From NCBI RefSeq assembly GCF_029633865.1, contig NC_079213.1, forward strand, positions 112,665,464-112,729,463: a stretch of DNA of 64,000 bases, given 5' to 3'. Both the position numbers and the translations under genes were made by a program. Positions within the stretch are counted from its first letter, which is position 1. Each line of letters begins with the position of its first letter. The notes under the pieces were generated by a model. The model searched no databases and was not told the DNA's origin. It worked only from the letters and a program-made list of their open reading frames with translations. This stretch comes from Lampris incognitus. Lineage: Eukaryota; Chordata; Actinopteri; Lampriformes; Lampridae. Below are positions 1-64,000 of this stretch, one piece after another.

Positions 1-3000
1 TGCAGCAGCATACAGCCCCTGTTGGACCTCTGGTCGGCTCCCCAGGTGGTACCTCGGTGCTGCAGCAGCATACAGTCTCTGTTGGACCTCTGGTCGGCTC
101 CCCAGGCGGTGGCTCGGTGCTACAGCAGCATACAGCCCCTGTTGGATCTCTGGTCGGCTCCCCAGGTGGTACCTCGGTGCTGCAGCAGCATACAGTCCTT
201 GTTAGACCTCTGGTCGGCTCCCCAGGTGGTACCTCGGTGCTGCAGCAGCATACAGTCCTTGTTAGACCTCTGGTCGGTTCCCCAGGCGGTACCTCGGTGC
301 TGCAGCAGCATACAGTCCCTGTTGGACCTCTGGTCGGCTCCCCAGGCGGTGGCTCGGTGCTGCAGCAGCATACAGCCCCTGTTGGACCTCTGGTCGGTTC
401 CCCAGGCGGTGGCTCAGTGCTGCAGCAGCATACAGTCCCTGTTGGACCTCTGGTCGGCTCCCCAGGTGGTGGCTCGGTGCTGCAGCAGCATACAGTCCCT
501 GTTGGACCTCTGGTCGGCTCCCCAGGCGGTGGCTCAGTGCTGCAGCAGTATACAGTCCCTGTTAGACCTCTGGTCGGCTCCCCAGGCGGTGGCTCGGTGC
601 AGCAGCATACAGCCCTTGTTAGACCTCTGGTCGGCTCCCCAGGTGGTGGCTCGGTGCAGCAGCAGCATACAGTCCCTGTTGGACCTCTGGTCGGTTCCCC
701 AGGTGGTACCTCGGTGCTGCAGCAGCATACAGTCCCTGTTGGACCTCTGGTCGGCTCCCCAGGTGGTACCTCGGTGCTGCAGCAGCATACAGTCCCTGTT
801 GGACCTCTGGTCGGCTCCCCAGGTGGTACCTCGGTGCTGCAGCAGCATACAGTCCCTGTTGGACCTCTGGTCGGCTCCCCAGGCGGTGGCTCGGTGCTGC
901 AGCAGTATACAGTCCCTGTTGGACCTCTGGTCGGCTCCCCAGGCGGTGGCTCGGTGCAGCAGCAGTATACAGTCCCTGTTGGACCTCTGGTCGGCTCCCC
1001 AGGCGGTGGCTTGGTGCAGCAGCAGTATACAGTCCCTGTTGGACCTCTGGTCGGCTCCCCAGGCGGTGGCTTGGTGCAGCAGCATACAGCCCTTGTTAGA
1101 CCTCTGGTCGGTTCCCCAGGCGGTGGCTCGGTGCAGCAGCAGCATACAGTCCCTGTTGGACCTCTGGTCGGCTCCCCAGGTGGTACCTCGGTGCAGCAGC
1201 AGCATACAGTCCCTGTTGGACCTGTGGTCGGTTCCCCAGGCGGTGGCTCGGTGCAGCAGCATACAGTCTCTGTTAGACCTCTGGTCGGCTCCCCAGGCTG
1301 TGGCTCGGTGCTGCAGCAGCATACAGTCCCTGTTGGACCTCTGGTCGGCTCCCCAGGTGGTGGCTCGGTGCAGCAGCATACAGTCCTTGTTAGACCTCTG
1401 GTCGGTTCCCCAGGTGGTGGCTCGGTGCAGCAGCATACAGTCCTTGTTAGACCTCTGGTCGGTTCCCCAGGTGGTGGCTCGGTGCAGCAGCAGCATACAG
1501 TCTCTGTTGGACCTCTGGTCAGCTCCCCAGGTGGTACCTCGGTGCTGCAGCAGCATACAGTCCCTGTTGGACCTCTGGTCGGCTCCCCAGGCGGTACCTC
1601 GGTGCTGCAGCAGCATACAGCCCCTGTTGGACCTCTGGTCGGTTCCCCAGGCGGTGGCTCGGTGCTGCAGCAGTATACAGTCCCTGTTGGACCTCTGGTC
1701 GGTTCCCCAGGCGGTGGCTCGGTGCAGCAGCATACAGCCCTTGTTAGACCTCTGGTCGGCTCCCCAGGTGGTACCTCGGTGCTGCAGCAGCATACAGTCC
1801 CTGTTGGACCTCTGGTCGGCTCCCCAGGCGGTGGCTCGGTGCTGCAGCAGCATACAGCCCCTGTTGGACCTCTGGTCGGCTCCCCAGGCGGTGGCTTGGT
1901 GCAGCAGCAGTATACAGTCCCTGTTGGACCTCTGGTCGGCTCCCCAGGCGGTGGCTTGGTGCAGCAGCATACAGCCCTTGTTAGACCTCTGATCGGTTCC
2001 CCAGGCGGTGGCTCGGTGCAGCAGCAGCATACAGTCCCTGTTGGACCTCTGGTCGGTTCCCCAGGCGGTGGCTCGGTGCAGCAGCATACAGTCTCTGTTA
2101 GACCTCTGGTCGGCTCCCCAGGTGGTACCTCAGTGCTACAGCAGCATACAGTCCCTGTTGGACCTCTGGTCGGCTCCCCAGGCGGTGGCTCGGTGCAGCA
2201 GCAGCATACAGTCCCTGTTGGACCTCTGGTCGGCTCCCCAGGTGGTACCTCAGTGCTACAGCAGCATACAGTCCCTGTTGGACCTCTGGTCGGCTCCCCA
2301 GGTGGTACCTCGGTGCAGCAGCAGCATACAGTCCCTGTTGGACCTCTGGTCGGCTCCCCAGGCGGTGGCTCGGTGCAGCAGCATACAGCCCCTGTTGGAC
2401 CTCTGGTCGGCTCCCCAGGCGGTGGCTTGGTGCAGCAGCAGTATACAGTCCCTGTTGGACCTCTGGTCGGCTCCCCAGGCGGTGGCTTGGTGCAGCAGCA
2501 TACAGCCCTTGTTAGACCTCTGGTCGGCTCCCCAGGCGGTGGCTTGGTGCAGCAGCATACAGCCCTTGTTAGACCTCTGATCGGTTCCCCAGGCGGTGGC
2601 TCGGTGCAGCAGCAGCATACAGTCCCTGTTGGACCTCTGGTCGGTTCCCCAGGCGGTGGCTCGGTGCAGCAGCATACAGTCTCTGTTAGACCTCTGGTCG
2701 GCTCCCCAGGTGGTACCTCAGTGCTACAGCAGCATACAGTCCCTGTTGGACCTCTGGTCGGCTCCCCAGGCGGTGGCTCGGTGCAGCAGCAGCATACAGT
2801 CCCTGTTGGACCTCTGGTCGGCTCCCCAGGTGGTACCTCAGTGCTACAGGAGCATACAGTCCCTGTTGGACCTCTGGTCGGCTCCCCAGGTGGTACCTCG
2901 GTGCAGCAGCAGCATACAGTCCCTGTTGGACCTCTGGTCGGCTCCCCAGGCGGTGGCTCGGTGCAGCAGCATACAGCCCCTGTTGGACCTCTGGTCGGCT

Positions 3001-3404
3001 CCACAGGCTGTGGCTCGGTGCAGCAGCATACAGCCCCTGTTGGACCTCTGGTCGGCTCCACAGGCGGTGGCTCGGTGCAGCAGCATACAGTCCCTGTTGG
3101 ACCTCTGGTCGGCTCCCCAGGCGGTGGCTCGGTGCAGCAGCATACAGCCCCTGTTGGACCTCTGGTCGGCTCCCCAGGCGGTGGCTCGGTGCAGCAGCAG
3201 CATACAGTCCCTGTTGGACCTCTGGTCGGCTCCCCAGGTGGTACCTCGGTGCTGCAGCAGCATACAGTCCCTGTTGGACCTCTGGTCGGCTCCCCAGGTG
3301 GTACCTCGGTGCTGCAGCAGCATACAGTCCCTGTTGGACCTCTGGTCGGCTCCCCAGGTGGTACCTCGGTGCTGCAGCAGTACACAGTCCCTGTTGGACC
3401 TCTG
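1..3404. repeat. 57/60-bp minisatellite array, open at left edge
   Basis: About 57 head-to-tail copies of a GC-rich unit reading roughly ctgttggacctctggtcggc, then a gtacc or gtggc variant, then a CAG-rich stretch ending in catacagtcc. Units are 60 or 57 bp because the CAG-rich segment varies by one triplet. The array starts outside the window and stops abruptly near 3404 where unique sequence begins. Since both unit lengths are multiples of three, long stop-free frames exist on both strands, including one frame open for over 3.3 kb. Those frames lack normal protein composition and a recognisable domain, so I read this as a tandem repeat, not a gene. Variant patterns such as ggtacctcg versus ggtggctcg recur in blocks, as expected from unequal exchange. 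Confidence 0.95.
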
Positions 3405-3843
3405 TAGACAGCCAGGCCGTGCTGGGCGTCATTTCATCATAACACCAAGGCAAAACGTGTGATGGTAAACAATGGGAACTTCACACTGTTCACCCAACAG
3501 GAAGACATGGGTGATGAGAATGTCTCTTGGCAGGGTTGGTGAGACGGCTTCTGTCTGTCTGCTGTCTGACTTACTGTCTGCTGGGGGAGAAACACCGCCA
3601 TGAAACCTGGTCCTAACATGTGTTGTCACCATTTAAGACGTTTTAAATGTCGAGTTCGGAATGACTGCCAGTCAGTGAGCAGGCATGATGGCATTCCGGG
3701 TTCCCATGCATCCTGGAAAACCTGGAAATTTATAGACTAGTTTTCCAGTCTTGGACGATGCCTGGAAAATGATGAAATTAATCAGCTGTCCTGGAAGTAT
3801 CAGTGTAGTCATGGGTAATTGGAGAGTTATGTTATAAAATCGT
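3405..3843. other. unique spacer, nothing recognised
   Basis: Non-repetitive sequence between the minisatellite and the first SINE. It includes short direct echoes of 'cctggaaa' between about 3712 and 3795. No convincing exon or known repeat was seen. The last ten bases are the left target-site duplication of the following SINE. Confidence 0.5.
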
Positions 3844-4325
3844 TTTTGTTTTGTTTTTTAATTTTCCCCCTTTTTTTCTCCCCAATTGTACTTGGCCAAT
3901 TACCCCACCCCCCGAGCCATCCCGGTCTCTGCTCCACCCCCACCCCCACCCCTCCCCTGCAGACTACCACATGCCTCCTCCAATACATGTGGGGTCGCCA
4001 GCTGCTTTTTTTCACCTGACAGTGAGGAGTTTCCCCAGGGGGAACTGGGGGGAATAGTGTGATCCTCCCATGTGCTACGTGCACATGGGAGGATCACACT
4101 ATTCCCCCCAGTTCCCCCTCCCCCCCCAACAGGCGCCCCGACCGGCCAGAGGAGGCGCTAGTGCAGCGACCAGGACACATACCCATATCTGGCTTCCCAC
4201 CCACAGACACGGCCAATTGTGTCTGTAGGGACGCCCGACCAAGCCGGAGGTAACACGGGGATTCGAACTGCCGAGCCCCGTGTTGGCAGGCGACGGACTA
4301 GACCGCCACGCCACCCGGACGCCCC
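3844..4325 (-). mobile_element. SINE-A copy 1 (tRNA-derived), with internal palindrome
   Basis: Minus-strand copy of the roughly 440-bp family called SINE-A here. Its head begins gggcgtccgggtggcgtgg and carries a tRNA-like B box (here a variant of ggttcgaatcc); its tail ends in ccaattggggagaaaa plus a purine run. Perfect 10-bp target-site duplications ataaaatcgt flank it at 3834-3843 and 4326-4335. It departs from other copies in having a perfect 38-bp-arm palindrome inside it. The family name is mine. Confidence 0.9.
4038..4118. repeat. perfect inverted repeat, 38-bp arms, 5-bp spacer
   Basis: Arms 4038-4075 and 4081-4118 are exact reverse complements around the spacer tacgt. Other SINE-A copies have only one of the two arms, so the second arm arose within this copy, probably by template switching or local inverted duplication. 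Confidence 0.95.
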
Positions 4326-4540
4326 ATAAAATCGTATTTTTAGCTGCTGAGACGACTCAGTGTGTTCAGTCCCACAGTCCGTTTCGAGACTGTCAGGACT
4401 CTCCCTGACGGTCAGGACTCAACAATACGAGCCTCTGTCAGCAGCACCTGGCATGTGGGGCCAAGCAGGAGTCATGGAAAAGCCCTGGAAAATTGTTGTT
4501 TCAATAGACTGGGAATCCTGTTTAATTTCCAGATACACAC

Positions 4541-4567
4541 CGCCGCTGCTGCTGCTGCTGCTGCTGG
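4541..4567. repeat. short (CTG)n run
   Basis: About seven CTG triplets in otherwise unremarkable sequence. No exon context was recognised. Confidence 0.8.
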
Positions 4568-4984
4568 CTGGAATCCAGTCCAGCCAGTTTTATTTGGATA
4601 GCCCATCATCACAAAGTACAAATGTGCCTCAGTGGGCTTTACAACAACACAACATGCTGTCCTTAGACCCTCACATAGGATAAGGAACAACTCCCTAAAA
4701 AAAACAAAAAACCCTTTAACAGGGAGAAACCTCAGGGAGAGCAACGGAGGAGGACCTCTCTCTCCCAAGACGGACAACGCGCAATGGATGTTGTGTTTAC
4801 ACAATTTGCACTATACAACACTGAAAGAGGAGAACACAATTATAATGGACTTAATAAAATGTATGAAGACTATGATGAGGAGGATGCCCAGCAGTGTCCA
4901 GATGCCACCGGCACAGCCCAGGACCCGGGCCACGCCACCACCATCACCATGTAAAAGAAAAAAAGTCACACATCTTAGTGAGAG

Positions 4985-5071
4985 AAGGACCTCGTCTCAT
5001 CTCATCTCGTCTCATCTCGTCTCATCTCATCTCGTCTCGTCTCGTCTCGTCTCGTCTCGTCTCGTCTCATC
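4985..5071. repeat. TCTCA/TCTCG pentanucleotide tandem repeat
   Basis: Tandem TCTCA and TCTCG units, equal to GATGA-type repeats on the minus strand. They sit at the 3' end of the minus-strand LINE fragment that follows. GATG-rich tails are described for the Rex3 group of RTE-type LINEs, so this is probably the element's own tail expanded into a microsatellite. Confidence 0.85.
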
Positions 5072-5680
5072 TCCACCCCCTTCTCCGGGGTCGGGTCGTG
5101 GTGGCAGCAAGCTAAGTAGGGCACTCCAGACGCCCCTCTCCCCAGCAACGCCCTCCAGCTCCTCCTGGTGGATCCCAAGATGTCCCCAGGCCAGATTGGA
5201 CATGTAGTCCCTCCAGCGAGTTCTGGGTCTCCCCCGGGGTCTTCTCTCAGTTGGACATGTCCGGTAGACCCCCAATGGAAGGCATCCTGATCAGATGCCC
5301 GAACCACGTCAACTGGCTCCATTCTACATGAAGGAGCAGTGGCTCTACTCCGAGCTCCCCCCGGATGTCTGAGCTCCTCCCCCTATCTGTAAGGCTGAGC
5401 CCAGACACCCTACGGAGGAAACTCCTTTCAGCAGCTTGTCTCCACCATCTCCCCCTTTTCAGCCACTACCCAAAGCTCATGACCATAGGTGAGGGTTGGG
5501 ATGAAGATTGGCTGGTAAATGCAGAGCTTTGCCTTCCGGCTCAGCTCCCTCTTCACCACGACGGTCCGGTACAACGTCCACATCACTGCTGATGCTGCAC
5601 CAATCCACCTGTCAATCTCCCGCTCCACCCTACCCTCACTCCTGAACAAGACCCCGAGATATGAGAGATATAACATTGAA
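5072..5680 (-). pseudogene. LINE reverse-transcriptase C-terminal relic, Rex3/RTE-like
   Basis: Read on the minus strand, conceptual fragments include YLGVLFRSEGRVEREIDR, LTYGHELWVV and, after frame breaks, RPRGRPRTRWRDYMSNLAW followed by LLPPRPDP. These are familiar from the end of the polymerase of an abundant fish non-LTR retrotransposon. The frame is broken by stops between the two parts, so it is dead. The minus-strand 3' end runs into a GATGA-type tail. Assignment to the Rex3/RTE group rests on the tail type and recalled motifs; 'non-LTR retrotransposon' is firmer than the subfamily. Confidence 0.8.
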
Positions 5681-6983
5681 ACAGGATAATAAAATTATAT
5701 GGACTTATAAGATATTTAAATGGAAAATGTGACGAGGGAGATGCCGAGTAGCGTCCACGTGGCGACCACCGTCGCCATAGAGACCTGGAGGGAGGACAGA
5801 CTACACATGCACACAGGGGGAGACTCACACGACACCGTTCACACACACAAGAGGAGAAAGGAGAAGATGTCCTTCAGAGAGAGAGAGAGAAAAGACGTGC
5901 GAGAGAAGACAGCCGTTGGCAATAGTCAATAATCTATATTCTATCATTTATAATCTATACGTGAAAACCTCACCGGCAGAAGAGGGCTTGGTAAACTCAA
6001 ACGAATCCTCAAAGCTCATCCCGTGTCATTCCAAGTGGGATCAGCAGGCTGTTCGCCCGGGGGCATTGCTGAGGGTGACGGGCGTGGTGAAAACTGCCAT
6101 ACTGTGGAGCGCTCGATCTCTATGGCTCGACATGTAGGCACAGTGGCCGTCCATCAAAACTGCCAGCTCTGTTTGACTTAGTGTCTGTGGCGGTGTGAGC
6201 GCAGGAGGTGCCTGGTCACGGACCACTTCAAAGCCGCCCCGCATGGCTTGGAGATGCAGAGGAGGAACCCTTTGTGCAAGCGACTAATTGTCAACGCATT
6301 TGCATAGAACGTGAATTGAAAATGTGGTCGCTCTGCCTGTCTCCATAATTGCTTTTTTGCATCGAGTCCCGTGAGACGGGACGAGTCCCTTTTTTTTTTT
6401 TTTTTTGCAATTTGCCGCCTGCCTGCCTGCCCTGAACCGTTTGGGTCGGAGCAGTGTGGAACCTGCAGCCAGTGCTGCAGGCAGGCAGGCAGGCAGGCGG
6501 TTTCTATTGTGTTGTGTGTTTACGGCTCATTTCTGCCCAATGCTACTGCTTTGCTGGGGTGAGGCTGCGGTGCAGTTCGAGGGGAGGAATTGTTTGAGAT
6601 TTGCATTGTGGGCCGATTGTTCTACTGTTAAAGATCTTTGATTAAAGACCAACTCTGGGTTGGGCCTGTCTTCCTAGGAAACGGCGCAGAATGGTGGGCC
6701 TTGTCTATAGGGGATTGAATGCAGGCCTCTTCTATTTTGGGAACGGTCTACGGCCTGGTGGCCGGTGACTCGGCTCAGAGCTCAGACATGGAGAACATTT
6801 GACATTCTATACTCGTATACCCGGTAATCGTATGCAAAACGTCTTGGACTCCCGGTAACAAGAAAAACCTTAATTCCCACGTCGCCAACATGTCAGCCAA
6901 CTAACGGCAAGGACAGACGGTGCCGCTGTTCCAGCTCACTGAAAACACTTGGTACTAACTAAGTGAATAATGTGTTTTTAAAT
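5681..6983. other. non-coding stretch with simple-repeat patches
   Basis: No gene recognised. It has a GA-rich patch near 5875-5895 and a poly-T run near 6390. A pair of CTGC/GCAG tetranucleotide runs near 6415-6432 and 6475-6500 are inverted relative to each other and could form a hairpin. Confidence 0.5.
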
Positions 6984-7316
6984 GCATGGTTAGAAGGTCC
7001 TGGGTTCGAGCCCCGGGGTAGTCCAACCTTGGGGGTCATCCCGGGTCGTCCTCTGGGTGCAGGTTGCATGTTCTCCCCGTGTCTGAGTGGGTTTCCTCCG
7101 GGGGCTCCGGTTTCCTCCCACAGTCCAAAGACATGTAGGTCAGGTGGATCAGCCATACTAGATTGTCCCTAGGTATGAATGTGTGTGTGTGGACCCTGTA
7201 TGATGGCCTGGCGGCCTGTCCAGGGTGTCTCCCTGGCACCCGCCCAATGACTGCTGGGACAGTCTCCAGCATCCCCGCGACCCTGAGAGCAAGACAAGCG
7301 GTTCAGATAATGGAGG
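6984..7316 (+). mobile_element. SINE-B copy 1, 5'-truncated
   Basis: Copy of a tRNA-derived family called SINE-B here. The full consensus begins ggcagcacggtggcgcag (A-box-like), continues through a B box gggttcgagcccc and a conserved tail with tttgcatgttctccccgtg, and ends in ataatggatggatgga. This copy lacks the first part of the tRNA head and starts near ggttagaaggtcctgggttc. Its tail abuts the next LINE fragment. Confidence 0.85.
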
Positions 7317-7329
7317 GGAATGGTTAGAA

Positions 7330-7992
7330 ATCTACATCCTCAACCCCGAGTTGCTGCCTAAAGTGAAGGAGTTCAAGTATCTCGCGGTCTTGTTCGCGAC
7401 TGAGGGTAGGGTGGAGCAGGAGATTGACAGGCGGATTGGTGCAGCATCAGCAGTATTGGGGGGATGTTGTAGCGGACCGTTGTGGTGAAGAGGGAGCTGA
7501 ACCGGAAGGTAAAGCTCTCCGTTTACCAGTCAGTCTTGGTCCCAACCCTCACCTATGGTCATGAGCTTTGGGTAGTGACTGAAAGGGTGAGATGGTGGAT
7601 ACAAGCGGCTGAAATGAGTTTCCTCCGTAGGGTGTCTGGGCTCAGCCTTAGAGATAGGGTGAGGAGCTGGGACATCCGGAGGGAGCTCGGAGTAGAGCCT
7701 CTGCTCCTTCCCATCGAAAGGAGCCAGCTGAGGTGGTTCGGGCATCTGATCAGGAGGCCTCCTAGGCGCCTTCCTTTGGAGGTTTTCTGGGCACGTCCAA
7801 CTGGGAGGAGACCCCGGGGTAGACCCAGAACTCGCTGGAGGGACTACATGTCCAATCTGGCCTGGGAACGCCTTGGGATCCCCCAAGGAGGAGCTGGGGG
7901 GGGGGGGGCGTTGCTGGGGAGAGGGAGGTCTGGAGGGCCCTACTTAGCTTAGCAAGCGGCTGATGATGAGATGAGAAGAGATGAGAAGAGAA
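7330..7992 (+). pseudogene. LINE reverse-transcriptase C-terminal relic, Rex3/RTE-like, plus copy
   Basis: Same family as the minus-strand relic near 5.1-5.7 kb. The conceptual product shows EGRVEQEIDRRIGAASAV, then in a second frame LTYGHELWVVTERV, MSFLRRVSGLSLRDRVRSW, SQLRWFGHLIRRPPRRLP and RPRGRPRTRWRDYMSNLAW. A frameshift near 7480 separates the parts, and a poly-G run near 7900 breaks the end. A GATGA/GATGAGAAGA tail closes it near 7992. Only the last third of the polymerase is present, as expected of a 5'-truncated LINE insertion. Confidence 0.85.
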
Positions 7993-10207
7993 AACCAAAT
8001 GAGGAGGAATGTTATAAAGTGCTCTTTATAAAAGTAATTGTAATTCCATTAAACCACAGAACAAGGTGATGGCGTGAGCAATGCGTGGACAGTTTTGTAA
8101 AGTGCAGGGCGTGGCAGCTATGCGTATGAGCATGTGGACAACGGCATAGTTCTGCACGGTAGTGCGCCCCGACAATGTCCCCAACGTTGTAAAGCATTGT
8201 CCTGTCTTCTTCCAGTGGGATTTTGAAGAGGCCAACACAATTTGGTGCAAACCAGCAGCAAAGCCAGGAAAAGGAGACGAGTTTCCGTTGCAAGAGTGGC
8301 CGAGAAACCCCGAACCCTTCGTCCCCTGCCCCGGCGGAAGGCCTGGCCTCCCAGAGAAGACGGCGAACGGCACACGGCCGAGTGGGCCCGGCTCTGTGCG
8401 CTGACGACGAGGGACATGTCTCGCTCTCGAGCTGGGTTGTGGGTCCTCTGCGCTCGGTACATGCAGTTGGGAGTGTAATAAGGTAATAAAAACTATAAAA
8501 AGATAAGCAGTCATCCGTCTTTTTCTACTGCACTATGTCATGCTGTCATCCGCTCATGTGAGGATTCATTTTCCCGTCACCTCACCTGACCCGTGTTATC
8601 GAAATGTCCACGTATCCGACGTTGACCCTTGCCGGGGCTTTTGTTTTCGTGACGGATTGAATGAGCGGGCCGTGGGTGTGCGATACAGCCTTGTCTCCAT
8701 CTTGTGATCCTCTTTGTCGGAGCATGGCGGTGAGTAGGGGTTCTGTCAGCGGTGCTCAGATGTCAGGGCAGACAGCTTTCCTGTAGTGACCACGAGCTGC
8801 CAATTCAACGGATGACACCGAAACCCCGTATCAGCCTGTTGACTAGAATCGAGCCCTCGATACATCAAATTCCAATAGCGATGTGAAACAAAGAACTGCC
8901 CCCCCCTAATAAAACAGTATCTCTCCCCAACTGCTTTGCCGGGTCATGGGGTCACGTGGGACATTTTGCTGGTCAGCGGGGTTGGGTTGGAAAAAGGCCC
9001 AACGCAGCAGATAAGGACTAGACTAGACGACCAGGGCTTGTCCGTCCCCTCCATCATCCTTTCAGCCGTCTGTCCTTCTGCCCGCGGTCTGTTTTTAAAG
9101 CTGTGTTGCCGGAGTCACAGACCGGCACATTTTTAACTGATGGGCGCTGAGGGAACTTCCCCGAGCTCTCTGCTCTTATCTGGCTATTGTACGATTATCA
9201 AAGTCTCCTCCCTGTTACATTTCCGAAGTCGGAGGGAGGAGACATGATCTGTCTGAGACAAATGACCGGGAATGCGAATAATGAGGGATAACAAAGTAAT
9301 GAAGTGCAAGGGGATTTATTGTCGAAAGACTCCTTTAGCACGTTGACGTGACTTGGTTGGGTAAATATTTTGGAAATCTAGGATTCAGTCATTGCCTCAC
9401 ACTTGGTCATGCATCTGATCAATGTTTTCGCGTGCCTATTTCAGTTTGCGTGGCACCAGCCGAGCTCGTGGGATTGGATGGTCCTCGAGGAAACGAGTTG
9501 ACACCACCGCTTGGGCAATTTTGGTCTAGTAGCGGAGAACAGCCGATGCTGACATCGTGCTATGTGTTGGACAGACCTGAAGTCTGAGACGTACAACTCT
9601 GCGAGGAAAACCATTCGTGACCTGAGCCAATATAGGTTTAGCTCGTGATGCAAGGAAAGGAAAGGATCATCAAACAGATCTTTAGATCAGTGTTACGTTT
9701 CTTTTTTCTGTGTACTGTTGATTATACACACCACACATTGTTATGCAACCATCTTGGAAACTGACCTTATTTCCCCCCCCCCACTTTTATTTCTTAATCC
9801 AGACAAGAAAAACGAGTACAGTCTTTGTAGTCTTCTGGTTGTGAGGAATGCTGCGTTTGCGTTGTGCTGCCTGTGGGTCGTGGGGGGGGGGGGGGGGGGC
9901 AGGCGCTGTGGTCTTATCCCTGTCCCTTCTGAGACTGGCTTTTCCCATTTAAATTGCTGGAATTCTGTTTGCACAAGTCACAGAGAGTAAGGATTAGGAC
10001 ATGTGAAGCAGCAGCAGCAGCCAGTAGGCCTTGTTGTTCTTGGCCCGTGCGTCACCGAGATCGCTCCACTGCAGAGGACTGTAGAAGATGCTGGATCCGC
10101 AAAGCCCTCTTGATGCGCCTGCACGGGATTTTGCTCACCTTGCAACTTGGGTATAGAGGAGGGGGGCAAGGGGGGGGGAGTGGGACATGGCAGTTTGCTT
10201 CCAATGC
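7993..10207. other. no gene recognised
   Basis: About 2.2 kb of mixed sequence without a domain I can name. Short open frames on both strands around 8.0-8.5 kb overlap one another and show no family resemblance. Poly-C and poly-G runs occur near 9772 and 9885. Confidence 0.5.
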
Positions 10208-10216
10208 GCGTCACCC

Positions 10217-10275
10217 TGTTTACACTTGGTTTTAAAATGCGTTTTGGGGGATCGGATCACAAGTGGCCAGCGAGA
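10217..10275 (+). repeat. half copy of a small inverted-terminal element
   Basis: The stretch starting gtttacacttggtttt and ending ggatcggatcacaagtgg matches, in reverse orientation, the element near 11.48-11.57 kb. A similar gtttacacctgg...gatcggatcacaagtgg sequence is, from memory, common in fish genomes as a MITE-like repeat. Confidence 0.6.
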
Positions 10276-10715
10276 CGCGTCGCCGTCTCCAAACGCGTCC
10301 TGCTGACAAGAGTAGCCGGCTGCAGGCAGTATCTTCTACTTCTTCTTTCCGTTTTGTGGCGGATCGCAGTCTTAAAAACAACACGAAGAAGACCAAGGTC
10401 CGGTTTACTGTCAACCGAGGAGGTCACGTGATGGTCCCGTCAACCGCGGAGGTGCCTCTTGCGGAGGTCCGCCATCTTGTCCGCAGCCAGATGCGGCGCC
10501 CCGCTGACCACGTGATCAGATTTCGTTACTGCCACGTCACTTCCGCTACAAGGTCAAAGCGCCTCAGTCAAGCGCCAGATTTGCCGACTCGCTGTGAAAA
10601 CGACAGCTGATGTTTGAAGACGTTTCCAGCACCAATATACATGTACGGGCTGTTCCAGCTGCTGGGTCTCATTGACCTCCACCACCATGCATGTACATAA
10701 AATATACTGTAACGT

Positions 10716-10846
10716 GCATGGATAAGTAGACACGCTGGCCGCTGGCTGGCGGGTCTGACCCTTTAGTCGAGCGGTTAGCGATGTCTCCTGCGGTGCGGGC
10801 GATACGGGTTCGCATCCCGGCCGCGGCAGTTCCTGTGGTTGCGTTG
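10716..10846 (+). repeat. tRNA-like unit related to the downstream LTR-like repeats
   Basis: It carries gggtctgaccctttagtcga followed by gcggttag (A-box-like) and gggttcgcatcccgg (B-box-like). The 5' half resembles the two 135-bp repeats just downstream, while the 3' half differs. It may be a diverged solo repeat of the same element or the tRNA-derived sequence from which that repeat was built. It is not called a tRNA gene because no cloverleaf with matched acceptor arms was seen. Confidence 0.5.
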
Positions 10847-10881
10847 TCCCCCGAATTCGCTACAATACGTTAAAAACACAG

Positions 10882-11016
10882 TGTAAACTACTAATAAGAC
10901 ACGTTAGCCCCCAGCTAACGGGTCTGACCCTTTAGCCGAGCGGTTAGTGACGTCGCCTTGTGGTGCAATACACCCCGTATCGAATCCCGCACCAGGCAAG
11001 AAAATAACCGCTTACA
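10882..11016 (+). repeat. 5' LTR-like repeat of the TRIM-like element
   Basis: 135 bp, with terminal dinucleotides TG and CA and a TGTAA/TTACA inverted terminus. Pol III-like A and B boxes lie about 45 bp apart inside it. Confidence 0.7.
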
Positions 11017-11035
11017 TTGGTGGCAGCGGTGGGAT
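11017..11035 (+). promoter_or_regulatory. primer-binding-site-like sequence, tRNA-Leu type
   Basis: TGGTGGCAGCGGTGGGAT follows the first LTR-like repeat by one base. Its complement ends in ...GCTGCCACCA, the 3' end expected for a vertebrate tRNA-Leu. The tRNA match is from memory and should be confirmed against a tRNA set. Confidence 0.6.
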
Positions 11036-11119
11036 CCGGAAGTGTGCAGATCCTCAGAAGTCTCTTCGGAGCGCGGGAATAACAAAGCGCGAGGGCGCGC
11101 TTCCGGGGAGGGTGACGAC

Positions 11120-11255
11120 TGTAAACTACTAATAAGACATGTTAGCCACCCAGCTAACGGGTCTGACTCTTTAGCCGAGCGGTTAGTGACGTCGCCTTGT
11201 GGCGCAGTACACCTCGTATCGAATCCCGCACCGGGCAAGAAAATAACCGCTTACA
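11120..11255 (+). repeat. 3' LTR-like repeat of the TRIM-like element
   Basis: 136 bp, differing from the first repeat by a few substitutions and one inserted base. The same TG...CA ends and tRNA-like boxes are present. Confidence 0.7.
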
Positions 11256-11278
11256 TTAGTATCTGATTTATAAATGGG

Positions 11279-11423
11279 GTGGCAAGACCGTGTCCCAGAG
11301 GTGGCAGCTGCCACCCCCATTGCCACCCTGTAGATCCGCCCCTGGGTGGCAAAGATGTGGCAAGACTGTGTCCCAAAGGTGGCAGCTGCCACCCCCTTGC
11401 CACCCCGTAGATCCGCCCCTGGG
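11279..11423. repeat. tandem duplication, about 70 bp unit, two copies
   Basis: Two adjacent copies of a segment running from gtggcaaga..gtgtccca through ggtggcagctgccaccccc to gtagatccgcccctggg. The inner ggtggcagctgccacc is itself palindromic. Similar 'tagatccgccc ctg' sequence recurs in fish repeats. Confidence 0.8.
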
Positions 11424-11482
11424 TCACACGCGTCCCAGACCTGGTTTGAGTTCCCGGTCCACAGAACGTTCTGGCGGTGGTT

Positions 11483-11566
11483 TACGCTTGTATTTAGCGC
11501 CGTCCACTTGTGATCCGATCGCAAAAAAAAAAAAAAGCGCATTTCAAAACCAAGTGTAAACGGGGC
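11483..11566 (-). mobile_element. small MITE-like element with gtttac termini
   Basis: Ends resemble inverted repeats (gtttacgcttg and caagtgtaaac). Inside lie ccacttgtgatccgatc and a poly-A run. It matches the partial copy near 10.22 kb in the opposite orientation. Confidence 0.55.
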
Positions 11567-11569
11567 GTG

Positions 11570-12340
11570 TGAGAGCGGCGCCGCACCGAGAGCCGTATCA
11601 CCGCGCTGGAGGGGGAGGGGGAGGGGGAGGGGGGGTGAGCGGCAGGGGTAGCGTGCGGCCGTGGCTAATGTGTCGCGTAGGGCTCCTCGCCGCAAGTCCG
11701 CCATAGATGCGATCCTTTATCGGCGCGACCGCTGGGCTGCGGAGCAGGACCGTCCTACGCATTCGTGGACCGACGATTAAGAGACGGCACCGCGTGTGTG
11801 TGTGTGTGGTCCGTGACCCAGTTCGAACAACGCCCTGTGCCGTCATTGCACCGTGTTCTGGCTCGTCAGCGGCGCGCCACGCCGGGAGAAGGCCAAGTCG
11901 CCCCGAATACGAGCGGGCGGCGCGTCACCGTCACCCGAACCGGACTACGCGCGCGGCTTCCACCTTGCGGAGGCGGTCCTCCTCTGACGTCACATCCGCC
12001 CACTTCCTGCCGTCGGTGAGCCAGTTCGGGGCAGATCGCCGCTCGTAACGCGCTGTCAACACACGGCCACCTTCCCTGCCGCCTCCCCCCCTCCCCCCCC
12101 GTCGCCACACGTTTAACGTCAAGTCTGCGCCGATTCGCCTCGTGAAACCTCGTTTGGCTTTGGGGCAGCGGCCGATTCCGTCTCGCCATGGCCCGCAGGT
12201 GATCCTCAACGCGTCCAGGTGGCTCTGGGTAAGTGTCCTTATTTCGGATTTGGACGTTTCGTCCGCATCGCCCGTACATGTGTCAGGGCTAGCTAGCGGG
12301 CTAAAGCTAACGCGACCTGGCTCGAGCCAGGCGCCGTCTG
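11570..12340 (+). promoter_or_regulatory. CpG-rich region, candidate promoter and first exon
   Basis: CpG dinucleotides are far denser here than in the flanks, with runs such as ggcgcgccac and gcggcgcgtcaccg. Near the right side, ggctctgg|gtaagt (cut after 12228) is a strong splice-donor consensus. In vertebrates this combination is typical of a CpG-island promoter with a non-coding first exon. The next recognised gene on this strand is the ATP13A3-like gene whose start-codon exon lies about 28 kb downstream, so this could be its distal promoter. Nothing in the sequence proves that link. Confidence 0.45.
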
Positions 12341-12471
12341 TCACTCAGCCCTACGCGCGGCTACATTGTATCGTGCGCGTTATATAGCATATATGATGTA
12401 TCGTATACGTTATGAAGCACGCGTTTTAGTGCGCATGTCAAGGGCAGGATTAATCGGCTGTGTTTGTGAAG

Positions 12472-12557
12472 CGTGATCTCCAACTCTGCTCTGGAAACTA
12501 AAACATGAGCCAGGTCTGAAACGTGATTTCCAACTCTGCCCTGGAAACTAAAATATG
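12472..12557. repeat. imperfect tandem duplication, about 49 bp
   Basis: cgtgatctccaactctgc is followed by tggaaactaaaacatg, then the pair recurs as cgtgatttccaactctgc and tggaaactaaaatatg. No function seen. Confidence 0.8.
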
Positions 12558-13068
12558 TTGGGTGACCCCCCCCCGGGTGACCCCCCCACACCCCGAATTC
12601 TTTCACTTTCTAATTTGCTTTTTCTAACCACTGTGGTATGCTACCAGTGGACTCCAAAACCTCCCTTAAATCCCCCCTTCAGCCGTCATGGAGGGCTGCT
12701 AAGTGACAGCCAACGACACGCACTCGCCGCCTGTCATTCGTTACATTGTATCTAAAACTGAAACAGTTTGGTGCGAGAGTGTAGCGACAGCCATAGTACT
12801 AGTCAACTATATTAGTTTCGTGCGTTACCACAGTGTATTAGAATTAGTGGGCCATTATGTTAATAGGACAGTATTAGCCGTTTAGTATGGTGCAGAATAA
12901 CAGTATAATTCGGGGGTGTATTTGTATAATTAGCATGTTTTGTTTATCTAATTTTCTTGTCTTGTATCTTGTTAGTTTTTAGTTGTTAAGAGCGTGAGTG
13001 TCTGCAATAGAACTCAATAAAGCGTAAAGATAAATAAAGTGTACGTCTCCCTTGGGAAAAATACATGT
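12558..13068. other. no gene recognised
   Basis: AT-rich sequence with poly-C patches at its start and an aataaa near 13015. No exon or repeat family recognised. Confidence 0.4.
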
Positions 13069-13076
13069 ATACTATT

Positions 13077-13537
13077 GGTAACACTTGAGCATGGGGAACG
13101 TAGTCACCATTAATTAGGTGCTTGTTAGCATGCAAATTAGCAACATATTGGCTCTTAATTGGTCATTATTACGTACTCATGAATGCCTTATTCTGCATGG
13201 CCTTATTATACAACCAGTAAGCCATTAACTATGAGTTTTCCCTCTATAACCTCAGAAGTATTGCTTATTAGTAGTACCATCTCAATATGCTTTGCTTAGT
13301 ATGGCCTTTATAAGGTGGTAGTACCACAAGAAGAGTTATTCTCCCTTACTGACACTTAATGAATATGGTCTGTTCTTACATAACAACACACAAAACTACA
13401 AGTGTTCATAGTGTGAAATTACTCTAAATTAAGTTTTTGTTACTTAGAATATGTTCCCCATACTAAAGTGACATCTTGATCATTACTAATTCACTAGTAA
13501 TTAAGTTTTTTTATGTCCCCCATACTAAAGTGTTACC
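13077..13537. mobile_element. hAT-type MITE with 8-bp target-site duplication
   Basis: A 461-bp AT-rich non-coding element. The left end ggtaacacttgagcatgggg and the right end, read on the other strand, ggtaacactttagtatgggg form terminal inverted repeats. It is flanked by perfect 8-bp duplications atactatt at 13069-13076 and 13538-13545. An 8-bp duplication is characteristic of the hAT superfamily. A second internal copy of the terminal motif (ccccatactaaagtg) lies near 13455. It has no transposase and would need an autonomous partner. Confidence 0.85.
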
Positions 13538-13624
13538 ATACTATTCTATTCTGTTGGCCAGCTTGGTGACGAGCAGTGAGGTGGTCTTTCTTACCTCACT
13601 GATTAATAATATTAATACTACGTT

Positions 13625-13965
13625 TTGTTTGCGGGCGCCTTTCAGAGCACTCAAGGACACCTTACAGAACACAGTTAAAAAACCCCAAAAAAAACCCAGC
13701 AGCACTGTGTCAGACCGCACAAAATCAAAACAAAGCAGGGTAGACAATAAAAAGTTAACACAACAGATAAGTATAAAATCACCATCTGCACAAAACTCAG
13801 TGAAGCGTGGATCAGACTGATAACGCCAGGGTGAAAAGGTGCGTTTTGAGATGGGATGTGAAGGTTGAAAGAGAGTCGGTGTTATGAATGTCTTGTGGGA
13901 GAGAGGTCCATAGGTGGGGGGCAGAACGACTGAAGGCTCTAGACCCCATGGTAGTCAAGCAGGCT
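13625..13965. repeat. dispersed repeat fragment (gcgcctttcagagcactcaagg type)
   Basis: It begins near gcgcctttcagagcactcaa, passes through a block of A-rich sequence, and ends with gagagaggtccatagg and gaaggctctagacccc. From memory, this combination recurs in many fish genomes as an interspersed repeat, but I cannot assign the class. Confidence 0.5.
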
Positions 13966-15080
13966 GTTGGTGTAGTGAGTTGGATGTTAACTATGTTAGC
14001 TATGTTTCTGTCTGGGTCTCCCTGAGCTGAAGCCGCGGGTGAATTCTGGATATTTGCTTTAACATTATCGTCTGGCTGTAATGATTAATGTCGCTGGACA
14101 AGTTTTTAATTATTTCAGCGGGAGCAATTTGCCCTGGCATCAGAACTCCTGTGTGACTCTTGAGCATGCATAAAGACACTCCTGTGTGACTACTGCTCCC
14201 TTTTTTACTCCCTTTGTTACCCCCCAGTTCTAGCTCTGGGCTGGTGCTAGTGCCGTTTCGCAGTTGGTTCAACTTGAAAACCTTCTCAGAACCAGCTTGC
14301 TTTTCCACGGGCTAGAGAGCCAAGTCATTACGTCTCTGTGTACGTCTCCAAAGGTGAGGCGAGAAATCAACTGTGTAGATTTAGATTATTATTTTTTTTT
14401 TACAATTTTGTAGGCTATTTCATCATTAAAATCATGTCTGAGACTTTTTCAGGCGAGAAATCAACTGCGTAGATTTCAAACATTGGCAGTTTTGTGAAAA
14501 TTGACGGCTAATTGAAAATTTGCTCCAACGTTTTCGGAGTTGAGAAGCTCCACGAACTGGCGATCAGATGGCCAGTCACGCTGACAGACCCCGTTGTGAG
14601 CTGCTGGAGCTCTCTCAAGACCACCGTCTCGTAGACAAGAGGATTTTATTTTCCTGTTGACGAACGGTTTGTTTGAACACAAATGCTGTCCATTATTATA
14701 AAATTAAAGGAACCTGTGATCACCTGCCTTGTTCTCCTGTGGGGTGATTGGTCTGAAGAAATGTACAAGGTTTCCAGTATTTCTTATTGTGAACTCTTTC
14801 ATGTTTTTAGCAGTTTGTTTTTAAGCATAGTATTTCGGATAGTTATGCTAAAATGAGGTTTTTAAATGTGGAAAAATGAATGGTTCTCATTCCAGTCTTT
14901 GGGTACCATCAGCACTGTTGATTTGCTACTCTGTCAGGTTGTTCACTACGCCACCCGTTGTTCCAGTTCAGGTCAATGTAATGAACGACCTGGCAGAACA
15001 GAAAACCAGCAGCAGTACTGAGGACTTGATTGAGAACCGACGCGGTGTTGGCAAGGTCACCTTTCAGGTCCATGGTATTA
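13966..15080. other. no gene recognised
   Basis: Unremarkable non-coding sequence. A short segment ggcgagaaatcaactg..tagattt is duplicated near 14357 and 14453. Confidence 0.4.
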
Positions 15081-15086
15081 AACCAT

Positions 15087-15275
15087 GTGCCATGGACGGC
15101 CGTGTGTATGCGGGTTTTCTTTACAACCCACAACTACTACACCTGATTTCACTGGTTAACACACCTCCAACCAGACAGCGGATGACTAATCTGTGAACTC
15201 AGCCAGTTTCATTTTTGGTTGGAATGAAAACCAGTATAGACATGACTCTCTGTTGCCCATGGTTGGATACCACTG
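15087..15275. repeat. diverged copy of the foldback repeat found near 36.7 kb
   Basis: It contains cctgatttcactggttaa, aatgaaaaccagtat and gcccatggttggataccact in the same order as the 36.7-kb element, much diverged. Confidence 0.4.
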
Positions 15276-17436
15276 GTTTAGGTGATCTGGATCAGCCAGC
15301 CAAATATAAAAAGCTGTTCATTTTTGGATCCCATATACTCTCACACTGCTGTCTGAACATGATATAGAAGAAAGAGAGAAAAAGAATTATTGTTGAGACA
15401 AACCGAACCAGACGTCTCCTTCACATGTTATGGCTCAAATTGTACCTTCAGCTTTCATTTTCACTTTTCTAATTGGTACCCTGACCCAGAACAACTTGTC
15501 ATAAACTAATAAATGGTAGCAAATTAACTGAGACCTGGGCCAATTCACCAGTTTGCTGTAAAAGCTCTCCAAATCATCGAACCACTGCTTTCCTTCTAAA
15601 TGTATACAAGAAGGTTTAGGCCTATGGCAGCTTGGCTAGACCTGCTTGCATGTATGGCGAGATCTGTCCATGCCCCACTCGAAGCCTTGTTACGGACAAG
15701 TTGATGTGTACTGGCAATGAGGTGAGCTTGAATTCGCTGCTCCTCATTTTTCTAAACATTCAAAAGTTCTTCTCTACTTTAGAATAAACCTCAAGTGCAG
15801 TTTATAGCCATCGGTTGATGGTTTCCATGCCGATTACAATCATTGTGAAATCAACGTAGCATGAAACTACTAAGACTTTAGTTTATTAACCATGCCAAAC
15901 TCTTTACTGCATCTCCAGATAGCGCATCTACAGATTTCTTGACTATTTTAGGTGTTGATTGGCTTTACAAAAATGCAGTCCCAAAAGTGATTTTGGTAGA
16001 TGAGCATTGTCGGAGAAAAAGATGAAGCACTCTTTGTGTCTCGGCAGTATCCTTACGTTTGTCATCAAAAGTTAATGATAAATGCGATAAAATTGATCTT
16101 AAATCCATCAGGACAATTGGGGTACAAAGTTCAGTAAAATGTGACATTATTCTGTAGGTAGGCGTCTCCTGACCCGGACACAACTGATTCAAATAGTCGC
16201 CATCAACTCATCACGTATAATGAGTAACTTTAGAAGTATGATCACATCGAGTTGACTGGTATCTGCTTCTCCTCCAGCCTACCACAGGGAGGCTGAGGAA
16301 TTAATTTTTTTGCTTCTAAGAATGTGACCTGAGATAAACTGTACACACACACACACACACACTCTGCTTCTTTTTTACTTCAAAATATAAACTGCAGAAA
16401 TGGTTCGAATACTTCAGAACCTGTTTTCACTTTCACTATTTGAAAAGCGACGTCTTTTTTTTCCCCATTTTCCTCAAATGTTAAGTCTCAGATCTGCTGA
16501 CGGGCTGAATGAAGCAGCTGTCCTCTAAAAGGTAGACTTTAATTATATAATGGATTGTTGTTGGGTTTTTTTTTTCAGCACCTTAATGGGAAAAATGAGA
16601 CATTTTATTGAGTGAGGGCCAGCATGACTTGTGATAAACTCAAGACCTGCAACCCAGTCAGAGAGCTGGTCATTCAATGAGTCATCCAGCCCACACATTT
16701 CACAAACTGTGGAGACAAAAATCTAAGTTTAATTCTCATTGGCTCTTTCAGAGGCTCCAAAAGTGTAAAAAATGTCCAAGGGAATTTGTGGATTATGGTT
16801 TGGTTTGCTAAATAATTCAACATAGCGGGACGGCAAAGCAACTTTAGCCTGATGTTTGATTTGCCAAACTCAGTTTTACCTAGTGCTTAATTTGTAAATC
16901 AGGAGGTCCCGGAACACAGAAAGGGTGCTGTGCTGGTGGGTCAGGGGGGAGAAAAAGTCACGGAACGCATCAAAAAAAATCCGGGTTCTGGAGCACATTG
17001 GATAGCGCACTGGCTGCTAAAACTAAACAAAACCAAACAAAACTGTCATCACAAACAAAGCATTATTTATTTACATTTATTAAACAGAGCATCACAATAA
17101 TCACCCAAAATTAGCAGGGGTGGCGCATAGAAACAGCTGTTTATGGTTTGCAGCTCTCGTTCTCTCTCTCTCTTGTTGACGGTCCCTTCACTTCCCCGTT
17201 GTTTCCCTTCTGTCTGTGGATTGCTACAATGGGGGGAAAATGGAATTATGGCTGAAAGTTCTGTTTACAACCACGAAAAGCATGCGGGCTAAGAAACCGC
17301 ACTAAGTGACATGCTCCGTCTCTCTGTCTGTCCGTCAATCTCTTCTGTTCCGTTTCAGTACTATCGACAACATCATTATCGCCACCCTGTTGATTCGTTG
17401 AAACAACTTTGGCCTGCTTGTGGTCTGACTGACTTA
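15276..17436. other. no gene recognised
   Basis: About 2.1 kb of AT-rich sequence. There is a (CA)n run near 16345-16364 and a short CT-rich patch near 17160. No exon or element recognised. Confidence 0.4.
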
Positions 17437-18335
17437 CTACTACTACTATTACTTTCGGTTGCTCCTGTTAGGGGTCACCACAGGGGATCATCCATTTCCA
17501 TCTCTTCCTGTCCTCGGCATCTTCCTCTGTCACACCAGCCACCTGCATGTCCTCCCTCACCACATCCATAAACCTCCTCTTTGGTCCTCCTCTTTTCCTC
17601 TTCTCTGGCAGCTCCATATTCAGCATCCTTCTCCCAATAGACCCAGCATCTCTCCTCCACACAGGTCCAAGCCATCTCAATCTTGCCTCTCTTGCTTTGT
17701 CTCCAACCTGAGCTGTCCCTCCAATATCATCATCTTCTTCTTTTGGCTTGTTCCCTGTTTCACAGGGGTTGCCACAGCGGATTTGATAGTTTCCATCGGT
17801 ACCCTGTGAGGGCACAGCACCGATAGTGGTCTTGTCAATCCGCATAATGATTTGGCAAAATTTTACATCAGATGCCCTTCCTGACACAACCACTAACCGT
17901 ATGGATGGGGTTACAGGTAAAGCGCTGGATGCCATCCCAGTATTCATGGACTTGCACCCATGCCTGTCACCATAGCTATCCCTTCAATATACTGGTTCCT
18001 AATCCTGTCCTTCTTCATCACTCCCAACAAAAATCTTAGCATCTTCAATTCTGCCACCTCCAGCTCCGCCTCCTGTCTTTTCGTCAGTGCCACCATCTCC
18101 AAGCCCTACACCATAGCTGGTCTCACTACCATCTTGTAAACCTTCGCTTTCACTCTTGCTGGTACCCTTCTGTTGCAAATCACTCCTGACACTCTTCTCC
18201 AACCACTCCTCCCTGCCTGCACTCTTCACCTCTATTCCGCACTCCCCATTACTTTGAATAGTTGACCCCAAGTATTTAAACTCATACACCGTCATCACCT
18301 CTACTCTAGTTAAGGTCACTAATGACCTACTGCTC
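17437..18335 (-). pseudogene. RTE-like LINE C-terminal relic, interrupted
   Basis: Minus-strand conceptual fragments include EFKYLGSTIQSNGECGIEV, then after the interruption GDKAREARLRWLGPVWRRD, RRMLNMELPEKRKRGGPKRR and FMDVVREDMQVAGVTEEDAE ending in MIPCGDP. This order matches the end of an RTE-type LINE polymerase. Stops and frameshifts make it inactive. The 3' end (ttcggttgctcctgttaggg on the plus strand) is the usual tail region of the family. A separate repeat is inserted at about 17733-17960. Confidence 0.8.
17733..17960. mobile_element. repeat inserted in the RTE-like LINE
   Basis: This segment interrupts the LINE reading and contains ggttgccacagcggatttg and gatgcccttcctgacacaac, motifs I recall as common in fish interspersed repeats. 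Class undetermined. Confidence 0.55.
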
Positions 18336-18965
18336 ACTGCAGACAGAGGTGACTGCTCGATTTCAGTTCTTTTAGACTTAAGTGCTGCCTTTGACAGTCG
18401 ATCACAACATCCTCTTACATCGCTTAGAGACTTGGGTTGGCATCAAGGGCTCAGCTCTTGGCTTATTACACTCTTAGCTCACCAACAGAACTTTGTCTGA
18501 TGTTCTGAGTTCTCTACTTCCGGGATGGCTCAGTTGAGTTGTGTCCCTCAAGACTCAGTTCTTGGCCTCCTTCTCTTTTCTCTATAGATGCTGCCTCTTG
18601 GCCAGGTCATTCAAAATCATGATGTGCTTTACCATTTTTATGCTGACAATAATCAGTTATACATGTCATAAAAACCCGCAGATCCTAGCACCCTATCAAA
18701 TTTCACAACTTGCCTCTCGGATATTAGATCCTGGATGTCTGAAAATTTTCTCAAATTTAATGATGATAAGTCTGAGGTCATTCTGTTCGATCCTGAAAAT
18801 TCTTCCAGCCCTTTTGTTACCAATCTTGGTGGTCTGTTGGGTAGTCTTAAGCAGGCTGCTAGGAATCTTGGGGTAACCTATTTATCTGGGCTTGGGGCCA
18901 GCACTAAGAATGCACTGGTTTGTGCATCTTCAGTGGCTGGGTTGACCGACCTACTGGTTTGAAGA
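18315..18965 (+). pseudogene. LINE reverse-transcriptase relic, L2/CR1-like
   Basis: Plus-strand conceptual fragments include LLLTADRGDCSISVLLDLSA, AAFDS, a degenerate GVPQ..SVLGLLLFSL, HFYADNNQLYMS (degenerate YADD box), ISDIRSWMSENFLKFNDDKS and RNLGVTYLSGLG. Stops and frame changes occur throughout. It abuts the minus-strand RTE-like relic, so two LINE fragments lie head to head here. Confidence 0.75.
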
Positions 18966-19651
18966 AATTCAACAAATTTGATTTTCTTTTTGACATTTTA
19001 CCAATTTCCTCCTTGTTGCTGAGGGTATCCTAATTCAAATTTTAGTAGCACTAGCTCATGTGATGTGCACAAAACTCACATGGTTCAGGCGTCACTGAGT
19101 GACCTGATGTCTCTCTCTCATTCTTTTTTTTTAATCAGATTTAAAATGCATCCAAATTAGGCAAACAAGTGCTTTATGAGTAACTACAATGGGAAATAAA
19201 AGAATGACAGAACATATAATATGAAATATTACACTAAATTTATTTAGTGATTTTTGATAGGGACGTGATAGTGACAGAGATGTGCCAGATCCAATCAAAT
19301 AGGTGCCGGTCCCCATCTGGGAGGTCTTAAACAAATTAAGCCCTGGTTTTACCAGCTAAAATGATCCCTAAATTATGTTTTGTTCCCTGTCCAAGTTTCT
19401 GTGAATAAGCTAGTGGGCCACAGACAAATGACTTGCGTTGTGTCACACAGGTTTTTTAATCTAACTTAAAGCTACAATCATGAAGAGCATTATTGTTGTT
19501 TAATTTACTGAAACTTGTGGTGATTCTGGTAAATGTGTTGGTGTTCAACCACCTCAACTCTCACAGGATCTGATTGAACTGAAATGGTCATCAGGGGTAT
19601 TGTATCAGCTCCCTCTCCCCCACTATCAGATGTAGAAAAGGGTTGAATCTT

Positions 19652-20101
19652 TTTTTCTTTTTTTTGGATTCCCCCCTCTCCCCTTTTCTCCCCAACTGCA
19701 CTTGGCCAATTACCCCACTCTTCCAAGCCGTCCCAGTCGCTGCTCCACCCCCCGCCGATCCGGGGAGGGCTGCAGACTACCACATGTCTCCTCTGATACA
19801 TGTGGTGTCACCAGCCTCATCTTTTCACCTGACAGTGAGGAGTTTCACCAGGGGGACGTAGCACATGGGAAGATCATGCTATTCCCCCCAGTTCCCCCTC
19901 CCCCCCAAACAGGCGCCCCTACTGACCAGAGGAGGCGCTAGTGCAGTGACCAGGACACACGCACATCTGGCTTCCCACCCGCAGATATGGCCAGTTGTGT
20001 CTGTAGGGCGCCCGACCAAGTTGGAGGCAACATGGAGCCTCGATCTGGCAATCCCCATGTTGGTAGGTAACTAAATAGACCGCCACGCCACCCGGACCCC
20101 T
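19652..20101 (-). mobile_element. SINE-A copy 2
   Basis: Nearly full-length minus-strand copy. It is flanked by 17-bp target-site duplications gaaaagggttgaatctt (19635-19651) and gaaaatggttgaatctt (20102-20118), with one mismatch. Confidence 0.9.
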
Positions 20102-20118
20102 GAAAATGGTTGAATCTT

Positions 20119-23100
20119 AATTTTAGCTGTTGATGTGGCATCTGTAGGTAAAGGTATTCTGAGATCTCAGTCTGTCATATATGTGCATTAGCCACAACAA
20201 CGTGCTGCTAATGGCTATTTTCTTCTGCATCTGGCTGCTGTGGGGAAGATGTCACATTCTGGGAAAGTCCTGTTCGACAGTTACTGTTAAAATAAGTAAC
20301 CTCAAAATTATTTCTGATTCGAATATTTGTGCATTAGTTATTGTTCAAAATATTTTGGGGATAGAAAATGTAAAAAAAGGAAAGTTGTTTGCTGGTAAAT
20401 CTTCACAATTATGGTTCCAGGTAAATGTGTCCCTGTTTTTCTCATACCCTAGCTAGGCTGTTTTGGTCATCTAACATCTAATTTGTGATCTAAATAGGCT
20501 ACTTAATGCAATTGTCTTTTTTCTGTTCTGTGATTGGAGACATCTTGGAATTAAGTCTGGTAGATAAGAGATTAGCCTGGTTGTTGCTAAAACCAATCTC
20601 CATCTGCTTTTACCTCACTCTTGGTTCACTAGGGCTTGTCGCAGTCCTACAGCATAGACCTTAAATATGGCGTTACACCTTTCTAAGTACTGGGTTAACA
20701 CAGCAGAAGGCAGGTTATTCTCAGCTCAGTTTTTCCATCATTAAGAAAAAAAAAACTCTTTAAAGTTAACGTGAAGTCAGGAATCAGACCGCCCTCTTTG
20801 AAGAGAAAACATAACTGCTTGCTTATTGGGTGGAAAGGCTCTCAGGACCACGGCCGTGAAAATCGCTGGTGTTGAGCTTGCCCTTTTGACGGCCCGGCGT
20901 CTTGTTCAAACCATTGGTTTGGAGGTAGTTTGGGAGCACGGCGCCACTGTTCTCCAGACCTTTGAACCAAGGCCTGAGGACTTTTCTCAGGTCAGCTCAG
21001 AGACGGCAGCCTGTGATGAAATTTCTGCCAGTGTGGATTGGAGTCCGGGTGAGAAATATCCTGACATGCTGAAAGTCACCTCTGCAGCCCAGCACTGTTT
21101 GCCTTCACAGAAGCTGAGCGTTTCTAGTGCCCGCTTGGCGGTTTACCTCAAACAAGGCCCGGGCAAACCAGTGGCCCACATCACTCGGGCACTGTAGATG
21201 AAAATAGAAATAACTGTGAAATTCAGCGCACTAATGCAAACTGGACAGACAAGTACCCTATTGCTGTTGGGGGGGGGGGGCATGAGCATAATGTGAACGA
21301 GATGTAATAAGGGCCTAATCCAATTATATTTGATATCCCTTGTTGGTTTTAGAAAATCTCATCTAAGAAGTGAAATTTCCTTTAAGCTGAGAGCTAATCA
21401 GAATACGTGATTACTAATGTAGGAAGGTGTAGAGCTTATGTTGTTGCTTGTTGTACATGCTTTATTCTGAGGTATTTCAAGTCTGAGAAAGGATTAAGCT
21501 GTGCTTGAACCCCCTCAGTGACTTGAGTATACAATAATTTGTTGATTATTGTTGGCTAATTCAGATCTATATTCATTGACGATTTTGATTATCCGCAAAC
21601 TAACTTTTATTTAGAACTTGAAATGGAAACCCATACGCCGATGATTGAATTTTTTAATTGTCACTTTTAATGAATGATCCTCACACCCATGCAGAAAAAT
21701 GTGTGTACATGCAACGTTAAGATTACGAATAAGAGCCGTTTTATAAATGACGCTGCTGGTTTTTTCAGCCATCCCCCACAGCCTGTTTCTGATCATAATA
21801 TGGCAGGTTATAATCCCTATGGTAGTTATAGACTACAGTACACACCTCAAGTCGGGGACTTTTAAGGCTTGGCTATGAAGTAATTCACCCTCGCTTTACT
21901 CTGCACAGCTGCAGGCATTTCCATCTTATCTAAGATTGTCAGAAAGGGAGCTCCTGTAATAACGGGTCTATGCTGTGCCAAAAAAAAACAAAACCCATTA
22001 AAGGTGAATAGTTAGCAAGTCTCTCATAGCTGTCTTCATCTACCACACCTTGCTGAAGGCGATTCGTCACTAAACACCAGAATTCTTGAATAAAAATGTA
22101 GTCTAATCTGTTAGATGGTGGCATCAGCAGTTTTTCCCAGGCTGTCTACCAACGCTACCGCTAATCCCAAAGCATGTGGCCTGACTAAGACCTCGGCACA
22201 CGTTTGATCTTGTGGATTTTTTCCCCCCCTGATTTCCCTCCACCCTCTGGGGTTTTTTTCCCCTCAGGAATCAGCCTCACCGTACAGACACCTCCACCCA
22301 GGGTGTCATCTCGGTGCACCTAGACCTTTTTTTTTTTTTTTTCCTCCTTCCTTTGCTTGGTGATCTCGCCCACGTCAGGTTCCCCCCTTCCCCTTTGACA
22401 GACCGCCACGCTCTTAATCACGCCAGTTGTTCCCCTCGCCAGACTGAGAAGTAAAGTCGGTGTGTTTCGTTTCATGACATCGTGTGAGCTTGGCCATCTT
22501 CATGGTGGAGGAGTTCTCTTGATGCGGTGCAGGTCTGTGCCCAGGTGTGGACCTTTTAGTGCATTTACTGGTGAGTTTTACTGGAGGATTCGTGATTTTG
22601 TAAATCTGAAATGAAAGTAAGGGAAACTGGCGTGTGTAGATGCCGACTACATTTCACATGCATTTACTCTGCTCGATCCTGTGGTCGGCTCGGGTAATCA
22701 GAGCGGTATCTAACAGCTATATGTGCCATGTGTCATATTTCAGCTTTCCTGGAGAATAATGACTAGTAAATATTAGCAGGCTTTGCCGGGAGTGCGTCCA
22801 TACTAGTCCAGAAAATTTTGGAAAACCTTTTCGCAGTGAAAACGAGAAGACATTTTTCCCGTCCACATTAGTGTTTTCTGGTCGTCATTGAAGAGTTCAG
22901 CGTCCACGTTTAAGCGCCGAAGCTTTAGAAAAGTGTCAGGCTGGTGTTTTCAAATCCGTCTACTGGGGAGAGCGTTCTGGAAAAGCCGCGTTTTCAGTGG
23001 CTGAAATTCGCAGCTTAATGAAGGGAGGACGAGGGTGAGGAAACATGTTTTAGAAGTTAGCCATGTAAGTGTGGAGCGTGGATGTAATTAAAGTGAGAGG

Positions 23101-25105
23101 GATTTAATCAGATTAAATTGCTCAATGCCCCATTCCCATGCTACAGATTACTGTGTTCAGAACAGGACTTCGGCCAACTTAGTGGTTTTGTTGTTTGAAG
23201 GACCCCCCCTCCCCTCCCCTCCCCTCCCCACGCCCCAGTACAAAATGCAAAGAAAGATTTTAATAAGTTTGATCGTAAAGGGTTCATTTCTGCAAATGGT
23301 TTGTAGAAACTTCTGCCCAAGCCCTGTATGGTGACAGTAGGGTCTGAACAGCAAAGGTCAGGGGTCAGAGGTTTCAGGCCTGGGCTTGTTCAGAGAGCAG
23401 AGGAAATGCAACCGCTCGGCGCTCCACGGACCATAAAGCCAAGGCCAAGTGCCGCGGCGGTTACAGAGCTGGACGGGAGATCAGGTGGGAAGACAAAGCC
23501 TGGCACTAATACCCCATGATTAGGAAAGGAAGTGATAAAGAAAGCGTATTGAGCCCAAAGTACTGTAGCAACAAAACACTTTTTCCTTCAAATGCTTCCA
23601 TGAATTATGTGGCTCTGTCATTAGGTCATGGCTCATTGTTCCCCCTCTCCTGTCTGTGTGTCTGGAAGAGAGAGAGAGAGAAACGCCAACTCTTTTCCTA
23701 GACGTCCAGTTTGCTCACTTTGTTTATTGTTTTTTTTTTTCCACCCTCATTTTTTTGTTCGTTCCTCAACTCCGCTTAAGTCGAGGTTCTCGAATTGTGG
23801 GTGAAACCATCCGAGTTGTTCTTTTTTGGGGGAGAGGCTCCGGCATAGTCAAAAGAAATGGCTTAATCTTTTGAGCTTTCCGTAGACGCGAGTCACCGTT
23901 ACTGTTAAATCTGCTTATCGGCTAATCATATTCCTCGGACACGGGAGATGCCTGTGGATTTGATATTTAAGTTACACTTCAACCATCGCCCCTGGATTTT
24001 TTTTTCCCGGTATATGTCTAACCCTGGTCATGTGACACATGGGCTCACAGCACTGAAAGCTTAATGTTTAAGATGGTAAGCTTATTGTTTAATTCTTCAG
24101 TTACTGCAACGTTTCCTCTGTGTCGTAAGCTAACACCCTTCATCGTAGGTCCCTTCCAAACATTTTGTTCAGAGCCGCCTCTGTGGTTCGAGTCAAGAGT
24201 GCAGGATTAACCCGGTCTCCTTGCTATTGAGCCGTCAGACTGAGTGAGTTTTCCTTCTGCAGTTTGCTCACTGTGACATTCTGGCAACGCCGACGATGAT
24301 TAGCCCAGGCTAGTTCTGTGATCAAACCAGAGACCAGCAGCTGCCTTCTTTTCCCCGGGAGAGTAACCAGGGTGAAATGGACACAATAGTTGACTAATCA
24401 AACGAGGGACAACAATGCGGTTTGGGGCAGGACGTGCTGGAGTCTATTAATATCTCGGGAGGTCCTGCTGACCCCCTGAGGCCTCACACAGGGTCCCACC
24501 ACATCCCAGAAACCACCTTGGCTTCTTGGGTCACCTCTTCATGGCATCAGTGCCTCAGTGAGAATGCTAGCATGCAAATGAGAAATCCAGTTATTAGGAG
24601 TCATAATTTTAGGCCGATAATGTGATTATTGAGTACATGTAGATGTTGGGAATGCGACTGCTGTAACAGCCATGTCTACACGGTTCTTTGCATAATTGCC
24701 GTATGATCCACAGAAACGGCATATCTACTGCTTCCCTACATTTCTATGCCTTTTAGCCTGCGCACTGGATTTCTGTCACTTAAATTTACGTGCAGTTGCG
24801 TTTTTGGCGTTACTACAAATTCAGCTGACAATGGCGTTCGTTTTATTACTTATACCAGCAGAAAGTAGATGTTGTCATCGTCAGCTTGTGTTGTTGTACC
24901 AGGGTGCCGAAAGCCATGGATGTATGAAACGCTGGATGATGGACTGAAAATGGCGGCCCAGTCATTCTGATTAGAGCTGCTGGTCCAGTACATTTGGCTG
25001 GTGTTGGTCATGGCGGCCATCTTTGTTGTCATTCAGGGTCTGACTTTGCCATTTTCAAAAAAAACAAAAGAAATAGAAATGAAAGTAAGACATTCACATG
25101 CAGAT
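20119..25105. other. long stretch with no recognised gene
   Basis: About 5 kb of intron-like or intergenic DNA. It has poly-G at 21271, poly-T near 22327, a (CCCCT)n patch near 23207-23228 and a short GA run near 23670. A 124-codon plus-strand open frame at 20826-21197 is noted separately. Confidence 0.5.
20826..21197 (+). other. 124-codon open frame of unknown status
   Basis: An ATG-to-stop frame without low-complexity content. It includes segments such as TIGLEVVWEHGATVLQTF and QHCLPSQKLSVSSARLAVYL. I recognise no domain, and no splice sites clearly fit. It could be a chance frame, a relic of a transposable element or an unrecognised gene. Confidence 0.2.
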
Positions 25106-25110
25106 TGATT

Positions 25111-25526
25111 GGGCACCCGGGTGGCGTGGCGGTCTATTCCGTTGCCTACCAACACGGGGATCGCCGGTTTGAATTCCTGTGTTACCTCCAGTATGGTTGG
25201 ACGTCCCTACAGATACAGTTGGTTGTGTCTGCGGGTGGGAAGTCGGATGTGGGTATATGTCCTGGTCGCTGCACTAGCGCCTCCTCTGGTCGGTCGGGGC
25301 GCCTGTTCAGGGGGGAGGGGGGAACTGGGGGGAATAGCGTGATCCTCCCACGCGCTACGTCCCCCTGGTGAAACTCCTCACTGTCAGGTGAAAGAAGCGG
25401 CTGGAGGAGACATGTGGTAGTCTGCAGCCCTCGCCGGATCAGCAGAGGGGGTGGAGCAGTGACCGTGACGGCTCAGAAGAGTGGAGTAATTGGCCAAATG
25501 CCATTGGAAGAAAAAGGGGGGGGGGT
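25111..25526 (+). mobile_element. SINE-A copy 3
   Basis: Plus-strand copy from the gggcacccgggtggcgtgg head to the poly-G tail, containing a B-box variant ggtttgaattcc. Target-site duplications could not be fixed; attgggca is shared by both flanks. Confidence 0.85.
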
Positions 25527-26229
25527 CTAAAGATTGGGCAAAATTCCAGGGGCCTTAATTTACTTTTGAGTACATCGATTAAGACCAGACCCCGATTTTG
25601 GAACTCAGGCAAAGGCCTTCATCGTGGTATTACTATAGTGGAGGTAAGATTGGTGTATTAGTGTGTATGTAGATGCACCCATAGACTCACCACAAATATC
25701 CCACTGCACTTGCAGGTCTGGCAGGTGTGAATCCCAGCCGTTCAAATCCACGTTGCCCTCAGCTGCGGCAGTCTGCTTCAGAGATGGAATTTGTTTAAAC
25801 TTGATGTGTGGGTTTTTTTGTCGACCATGACCCAATTGGACTTTGTCTTTTGTAACACCGGATAAATAAATCTACCACCACCTGATGAGTGAAGTACTGT
25901 TACTGCTCAATAAGGAACTTCATTCTAAAAAGTTATTTTGGGAATTAAACATTCAGAATACTTTATATGTTTCCGACATTTAGGAAAGTTGTTGCCTGCT
26001 GGAATTCTGTGGTTGGTATATTGGAAACCCAGATGGTTCTACTTTAAAAACAAAACAATACTATAAACAAAGCTCTGGACAAATAAACTTGAGGTATTTA
26101 CCTCGTACCCACAGTCACTTTCAACACTTGTCATTCTGATTTTTTTTTTTAACTGTAGTCTTCCCATCCTTCAACGAAGCTTTTCATTTAATTTGATTTT
26201 TTGAATGCCAGTGCTTTGATTAGTCTGAT

Positions 26230-27446
26230 ACCCCCCCCCCCTTTTCTCCCCAATTGTATCCGGCCAATTACCCAACTCTTCCGAGCCGTCCCGGTAAAGG
26301 AGCTGGGCCTGAGAGTAGGAACACTGTACGGCGGCCTGATAGAGACGGCCTTGGAGTAGAGGCACTATGTGCACCAACCTCATTAGGACGGCCTTGAATC
26401 AGGAACGCTATGCACATAAACCTGATTAGGACACGTGCTACACCTGCAAGACAACATGAGGGAAACGGGACCGACAGTGACGAAAGGAAACCAAGAAGAA
26501 GAAGATCACGCCTGTCTCCGAAAAACACCACGCCTTGTTGTTTTAGTATCTAAGATTATGTTCTTCCACTATTTGGCAGACGACTCCCGGTTGCACCGAG
26601 GGTACGTCTCCAGCGCTGCCGCATTACCTCGCCCGGTTCTTTGGTTCAGGTCGACATAGGCAAATAAGAAGTCAGACGACTTCTTGCTGGTTCGTGATGT
26701 TTTATCTGGCACACAACAAATAGTTCACAGGTAATGCTGCAGCGCTGGAGACGTGCCCTCGGTGCAACCGGGAGTCGTCTGCCAAATAGTGGAAGAACAT
26801 AATCTTAGATACTAAAACAACAAGGCGTGGTGTTTTTCGGAGACAGGCGTGATCTTCTTCTTCTTGGTTTCCTTTCGTCACTGTCGGTCCCGTTTCCCTC
26901 ATGTTGTCTTGCAGATGTAGCACGTGTCCTAATCAGGTTTATGTGCATAGCGTTCCTGCTTCAAGGCCGTCCTAATGAGGTGGGTGCACATAGTGCTTCT
27001 ACTCCAAGGCCATCTCTATCAGGCCGCCGTACAGTGTTCCTACTCTCAGGCCCAGCTCCTTTACCGGTCTCTGCTCCACCCCCTCTGCTGATCCGGGGAG
27101 GGCTGCAGACCACCACATGCCTCCTCCCATACATGTGGAGTCACCAGCCGCTTCTCTTCACCTGACAGTGAGGAGATTCACCAGGGGGACGTAGCGTGCG
27201 GGCAGATCACGCTATTCCCCCCAGTTCCCCCTCTCCCCCCTCAACTGGTGCCCCGGCCGACCAGAGGAGGTGCTAGTGGAGCCACCAGGACACATACCCA
27301 CATCCAGCTTCCCCCCCCGCAGACACAGCCAATTGTGTCTGTAGGGACGCCCCGACCAAGCCAGAGGTAGTAACACGGGGATTCGAACCAGCGATCTCCG
27401 TGTTGGTAGGCAACAGAATAGACCTCCATGCCACCCAGATGCCCCC
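26230..27446 (-). mobile_element. SINE-A copy 4, split by a foldback element
   Basis: The 3' part (26230-26294) and the rest (27064-27446) of one minus-strand SINE-A copy are separated by 769 bp of foreign DNA. The outer flanks carry an 8-bp duplication agtctgat (26222-26229 and 27447-27454). The split shows that the foldback element arrived after this SINE. Confidence 0.85.
26295..27063. mobile_element. foldback element with 334-bp inverted arms
   Basis: Arms 26295-26628 and 26730-27063 are near-perfect reverse complements (a handful of mismatches by eye) around a 101-bp loop. The termini read taaaggagctgggcctgag. CCGG is present on both sides and once at the same place in intact SINE-A copies, consistent with a 4-bp target-site duplication; because CCGG is self-complementary, the exact boundary is ambiguous. 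The loop has its own small palindrome aagaagtcagacgacttctt. Open frames in the arms are mirror images with no recognised domain. I do not recognise the family. Confidence 0.85.
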
Positions 27447-27627
27447 AGTCTGATTTTTAAGAGGCTTTCATCCACACCTCGATACATACCAACTCTCCTT
27501 CACCCCACTGTGCCATTTTACTGTTTATCGCTTAGCAGGGGATTTCCCAGTTTACCCCACTGAGGTATTTACCTCCCGTCTCTGTGTGAGTTCTCTGATT
27601 GACACGACTTTTAACGTGCTCTGTATT

Positions 27628-27636
27628 TGTGTGTGT

Positions 27637-27669
<33 letters not shown>
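27628..27669. repeat. (GT)n microsatellite
   Basis: About 42 bp of GT with one interruption. Confidence 0.9.
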
Positions 27670-27672
<3 letters not shown>

Positions 27673-28816
27673 TCGTGCTCCCCAGGGGTCTAGGTTAGTT
27701 TGGTGAGAGAGCAAGCTAACCGAGGGCAGGGTGACCACCCCGGGGAATCGGGACCCAGGCTGTCAAGGTAGGGAACACCTGGAAGTGAGTTACCTGTGGA
27801 GACGGAGCCTTCGAACCCATTTCCCATGGCTGTTTGTCTGCGGGGCAGGAAGGCAGCTTTCTCGTCCTCCATGTCGTCCCAAAACTCAAGCAAAACCTGT
27901 TTCATTTTGACTCAGTGCAACATTCCAGAAAAGTAACATAAGATATATAAGAACCCAGTAACAGGTGATGTTCAGTGGTAATGAGGTATATTTACATACG
28001 TCTGTGTGTACGGTTGGTTTTCTGTGTATGCCAGATAACTATCTCTGCCAGAATTGGTGTGTCGAACAAGTCTGTGCATACAACGCTGGGTTACATGTGC
28101 AGTCGTAACACTGGAATTTATACCTACAAGAGCTGATATGAACAGTTTGTAACACAAGGAATACCACTCACATGGTATTCCGCTTTAACTCTTTCACCAG
28201 CCATTTGTTGTTTTTAAAACCAGCAGAACATCCAGTTGCTGACTTGGCTCCTGCCAAAGCCAACGACAGTTAATATTTAAAAGTACTTGGCTGGTCGCTG
28301 ATGTGAAATCTCCTCCCTGTACCAAGGTATTCAGCCGGTGTTTTTACTTTCCGTTCAGACGTCGGTTAAATAGAAATTCTGTGTTAACTTGGAAACAGCA
28401 GCCACTGAGTCGTGTTATCTAGTCAACACGTTTTCGTTCTGCGAACGTGTTGGTGTGAAAACGGACCCTGGAAGCAGACCTTTGAGATGTAGGAATAGTT
28501 TTTTCTTTTCTGGATAGGTAAATAGCATGTCACCTCGGGAGTTACTATCAACCGTTATACAGCACTGTTGTTATTCATCCGTAGCAACGACGAGGACCAT
28601 CTAGTCATCCTGTGATGGACGACTGAAGACTTGTGCAATGATTACAGTGAGGAAGAGTTGTGCATCATCAACCCCACTCTCTCGTCTGAGACCACCTACT
28701 ACCAGTGGCAAGACTAGCGAGACAACTGGCAATGGAGACGGATGCAGAGTTTTCCTCTGGGTTTCTTCCCAAAGCCTTTCCCATAGATGAGTATACCCAC
28801 AAGGCAGCGGAGGTTT
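27670..28816. other. no gene recognised
   Basis: Mixed non-coding sequence leading up to the 69-bp repeat. The last 150 bases read as a broken open frame that may belong to the same unknown unit. Confidence 0.4.
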
Positions 28817-29209
28817 GAAATCCGAGTTTTCCTTCTCCTAGAGGAACTGCCCGACAAGGCTAACGAGCTTCATCTACTCGGTTCTGAAATCCGAGTTTTC
28901 CTTCTCCTAGAGGAACTGCCCGACAAGGCTAACGAGCTTCATCTACTCGGTTCTGAAATCCGAGTTTTCCTTCTCCTAGAGGAACTGCCCGACAAGGCTA
29001 ACGAGCTTCATCTACTCGGTTCTGAAATCCGAGTTGTCCTTCTCCTAGTTTGGCTGCCAACCAAGGCTAACGAGTCCGATCGACCCACCCGGTTATACCG
29101 CCGGGAACCCGGTCGCCCCCGCAGCAGGCTTTGTGAAAACCGGAGGTACCACGAGAAGGTGCTGCTGCAGACACATTTGCGTAGGAGCGGCCATACGCTA
29201 AGGTCCTGA
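28787..29209 (+). other. open frame containing a 69-bp (23-codon) tandem repeat
   Basis: 140 codons from an ATG. Residues about 11-79 are three identical 23-residue units (EIRVFLLLEELPDKANELHL plus LGS), and a diverged fourth unit follows. The C-terminal part is basic (RREPGRPRSRLCENRRYHEK), and further codons continue in another frame (TRGDHYTRKPEAIPPPRIPF). This looks like a decayed coding region that has undergone in-frame duplication. I cannot name the family; a retroelement origin is possible. Confidence 0.35.
28817..29080. repeat. 69-bp tandem repeat, 3 exact copies plus a partial
   Basis: Unit starts gaaatccgagttttccttct and ends catctactcggttct. The first three copies are identical by eye, so the duplication is recent. 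Confidence 0.95.
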
Positions 29210-29868
29210 CGGACCCGCGGCGATCACTACACCAGGAAGCCAGAGGCCATCCCACCGCCTCGCATTCCTTTTGGCAAGTAGGACATCTGGCCCAATACTC
29301 GCCACCTCCCTATACGGCATTACACTATTATCCATGTCCATATAAACACGGGCGCACACAACTGGTGTGCGTGTGCTGGTTTCATGCCAACATTTCACTT
29401 CCCACCAGGATCCCACTGCCCTTTACGCCTGCACACGTTATGAGTCCCCACCACTGTGTCAGCCACAATAGCCTTGCTTTCTTCGTTCCAGTGCTGTGCT
29501 GCTGTCGTTGTCGCTGAAATAAAAACGGCGTTCAAAAGGGCTCGGCTCCTCCAGGGTCAATGAAAGGCTTGTGAGCATCACTACTCGATGCCTGTATTCA
29601 GAGGAGAATCTGGATTCATTTTTCGAGCGTCCAGATAATTGCGACAAGTTAGCCCAAATGTTAATCTGCTGACACATCCTGCCTGATCTCTGTTGTGCAA
29701 GGCTGGAGGTACTTGACTGATGGCAACAGCGACGACGTGAGAGGGGTGAGGAGGGGCAACGGGAGTACCGAAACTAGGAAAATTATAATTCAGCAAGACA
29801 CCGGCGCAGGGGTACTCACATACCATATAAATTACACAGTCATGTAGATGAACTTAAAGTGCAAAATA
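29210..29868. other. no gene recognised
   Basis: Non-coding or decayed sequence after the repeat-bearing frame. No domain recognised on either strand. Confidence 0.4.
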
Positions 29869-29869
29869 A

Positions 29870-30310
29870 GGGGTGTCCGGGTGGCATGGCGGTCTATTCC
29901 GTTGCCTACCAACACGGGGATCGCCGGTTCCAATCCCCGTGTTACCCCCGGGCTGGTTGGGCGTCCCTACAGACACAATTGGCCGTGTCTGCGGGTGGGA
30001 AGCCGGATGTGGGTATGTGTCCTGGTGGCTCCACTAGCGCCTCCTCTGGTCAGTCAGGGTGCCTGTTCGGGCTGGAGGGGGAACTGGGGGGAATAGCGTG
30101 GATCCTCCCATGTGCTACGTCCCCCTGGTGAAACTCCTCACTGTCAGGTGAAAAGAAGCGGCTGGTGATTCCACATGTATGGGAGGAGGCATGTGGTAGT
30201 CTGCAGCCCTCCTGGATCAGCAGAGGGGGGTGGAGCAGAGACCGGGACGGCTCAAAGAGCGGGGTGATCAGCCAGGTACAATGGGGGGGAAAAGAAAGGG
30301 GGGGGGGTCT
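29870..30310 (+). mobile_element. SINE-A copy 5
   Basis: Full-length plus-strand copy with head gggtgtccgggtggcatgg, B-box variant and a poly-G tail. No target-site duplication was seen. Confidence 0.88.
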
Positions 30311-30399
30311 TATTTTTCTTCCTTTGAAGTAACATCTCATTTGAATTGTGGTTCTACCATTACTGCTGATGTAATGCTTATTTAGTCCCAATCCTAAGG

Positions 30400-30402
<3 letters not shown>

Positions 30403-30445
<43 letters not shown>
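30403..30445. repeat. (CA)n microsatellite
   Basis: About 43 bp of uninterrupted CA. Confidence 0.95.
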
Positions 30446-30447
<2 letters not shown>

Positions 30448-30570
30448 AGTGGAACTGGACTTGACAATGTACAGCTCCACATCACACGTGTTGTCGTCTC
30501 TCAGAAAGGAAACAAAAGGGAGTGAAAGAGCTGTTTTTACCGCTCTCATTTTTTTATTCACCAAGCTGAG

Positions 30571-30954
30571 GTCCACTACCAGGATACTGGTCCATGTCAG
30601 AAGTCCACTACCAGGATACTGGTCCATGTCAGAAGTCCACTACCAGGATACTGGTCCACGTCAGAAGTCCACTACCAGGATACTGGTCCATGTCAGAAGT
30701 CCACTACCAGGATACTGGTCCACGTCAGAAGTCCGCTACCAGGATACTGGTCCATGTCAGAAGTCCGCTACCAGGATACTGGTCCATGTCAGAAGTCCAC
30801 TACCAGGATACTGGTCCATGTCAGAAGTCCACTACCAGGATACTGGTCCATGTCAGAAGTCCACTACCAGGATACTGGTCCATGTCAGAAGTCCACTACC
30901 AGGATACTGGTCCACGTCAGAAGTCCGCTACCAGGATACTGGTCCATGTCAGAA
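30571..30954. repeat. 32-bp minisatellite, 12 copies
   Basis: Unit gtccactaccaggatactgg followed by tccatgtcagaa, with tac/cgc and tgtc/cgtc variants. The 384 bp equal exactly 12 units. Because 32 is not a multiple of three, three units form a 32-residue period that stays open in all plus frames; this is not evidence of coding. Confidence 0.95.
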
Positions 30955-31151
30955 TGAACTGTGGTTGCTTTCAGTCTGAACCAAAATCAACAACATAACA
31001 GCACTCTGACACTTCTGCCGTTCTCTTCTGCACCTCTGAGACCTTTGGCCGTCAAGTCCGAGGTCCAAACCCGGCACCGGGGATGGCCGAGATGGACTCT
31101 GATCCCGTCTGTTCAGCGAAGGCTAAACAAGCGTCTCAGCTCCCTTGAGTC

Positions 31152-32197
31152 TGATGTGAGCCCCTCTATCACAGAGACCCCCGCCCACTTATACACATCT
31201 GTCCCTGTGAGCCCCTCTATCACAGAGACCCCCGCCCACTTATTCACATCTGTCACTGTGAGCCCCTCTATCACAGAGACCCCCCGCCCACCTATACACA
31301 TCTGTCACTGTGAGCCCCTCTATCACAGAGACCCCCGCCCACCTATACACATCTGTCACTGTGAGTCTCTCTATCACAGAGACCCCCGCCCACTTATTCA
31401 CATCTGTCACTGTGAGTCTGATGTGAGCCCCTCTATCACAGAGACCCCCGCCCACTTATTCACATCTGTCACTGTGAGTCTGATGTGAGCCCCTCTATCA
31501 CAGAGACCCCGCCCGCTTATACACATCTGTCACTGTGAGCCCCTCTATCACAGAGACCCCCGCCCACTTATACACATCTGTCACTGTGAGCCCCTCTATC
31601 ACAGAGACTCCCACCCACCTATTCACATCTGTCACTGTGAGCCCCTCTATCACAGAGACCCCCGCCCACTTATACACATCTGTCACTGAGTCTGATGTGA
31701 GCCCCTCTATCACAGAGACCCCCGCCCACTTATACACATCTGTCACTGTGAGCCCCTCTATCACAGAGACTCCCACCCACCTATTCACATCTGTCACTGT
31801 GAGTCTGATGTGAGCCCCTCTATCACAAAGACCCCCCGCCCACTTATACACATCTGTCACTGTGAGCCCCTCTATCACAGAGACTCCCACCCACCTATTC
31901 ACATCTGTCAATGTGAGCCCCTCTATCACAGAGACCCCCGCCCACTTATTCACATCTGTCACTGTGAGTCTGATGTGAGCCCCTCTATCACAGAGACCCC
32001 CGCCCACTTATACACATCTGTCACTGTGAGCCCCTCTATCACAGAGACTCCCACCCACCTATTCACATCTGTCACTGTGAGCCCCTCTATCACAGAGACT
32101 CCCACCCACCTATTCACATCTGTCACTGTGAGTCTGATGTGAGCCCCTCTATCACAGAGACCCCCGCCCACTTATTCACATCTGTCACTGTGAGTCT
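31152..32197. repeat. 51/60-bp minisatellite reaching an assembly gap
   Basis: About 20 copies of gagcccctctatcacagaga followed by cccccgcccacttatacaca and tctgtcactgt. Some units gain 9 bp (gagtctgat). The array is cut by the N run, so its true length is unknown. Confidence 0.95.
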
Positions 32198-32397
32198 NNN
32201 NNNNNNNNNNNNNNNNNNNNNNNNNNNNNNNNNNNNNNNNNNNNNNNNNNNNNNNNNNNNNNNNNNNNNNNNNNNNNNNNNNNNNNNNNNNNNNNNNNNN
32301 NNNNNNNNNNNNNNNNNNNNNNNNNNNNNNNNNNNNNNNNNNNNNNNNNNNNNNNNNNNNNNNNNNNNNNNNNNNNNNNNNNNNNNNNNNNNNNNNN
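32198..32397. other. assembly gap, 200 N
   Basis: Exactly 200 N. It follows directly on the minisatellite, which probably defeated assembly. A round length suggests an arbitrary gap size. Confidence 0.99.
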
Positions 32398-32660
32398 TTG
32401 AAAACCTACTTACATCACTTGGGGCCCGGGATGATGGTGGACTGTTTAAAGCACTGTGGGACTTTACACTAGCGGAGGGATATATTAAAGATGTAGTTAA
32501 ATACAGGCGCCAGTTGGTCCGTACAGTACCTGATTACAGCAGAGGAGAGTTGATCAGGCCCTGCTGCTTTCCTTTTATTGCTCTTTCTGAACAAAGCCCT
32601 CACCCCTTCCTCCTGGATGGTGAGAGGAGGGGTGAGGGAGGAAGGCTGAGGTGGTGAGCA
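32398..32660. repeat. possible LINE-derived fragment
   Basis: Phrases such as agttgatcaggccctgctgc resemble the non-coding strand of fish CR1/L2-like LINEs, but no continuous reverse-transcriptase motif is readable. Confidence 0.3.
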
Positions 32661-32789
32661 GGAAGATGTGCCAAATTTTCAAACCTATTTTTTCAAACCT
32701 TTGTTTGGTAGGTCAGACTCCTCGATGCAAATTCTCATGGGACATAGAAGGGTCTGCAGTTATATTAAGAAACTCGAGATCAGGGAGCA

Positions 32790-32878
32790 CGATTGGTGTA
32801 CTAATATGGAGTTAGTGCACCATCAGTGGTTAATCATGTACTAATATGGAGCTAGTGCACCATCAGTGGTTAATCATG
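32790..32878. repeat. tandem duplication, about 43 bp, two copies
   Basis: gtactaatatggag followed by tagtgcaccatcagtggtta and atcat occurs twice in a row with one change. Confidence 0.9.
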
Positions 32879-33103
32879 AAGCAGATTTTGCCTCCTAATT
32901 GACTAACATTAACTGACCTGGCACCTCGGTGGATGGTGTATCGTGGTGGGTTTACGACTGAGTTGACTGGATGTTGTTGTTTCAGTAAAACAGAAGGCTG
33001 AACATTCCCCATATTCTCTTTCCTGGATCAAGAGTAGGAACTCTTTCATTTTGTTCATGAGGAACTGGACGTTTGAGTGTAGAACAGCCGGTAGTATGGA
33101 CCA

Positions 33104-33373
33104 TTAGGGCACACACCTGAATTGGTATAGAACTTCTGCTCGTCTGCAACCACCCGGTGCATGATTTTGCAAGTATCCTGGTGGGCAGGATGACAACAAT
33201 TCCACATGAATGGGTAGATGTTGCTGATTTAGAGTTCCATTTAAATCTTCTCTGATTTTAAGTAGTTCCTCGCGGGTATATTTGTAAAAACATGACGATT
33301 TACAAACAAATAGCATCGACAGTAGTGACACAGAAAACAGAGCTTGTACCAGGGCGAGCCTAGCAACCACCAT
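33104..33373 (-). pseudogene. possible LINE 5' open-frame relic
   Basis: The minus-strand frame includes FYKYTREELLKIREDL, which recalls the start of a fish LINE polyprotein upstream of the endonuclease. No further domain follows, so the call is weak. Confidence 0.3.
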
Positions 33374-34207
33374 GACTCAAAACTCAACTCAACTTTCAAC
33401 TCTGCTCAGCATGTCCTCCATATTCATCTGCTCACGTTTTCTGATCATCTCTTTCACATTCCCTGCCCAGCTATCAAACACTAAAGATATGTTCTGTTTT
33501 AAATCAGCCATGTTTCATTGCATTGGTCACCATAGACACGCAGATTTTTCTTTTTCATTTAATGTAAACAATTTAGTACTTCAAATGATGTGCAATATAG
33601 TTTACTTTCGTCATCAGCCCCTCATGTGTTCTGGGGCTTTAAAGAACATTAGCATAATGTTTAGATCAGTGTTTGGTTTAACGTCTGTGTACTTGGCTCT
33701 GCTAATATTTCTCAATCCTTTAACAACTTCTTTCTTTGAAGCAGTCAACACAAATGCGTTATAAAACTGCAAATCATCGCCATTACAAACTCCACAAAAA
33801 GTGTGCCGAATGAGATTGCTGTGAAATTAGTTTTGTGGGTTTTTTGCTTCATGGTTCATTGGTACATTACTTTGATTTTTTTTTTAATAAATGGGAAATA
33901 ACCACTTCGGTAAAAAGATGGATGTGGATACAATTTACAACAGGAGAAGACAGAGAAAGTCTTGTGAGTTTAACTGCTGACCAAACGCTAGACTTTTAAC
34001 TACTGGTAGTTTCTTTAAGCAAAGAGCGGCAGGTGAACATAGGAACATCCTATATCCCACTCTTAACTTTTGTAATAGTTGTATATATGATAACTTCACT
34101 ACAAGTTGTGTATTCTTTGAGTGGTAATTGTGAATGTTACTGCATTTAAAACGTTTATTTGGGAAGGGACGATGTACATTAACCAACATTCGAAACAAAT
34201 GTAAATG
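33374..34207. other. no gene recognised
   Basis: AT-rich sequence between the possible LINE relic and the palindromic Tc1-like element. Confidence 0.4.
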
Positions 34208-34588
34208 TACACTACCGTTCAAAAGTTTGGGATCACCCAAACAATTTTGTGTTTTCCATGAAAAGTCACACTTATTCACCACCATATGTTGTGAAATGAA
34301 TAGAAAATAGAGTCAAGACATTGACAAGGTTAGAAATAATGATTTGTATTTGAAATAAGATTTTTTTTACATCAAACTTTGCTTTCGTCAAAGAATCCTC
34401 CATTTGCAGCAATTACAGCATTGCAGACCTTTGGCATTCTAGCTGTTAATTTGTTGAGGTAATCTGGAGAAATTGCACCCCACGCTTCCAGAAGCAGCTC
34501 CCACAAGTTGGATTGGTTGGATGGGCACTTCTTTGAGCAGATTGAGTTTCTGGAGCATCACATTTGTGGGGTCAATTAAACGCTCAAA

Positions 34589-34876
34589 ATGGCCAGAAAA
34601 AGAGAACTTTCATCTGAAACTCGACAGTCTATTCTTGTTCTTAGAAATGAAGGCTATTCCATGCGAGAAATTGCTAAGAAATTGAAGATTTCCTACACCG
34701 GTGTTTACTACTCCCTTCAGAGGACAGCACAAACAGGCTCTAACCAGAGTAGAAAAAGAAGTGGGAGGCCGCGTTGCACAACTGAGCAAGAAGATAAGTA
34801 CATTAGAGTCTCTAGTTTGAGAAACAGACGCCTCACAGGTCCCCAACTGGCATCTTCATTAAATAGTACCTGTTAG
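34589..34876 (+). pseudogene. Tc1-like transposase N-terminal fragment, left arm
   Basis: 95 codons: a helix-turn-helix region (SMREIAKKLKISYTGVYYSL) and a GRPR-type AT-hook-like motif followed by EDKYIRVSSLRNRRLTGPQL. It ends in a stop where the inverted half begins. Full Tc1-like transposases are about 340 residues, so the catalytic domain is missing. Confidence 0.8.
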
Positions 34877-35027
34877 AGCCTGTTTGTGCTGTCCTCTGAA
34901 GGGAGTAGTACACACCGGTGTAGGAAATCTTCAATTTCTTAGCAATTTCTCGCATGGAATAGCCTTCATTTCTAAGAACAAGAATAGACTGTCGAGTTTC
35001 AGATGAAAGTTCTCTTTTGCGGGCCAT
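34863..35027 (-). pseudogene. Tc1-like transposase N-terminal fragment, right arm
   Basis: Inverted copy of the left-arm fragment, starting with the same MARKRELSS residues and continuing through the helix-turn-helix to RTAQTGSN before diverging. Confidence 0.8.
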
Positions 35028-35439
35028 TTTGAGCGTTTAATTGACCCCACAAATGTGATGCTCCAGAAACTCAATCTGCTCAAAGAAGTGCCCATCCAAC
35101 CAATCCAACTTGTGGGAGCTGCTTCTGGAAGCGTGGGGTGCAATTTCTCCAGATTACCTCAACAAATTAACAGCTAGAATGCCAAAGGTCTGCAATGCTG
35201 TAATTGCTGCAAATGGAGGATTCTTTAACGAAAGCAAAGTTTGATGTAAAAAAAATCTTATTTCAAATAAAAATCATTATTTCTAACCTTGTCAATGTCT
35301 TGACTCTATTTTCTATTCATTTCACAACATATGGTGGTGAATAAGTGTGACTTTTCATGGAAAACACAAAATTGTTTGGGTGATCCCAAACTTTTGAATG
35401 GTAGTGTATCTGAATTAGCTAATAGGCTAGTTTCCATCG

Positions 35440-36680
35440 GCAGTCCCTTTGCCTGATGTTGTTAGACAGTCTAGGATAATAAAATAGTAATAAATAAATA
35501 AATAACAGTTAATATACAATGCAAGAACAACAAGAGCAAACAAACAAGAAAATATATACAGAATATACAAATAATGTAGAAATAGATAATGGCATTAACA
35601 TGTTAAAGGTGTGTGTGAATAGCATCAATGTTGACATTGTTGGTTCTTAATAAGCCATTTCTTGACATTACACTTAAATGAATAATAGGATGGGGACTCT
35701 AATTGATTGTGGTACTGAGTTCCATTGATGTGATGCTCTAAAGGAGAAGACAGCCTGACTGAATGCTGTTCTCCTGAGTGGGATTGTGCAGTCCCCTCTA
35801 GCTGCACCTCTAGTAGCTCTGTTTGTGGTAGATTTGAATATGATGAAGCTGGACAGAGGAGGTGGAGCTAAACCATGCGTGATCTTATATAGTAGGCAGA
35901 CATTTTTGTATTTGATGAGGTTTTCCCAACTAAATATACATTTTTAGAAGATGGCAATTATGAAAAGTAAATGGCTTCTTGTCTAAAGTTTTGAGTTCTT
36001 GTTTGTATAATGATTCCAGTGGTTTTAAAGTTGTAGAGTGTGTGTTAGACCAGCTTATCAGACAATACGTGATGTAGGAAACAACCATTGAGTGGAAGCA
36101 TATCTTTGCTGTCTCCGTTAATAAGAAGTCTCTGGTAAACCTGAAATTTGCAAAACTAAACTTAACTTTATTACAGACCCTTTTGAGGTGGGTTTTGGAG
36201 CTGAGGTTTGAATCTATCTATTTGTATTCTCAGATAACTTGTAGTCTCTCCCTGGATGAGAATGTCTTGCTCTACATTTATGCTGTTGCCTTTTGGGAAA
36301 AACATAGAAACTGTTTTCGACACATTCAGTTGCAGACAACATTGGTTAAGCCAGGATGTGACCTTCAACATAACATTTGATTGCCGCCTGTTCTGTAGTT
36401 TTAGGTAGATCATTAATGTACATGCTGAATAGAATTGGACCCAGTATAGAGCCCTGTGGGACACCAGTTGATAGCGCTAGAGAATTAGATGTATGATTAT
36501 CCATTTTGACAAGCTGAGAGCAAGATGAGAGGTAGGATCCGATAAGGTTGGCAGATTCTGTGGAAAGATTGAAATTGAGTAGCTTATGCAATAGGATGTT
36601 ATGATTAACAGTATCGCATGCTTTCTGTAGCTCAAGGAACACGGCCCCTACAGCCTCACCTTTGTACATTGACCCCTTAA
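35440..36680 (-). pseudogene. L2/CR1-like LINE, C-terminal half of polymerase plus 3' region
   Basis: The minus strand reads VGAVFLELQKACDTVNHNIL, then TGVPQGSILGPILFSMYIND (reverse-transcriptase domain), CCLQLNVSKTVSMFF, FRFTRDFLLTETAKICFHSM and finally KWLIKNQQCQH at the end of the protein. Frame breaks and lesions such as CYVEGHILA in place of the YADD box show it is dead. The region 35440-35620 is AT-rich 3' untranslated sequence. A 5'-truncated insertion is the simplest reading. Confidence 0.8.
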
Positions 36681-36710
36681 CTTTTGCTATGAAATAGCAT
36701 GTAGCCTAGT

Positions 36711-36844
36711 GGTGGCTAACCATGTGCCACGGAGAGCCATGTGTATGCAGATTTTCATTCCAACCCGACTCCACACCAGGTGATTTCACTGATACAATGA
36801 AAACCTGCATACACATGGCTCTTCATGGCACATGGTTAGCCACC
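36711..36844. mobile_element. short foldback (MITE-like), 40-bp arms
   Basis: Left arm 36711-36750 (ggtggctaaccatgtgccac...) and right arm 36805-36844 are reverse complements with few mismatches around a 54-bp loop. A diverged copy lies near 15.1 kb. Family not recognised. Confidence 0.8.
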
Positions 36845-36960
36845 CCTGATGTAGCTGTTTCTGTTGAGTGATAAGCCCTGAATCCAAATTGCATTGGGTG
36901 CAGTGGGAATGAGCTATTGTTGAGATGGTCAATGATTTGTTCGGCAACTAGTTTTCCAAG

Positions 36961-36998
36961 CCTTTGATACTATGGCAGACATGCCATAGTATCAAAGG
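36961..36998. repeat. perfect palindrome, 17-bp arms, 4-bp loop
   Basis: cctttgatactatggca and its exact reverse complement around gaca. No terminator or promoter role is implied in this genome. Confidence 0.95.
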
Positions 36999-37029
36999 TT
37001 AGCACGTATGTTTTACTACATTTATACAT

Positions 37030-37195
37030 GTATATCCATCCTAGCAGAGGAATCCCCCTCTGATGATCTTTTGAGTTTTCTGCCATTTTTTTTCTCTTGA
37101 TAGGGTTTTCTGTGGTGTTTTTCCTCATCCAAATCAAGGATCCCTTTGGGACTTAATTGTAATTGAAGGCTATACAAATAAATTTGGCTTGACTA
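37030..37195 (+). repeat. interspersed repeat with ggctatacaaataaa tail
   Basis: It contains aatccccctctgatgatctt, a T-rich segment and ggctatacaaataaatttgg. Related copies occur at 41.75-42.09 kb and 59.77-59.96 kb. This tail is, from memory, a common 3' end of fish retroposons. Confidence 0.7.
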
Positions 37196-37264
37196 AATAC
37201 AAATAAGTATACAAATATACGTAACATAATACATACATAATAATAATAATATGTTATATAATAA

Positions 37265-37318
37265 GTCCCTTTGGGACTTAATTGTAATTGAAGGCTATAC
37301 AAATAAACTTTGCTTGAC
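37265..37318 (+). repeat. partial duplicate of the preceding repeat tail
   Basis: gtccctttgggacttaattg through ggctatacaaataaacttt repeats the end of the previous element about 137 bp downstream. Confidence 0.85.
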
Positions 37319-38080
37319 GAAGTCCCACTGAAACAATTGAATGAAGGAGCAGTTGTGGATGGTTTAGCCAGCATCGACTTTTGACACATACTTTGAGTTT
37401 TGTGGCTTGGCAAGCGTCAGCTATTTTAATTGAGTATTGGTAATTAATACATTGTCTAGTGTGTGGAAATGAGGCAATGCACTTGAAACTAACTGGGGTC
37501 TTAGAACCCGGATCCCTACATACATGTCTATGTTTTCTCCGTCCTTGTTGCTAGAATTTCTATTACATGAATGTGATGGCCACGATAAAGAAAACCCTCC
37601 CTGTTTTACCTAGTAACCTTTAGCGTCACATATTTTGCCTAGTAGCTGAAAGAAAGAACTACCGAAAACATTTTGTTTTGTGTAAGTTGTGCTTTCCCTG
37701 CTTATACGGATGGTGTGTCCTTCATTTCGTTCGACTCAACTCCTGATACAGCTGTTCTACGGTTAGTCTTTCTTCTCCCTTGTTGGAGCTCACCTGGTGG
37801 TTTCTGACGCTGGACTGATTTTTACACATGCAACTCAAATCGTATGTTTGGTTTGCTGTGGTCATTTGGGGTGAAGGTGGGTCTCCTTGGATGAGACCAA
37901 AACATCTGCTGCCCCAATGAAATACTTCCTAGGAGGATATTGACCTTTTGACCCAGACACTTCACTCTGTCAAGATCACTGCTGACTGTATACACACACA
38001 CACACACAGAAAATCTATCTTTTTGGCAGCTGGTTGGCCCTGGAGAACAGCTGAGAAGAGAAAGGAGATGCCTGGGAGGA

Positions 38081-38378
<298 letters not shown>

Positions 38379-38514
38379 TTGTGACCTGACGTGACGTCAA
38401 GCAGCTGGGTGAATAGTAATCTGCATGTCTGTGTTACTCTGCTGGATGATTACTGGAGCCTCGGTTATACATTTGTGTACACAGAACAGGGTTGTGGTTA
38501 TACAGTAGATATAC

Positions 38515-39182
38515 AGATAACAGTGACCAGAAAAATAGAAACCCTATTTCAGTACTGCGTCAGACCACCTTTGGCCCTGATAACGGCTGCTGCAGTTATG
38601 GCAGTGACTGAGCAAGGGTCCTGCAGCGTCCCTTTGTTAAAGCTGACTGAGCAGATATCAGCGCTTCATGCAACTGCCTTAAGTTGCTAAACAGATGCTC
38701 CCTTCAATGGATACTGCGCTCAAGTTCATCCCAAAGGTGCTTTATGAGACTGATATCAGGGGCTCGAGGGGGCCAGGTCGTTGACGTCATTACACTTGGA
38801 TGTTCCTTGAACTGGTCCAGGGTGATTCTTGCAGTATGACAGGGAGCATTATCTTGTTAAAAATACGATGAACCTATGATGTTAAGGTGTGTTCTGGTAT
38901 TAAGGTGTGTCAACTTACAGGTATTATACCTGTATATTATACGCCCCCCCCCATCAGCATGTACAGTTACAACAGTTCATGATGTGTCAAATGCCTCCTT
39001 TTGTGTACGCCAAACCCTGCATCTGCATGGTGCAGTTGAAACCGGGATTCATGGCACCAAACAACCTTTTTCTTGTCATTTGCCATCCAGCGCTGATGTT
39101 TCTTAAACCACTGCAAATGCCTTTGACAGTTTACCGTGGAAATGAGAGGTACCCCGTTTGGTCGTCTGCTCTTATACCCCAT
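38515..39182 (-). pseudogene. Tc1-like transposase relic
   Basis: The minus strand reads LQWFKKHQRWMANDKKKVVW followed by CHESRFQLHHADAGFGVHKR, matching the SDESRF region of Tc1-like transposases. Nearer 38.55 kb it reads AAAVIRAKGGLTQY, matching the conserved C-terminal (R/K)GGPTRY end. The middle is lost or scrambled. This is a different Tc1-like family from the 34-kb palindrome. Confidence 0.65.
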
Positions 39183-40274
39183 ACAAGTAAGAGTGAGGCG
39201 TTATGCATTCTGTAGTTATGTGTTGGACCCCAGAATTGTACTGTGGTGATAGTTGTCATAATGTAAACTGGCGATGACGCTTTATAACCGCAGCCTTCAA
39301 CCAACCGAAGTCTCCACATTCATCTACCAGGGGCTGCCTCCCACTTAGCAAAACATTTTGATGAGGCGTTTTATGTTGTCAATTCATTGTACACATTTGA
39401 GATTGCCGCCTTTGAAAACGCCTGCAACGCTATGGTCTTGGAGATGCTCAAATCCACCTTTTTCAAAGTCTGTTAGATCAAGCTTTAAACTGGACTGGTT
39501 TCACACAGGAAGTGCTGATATAGTCTGAACCAGACAGAGCATCGGGGAACTTTTGCAGTGGCTGTTATGTCGTGTTGATAGATTCAAGGACCTCTGTGTT
39601 CTGTCAGGGGGGAACCAGGTTTCCTGTTCTCCTGTCTGTTGACAAAGGGCCTGCTGCTTCTCAAGTCCATCGTCCGCTGTCTGGTGACTCTTCGTGTTGG
39701 CTGTCCTGTGTCAGAACATCTTCTGGGAGGTTCTGCTCCTCAATTGCCTCCTTTTTCTTCCAACTGTGGGAGAATGTGCCATCTTTTTATGTTGCCCTGC
39801 AGCACAGTGGATTTGGCTGTCACCCACAACTGTATTTTCTGGAAAGAAAAAAAAAAAGGCAAAACAAAATTGATTCAGATCACATAATTAAAGTAACTTC
39901 CTATAAAATTTATAAAACATGAAGGAACTACCAGTGCATATTAGAGCGGCATGGAGGGCATCTATATTTTCATTCCCATTCCTTTTGTTTGTTCTAGCTA
40001 ATGTTCTTTGTTTTTATTCTAGCAAACATTTCCATCTTTCTTTTCTGTATCTTCAGAGTTGTTTTGTACTGTTTGTCATCTACATACAAGGCCTCTGTGT
40101 TGGCTCATGCTGCTTGAATGCAGAGAGTAGATTGCACAGTGTATACTAATGTTCATAATGCTGATGTTGCAGCCTTCTGCAATGTCTGTTGCACAAGTTC
40201 ATATCACAATGCCCATAAAATCTCCATAATTATGCGGCTAAACTCTGACCTGAAGTTGTCTTTCCTGTTTCCAG
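39183..40274. other. sequence upstream of the start-codon exon, no gene recognised
   Basis: AT-rich sequence without a recognised exon. It ends in tttcctgtttccag, a good splice acceptor directly before the exon carrying the start codon, so the 5' untranslated region probably begins in an upstream exon. Confidence 0.4.
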
Positions 40275-40361
40275 TAACTGGGCAGGAGGCTTAGTGAACC
40301 CATCAGCAGTATGGAGAAGGAAGACCTGAAAGTCCTCAATAAGGGGGAAGAGGATGAAATG
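40275..40361 (+). CDS. atp13a3: ATP13A3-like exon with start codon
   Basis: Acceptor ttccag precedes it and donor atg|gtgagt follows. Coding starts at 40311 with [17 protein letters not shown], 17 codons ending in phase 0; 40275-40310 would be 5' untranslated. The acidic start resembles the N-terminus of mammalian ATP13A3, which supports this ATG. Confidence 0.85.
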
Positions 40362-43300
40362 GTGAGTCTCTCAGTTTCTCTCTTTTTCTCTTGCTGTCTG
40401 TCTGTCTGTCTTGGTCACTGTCTATCTGTCTCTGACTGTCATTCTCTCTCTCTCCTATCTCTTTCTCTTTTTGTCTTTTTAAATAAAAAGTTGAAGAATT
40501 TAGTAACAGTGACACGTTTAATTTAATTTCAGCAGTCTATTTCTAGTTGAAAGTGGTCGAAATGTTGTAACAAAAATATTTTTCAACAAATAATTGCTCC
40601 CCAAATTGTTTAGATTTCAATTCAATTCAGTTTATTGTCATTAAAAACAATGTGCTGGCACATGTGTAAAACAAAATAAGGACTGCAGCTTCGCCAAACA
40701 GTGCAAGACAGAAAAACACAGCAAACACGCAGTATAGGATATACACAGATGAAGACTTCAGTGGGTAGTCAGGTTCAGGTGGGTAACAGCTTGGAGAAAG
40801 AAGCTGCCCCCCCCCCTTTTTTTTTCCTCTCCCCAATTGTATCCAGCCAATTACCCCACTCTTCCGAGCCATCCCGGTCGCTGCTCCACCCCCTCTGCCG
40901 ATCCGGTGAGGGCTGCAGACTACCACATGCCTCCTCTGATACATGTGGAGTCGCCAGCTTTTAAAGAAGCTGTTTTTGAGCCTGGTAGTGTGGGCTCTGA
41001 GGCTCCTGTAGCGCCCCCCCCCCCCAGAGCGCAGGGGGGGGGGACAGTCCATGGTTGGGGTGGGTGGGATCTCTGCTGATGCTGAGAGCCCTTCAAAGGA
41101 AGTGTTTGTGATAAATGTCTTTTATGGCTGGGAGCCGGGTACCGGTGATATGCTGGGCCACCTTGAAGACCTGCTGCATTGCTTTCTGGTCTACAGATGT
41201 GCAGTTGCCGTACCACACTGAGCTGCAGCTGATCAGGATGCTCTCTATGGTGCAGTGGTAGAACCTTGTGAGAATTTTGGGGGATAGACAGGCACTCCTC
41301 AGCCTCCTCAGGAAATGCAGGCGTTGTTGGGCCTTTTTCACAAGGGCCTGGGTGTTTGATGTCCAGGAAAGGTCCTCACTGATGTGGACTCCAAAGAATT
41401 TAAAGCTGGAGACACGCTCCACTTCCACTCCATTGATGTATATGGGGGAGTGGCTGTAGCTTCAAGACCTCCTGAAGTCCACAATCAGCTCCTTCATCTT
41501 CTGCACATTTGAGGACAAGATTGTTGATGGTGCACCGTGGTGTGAGGTGCTGAATCTCATCCCTGTAGGCCGTCTCGTCATTGTTGGTGATACACCGTAT
41601 GACTGTGGTGTCATCTGCAAACTTAACTTTTAAATTTGAAGGGTGAGTTGGCATGCAGTCAGTCGTGGATAAAGAGGGAGAAAAGGAGGGGGCTCAGAAC
41701 ACAGCCTTGAGGGGCACCTGTGCTGAGGGTCAGGGTGGAGGAGGTCTGGTCACCTAACCTATTTATGCATTACCTGTATGTATTCTATGTTACCTTGCTG
41801 CTTGCAATCTATAGTATTACATTATAATTCTGTTATTTTTGTGTATTTTGTGCATTTGACACATTGCATGTCTATCCATGCTGGAAGAGGGATCCCCCCT
41901 CTGTTGCTCTTCCTGAGGTTTCTCCCATTTTTTTTCCTGATAAGGTTTTTCTTGTGGGGTTTTTCCATCATTCGGGTCTAGGGTCCAAGGATCGAGGGTG
42001 TCATACATAAGTTGTATTTTGTGTGATTTAAAAGTCCTTAGGTACTACCTTGTGAATTTGGGCTACACAAATAAACTTGACTTGACTGAGGTCTGTTAGT
42101 CAGGAAGTCCAGGGTCCCATTACAGAGGGAGGGGTTGAGGCCAAGAGAGAGGACTTTGGTAGTTATTTTGGCGGGGATGATAGTGTTGAAAGCGGAGCTG
42201 TAATCTATGAGCAGCATCCGGATGTATGTGTTGTTAAGTTCAAGGTGGGTCAGAGCAAAGTGCAAGGCAGTGGCAATGGCATCTTTTGGGACAGTAGGCG
42301 AACTGATGTGGGTCGAATGTAGTCATTCAGACATGTGGGTGTTAATTTCTTGGGGAAAGGAATGATAGAGGTGGTCTTGAGGCATGCCGTTATGTCGTTA
42401 GCATACCAAGTTCACTGTTGCTAACGGCCTTCATCCATCGATCTAGTGCTAAGCTAATCGAGGCTGGGCAAGTGTATCTGTAAAACACTTAACACATGAA
42501 AGGAACATGAAAAGCATTAAATGAAAAATACAGAATATGAGAAATGAAAATAAAGGATTAAAACAGAGAAATAACAAAGCCAGAAGTGGTTGGTTGGCGC
42601 TACAGAGTACTGTACCCCAAAACAACCGGATATAAAAACAGTTTATTTCCGCGGACCCTCAATCAAATGAGCAGTTTTCTTCTTCCACTGGCGGTTGAAA
42701 AGTGAAGTAGATAATCTTCCTGTGAAGTTGACGGAATAAGACGACACACATTTTACACAGTCACTTTCGGTTGCTGCCCGGTATAACCACCATCTTCTGC
42801 CGTTGGCAGCAGAATAGCTCTGTTGGAGCAGTGACAGCTCAGACGTGGTGTCTTGCTCAGAGGCTTGTAGTCGGTGGTTATTATGGGGAAGGAAGAAAGC
42901 TACTAATTCACGGGTCCTTCATCTGCACTGTGGATTTGTACTAACAACCTCCCTGGCCCAAGGCAGCTTCGCTAACCTTGGTTCTCATTCCATCTTTTTG
43001 ATGGAACTGTATGTTGATAATTTGAAAAGATCAGACGAGGGTGTTTATGCTTCGGGTAATGGAGGTAGCGAGGCAAGGCCCACCGTTTAATCTCAGCAAG
43101 ATGTGATCTGAAGATGGCCTCCAGTTAGAGAGGACCTGGCAAGGCATGTAAGTGGCTACGCATCAGGCCGCTGGCCAGACCGCCACAACTACCCGGGTCT
43201 GTGCTGAGAGGAAAGGCTGTTTAGCCAGCCACACAAGGTCATGATGCTGGCTGGTCCAAGAATCGATCAGAATCATGTTTATTGGCCATGTAGGTTTGAA

Positions 43301-46300
43301 CACACATGGAATTTGACTCTGGTTTCATGGTCTCTCAGTGTACTTAACATGGAATAACAACACTACAACACAACGTATACAGGTGAAATAAGAGGTGGTA
43401 AGACGCAGTGGTGCCAGAAGTGGTTAAACAATAAGAAGATAATAGGATGGAAAATGTTGAAATTCAGTCCACAAGTGTAGCTATTTTAGCCAGTGAACAT
43501 TTACTGGAAAAGAATTTCCATTCATCCATCCATCCATTATCCGAACCGCTCATCCTGCTCTCAGGGTCGCGGGGCTGCTGGAGTCTATCCCAGTAGTCAT
43601 TGGGAGGCAGGCGGGGAGACACCCTGGACAGGCTGCCAGACCATCATGGGTCTCACATACACACACACACACATTCACACCTAGGGACAATATAGTACGG
43701 CCGATTCACCTGACCTACATGTCTTTGGATTGTGAGAGGAAACCGCAGCACCCGCAGGAAACCCATGCAGAAACGGGGAGAACATGCAAACTCCACACAG
43801 AGGACGGCTTGAGACGACCCCCAAGGTTGGTTTACCTCGGGGCTCGAACCCAGGACCTCCTTGCTGTGAGCCGACCGCGCTAACCATTGCGCCACTGTTC
43901 CACTATATATATATAAAACACATCGAGAAAAAATAAAAACAGCATAAAGTAGGTCTGTCAGTTGGAGGGCTGGGATCTTGTTGATTAGTCTGAGCAGGGG
44001 GCGGTGGGGGGAGGGCTGCCTGAATATTGCAACCAAAGGTCTCAAAATATCCCATCTTTCATCAGAAAATATAAAAATCAGTGGGTATTGAGCTGCATCA
44101 ACTTTTTTATATGTCCCTCTTTTGGAGAAAACCTCATTTCTAGACAAGCTTGCATGCTCGCCCCTTCAGTTTCTTAATCTGATCTGTTTCTCTAATCTCG
44201 TTAATATCCCCCTTTAATAAGGAAAAGAACCTGTATAATAAAATTAAATGCACCTTAATTCCTTTCATATTGCAGGTCTGTAATACAGATATACTTTTCT
44301 TTTTTTAGATTTTTTTGGTATTTTATATCCTTTTATTGGATAGCTACAGTGGAGACGAACAGGAAATGGGGGGAGAGAAGGGTATGACTTGCAAAAAAGG
44401 GTGCCGGCTGGATTTGAACCGGCAACGTTGCGACCATGTGGTATGTGCTGTAACGATAATTTAAACGACATGACGAGTGGAAAGTGTGGGGGCCTGGTAA
44501 CCTCCTCTGTTTTCATATAGTTCAACAGTGGTAACAGCATAGAGTGAGGGTTGAGCTACTGTATTATTTATTTGTTGATTTATTTCAAACGGCATGGTGG
44601 TGCAGTGGTTAGCGCAGTCACCTCACAGCAAGAAGATCCTGGGTTCGAGCCCCGGGGTAGTCCAACCTTGGGGGTCGTCCCGGGTCGTCCTCTGTGTGGA
44701 GTTTGCATGTTCTCCCCATGTCTGCGTGGGTTTTCTCCGGGTGCTCCAGTTTCCTCCCACAGTCCAAACACATGTAGGTCAGGTGAATCGGCCGTACTAA
44801 ATTGTCCCTAGGTGTGTGTGTGTGTGTGTGGGCCCTGTGTGATGGACTGGCGGCCTGTCCAGGGTGTCTCCCCGCCTGCCGCTCAATGACTGCTGGGATA
44901 GGCTCCAGCATCCTCGCGACCCTGAGAGCAGGATAAGCGGTTCAGATAATGGATGGAATGGGTGGATTTATTTCAGTGAGATCTAGTGTTCGATGTCCAC
45001 ACTTTACATGAACTGTAGTCCAGCGCTGTGAGAATGTTATTGGTAGCAGGGGAAGCAGAATTAAATATCGCTCTGGAAAGTTGAAATGATTTCAACTTTT
45101 TTTCGCTTGCTTCACTCTCAAGTGTGGTTGCCTCTCTATCCATGTCTGTAGTCTGCCAACACAGACTGCAAAATGTCCCCGTCTCTTATTGAAAGCAAAT
45201 GGTAACAAGATGATAGCCTTCTCTGTACGAAAATGGCTTCCACCTGAAACGGCTGTTCTACAACTTCCTTTTCCAGTTTAATTCATGAAGATGCATTAAA
45301 ACTATACTGCATTATCTACCCATATTATAGAACTCACTTGAGGGAAAACCTCACCGACGTACCCCGCTGCTGTTACCGTTTCCTGTTTTGCTGCCCTACT
45401 CAAACCAACCTCTGCCCTCTTTATCCAGGAGCTGCAGGGCTACCGTCTGTGTCGCTGGCGGATGGCCCTGGTGGGCCTCGGGGTGCTGTGTACGGGCGGC
45501 TTCCTCCTCCTCCTCCTCTACTGGATGCCGGAGTGGTGTGTTAAATCCACCTGCAACCGCACCATGGTCTGTGACGCGCAGGTGGTGCTGCTACGCTCTA
45601 CGGTTGGTAAATCCTGCTGAGATCATCCCGTTTTTCCTTGACTGTCGTACCTACTACTACAGGATGATATGTGTGAGCTGGTGTTAACGGAGGAGAAGAA
45701 GAAAAAATAACACTGATTTTCCACAGTGAATATCGCAGCCTAGGGATATAATGGGATTATTAATCTGAACACTGAAAAATTGAAAACAGACATCAGGTGA
45801 TTAATATTATCAAGAGGATGTCACTTTATTATCTATGGAAATGCCACTTGTGTTAACAGGTTCCTCTTGTTTTGGGGAGGATGGTGGGGGTGCTTTTTAC
45901 AGTTGCTGCCATAGTGCACACATCACATGGCCAATTAGTCAGAGTTTAGGCTAATTTAAATTGATTTATGGCTAAATAAAAAATAAAACTAGTTCACCAT
46001 TCACCCCTAAAATTACATAAGAAGTTTCTGGTGAACAGGAGATATTCGCAAAACACAGCATGCAGTCGTAACATCAGGCTACTTAACACATTTTAAACAA
46101 CTCTGACCCACCATGTCCTGGCTTGCAGATTTGCATTTGTCAATTTAAAATATGCAGACACACATAATGTGGTATTATTTCAGTATAAAGTAGTAGCGGA
46201 GCAAATTCACGTTTGCAGCGGCCTCAACCAGTACCGGAGTGGAAAGATGGCGGCTCAAATTTGTTTGCAGCGGCCTCACCCAGTACCGTCCATGCAGTGT

Positions 46301-47749
46301 CTTTGTCCACGTCTATGTCTAAGTTTGTCTTCATTTGATGGCTGGGAGAGCTGGCGCTGGGTCAGCTGGGAGAGCTTGGTCTACTGCATCTTGTAGGCCC
46401 AGGGACCATGGCTCAGCTGTGCCTGAAGAGGTAACACTGAGGGCGGTCTGATAGGACGCAGAAGCGGGGCAGCCTAAGCTAACTGCAAGCTCATGCAGAC
46501 CGGCAGGTCCGATAACACTGAGGGTGGTCTGGCGGCGGCCTCGCCTCGCCTAGCCTTGACTGTGTTTTCCGTGTGGAGTGCGGGGAGGTGGATTGAAGGT
46601 GTCTGGCTGGGAGAGCTGGCGTTGGATCAGCTGAGGGAGCCTGGTCTGCTGCATCCTGTGGGCCCAAGGACCACGGCCCTGACCGGAGCTGTGCCCGAAG
46701 AGGAAACACAGAGGGCGGTCTGACAGGACATGGACGCGGGACAGGCTAAGCTAACTGCTAGCCCATGCAGACCAGCAGTTCCGACAGTCATCCTGGTTGG
46801 CGTTCATTCTCCTGGACAGGGATTTTTTTTTTTTTTTAAGATATATGTGTTACTTTGGATATGTGTGTTCTTGTAGTTCTTGTAGTTTTTGGATATGTGT
46901 TTTTGTCTTTGTGCTGCACTGGTGTGGGCTGAGGGAAACATTTAATTTCACGTGCGTAAGTGCATGAAATGAAATGACACATAGTGTTTCTGATTCTGAT
47001 ACTTGGGCAGCTTGGCTAGTGTTCTGTGCGCAGCTACAGGGTGTGACAGGCTGGGCATACGGACCAGTTGTGGTGGTTTGTTGGCAGCAGCCCTCCTGGT
47101 CAGTGGCGGCGGTTAGCAGGCGTTCCCTTGTATTGGCACTTCTGGCCTCTAGGGGATAGTGGAGCCTCGGTACACTTGAGCCATCAGGTGGGCGGGAAAA
47201 CTTCCATCTCTGGCGGGCTCCGTCCTTTGCCATGCCAAGTTTTCCGAGCGCCAACAGGTCCGCTCAATGTCTCGCGCCAATCTCTGGCTCTCTCTCAAAT
47301 ATATACTGTATTGAACATTCAACATAAGATACTTTAAGGCTTGTAGGCTTTTCAAACACTGCCGTCACCACAACTGCCACGGATGCAATCGGCTGAAGTC
47401 ACGGTCACTAGTTAAACCGAAACACCTGCAAGAAAGCAGTCAGGTTGTTACTGCAGGCAAACTCTCCAGCTCAGACAGGCTTGCTGGGGTTTCGTCCAAT
47501 CAGATTGCGACTCATTTATAAACAGCCTCTCAGAGCCTATCAAGGACTTCGCTATTTCATCTACTCCCAGGTTGGTCCTGCCTACATTAGTTGGCCCTTT
47601 ACTGATTGTATTTGAGACCTTTTTGATGAGAGTTGATCGTTGTTATTGGGGGAAAAAAATATGGTATATCTCCCACAATTAACTGACAACTCGACTATGT
47701 TTTGGGAGTAGTTGATGAATACTAAAATGCAGCAGTAGTGAATGCCCTA

Positions 47750-47795
<46 letters not shown>

Positions 47796-49281
47796 GTTTA
47801 AACAGGATGAGTTCCGACGTTGGTTCCTGGCCAGGGTGCGTGTGATGCTGGCCCCAGGGATTAACCCTTTCCACAGCCTGGAAACCCAGACCACCTCCCC
47901 CTCTTCCCCCTGCCCCTCCCCCTCCATGGCCAACGGACACACCCCTCATGTCTCTGAGGAGAGCCCCGGCGAGGAGCTGATCAGGAGATATGCGGACTAC
48001 CAGCCCACACAGGTTAGAAATACACAATACACATATAAGATAGACACAAAAACATACACACAAATGTAGACACACTCAAACAAGCCCACACAGCAGGACA
48101 CAGGCTAGCCCACAAAAGTCCACAAACACAATGTTGTGTGTGTGTAGATGAATCCAGTTAGGGTTAGGGTTAGGGTTGTTTGCGCTGCCGCCATTGCTGC
48201 GGTGGCAAGTCATAGTGAGTCAGTGCGGTGTTGACAGTGACAGCACCATGGGTAGTAACCCTAACCCTTGATAAATAGAGACTGACTACTGTTAACCAGG
48301 CAGCACGGTGGCGCAGTGGTTAGCGCAGTCGCGTCACAGCAAGAAAGTCCTGGGTTTGAGCCCTGGGGTAGTCCAACCTTGGGGGTCATCCCGGATCGTC
48401 CTCTGTATGGAGTTTGCATGTTCTCCCTGTGTCTGTGGGGGTTTCCTCCGGGTGCTAACAGTGCTATGGTTAGCCAAAACCTACTGTGCTGTTGTTACTG
48501 GGAACAGTCTCTTAATGTTCTAGATCCACTCCTGGCGAGCATCTTGGTCCACTTCTGGTGAGCGTCTTGGTCCTCTGCACGCCCAGGGAATCTATGTAAA
48601 GAGTACGGTCTCAGACAGGGGCACTCTTCATCAAGGAAAGGCTTGTGTATTTTGCATTCAGTTTTTGCCACTACTGTTGGGGCAGCTGGGAACTGCACAG
48701 GTTCTAACTGAACTCATAGATCTCATTGTCAAAAGTAACACTACATAGACAGTAAAGGTAAAAGTAGAAGATTCTAGACTTCCTATGACAGCTTGCATTC
48801 AATTGCACGCGTACGCCACCTCAGTAATGGCGACTTGTTTAGTCCCGGTACTTCCCTGGATTCATGTATGAGTATACTAAACACCAAACACGTTAGACTA
48901 TAGCAACAAACTTTTACATGAACCGTTCCAGCCTCAGTAAACCAGTTGGGTTGGCGTAGGCACAGCGCTTACAGACAAGATTAACTGCTGCAGCACAACA
49001 AACTCCTGTTTCTGATACCACCAAGTTTTAAAAATTAAAAATGACCCCCATTTGTGGTGGCAACAGACAGACTTTCCATCTTCCCACCCACTTGATTTCT
49101 TTGCTAGTTACGCACACGAGAAATGAGAAACAGTCACAATGTATACACAATGCATACAATGAGAACACAAACCCAAGGTGTAAATGAGAGGGGCATGATG
49201 GGATTGCTCACTATATACTATCAGATACCGGGTGGATATAGGGTCTTTGTGATGTCCAACTTCTGATATGAACAAGTACAT

Positions 49282-49328
<47 letters not shown>

Positions 49329-52300
49329 AAGATATAACTTAGTTGTTGATTTATTTCTCCGCCTCCAGATTCGATATTTCACACTCCACAGCACAAAGTA
49401 CTACTGGAGCGATGACTTGCAGAACTTTGAAGTTTTAACGTAAGGACTCTGCGTTCACTTATCTACTGCAGCTTTACAGCTCACTTTTACTGCCTGTTTA
49501 TGAACACTCTCCACTTGTGTAATTGCTCACTGTGAAACTGAAGTCACTCAGACCAGCCAAGTAAATTTACTGTTTGGTACCATAATATGTTTTGTGTGTG
49601 TCCGGGTGGCGTAGCGGTCTATTCCGTTGCCTACCATCATGGGGATCCCCTGTTCGAATCCCCGTGCTACCTCCAGCTTGTTCTGGTGTCCCTACAGACA
49701 CAATTGGCCGTGTCTGCGGGTGGGAAGCCGGATGTGGGTGTGTCCTGGTCACTGCACTAGCACCTCCTGGTCAGTCGGGGCACCTGTTCAGGTGTGAGGG
49801 GGAACTGGGGGGAATAGCGTGATCCTCCCACGCGCTACGTCCCTCTGGTGAAACTCCTCACTGTCAGGTGAAAAGAAGCAGCTGGTGACTCCACATGTAT
49901 CGGAGGAGGCATGTGGTGTCTGCAGCCCTCCCCGGATCGGCAGAGGGGGTGGAGCAGAGACCGGGACGACTCACAAGAGTGGGGTGGTTGGCCAAATTCA
50001 ATTGGGGAGAAAAGGGGAGAGGCAACCACTGTTTAATTACACCAGTGCTTCTTTTCACATATTCTGCATATATGGAGTAAATTTCTACAATTTTGAAATC
50101 ATTTTGAATCAAAAATGCGTATCCAATCAAACATATTTTTTTATTTCGTTTTCTTTGTCTCACTATGTTGTGCCATATTTTGAAAAATTTCTGCATGCAT
50201 GACATGAATTACAATTTTCATAATACTCATGTATGTTCACTGCACATGTTTTAGTCGTGTTATACGTGGGTTGAATTATGTTAACTAGTCCCCATGTGAT
50301 CTGTTGTAATTTTCTTCCTGTATTTTCTTGCTGGCTTCTGCTGTTTGCTGCTGGAGCAGCTCAGCTTCCATTTGTCATCATTTAGATTTTCCTCTGATAT
50401 TACCAAGTAAAATATGTGGGAAAAAAAACACAGCACAGGACACTGTATTAACCATAAGTCCCCCTCTCTGATCCTTCAGAGGCCTGGAGGACCTGCAGGT
50501 GAGCTGCTCCTCTCTCCACTCCCAACACACCGCGGGTCTAACCAGGCACCAGCAGGAGTACAGGTAACCTCGCTGCCATCTCACACAAAAGTAGTCCACC
50601 TCTTCCCACCTGGACATCCACCCAAAAGATTCTGGGTTAAAGTCTGGGTCCTGGGTTAGCCTTCCTGCTCCCAACTGTGTGTCTTCCAGGCCCACGATTA
50701 TGAGGGTTGACACTCTAAACAGACCTCCTAACTAACTAGCTAACTAAGAATAATTAAGAATGTATCTGTCAAAGGAGGGTAAACGAGCTGGTGTAATGTT
50801 TTGTTGGAATGAAAACCTGCATCTGTTTGAAAACCACTTGCCCAGTGCAAACAGTGTTTTGAGGTAGTAAGCGGGGCCATACGTCCTGTTCAGAAGGAAG
50901 TAGGTTGGTCTTTGCTTCCACAGCGTTAACTGCTGTAAATGATTGACACGTTGTCACTTTGACACAGAAGTAACAGTACTGGGTCCACCTGGATTTGCTT
51001 CTCAATATGCAGTGACAAGCAGTTAAACTGTAAATTGGACTTTGTACTTCAGAATGTGTGTGCATTTGTGTGTGAGAGTGTGTGTGTCTTCTTAAAGTGT
51101 TCTTATGCATGCTCAATAATCCAGATAAGAAAATCCCAGAAAGCTGAATCAGTTCACCTGGACACAACGTTTATTGAGGGAAACGTTTCATCATCCTTTA
51201 AGTGACCTCCATGCAGGTATCCCAGTGGGGATACCTGCGTGGATACCTACACAAACCGACACAAACAGAGCAATATAAGTGTACGCTGTTAACGCTGTAC
51301 GCTGTCAGGTGCCAGGAGGGTTGCTGTGACTTGTACATTGGGAAAACCAAACAGACGCTGGCCAAGAGGATGACACAACACAGAAGAGCTAACACGTCAG
51401 GCCAGGACTCTGCAGTCTATACCATCTACAGGCCAGTGGCCACTCCTTCAAGGATGAGGATGTGAACATCCCTGATAGGGAGGAACGCTGGTTTGAACAG
51501 GGAGTCAAAGAGGCCATCTATGTGAAGAGGGAACGACCATCCCTGAACCGGGGGGGAGTCTAAGGGCCCTGACACACCAGGCCTACAGTCGGCCATCAGC
51601 CAGTCAGGCCGAGCATCTGTGACCCTAGTTTTTGAGGTGTGTCCTGTACCGTTGGCACTGGTTGGACCCCTGTCAGCAGCTTTTCAGCCAATTCAGCATG
51701 TTGAATCAGCGGAGCCCGTCGGTGAGAGAGGTCACTCTGATTGGCTGTTCAGCTTAGCAAATGAGTGCAGAACACACAGGCTAGCTGGCCATTAGCTGTA
51801 GTCTTTGCGGTGTGTTCAAGCGCTACTTTTTGGCCCAGACGGCAGGCGACGTGAGGCGACGCAACAGTCGGCCTTCATTGCCGCTAGTCGGTTTGGTGTG
51901 TCTGGGCCCTATGTGTACATCTGTCACCATCTTACAATGCTGAGATTGCAATCATACCCAAATCCTCTGTGAATAGTACACATGGCCATTGAAAAGTCAT
52001 GGCAATTTGCATATGAAACTGATCGTTGGTTTGGGTCGTTATGCCACTGTATTGTTTATAAGGGTGGGGACACCTGCAGTCAGTTGAGACTGAAGAGGTC
52101 ACTTGGATGAGTGATGAAACATTTCTTTCAATAAGTGTTGTGTCCAGATGAAGCGATTCAACTTTCTATGGTGTTTTCTTAAAGTTTCAGCCTAATATTG
52201 GGCTTGATTATGATCATCCATTCAACTCAATTTTCTAGAGAGTTCAGACAAGTGGTGTAATACTCGCACTTATGGCTGCCAGTCTCCATGAAAGCCACAT

Positions 52301-55300
52301 TAAAGTCGCCTGTTTGAAATTAGTCAGGCTTTACTTGTTTTCTACACTGTCATCAGCATAGAAACAGAAGTGTCGCCAGTGAGCCACAGAGGCTGGTGTA
52401 TTGAAAGATGGGCAACTTTCTTTTCATTAATTTTTATTTTATTTAGTCTAAAGAAACAAACAGTAGACCTCTATATGTAGACAAACTTACCAGCAACTAC
52501 CCACATGTACCACCACATGGATGGTGGTCTTCCTCCTCAAGTTCTCATTACTACCAGAGGTTGATTTTAAAGAAAAGTTCTCGTCTTACATAGGACATCC
52601 AAGAGCTCTTTTTGAGATCGTCCCACACTGAATCGAGTCGAATGACTAAAGAACATCTGAAGTCTCCCACCGTGGTTGTCTTTGGAAATCACCTGACCGT
52701 AAAGTCAATCCCTGGCCGCTGTACTGTTTCAAGTGTGGAGGTTCCAGATAACAGACCCTTTGGCCTGGGCTCAAAGCTGGATCATTAGGATCCCAGGTGT
52801 GACCCATTTGCCATCGTGGCTTTGCACAAGGCTCTTCACCCCAAACTCATCCATACTGTGCTGCTGCCATACTGGGCAACACAGGTAGCAAAAAACCAAA
52901 CTGTTTTGTTGCAACAAATGGGTTAATAAAAGTGTACCAGACCTAAATCAACTGTATTTGACAGGGTTTGCATCGTCGCTCCTTACAGACTGGTCAGTGG
53001 CCGTAGTTGATGTTAAAAGGGTTGTACTGATATCAATCATTACATTCTTCTCTGTTTTAACTCCCTCAGAACAGGAAGTTAGAGAATCCAACATCCCCCT
53101 TGCTTTTCTCGTCTGCCTCGGCACTAAAGTAGTTGTTCAGACCTCTGAATGTAGGCAAAGCTGTGACTGATGATGTTTAACAGATTGTACTGACGGGACT
53201 GTTGGCTCTTCTCTGTTTGACCCCTGACAGGAGGCTGTTCTTCGGAGTGAATGAAATTGCTGTGAAAGTGCCTTCTGTTTTCAAGCTGCTTATAAAAGAG
53301 GTGAGGCCCCAAACTGGAATTTTATCCACAGAGTATCCTCTTGAGAGCCAACACTCGGTAACACTATTTGAAGGGGTATGTATAAGACTGACACGACACT
53401 GTCATAACCATGACATTTGGTCAGTTGTCATTTTTAATGGAAAGTTGAGGCTGTTTGAGATGTCTTTGCATGCTACAGACCTGCGAAATACCTCAAGTCT
53501 AGCAGCTCGATCCCACTCGGGTCGCTACAACAAAGACATCTCAGACAATGTCAACTTACAGTTAAAAAGGACATAATTGACCAAATAACACTTAATGACA
53601 ACAGTCGTAAACATTCATAAAGATTCCTTCAGGTCATGGTTATGACAGTGTCATGTCAGTTTTATTCACACCCCTTCAAATAACCACACTTATTTAGCAC
53701 GAGGAAGAAATCCTGACACTACTCGCGCGTACTGGTGACGATAAGTACCTTTTAAAAGGATTGTTGCCATAGTTACCTTTCCATCCATTATCCAAACCGC
53801 TTATCCTACTCTCAGGGTCGCGGGGATGCTGGAGCCTATCCCAGCAGTCATTGGGCGGGTGGCAGGGGGACACCCTGGACAGGCTGCCAGGCCATCACAG
53901 GGCCCACACACACATTCACACCTAGGGACAATTTAGCACAGCTCGTTCACCTGACCTGCATGTCTTTGGACTGTGGGAGGAAATTGGAGCACTCGGAGGA
54001 AACCCACGCAGACATGGGGAGAACATGCAAACTCCACACAGAGGACGACCCAGGATGACCCCCAAGGTTGGACTACCCCGGGGCTCGAACCCAGGACCTT
54101 CCTGCTGTGAGGCAACCACGCTAACTACTGCGCCACCGTGCCACCATAGTCAACTAATTCTTTGGAGTTCCAACTTACATTTAGAACCCATTTTTGTTGT
54201 TACATCCATTAGTGATGTACAGCAGTCTCTAAGAGTGACCTGGTGCAGTGCAAGACTTCAGTGCATCGGTCACCTGCCATAAACTCTGAGAATTACAACT
54301 ACGCCAGAGGGTGTGGTGCTCTGTTTTTTCATGCTGTTTGGGCATTTTATTGCCCTGGAATGCAAAATGTGAAAAACTCATACACACGGGTTGGGTGTCC
54401 CTTAGAGAGGACCCGGTGTCCGGGTAGCGTGGCGGTCTGTTCCGTTGCCTACCAACACAGAGATTTCCGGTTCGAATCCCCCGTGTTACCTCCAGCTTGG
54501 TCGGGCGTCCCTACAGACACAATTGGCCGTGTCTGCGAGAGGGAAGCCGGATGTGGGTATGTGTCCTGGTTGCTGCACTAGCGCCTCCTCTAGTCGGTCG
54601 GGGCCCCTGTTCAGGGGGGAGGGGGAACTGGGGGGAATAGCGTGATCCTCCCACACGCTATGTCCCCCTGGTGAAACTCCTCACTGTCAGGTGAAAAGAA
54701 GCGGCTGGTGACTCCACATGTATGGGAGGAGGCATGTGGTAGTCTGCAGCCCTTCGCGGATTGGCAGGGGGGGTGGAGCAGAGACTGGGACGGCTCAGAA
54801 GAGTGGGGTGATTGGCCAGGTACAATTGGGGAGAAAATCCACAAAAAACAAAGAAAGAGAGGACCATTAGATTAGATTAAAACTTTACACAGATTTGACT
54901 GTTCTTTTAATTTTTCTATGGTTGTTTTATTTTGATACCAGATTAATTGAGCCTGTGATGGACTGGCGGGCCTGTCCAGGGTGTCTCCCCGCCTGACGCC
55001 CAGTGACTGCTGGGATAGGCTCCAGCATCCCCGCGACCCTGAGAGCAGGATAAGCGGTTTGGATAACGGATGGATTAATTGAGCACTTTGAGCCCGATAT
55101 CTGATGATGGCGAGCCTTAATGTGGAAACTGATTTTTACTTCTCCAAAATTGGTCGAACATTGGCCCACCTTTTGTAAAGGCCGTCCCTTACTCAGAAGG
55201 TCATAAACAGAATACCTGCAACGGGTGTGCGTGTTAGAAGCCATCTGTTGTGCTAAACTGCCCTGAAATATAAATGTTAAGATATTTCACACTAAAATAT

Positions 55301-57349
55301 TGGAAAACAACTAAAGATGGACCTGCAGTGTCGGTTCCTTGTAGACTGGTTCCAGTGTAAATGGTGTCAATGACTGTACAGTGCCGCTGGTATCTGTCAG
55401 CATGTTATAGAAAAGAGGTGTAGCGTGTTTAGTTTGTTCTGATGTGCTGTTGATGTGGAATCGGTGCTGATGCAAAGAGTTGCCAGTTCTGCTACTTGCA
55501 GACATCAGCCGGTGAAGAACTAAGACAAAGTGTCCCATGCTGATCTTTACATAGCTCTTTTTAGCTTGCTGATCCCACACTGCAGTATAAACATAGTATA
55601 AATGTAGTGTAAATGGCTGTATTGGATGTTCTGTGGTTATTTTTATTGAGGCACTAGCTTCACTTGTGTCTCCTACCAAGAGACCTCCTCTAGCAGCATA
55701 AAATCTCTCTCCCCCTCTTCCTCTCTGCCCCTCTCTCTCCCTCTCTCTCCCCCTCTCTCTCTCGCCCCTCGTTCTCCCTCTCCTCTCTGTCCCTCTGTCC
55801 CCCTCTCTCTCGCTGTCTCTCTCCCTCTTTTGCTCTCTCTCTTGCTCCCTCTCTCTCGCTCCCTCTCTAGTCAAAAGGATGAAGTGGCACAAGAAGGATC
55901 AATTCAGTGGTGCTAAAACATCTGTACAAAACATGAAAATAATTCTTGGTCTTAAAGTGGATGAAGCAGAGAAAAGTAACCTCTGGGACACATTATTCTG
56001 TGTTTACTTTGCTGTTCTACTGCGTGTCCCTCGGTGTGGTGTAGGATTTGATGATTCAACCAGAATACACTTGTTAAATGTTTTCTTTTGATGTGTATTA
56101 TTTTTTTATTATTTTGTCAAAAAGTCTGACTACAGATTATTGTTAATCTCAATAAATCTGTTCTTTCTCTTTTCTCATGCCCGTGGCCTCCTGTAGGTCC
56201 TCAACCCCTTTTACATTTTCCAGCTCTTCAGTGTGACCCTGTGGAGTGTGGATGAGTATTATTACTATGCCGTGGCCATTGTCTTCATGTCACTCATATC
56301 CATAACTACCTCCCTGTACACCATCAAAAAGGTAAGACCCTCGATCAGCTGTAAACTTAGGCCGTGTGTTGGGGCGTCCAGGTAGTGTAGCGGTCTATTC
56401 CGTTGCCTACCAACACGGGGCTCACCGGTTTGAATCCCCGTGTTGCCTCCGGCTTAGTTGGGCGTCCCTGTAGACAAAATTGGCCGTGTCTGCAGGTGGG
56501 AAGCCGGATGTGGGTATGTGTCCTGGTCGCTGCACTAGCACCTCCTCTGGTCGGTCGGGGCGCCTGTTCAGGGGGGAGGGGGAACTGGGGGGAATAGCAT
56601 GATCCTCCCACGTGCTACGTCCCCCTGGTGAAACTCCTCACTATCAGGTGAAAAGAAGCGGCTGGTGACTCCACATGTATCGGAGGAGGCATGTGGTAGT
56701 CTGCAGCCCTCCCCGGAGTGGCAGAGGAGGTGGAGCAGAGACCGGGACGGCTCGGAGAGTGGGGTAATTGGCCAAGTGCAATCGGGGAGAAAAGGAGGGA
56801 AAAATCCCCCCCCCCCCAAAAAAAAGTAGGCCGTGTGTTAGCCACGTCATGTCCATGAGATGAGGTGAAACCGGTGGCTCTCAAGGATCCTTGAGGGTTT
56901 TCTGAGGAATGGGTACAATTTCACCTTGAGTCACCAGAAATAATAAATGTATAAGAAGGACTGTTGGAATTATAATTTTCCCTCTTTCCACTGCTATCAT
57001 CCCACACCTATAATGTCAACAGTAACACAATTCAACACAAAATTAAAGTTTCCCTATGGATCCTCGGCAAGGTAGTCATGACTTTGTGTGTCTATATGAA
57101 GAGCTTAATGTGAAAATGGGGCAGCACGGTGGCGCAGTGGTTAGCACGGTCGCCTCACAGCAAGAAGGTCCTGGGTTCGAGCCCCGGGGTAGTCCAACCT
57201 TGGGGGTCGTCCCGGGTCGTCCTCTGTGTGGAGTTTGCATGTTCTCCCCGTGTCTGTGTGGGTTTCCTCCGGGTACTCCGGTTTCCTCCCACAGTCCAAA
57301 GACATGTAGGTCAGGTGACTCGGCCGTACTAAATTGTCCCTAGGTGTGA

Positions 57350-57410
<61 letters not shown>

Positions 57411-57993
57411 TCTGTCAGCCCTGTGGTGGACTGGCGGCCTGTCCAGGGTGTCTCCCCGCCTGCCGCCCAGTGACTGCTGGGATAGGCTCCATCATCCCTG
57501 CCACCCTGAGAGCGGGATAAGCGGTTTGGATAATGGATGGATGGATGGAATGTGAAAATGTTGGGATGGCTTCTGGGTTAAATGGAAGAGAAAAGGCCCC
57601 CAAGCGGGCGCCACCTATAAGAATTTAGTAAACTCTAATGCTTAAAAACACACAGTGCATCATAAAACTAAGAGAGACTTTATTCATCCTCGTCGGGATA
57701 GTGTTGATTTGATTGATTTTTTTTGGTATGTTTTGCATGAAATTTTAAAATTTCTGACAAACATCAGAAATGACATTGGTACTGGAGCCAAGTCTGATCC
57801 AGAAAAAACCCTTTCCAAAACATTACCTACGCAAGACCCGCGGCCAGTCGGAGCCGGTCCAGACTGGGATTGACAGGTTTACTCTGGTCTCAGACACACA
57901 GACACCCCCATCCCACTTCAAATGTAGTCCAGACTCATTCAGACTCATCTGTACACGGTCTGCTGCGCCTGGAGTTCACTAGTTCACCCACTG

Positions 57994-58046
<53 letters not shown>

Positions 58047-58490
58047 AGAAACAATCACAGCAGTGATGAGGGAGAGAGGCAGGGAGAGCAGGATGAAATA
58101 CAAGAGAATGACGAGCTGGAGGAAAGCTGAGAGGCTGTCAGAAGTGTATCATTTGTTGTAAACTAATGTTGTCGTTATTTTATGCAGTAACGTTGTCTTC
58201 CTCTGCTCTGTCCCCGACCTTCAGCAATACGTCATGCTTCACGACATGGTGGCCACTCACAGTATTGTCCGTGTGTCCGTGTGTCGGGCCAGCGGAGGTT
58301 TGTCAACTCTCACTGTTCGTTTTTTAACGGGTCGCTCCTTTAACACCTCTCACCCGCTGCACACCGCCATTCTAACCCCACCCATGAACACATGTCGTTC
58401 TGTTTTGGGCAACTCTTGGTCTCAGTCACCCACCACCTCGGCTACACTCCCACCGGAGGCTGCTTTGGTGGCGCACTGCAGAGTTGGAGA

Positions 58491-58578
<88 letters not shown>

Positions 58579-58957
58579 TGCCTCAGCTCTTTTCCTGCTG
58601 CCCAGAGAGGCACAAGTAATGAGAGACATGCTGAATAACACTCCAGGGCTCTGACGCACAATATATCCCCCTCTTTGTCTTTCACCTCACCCGCTACCTT
58701 CTGTTCCTCCCTCCCTCCCTCCCTCCCTCCCTCCCTCCCTCACATTTTATACCACGCACTCGTTTCTCTCTGTCTGCATTCCATCCATTCATTCTCCTCT
58801 TCTCCTCTCCCGCCAAACTTCACAGACATTGAAGAGATAATGTCCACTGATCTGGTGCCCGGAGACGTCATGGTCATCCCTAGCAACGGGACCATCATGC
58901 CTTGTGACGCTGTGCTGGTCAGCGGCACCTGCATTGTCAACGAAAGCATGCTAACAG
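40311..58957 (+). CDS. atp13a3: ATP13A3-like P5B-type ATPase, 5' part (9 coding exons, 3' end beyond window)
   Basis: Nine exons with GT-AG borders and consistent phases encode 332 codons plus one base of the next. Human ATP13A3 is the closest family member I recall, with conserved blocks such as [41 protein letters not shown] and [13 protein letters not shown]. The products are endosomal P5B transporters linked to polyamine uptake. Seen here are an N-terminal hydrophobic segment (about residues 29-49), two membrane helices (about 220-262) and the first part of the actuator domain (DLVPGD, PCDAVL, ESMLTG). The phosphorylation site, nucleotide-binding domain and later helices are not in the window. 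No stop or frameshift interrupts the exons, so the gene looks intact as far as seen. ATP13A2, A4 or A5 orthology is less likely but not excluded. Confidence 0.92.
40807..40962 (-). mobile_element. SINE-A copy 6, 5'-truncated, nested in the LINE
   Basis: Only the 3' 156 bp of a minus-strand SINE-A. It is flanked by perfect 10-bp duplications aaagaagctg (40797-40806 and 40963-40972). The truncated 5' end with intact duplications fits incomplete reverse transcription. Confidence 0.9.
41749..42087 (+). mobile_element. retroposon with ggctacacaaataaac tail, nested in the LINE
   Basis: 339 bp inserted in the LINE and flanked by 8-bp duplications gaggtctg (41741-41748 and 42088-42095). It contains gggatcccccctctgttgct and ends aaataaacttgacttgact. 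Same family as the repeats near 37.1 kb and 59.8 kb. Confidence 0.8.
42291..43515. other. intron 1 sequence, no gene recognised
   Basis: Mostly unique intronic DNA. A stretch at 43265-43340 (agaatcatgtttattggcca) resembles the 3' end of fish LINEs but is too short to classify. Confidence 0.45.
43516..43903 (-). mobile_element. SINE-B copy 2
   Basis: Minus-strand, near full-length copy from the ccatccatccattatccg tail to the head gcgctaaccattgcgccac. The B box appears as ggggctcgaaccc on the plus strand. Confidence 0.88.
44298..44462 (-). mobile_element. third tRNA-derived SINE (SINE-C)
   Basis: The minus-strand head has ggtcgcaacgttgccggttc followed by aaatccagccgg (B box ggttcaaatcc). Its body contains tccttttattggatagctac on the plus strand. 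This is, from memory, a recurrent fish SINE type. One copy only in this window. Confidence 0.6.
44588..44964 (+). mobile_element. SINE-B copy 3, full length
   Basis: Head cggcatggtggtgcagtggt, B box gggttcgagcccc, tail ataatggatgg. Perfect 11-bp duplications gatttatttca at 44577-44587 and 44965-44975. Confidence 0.93.
44976..45428. other. end of intron 1, nothing recognised
   Basis: Unique intronic sequence ending in the acceptor tctttatccag. Confidence 0.5.
45429..45602 (+). CDS. atp13a3: ATP13A3-like coding exon 2
   Basis: Residues 18-75, phase 0 at both ends. It encodes [20 protein letters not shown] followed by a leucine-rich hydrophobic helix and [12 protein letters not shown]. The donor is acg|gttggt, weaker than consensus. 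The alternative gtaaat four bases downstream would break the frame, so the first is preferred. Confidence 0.92.
46190..47010 (+). repeat. retroposon-like repeat with internal duplication
   Basis: A segment containing gctgggagagctggcg, the ctgcatc...gtaggccca type phrase and gctaagctaactgc-like text occurs twice (about 46340-46500 and 46590-46775). It ends with tttaatttcacgtgcgtaag and gtttctgattctgat, a tail known from fish LINEs and LINE-dependent retroposons. Lies in intron 2. Confidence 0.55.
47749..47797. repeat. (TA)n(TG)n microsatellite at exon 3 acceptor
   Basis: Alternating TA then TG dinucleotides ending eight bases before exon 3. It occupies the position of the polypyrimidine tract. 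Confidence 0.95.
47806..48012 (+). CDS. atp13a3: ATP13A3-like coding exon 3
   Basis: Residues 76-144, phase 0 at both ends. It starts [14 protein letters not shown], then a low-complexity [17 protein letters not shown] linker, and ends [10 protein letters not shown]. The acceptor aaacag is preceded by an alternating TA/TG microsatellite, not a normal pyrimidine tract. Confidence 0.92.
48157..48178. repeat. short telomere-like (TTAGGG)3
   Basis: Three tandem gttagg units in intron 3, with an inverted aaccctaaccc about 80 bp downstream. Confidence 0.9.
48299..48460 (+). mobile_element. SINE-B copy 4, 5' part only
   Basis: Head gcagcacggtggcgcagtgg and B box gggtttgagccct are present. The copy stops at ttcctccgggtgct and continues into unrelated intron sequence. 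Confidence 0.88.
49282..49326. repeat. (CT)n microsatellite upstream of exon 4
   Basis: About 45 bp of CT ending roughly 42 bp before the exon 4 acceptor. Confidence 0.95.
49369..49439 (+). CDS. atp13a3: ATP13A3-like coding exon 4
   Basis: [20 protein letters not shown] followed by EVL and a split Thr codon. 71 bases, starting in phase 0 and ending two bases into a codon, donor aac|gtaagg. A cytosolic segment conserved among ATP13A3 proteins. Confidence 0.92.
49598..50022 (+). mobile_element. SINE-A copy 7
   Basis: Plus-strand copy in intron 4, with head tgtccgggtggcgtagcgg and B box gttcgaatcccc, ending attggggagaaaagggg. Confidence 0.88.
50480..50563 (+). CDS. atp13a3: ATP13A3-like coding exon 5
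   Basis: 84 bases completing Thr, then [20 protein letters not shown] and TRHQQEY, ending two bases into an Arg codon. Acceptor ccttcag, donor acag|gtaacc. The HTAGLT block matches the family. Confidence 0.92.
51110..52190 (+). mobile_element. Penelope-like retroelement relic (GIY-YIG part) with inverted ends
   Basis: The core reads [20 protein letters not shown] followed by [17 protein letters not shown], then in another frame [20 protein letters not shown] and RPSLNRGG before a stop. This is the GIY-YIG endonuclease domain typical of the C-terminus of Penelope-like elements; DLYIG is the degenerate GIY-YIG second half. One frameshift near 51430 kills it. The flanks at about 51120-51210 and 52090-52180 are inverted copies of each other (ggtcactt..gatgatgaaac). 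Lies in intron 5. Confidence 0.8.
51295..51561 (+). pseudogene. GIY-YIG endonuclease domain fragment
   Basis: About 85 residues across two frames, as described for the enclosing Penelope-like relic. The reverse-transcriptase domain is absent. Confidence 0.8.
52191..53230. other. remainder of intron 5, no gene recognised
   Basis: Unique intronic sequence ending in the acceptor ccctgacag. Confidence 0.5.
53231..53300 (+). CDS. atp13a3: ATP13A3-like coding exon 6
   Basis: 70 bases completing Arg, then [20 protein letters not shown] and IKE, ending in phase 0 at gag|gtgagg. This is the most conserved block seen; GVNEI and [11 protein letters not shown] are near-invariant in P5B ATPases. Confidence 0.95.
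53774..54143 (-). mobile_element. SINE-B copy 5
   Basis: Near full-length minus-strand copy in intron 6, flanked by 7-bp duplications ccatagt (53767-53773 and 54144-54150). Confidence 0.9.
54414..54855 (+). mobile_element. SINE-A copy 8
   Basis: Full-length plus-strand copy with perfect 10-bp duplications agagaggacc (54404-54413 and 54856-54865). Confidence 0.93.
54953..55072 (+). mobile_element. SINE-B copy 6, 3' 120 bp only, with duplications
   Basis: Only the tail part (gatggactggcgggcctgtc to ataacggatg). It is flanked by perfect 12-bp duplications gattaattgagc (54941-54952 and 55073-55084), so the truncated copy inserted as such. Confidence 0.92.
55711..55868. repeat. CT-rich low-complexity tract
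   Basis: About 158 bp of ctctct/ccctct sequence ending in tag. It mimics a splice acceptor, but the following frame does not fit the gene. Confidence 0.9.
56197..56331 (+). CDS. atp13a3: ATP13A3-like coding exon 7
   Basis: 45 codons, phase 0 at both ends, acceptor ctgtag and donor aag|gtaaga. [20 protein letters not shown], then [20 protein letters not shown], gives two adjacent membrane helices leading to YTIKK. Confidence 0.95.
56371..56826 (+). mobile_element. SINE-A copy 9
   Basis: Full-length plus-strand copy 39 bases into intron 7. Perfect 13-bp duplications taggccgtgtgtt (56358-56370 and 56827-56839) mark a fairly recent insertion. Confidence 0.95.
57119..57548 (+). mobile_element. 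SINE-B copy 7, full length
   Basis: Intact head ggcagcacggtggcgcagtg, B box, and an expanded internal GT run. Perfect 12-bp duplications aatgtgaaaatg (57107-57118 and 57549-57560). Best preserved SINE-B in the window. Confidence 0.95.
57350..57407. repeat. (GT)n inside SINE-B
   Basis: Expansion of the gaatgtgtgtg segment present in all SINE-B copies. Confidence 0.95.
57996..58044. repeat. (CA)n microsatellite in intron 7
   Basis: About 49 bp of uninterrupted CA. Confidence 0.95.
58225..58297 (+). CDS. atp13a3: ATP13A3-like coding exon 8
   Basis: [20 protein letters not shown] followed by RASG and the first base of an Asp codon. 73 bases, donor gag|gtttgt. Start of the cytosolic actuator domain. 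Confidence 0.93.
58491..58572. repeat. (GT)n microsatellite in intron 8
   Basis: About 40 GT units in a 528-bp intron, on the sense strand. Confidence 0.97.
58706..58741. repeat. (CTCC)n pyrimidine repeat before exon 9
   Basis: Tandem CTCC on the sense strand, about 85 bp before the exon 9 acceptor. Confidence 0.95.
58826..58957 (+). CDS. atp13a3: ATP13A3-like coding exon 9
   Basis: 132 bases completing Asp, then [40 protein letters not shown] and MLT, ending with the first base of the Gly of the TGE motif. VPGD and the start of the TGES phosphatase loop are P-type ATPase hallmarks. The exon carrying ESVP is not found before the right edge. Confidence 0.94.
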
Positions 58958-59025
58958 GTCAGAGATCACGGGTCTTCTTGGCTGGACCAGACCAGGCGGC
59001 CAGCCCTACAAACATGAATGTCTCT

Positions 59026-59070
59026 GACTGACTGACTGACTGACTGACCGAGTGACTGACTGACTGATAG
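59026..59070. repeat. (TGAC)n microsatellite in intron 9
   Basis: Tandem tgac with one interruption, about 70 bp after exon 9. Confidence 0.93.
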
Positions 59071-59764
59071 TTTGTCATGATTGGGCCGCTGGATCAGGTG
59101 ACCAATGACGTCACTGAAGTTGCACGATTGGTCAGCCGACCAGCGACGTCCCTGATATACGTGGAAATGGGAGTTTCCCTATTGGACATCGCTCCTTCAA
59201 AATGAATTGGCGCAGCGGTTCCAGCTCGTTCCACATTTATCACACCCGTACGAACGGGATATATTGCTGCTCATGGACACAAGCGAAACACTGATAACGG
59301 AGTGTTGTGCTTCTCTCTCCACATCTGCCTGCTCACTGTAACAGTCCAGCGTAGCAGAGTAGGGGAGAAAACAGCTGTCCATGCGCCAAGAGGTTGCTTC
59401 GTACCACGCGCTAATTTTTGTTTCCTAGGATGCCGACGGACTGGCACAAAGAATAAAGGCTAATTTTGGCGAAAACTCGCATACCATTCCAGAGTATGAT
59501 TGCCCCCCCTCTCCACCCCCAACCCCCGCAACCGCTCAGGGGTTTTTTTCTCCAACTTTTATTAAGTAAGTTTGATACATTCAGTACACAAAGTATACAT
59601 GTCCCAGACAGTTTTTCATTATAAAAGTTGCTTTAAGTATAATTCACAGTATAAAAATGATATCAAAATAAATTAAATTGCATAACAAATAACAAAATGA
59701 AGGGAAAGGAAAGAAGAACAACAAACAAAAGTTGTGTACACACGACATCCATTGCACGTTGTCC
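59071..59764. other. intron 9 sequence, no gene recognised
   Basis: Unique sequence. The next ATP13A3-like exon was looked for here and not found. Confidence 0.5.
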
Positions 59765-59960
59765 GTCTTGGGAGAGAGAGCCCTCCTCTGTTGCTCTCGC
59801 TGAGGTTTCTTCCTATTTTTTCTCCGTTAAAAGTTGTTTTTTAGAAGGTCGTTCCTCATCCGATGCGAGGGCCTCAGGACAGGCTGTTGTGTTGCTGTAA
59901 TGCCCCCTGACACGAATTTGTACTTTGTGATTGGGCTATACAAATAAAATTGACTTCACT
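59765..59960 (+). repeat. retroposon tail family, third copy
   Basis: Contains ctgttgctctcgctgaggtt and ends ttgggctatacaaataaaat, matching the repeats near 37.1 and 41.9 kb. Confidence 0.75.
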
Positions 59961-59967
59961 TTTATGA

Positions 59968-60169
59968 GGGCGGCATGGTGCTGCGGTGGTTAGCGCGGTC
60001 ACCTCACAGCAAGAAGGTCCTGGGTTCGAGCCCCGGGGTTGTCCAACCTTGGGGGTCGTCCTCTGTGTGGAATTTGCATGTTCTCCTCGTGTCTGCGTGG
60101 GTTTCCTCCCACAGTCCAAAGACATGTAGGTCAGGTGAATCGGCCGTACTACATTGTCCCTAGGTGTGA

Positions 60170-60202
<33 letters not shown>

Positions 60203-60375
60203 CGTGGGCCCTGTGTGATGGACTGGTGGCCTGTCCAGAGTGTCTCCCCGCCTGCCGCCCAATGACTGCTGGGATAGGTTCCAGCATCCCTGCAACCCTG
60301 AGAGCAGGATAAGCGGTTTGGATAGTGGATGGATAAGTGGTTTGGATAGTGGATGGATGGATGGGTGGATGGATG
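59968..60375 (+). mobile_element. SINE-B copy 8
   Basis: Plus-strand copy with head cggcatggtgctgcggtggt, B box gggttcgagcccc, a small internal deletion after ttgggggtcgtcc, and an expanded ggatggat tail. Confidence 0.9.
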
Positions 60376-60904
60376 GATGGAGGACTTAAATGAATTCCCG
60401 GAGCCGCTCAGGCTTTTGGTAAGAGCAGATTTAGTCCACATCTGTATTTATGACAAAGGATAATGAGTAGAATGATCTCTTGTGGACAAACAGCGCATGC
60501 TCCGTGTGGAAAGATGTGTCATGCTAATGTTAGCGAGCTACAATGGAGTTTTACTGGCGATAAAACACATAAAAAACGAATGGTTAACTTAATAAAAACA
60601 AGGCAGATTTAATGTAAGATGAATAATATCCAATATAATAAAGCCAGCACAGCTTTTATGTGCTTTTCAATTCAGTTAATATTGTTTTGTCCAGTGACGT
60701 TCACCAGACCCATGATGCACCTGCCACGGGTGGAGTCAGTCAGACAGACTCCTTCCACTTTAGTGACAGTATCATTATTCTGAGGAATTTTGAAATGTAT
60801 ATAGTTCATATTTCAAAAACTAGAAAGCATTTTTAGAAACGTTTTTGACATCCGTCACCTGGCCATGTCACAGAACAGATACACTTTGTTTTATTAAATG
60901 TATT
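60376..60904. other. intron 9 sequence, no gene recognised
   Basis: AT-rich unique sequence between two SINE-B copies. Confidence 0.5.
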
Positions 60905-61272
60905 GTGGCGAGGCCACACGGTGTCGCAGGAACGTCCTGGGTTCGAGCCCCGGGGTAGTCCAACCTTGGGGGTCGTCCCGGGTCGTCCTCTGTGTGGAGT
61001 TTGCATGTTCTCCCCGTGTCTGCGTGGGTTTCCTCTGGGAGCTCCGGTTTCCTCCCACAGTCCAAAGACATGTAGGTCAGGTGAATCGGCCATACTAAAT
61101 TGTTCCTAAGTGTGAATGTGTGTGTGTGTGTGTGTGTGTGGGCCCTGTGTGATGGTCTGGCGGCCTGTCCAGGGTGTCTCCCTGCCTGCCGCCCAATGAC
61201 TGCTGGGATAGACTCCAGCCTCCCCGTGATCCTGATCAGGTTAAGCAGTTTGGATAATGGATGGATGGATGT
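60905..61272 (+). mobile_element. SINE-B copy 9, damaged head
   Basis: The A-box region is altered (cacacggtgtcgcagg, missing the ggttagc part), while the B box and tail are intact. Confidence 0.88.
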
Positions 61273-61493
61273 ACTGGAATACAGTCACATGTTTTTATGT
61301 CCTGATTTCACAATACTTGTCACTGCATTTCTTCACTCCCCAAGCCTGAAAATAACTACACACTGTAAAGATCAATATTTCCACCGAACCAAACGAAATA
61401 ATAGCCAGTAACACGAAGAGAGGGAGGAGGTTTGTTTTGGTTTGGTGTGAGATGCTGGTGCTACTTATCGTAGCACATTTCAACATGTCATGT

Positions 61494-61537
61494 GATGTGC
61501 TACTTCAGTACACTAAAGTGTACTGAAGTAGCACATC
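61494..61537. repeat. perfect palindrome, 20-bp arms, 4-bp loop
   Basis: gatgtgctacttcagtacac and its exact reverse complement around taaa, about 55 bp before the 29-bp minisatellite. Confidence 0.95.
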
Positions 61538-61593
61538 AAGTATCACTGGAACCACACAGAAACCTGCAGATGAACATGTAATATCCAGCAATC

Positions 61594-62659
61594 CACATGA
61601 TGACACTACCACTGAGTCAGTTCACATGATGACACTACCACTGAGTCAGTTCACATGATAACACTACCACTGAGTCAGTTCACATGATAACACTACCACT
61701 GAGTCAGTTCACATGATGACACTACCACTGAGTCAGTTCACATGATAACACTACCACTGAGTCAGTTCACATGATAACACTACCACTGAGTCAGTTCACA
61801 TGATAACACTACCACTGAGTCAGTTCACATGATGACACTACCACTGAGTCAGTTCACATGATGACACTACCACTGAGTCAGTTCACATGATAACACTACC
61901 ACTGAGTCAGTTCACATGATAACACTACCACTGAGTCAGTTCACATGATAACACTACCACTGAGTCAGTTCACATGATAACACTACCACTGAGTCAGTTC
62001 ACATGATAACACTACCACTGAGTCAGTTCGCATGATAACACTACCACTGAGTCAGTTCGCATGATAACACTGCCACTGAGTCAGTTCGCATGATAACACT
62101 GCCACTGAGTCAGTTCGCATGATAACACTGCCACTGAGTCAGTTCGCATGATAACACTGCCACTGAGTCAGTTCGCATGATAACACTACCACTGAGTCAG
62201 TTCGCATGATAACACTACCACTGAGTCAGTTCGCATGATAACACTACCACTGAGTCAGTTCGCATGATAACACTACCACTGAGTCAGTTCACATGATAAC
62301 ACTACCACTGAGTCAGTTCACATGATAACACTACCACTGAGTCAGTTCACATGATAACACTACCACTGAGTCAGTTCACATGATAACACTACCACTGAGT
62401 CAGTTCACATGATGACACTACCACTGAGTCAGTTCACATGATAACACTACCACTGAGTCAGTTCACATGATGACACTACCACTGAGTCAGTTCACATGAT
62501 AACACTACCACTGAGTCAGTTCGCATGATAACACTACCACTGAGTCAGTTCACATGATAACACTACCACTGAGTCAGTTCACATGATAACACTACCACTG
62601 AGTCAGTTCACATGATAACACTACCACTGAGTCAGTTCACATGATAACACTACCACTGA
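61594..62659. repeat. 29-bp minisatellite, about 37 copies, with AP-1-like motif
   Basis: Unit cacatgataacactaccac followed by tgagtcagtt. Variants are tgatgac/tgataac, cacatg/cgcatg and ctacc/ctgcc; cgcatg units cluster between about 62027 and 62285. Each complete unit contains TGAGTCA, the AP-1/TRE consensus. The array ends at ccactgac before unique sequence. Confidence 0.97.
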
Positions 62660-63020
62660 CTACCCCTTTAACAAACTGGCCACCATTTCCCACACTGACC
62701 ACACAGAGTCCAGCCCGGTACCAGGTTATGGCCTAGTCTTGTTTCAGTCTACCTGCACGGCTGAAAAAAATCTTATCCCCAGCTCTGTGGCAGGACACAA
62801 TCATTCAAGCCTTTTTTAATAATTGACTCCTTGGCAGCATCTCAGTCCAGTGTTTTATCAGACAGTCGGTGACAAATCTACATCTCAGAGACTGAAAGAG
62901 GACTGAAACACAGATCAACACGTAAAAGGACAACAGGGAACACATCGTACATTCCAAGAAATGTGGACAATGCTTATATCTGTTTGTGTGTTTGCATTTG
63001 TGTGGGTTAGAATGTATGAG
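62660..63020. other. intron 9 sequence, no gene recognised
   Basis: Unique sequence; nothing recognised. Confidence 0.45.
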
Positions 63021-63457
63021 CTTGGGTGTCCGGTTGGCGTGGTGGACTATTCCGTTGCCTACCAACATAGGGATCGCCGGTTCGGTTACCTCCGGCTTGG
63101 TCGGACGTCCCTACAGACACAATTGGCTATGTCTGCAGGTGGGAAGCCGGATGTGGGTATGTGTCCTGGTCGCTGCACTAGCGCCTCCCCTGGTCGGTCG
63201 GGGCGCCTGTTCTTGGGGGAGGGTGAACGGGGGGGAGAGAGAATAGCGTGATCTTCCCGCGCGCTACGTCCCGCTGGTGAAACTCCTCACTGTCCGGTGA
63301 AAAGAAGCGGCTGGTGACTCCACATGTATCGGAGGTGTGTAGTAGTCTGCAGCCCTCCCCAGATCGGCAGAGAGGGTGGAGCAGAGACCGGGACGGCTCA
63401 GAAGAGTGGGCTAATTGGCCACAATTGGGGAGAAAAAGGGAAAAATACAGAAAAAAA
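63021..63457 (+). mobile_element. SINE-A copy 10
   Basis: Plus-strand copy with a short deletion after the B-box start. Flanked by 12-bp duplications agaatgtatgag / agaatgtacgag (63009-63020 and 63458-63469), with one mismatch. Confidence 0.9.
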
Positions 63458-63525
63458 AGAATGTACGAGTCTGTATGTGCATGCATCTGCTTGTCACCAC
63501 TCAGCCAGAGTAAGAAAACTGAAAA

Positions 63526-63590
63526 CCTCCATCCACCCATTCCCCAAACCGCTCATCCTGCTCTCAGGGTCATGGGGATGCTGGCGCATA
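63526..63590 (-). mobile_element. SINE-B copy 10, 3' fragment
   Basis: Only the tail end (ccccaaaccgctcatcctgc, ctctcagggtcatggggatg) on the minus strand. Confidence 0.8.
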
Positions 63591-63699
63591 AGCTACAAAA
63601 AACAGATACCCAGATAAAAGATACCCATGAACCCATTGTGTTCGAGGAGCGCTTGTTTTTGTGTCTTTGTCTCTGTGACGTCCACATGCACTTTGTATA

Positions 63700-64000
63700 T
63701 CCAGAGGAGTTGAATCAAGTGCAACTGGACTTGGTATATATCTGTGAAGACGTTTCGCCTCTCATCCAAGAGGCTTCCTCGGTTCGTGCCTTTCTGACTA
63801 GACCAAGCTAGTCTGACTGGCTGCTGATGAGACTCAGAATTTATCCTCTAAGAGTCGTTGTCAGAGCTATAGATGTCCATGGCTCTTTGTGTCCCGATGT
63901 TTACCAACGCCCGTCGCTAACAGAGCCATCGATGTACTAGTGCAGACCAAGCTAGTCTGACTAGCCAGTCAGACTAGCTTGGTCTAATCAGAAAGGCACG
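63700..64000. mobile_element. terminal-repeat-like part of a retroelement running off the right edge
   Basis: tgaagacgtttcgcctctca followed by tccaagaggcttcctc resembles the terminal region of fish Penelope- or DIRS-like elements, as I recall them. agaccaagctagtctgact or its complement occurs three times. No coding part is visible before the edge. Confidence 0.4.
63944..63985. repeat. perfect palindrome, 19-bp arms
   Basis: agaccaagctagtctgact and its reverse complement around agcc, within the element at the right edge. Confidence 0.95.

Follow-up and report, generated by a model that had tools for sequence, protein, structure and literature searches.

A Probable Helenus-Type TRIM with Decayed tRNA-Derived Sequence in Its LTRs in Lampris incognitus

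Overview

The 64,000-nucleotide stretch of Lampris incognitus DNA analysed here (hereafter, the window) carries on its forward strand a 374-bp element, well below the 1000-bp limit used for TRIMs, which we interpret with good confidence as a Helenus-type TRIM, i.e., a non-autonomous LTR retrotransposon with decayed tRNA-derived sequence in its LTRs. TRIMs with tRNA-derived LTRs were defined and named Helenus by Kojima 2024 (PMC10886601), and the element is most likely a further example of this published kind, the match being one of description. For a second unit just upstream, a solo LTR left by a sister family is the best reading.

Architecture of the Element

The features on which the TRIM reading depends are as follows:

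10882-11255, + strand: whole TRIM, 374 bp
10882-11016, + strand: 5' LTR, 135 bp, TGTAAAC...CTTACA
11017-11119, + strand: interior, 103 bp
11018-11035, + strand: PBS TGGTGGCAGCGGTGGGAT, 18 bases, one base past the 5' LTR end
11105-11112, + strand: candidate PPT, purine tract GGGGAGGG, read from the sequence
11120-11255, + strand: 3' LTR, 136 bp, TGTAAAC...CTTACA

The initial annotation had described a pair of TG...CA repeats of 135/136 bp, separated by about 103 bp, with an 18-base tRNA-Leu-type primer-binding site one base after the first repeat, and each of these elements was recovered at the expected size and place. The two LTRs are direct repeats with TG...CA ends and are identical in 129 of the 136 columns of an end-to-end alignment, the differences consisting of six transitions and one 1-base indel. 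The PBS follows the 5' LTR as expected of a TRIM and is, over 18 of 18 bases, the reverse complement of the 3' end of tRNA-Leu-AAG, as given by the human fragment tRF-Leu-AAG-001 (ATCCCACCGCTGCCACCA) in Table 1 of PMC9233364; in the same table, the Leu-TAG fragment differs from the Leu-AAG fragment by one base. The runner-up site for this 18-mer elsewhere in the 64-kb window matches at 13 of 18 positions. At 103 bp, the interior is too short to encode mobilisation proteins.

Two aspects of the architecture are less regular. A purine-rich stretch had been announced ahead of the second repeat; it is present, but stops seven bases (TGACGAC) short of the 3' LTR and, since it does not touch the LTR, it is a candidate for an imperfect PPT. 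The flanks of the element, ACAG on the left and TTAG on the right, match at two of four positions, so that no target-site duplication (TSD) is seen at the TRIM. This lowers the case for Helenus membership without closing it, because age or recombination can erase a TSD; with six substitutions between its LTRs and its TSD gone, the copy looks old.

The Upstream Unit as a Probable Solo LTR

The unit upstream of the TRIM is delimited by the following features, the TSD copies coming from flank comparison:

10704-10707, + strand: TSD ATAC, left copy
10708-10864, + strand: probable solo LTR, 157 bp, from a related family, TGTAAC...GCTACA
10865-10868, + strand: TSD ATAC, right copy

A related tRNA-like unit had already been noticed at about 10716-10846; the unit does exist, but 10708-10864 is the better delimitation, giving it TG...CA ends and ATAC on either side. 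These flanks agree at four of four bases, and a 4-bp TSD, a trait of animal Helenus, is thus found at this unit. One has to keep in mind that its ends were picked by eye, before the flanks were compared by script; the chance of a 4-bp flank match is 1 in 256 if the ends are taken as fixed. The unit is 81% identical to the 5' LTR of the TRIM over 67 to 70 nt, differs from it in its 3' part, and is oriented like the TRIM, from which it is separated by 17 bp. We consider it probable that 10708-10864 is a solo LTR with a 4-bp TSD from a related but distinct family.

The proximity of the two units leads to another reading, compatible with a Helenus-type TRIM, in which the TRIM, instead of having inserted once as a simple element, would belong to a tandem array of Helenus or to two elements that recombined. 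The TRIM without a TSD, the related unit only 17 bp away, and the tandem arrays on record for the zebrafish family LTR-11_DR (PMC10886601) all speak for it; we nevertheless hold it to be unlikely. The upstream unit has matching flanks of its own, its 3' part is a different one, and along the 67 to 70 nt that can be aligned the divergence is about 19%; for these three reasons it gives the impression of another family having inserted independently.

The same neighbourhood could also have arisen by tandem duplication of a SINE-like unit derived from a tRNA; each of the three tRNA-like units (the two LTRs and the upstream unit) would then be a SINE copy or a monomer, and only by an accident of spacing would they resemble a TRIM. 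These units do stand in the same orientation within 550 bp, and the missing TSD at the TRIM would fit. Against this, an exact 18-base tRNA-Leu PBS lies one base past the first unit of the TRIM, all three units have TG...CA ends, the upstream unit has matching 4-bp flanks, none of the units carries the A-rich tail of SINE2 elements (they end in ...TTACA or ...CTACA), and Tandem Repeats Finder, run on 9000-13000, returned a single row at 11608-11633, away from the TRIM. Plain tandem duplication and SINE readings were set aside on the PBS, the flanks of the solo LTR and the lack of an A-rich tail, and we regard a SINE-like tandem as very unlikely.

tRNA-Like Boxes in the LTRs

Consensus scoring placed the following boxes, those of the TRIM being A-box-like and B-box-like:

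10764, + strand: A box TAGTCGAGCGG, upstream unit
10807, + strand: B box GGTTCGCATCC, upstream unit
10933-10943, + strand: A-box-like TAGCCGAGCGG, 5' LTR
10977-10987, + strand: B-box-like GTATCGAATCC, 5' LTR
11172-11182, + strand: A-box-like TAGCCGAGCGG, 3' LTR
11216-11226, + strand: B-box-like GTATCGAATCC, 3' LTR

An A-box-like motif followed by a B-box-like motif, in tRNA order, had been claimed for both repeats and is indeed found there, the two motifs being 44 bp apart from start to start in each TRIM LTR and 43 bp apart in the upstream unit; a spacing of 43-44 bp is that of tRNA genes. The B box consensus is GGTTCGANNCC, and the TRIM B box agrees with it at 7 of 9 informative bases, the A box agreeing with its own consensus at 7 of 8. 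The forward box score is 14 for each TRIM LTR and 15 for the upstream unit, and, when each sequence was dinucleotide-shuffled 1000 times, scores as high came up in 7 shuffles for the 5' LTR, 13 for the 3' LTR and 5 for the upstream unit. On the reverse strand, used as a control, the LTRs score 11 and 10 and the upstream unit 14, equal to the forward score of the LTRs; across the window, 35 of 1908 tiles (both strands, tiles over these units included) reach the LTR score. With these tiles and that reverse strand scoring as high as the LTRs, the box pair is by itself weak evidence.

What the two families have in common is more telling. A 24-base core including the A box is conserved in both LTRs and in the upstream unit, and a scan allowing up to 3 mismatches found three occurrences in the 64-kb window, all within 550 bp, and none in 100 shuffles; as the pattern was written from these same three units, the scan shows only that the window holds no other look-alike. 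An exact scan of prokaryote and virus contig collections gave no match to the core, which says little given the nature of those collections. The stretch conserved between the families extends upstream of the A box (GGGTCTGACYC), so conservation is not confined to the boxes. An A-box core kept in two diverged families weighs more as evidence than the box score. So do the B boxes, which read GTATC in both TRIM LTRs and GGTTC in the upstream unit: the bases that deviate from GGTTCGAATCC are not the same in the two families, which would fit an ancestor bearing a regular B box.

A run of a tRNA predictor, proposed earlier as a check, called no tRNA: ARAGORN with the bacterial code reported no tRNA gene over the whole window, and Rfam scans of 9500-12500 and 10700-11260 gave no tRNA match. 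The Rfam matches under the gathering score (four in 9500-12500 and two in 10700-11260) were dismissed as chance. RNA folding of the three tRNA-like stretches was no better than that of shuffles (z of 0.04, 0.62 and 0.91), and folding of the TRIM interior was not significant (z of -0.96). The LTR boxes look like promoter remnants rather than tRNA genes.

Part of these results would suit an ordinary Pol II TRIM whose tRNA-like motifs are due to chance or decay and have no promoter role: the box pair is reached by 0.5-1.3% of shuffles and its score recurs in the tiles and on the reverse strand mentioned above, neither folding nor covariance models support a tRNA, and the B box is off consensus. 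This possibility is weakened by the A-box core, which falls within the best-conserved stretch between two diverged families, by a box spacing of 43-44 in all three units, and by the published animal Helenus families, which share the same plan (PMC10886601); we judge it quite unlikely and retain the Helenus-type reading.

Search for a tRNA Parent

In looking for a tRNA parent, we compared six human tRNAs with four regions on both strands, i.e., 48 comparisons. Four rows had scores reached by at most 6 of 300 shuffles; no parent is named, because none of the four spans a whole tRNA. The following stretch stood out in one comparison:

11059-11077, + strand: 19 nt resembling tRNA-Leu-AAG (variable arm and T stem), sense, AGTCTCTTCGGA-GCGCGGG

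Its likeness to tRNA-Leu-AAG was equalled in 5 of 10,000 shuffles, a figure that belongs to one of the 48 comparisons. When 3044 tiles of the window were scored against tRNA-Leu, the PBS (37) and 11059-11077 (28) came out on top, the next score being 25. This sense stretch sits beside an antisense PBS for the same tRNA, and its likeness to tRNA-Leu may be due to chance.

Surrounding Repeats and the Rest of the Window

Both the TRIM and the solo LTR are enclosed by a pair of inverted repeats:

10214-11565, no strand assigned: inverted-repeat pair, arms 10214-10272 and 11498-11565, CCC(T)GTTTACACTTGG...

With up to 3 mismatches allowed, the 24-base motif common to the two arms has no further occurrence in the window. 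The 8-bp flanks of the pair, GCGCGTCA and GCGTGTGA, agree at six of eight positions, the best of 56 end pairs tried; as chance gives about 0.2 such pairs among 56, this agreement is no proof of a TSD. Our guess is that the retroelements are nested in an old DNA transposon, some 1.35 kb long, which the arms would mark. The 5' junction of the TRIM at 10870-10888 (TTAAAAACACAG, followed by TGTAAAC) is 84% complementary over 19 nt to the arm at 10218-10236, a likeness that may be chance or may hint at the route by which the TSD was lost. Soon after the TRIM, 11279-11424 holds two copies of GTGGCAAGAC...GGTGGCAGCTGCCACCCCC...GATCCGCCCCTGGGT, 77-78 bp apart, perhaps duplicated end pieces of a transposon.

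Farther away, a long run of short repeating units at 534-3462, with reading frames open on both strands, looks like a minisatellite. At 7473-7952, a 159-aa ORF resembles by eye part of a LINE ORF2 and has no Pfam match; a Pfam search with six ORFs of the window returned no family. BLAST matches of 12 bases at 13264-13275 (E of 0.76) were dismissed as chance.

Proposed Mechanism

Should the boxes be functional, TFIIIC would bind them in the LTRs and Pol III would transcribe the element. Judged by where the A box stands in tRNA genes, Pol III would be expected to start near 10925 in the 5' LTR; U3 would then measure roughly 44 bp, and the remainder would be R-U5. There is no TTTT run on the + strand from 10601 to 11700, so that a Pol III transcript could run on beyond the PBS as far as the 3' LTR. 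A tRNA-Leu would then prime reverse transcription at the PBS, strand transfer would proceed via the repeated R-U5, and reverse transcriptase and integrase would come in trans from an autonomous LTR element. This partner is presumed to be Gypsy, to which PBS matches published for animal Helenus point (PMC10886601); the suggestion owes nothing to the window. Integration would generate 4-bp duplications, and recombination between LTRs would leave solo LTRs such as 10708-10864.

In yeast, integration of Ty1 and Ty3 is guided by the Pol III machinery. By analogy, one may wonder whether the Pol III machinery also guides the integration of Helenus, TFIIIC or TFIIIB on the resident LTR having drawn the integrase; the placement of the TRIM 17 bp from a solo LTR of the sister family, in the same orientation, is what brings this idea forward, and we think it very unlikely to be correct. 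If it were true, the elements would seed their own clusters, which would explain the tandem arrays of LTR-11_DR in zebrafish.

Comparison with Known Elements

The idea of a TRIM with tRNA-like Pol III boxes in its LTRs holds for the anatomy, to which the neighbouring solo LTR with its 4-bp TSD can now be added, and fails for novelty. A fish element with tRNA-like boxes, as a counterpart of the plant element Cassandra, had been put forward as a notable parallel; Helenus, fish families included, was published in 2024, and the finding is therefore modest as a discovery. According to Kojima 2024 (PMC10886601), the Helenus families comprise zebrafish LTR-11_DR with its relatives in Cypriniformes, in Hemibagrus (redtail catfish) and in Chanos (milkfish), the hosts also including sturgeon, paddlefish and coelacanth. 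Animal Helenus have 4-bp TSDs, with tRNA-Leu among the vertebrate primers; their box A is TRGCY ... YGG and their box B has a conserved GGTTC, and most families carry promoter remnants, not tRNA genes (PMC10886601). The element described here shares with them its size, its LTRs, a tRNA-Leu PBS and a box A within tRNA-derived sequence in both LTRs; it departs from them by its B box (GTATC vs. GGTTC) and by the lack of a TSD at the TRIM. The comparison of our element with LTR-11_DR and its kin is one of description. Searching the literature for Helenus TRIMs since 2023, for LTR-11_DR and for Helenus retrotransposons yielded, in the collection searched, no further paper on these elements; the work of Kojima is cited in a 2026 meeting report (PMC12859917).

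Other elements are built along similar lines. Cassandra, with 5S rRNA in its LTRs, likewise carries the promoter of a small-RNA gene inside the LTRs of a TRIM; it differs by a 5S-type promoter and its occurrence in plants, the promoter here being of the tRNA type (PMC10886601). Pol III transcription is reported for Cassandra and would be expected for our element; Kojima 2024 (PMC10886601) gives Cassandra as the sole validated Pol III-promoter TRIM and leaves Pol III transcription of Helenus unproven. Ajax, a TRIM of nemerteans whose LTRs contain partial 5S rRNA, also combines a small-RNA promoter with a tRNA-Leu primer, and differs in being 5S-derived, in its 5-bp TSD and in its nemertean hosts (PMC10886601). 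The tRNA-derived SINEs (SINE2) have A and B boxes derived from tRNA, as seen here; unlike them, the elements of this locus have LTRs and a PBS, lack an A-rich tail and show, in the case of the upstream unit, a TSD of 4 bp.

TRIMs with Pol III promoters blur the boundary between SINEs and LTR elements, and the occurrence of two sister families side by side in Lampris incognitus makes it possible to compare the bases that are conserved, such as the A-box core, with those that drift.
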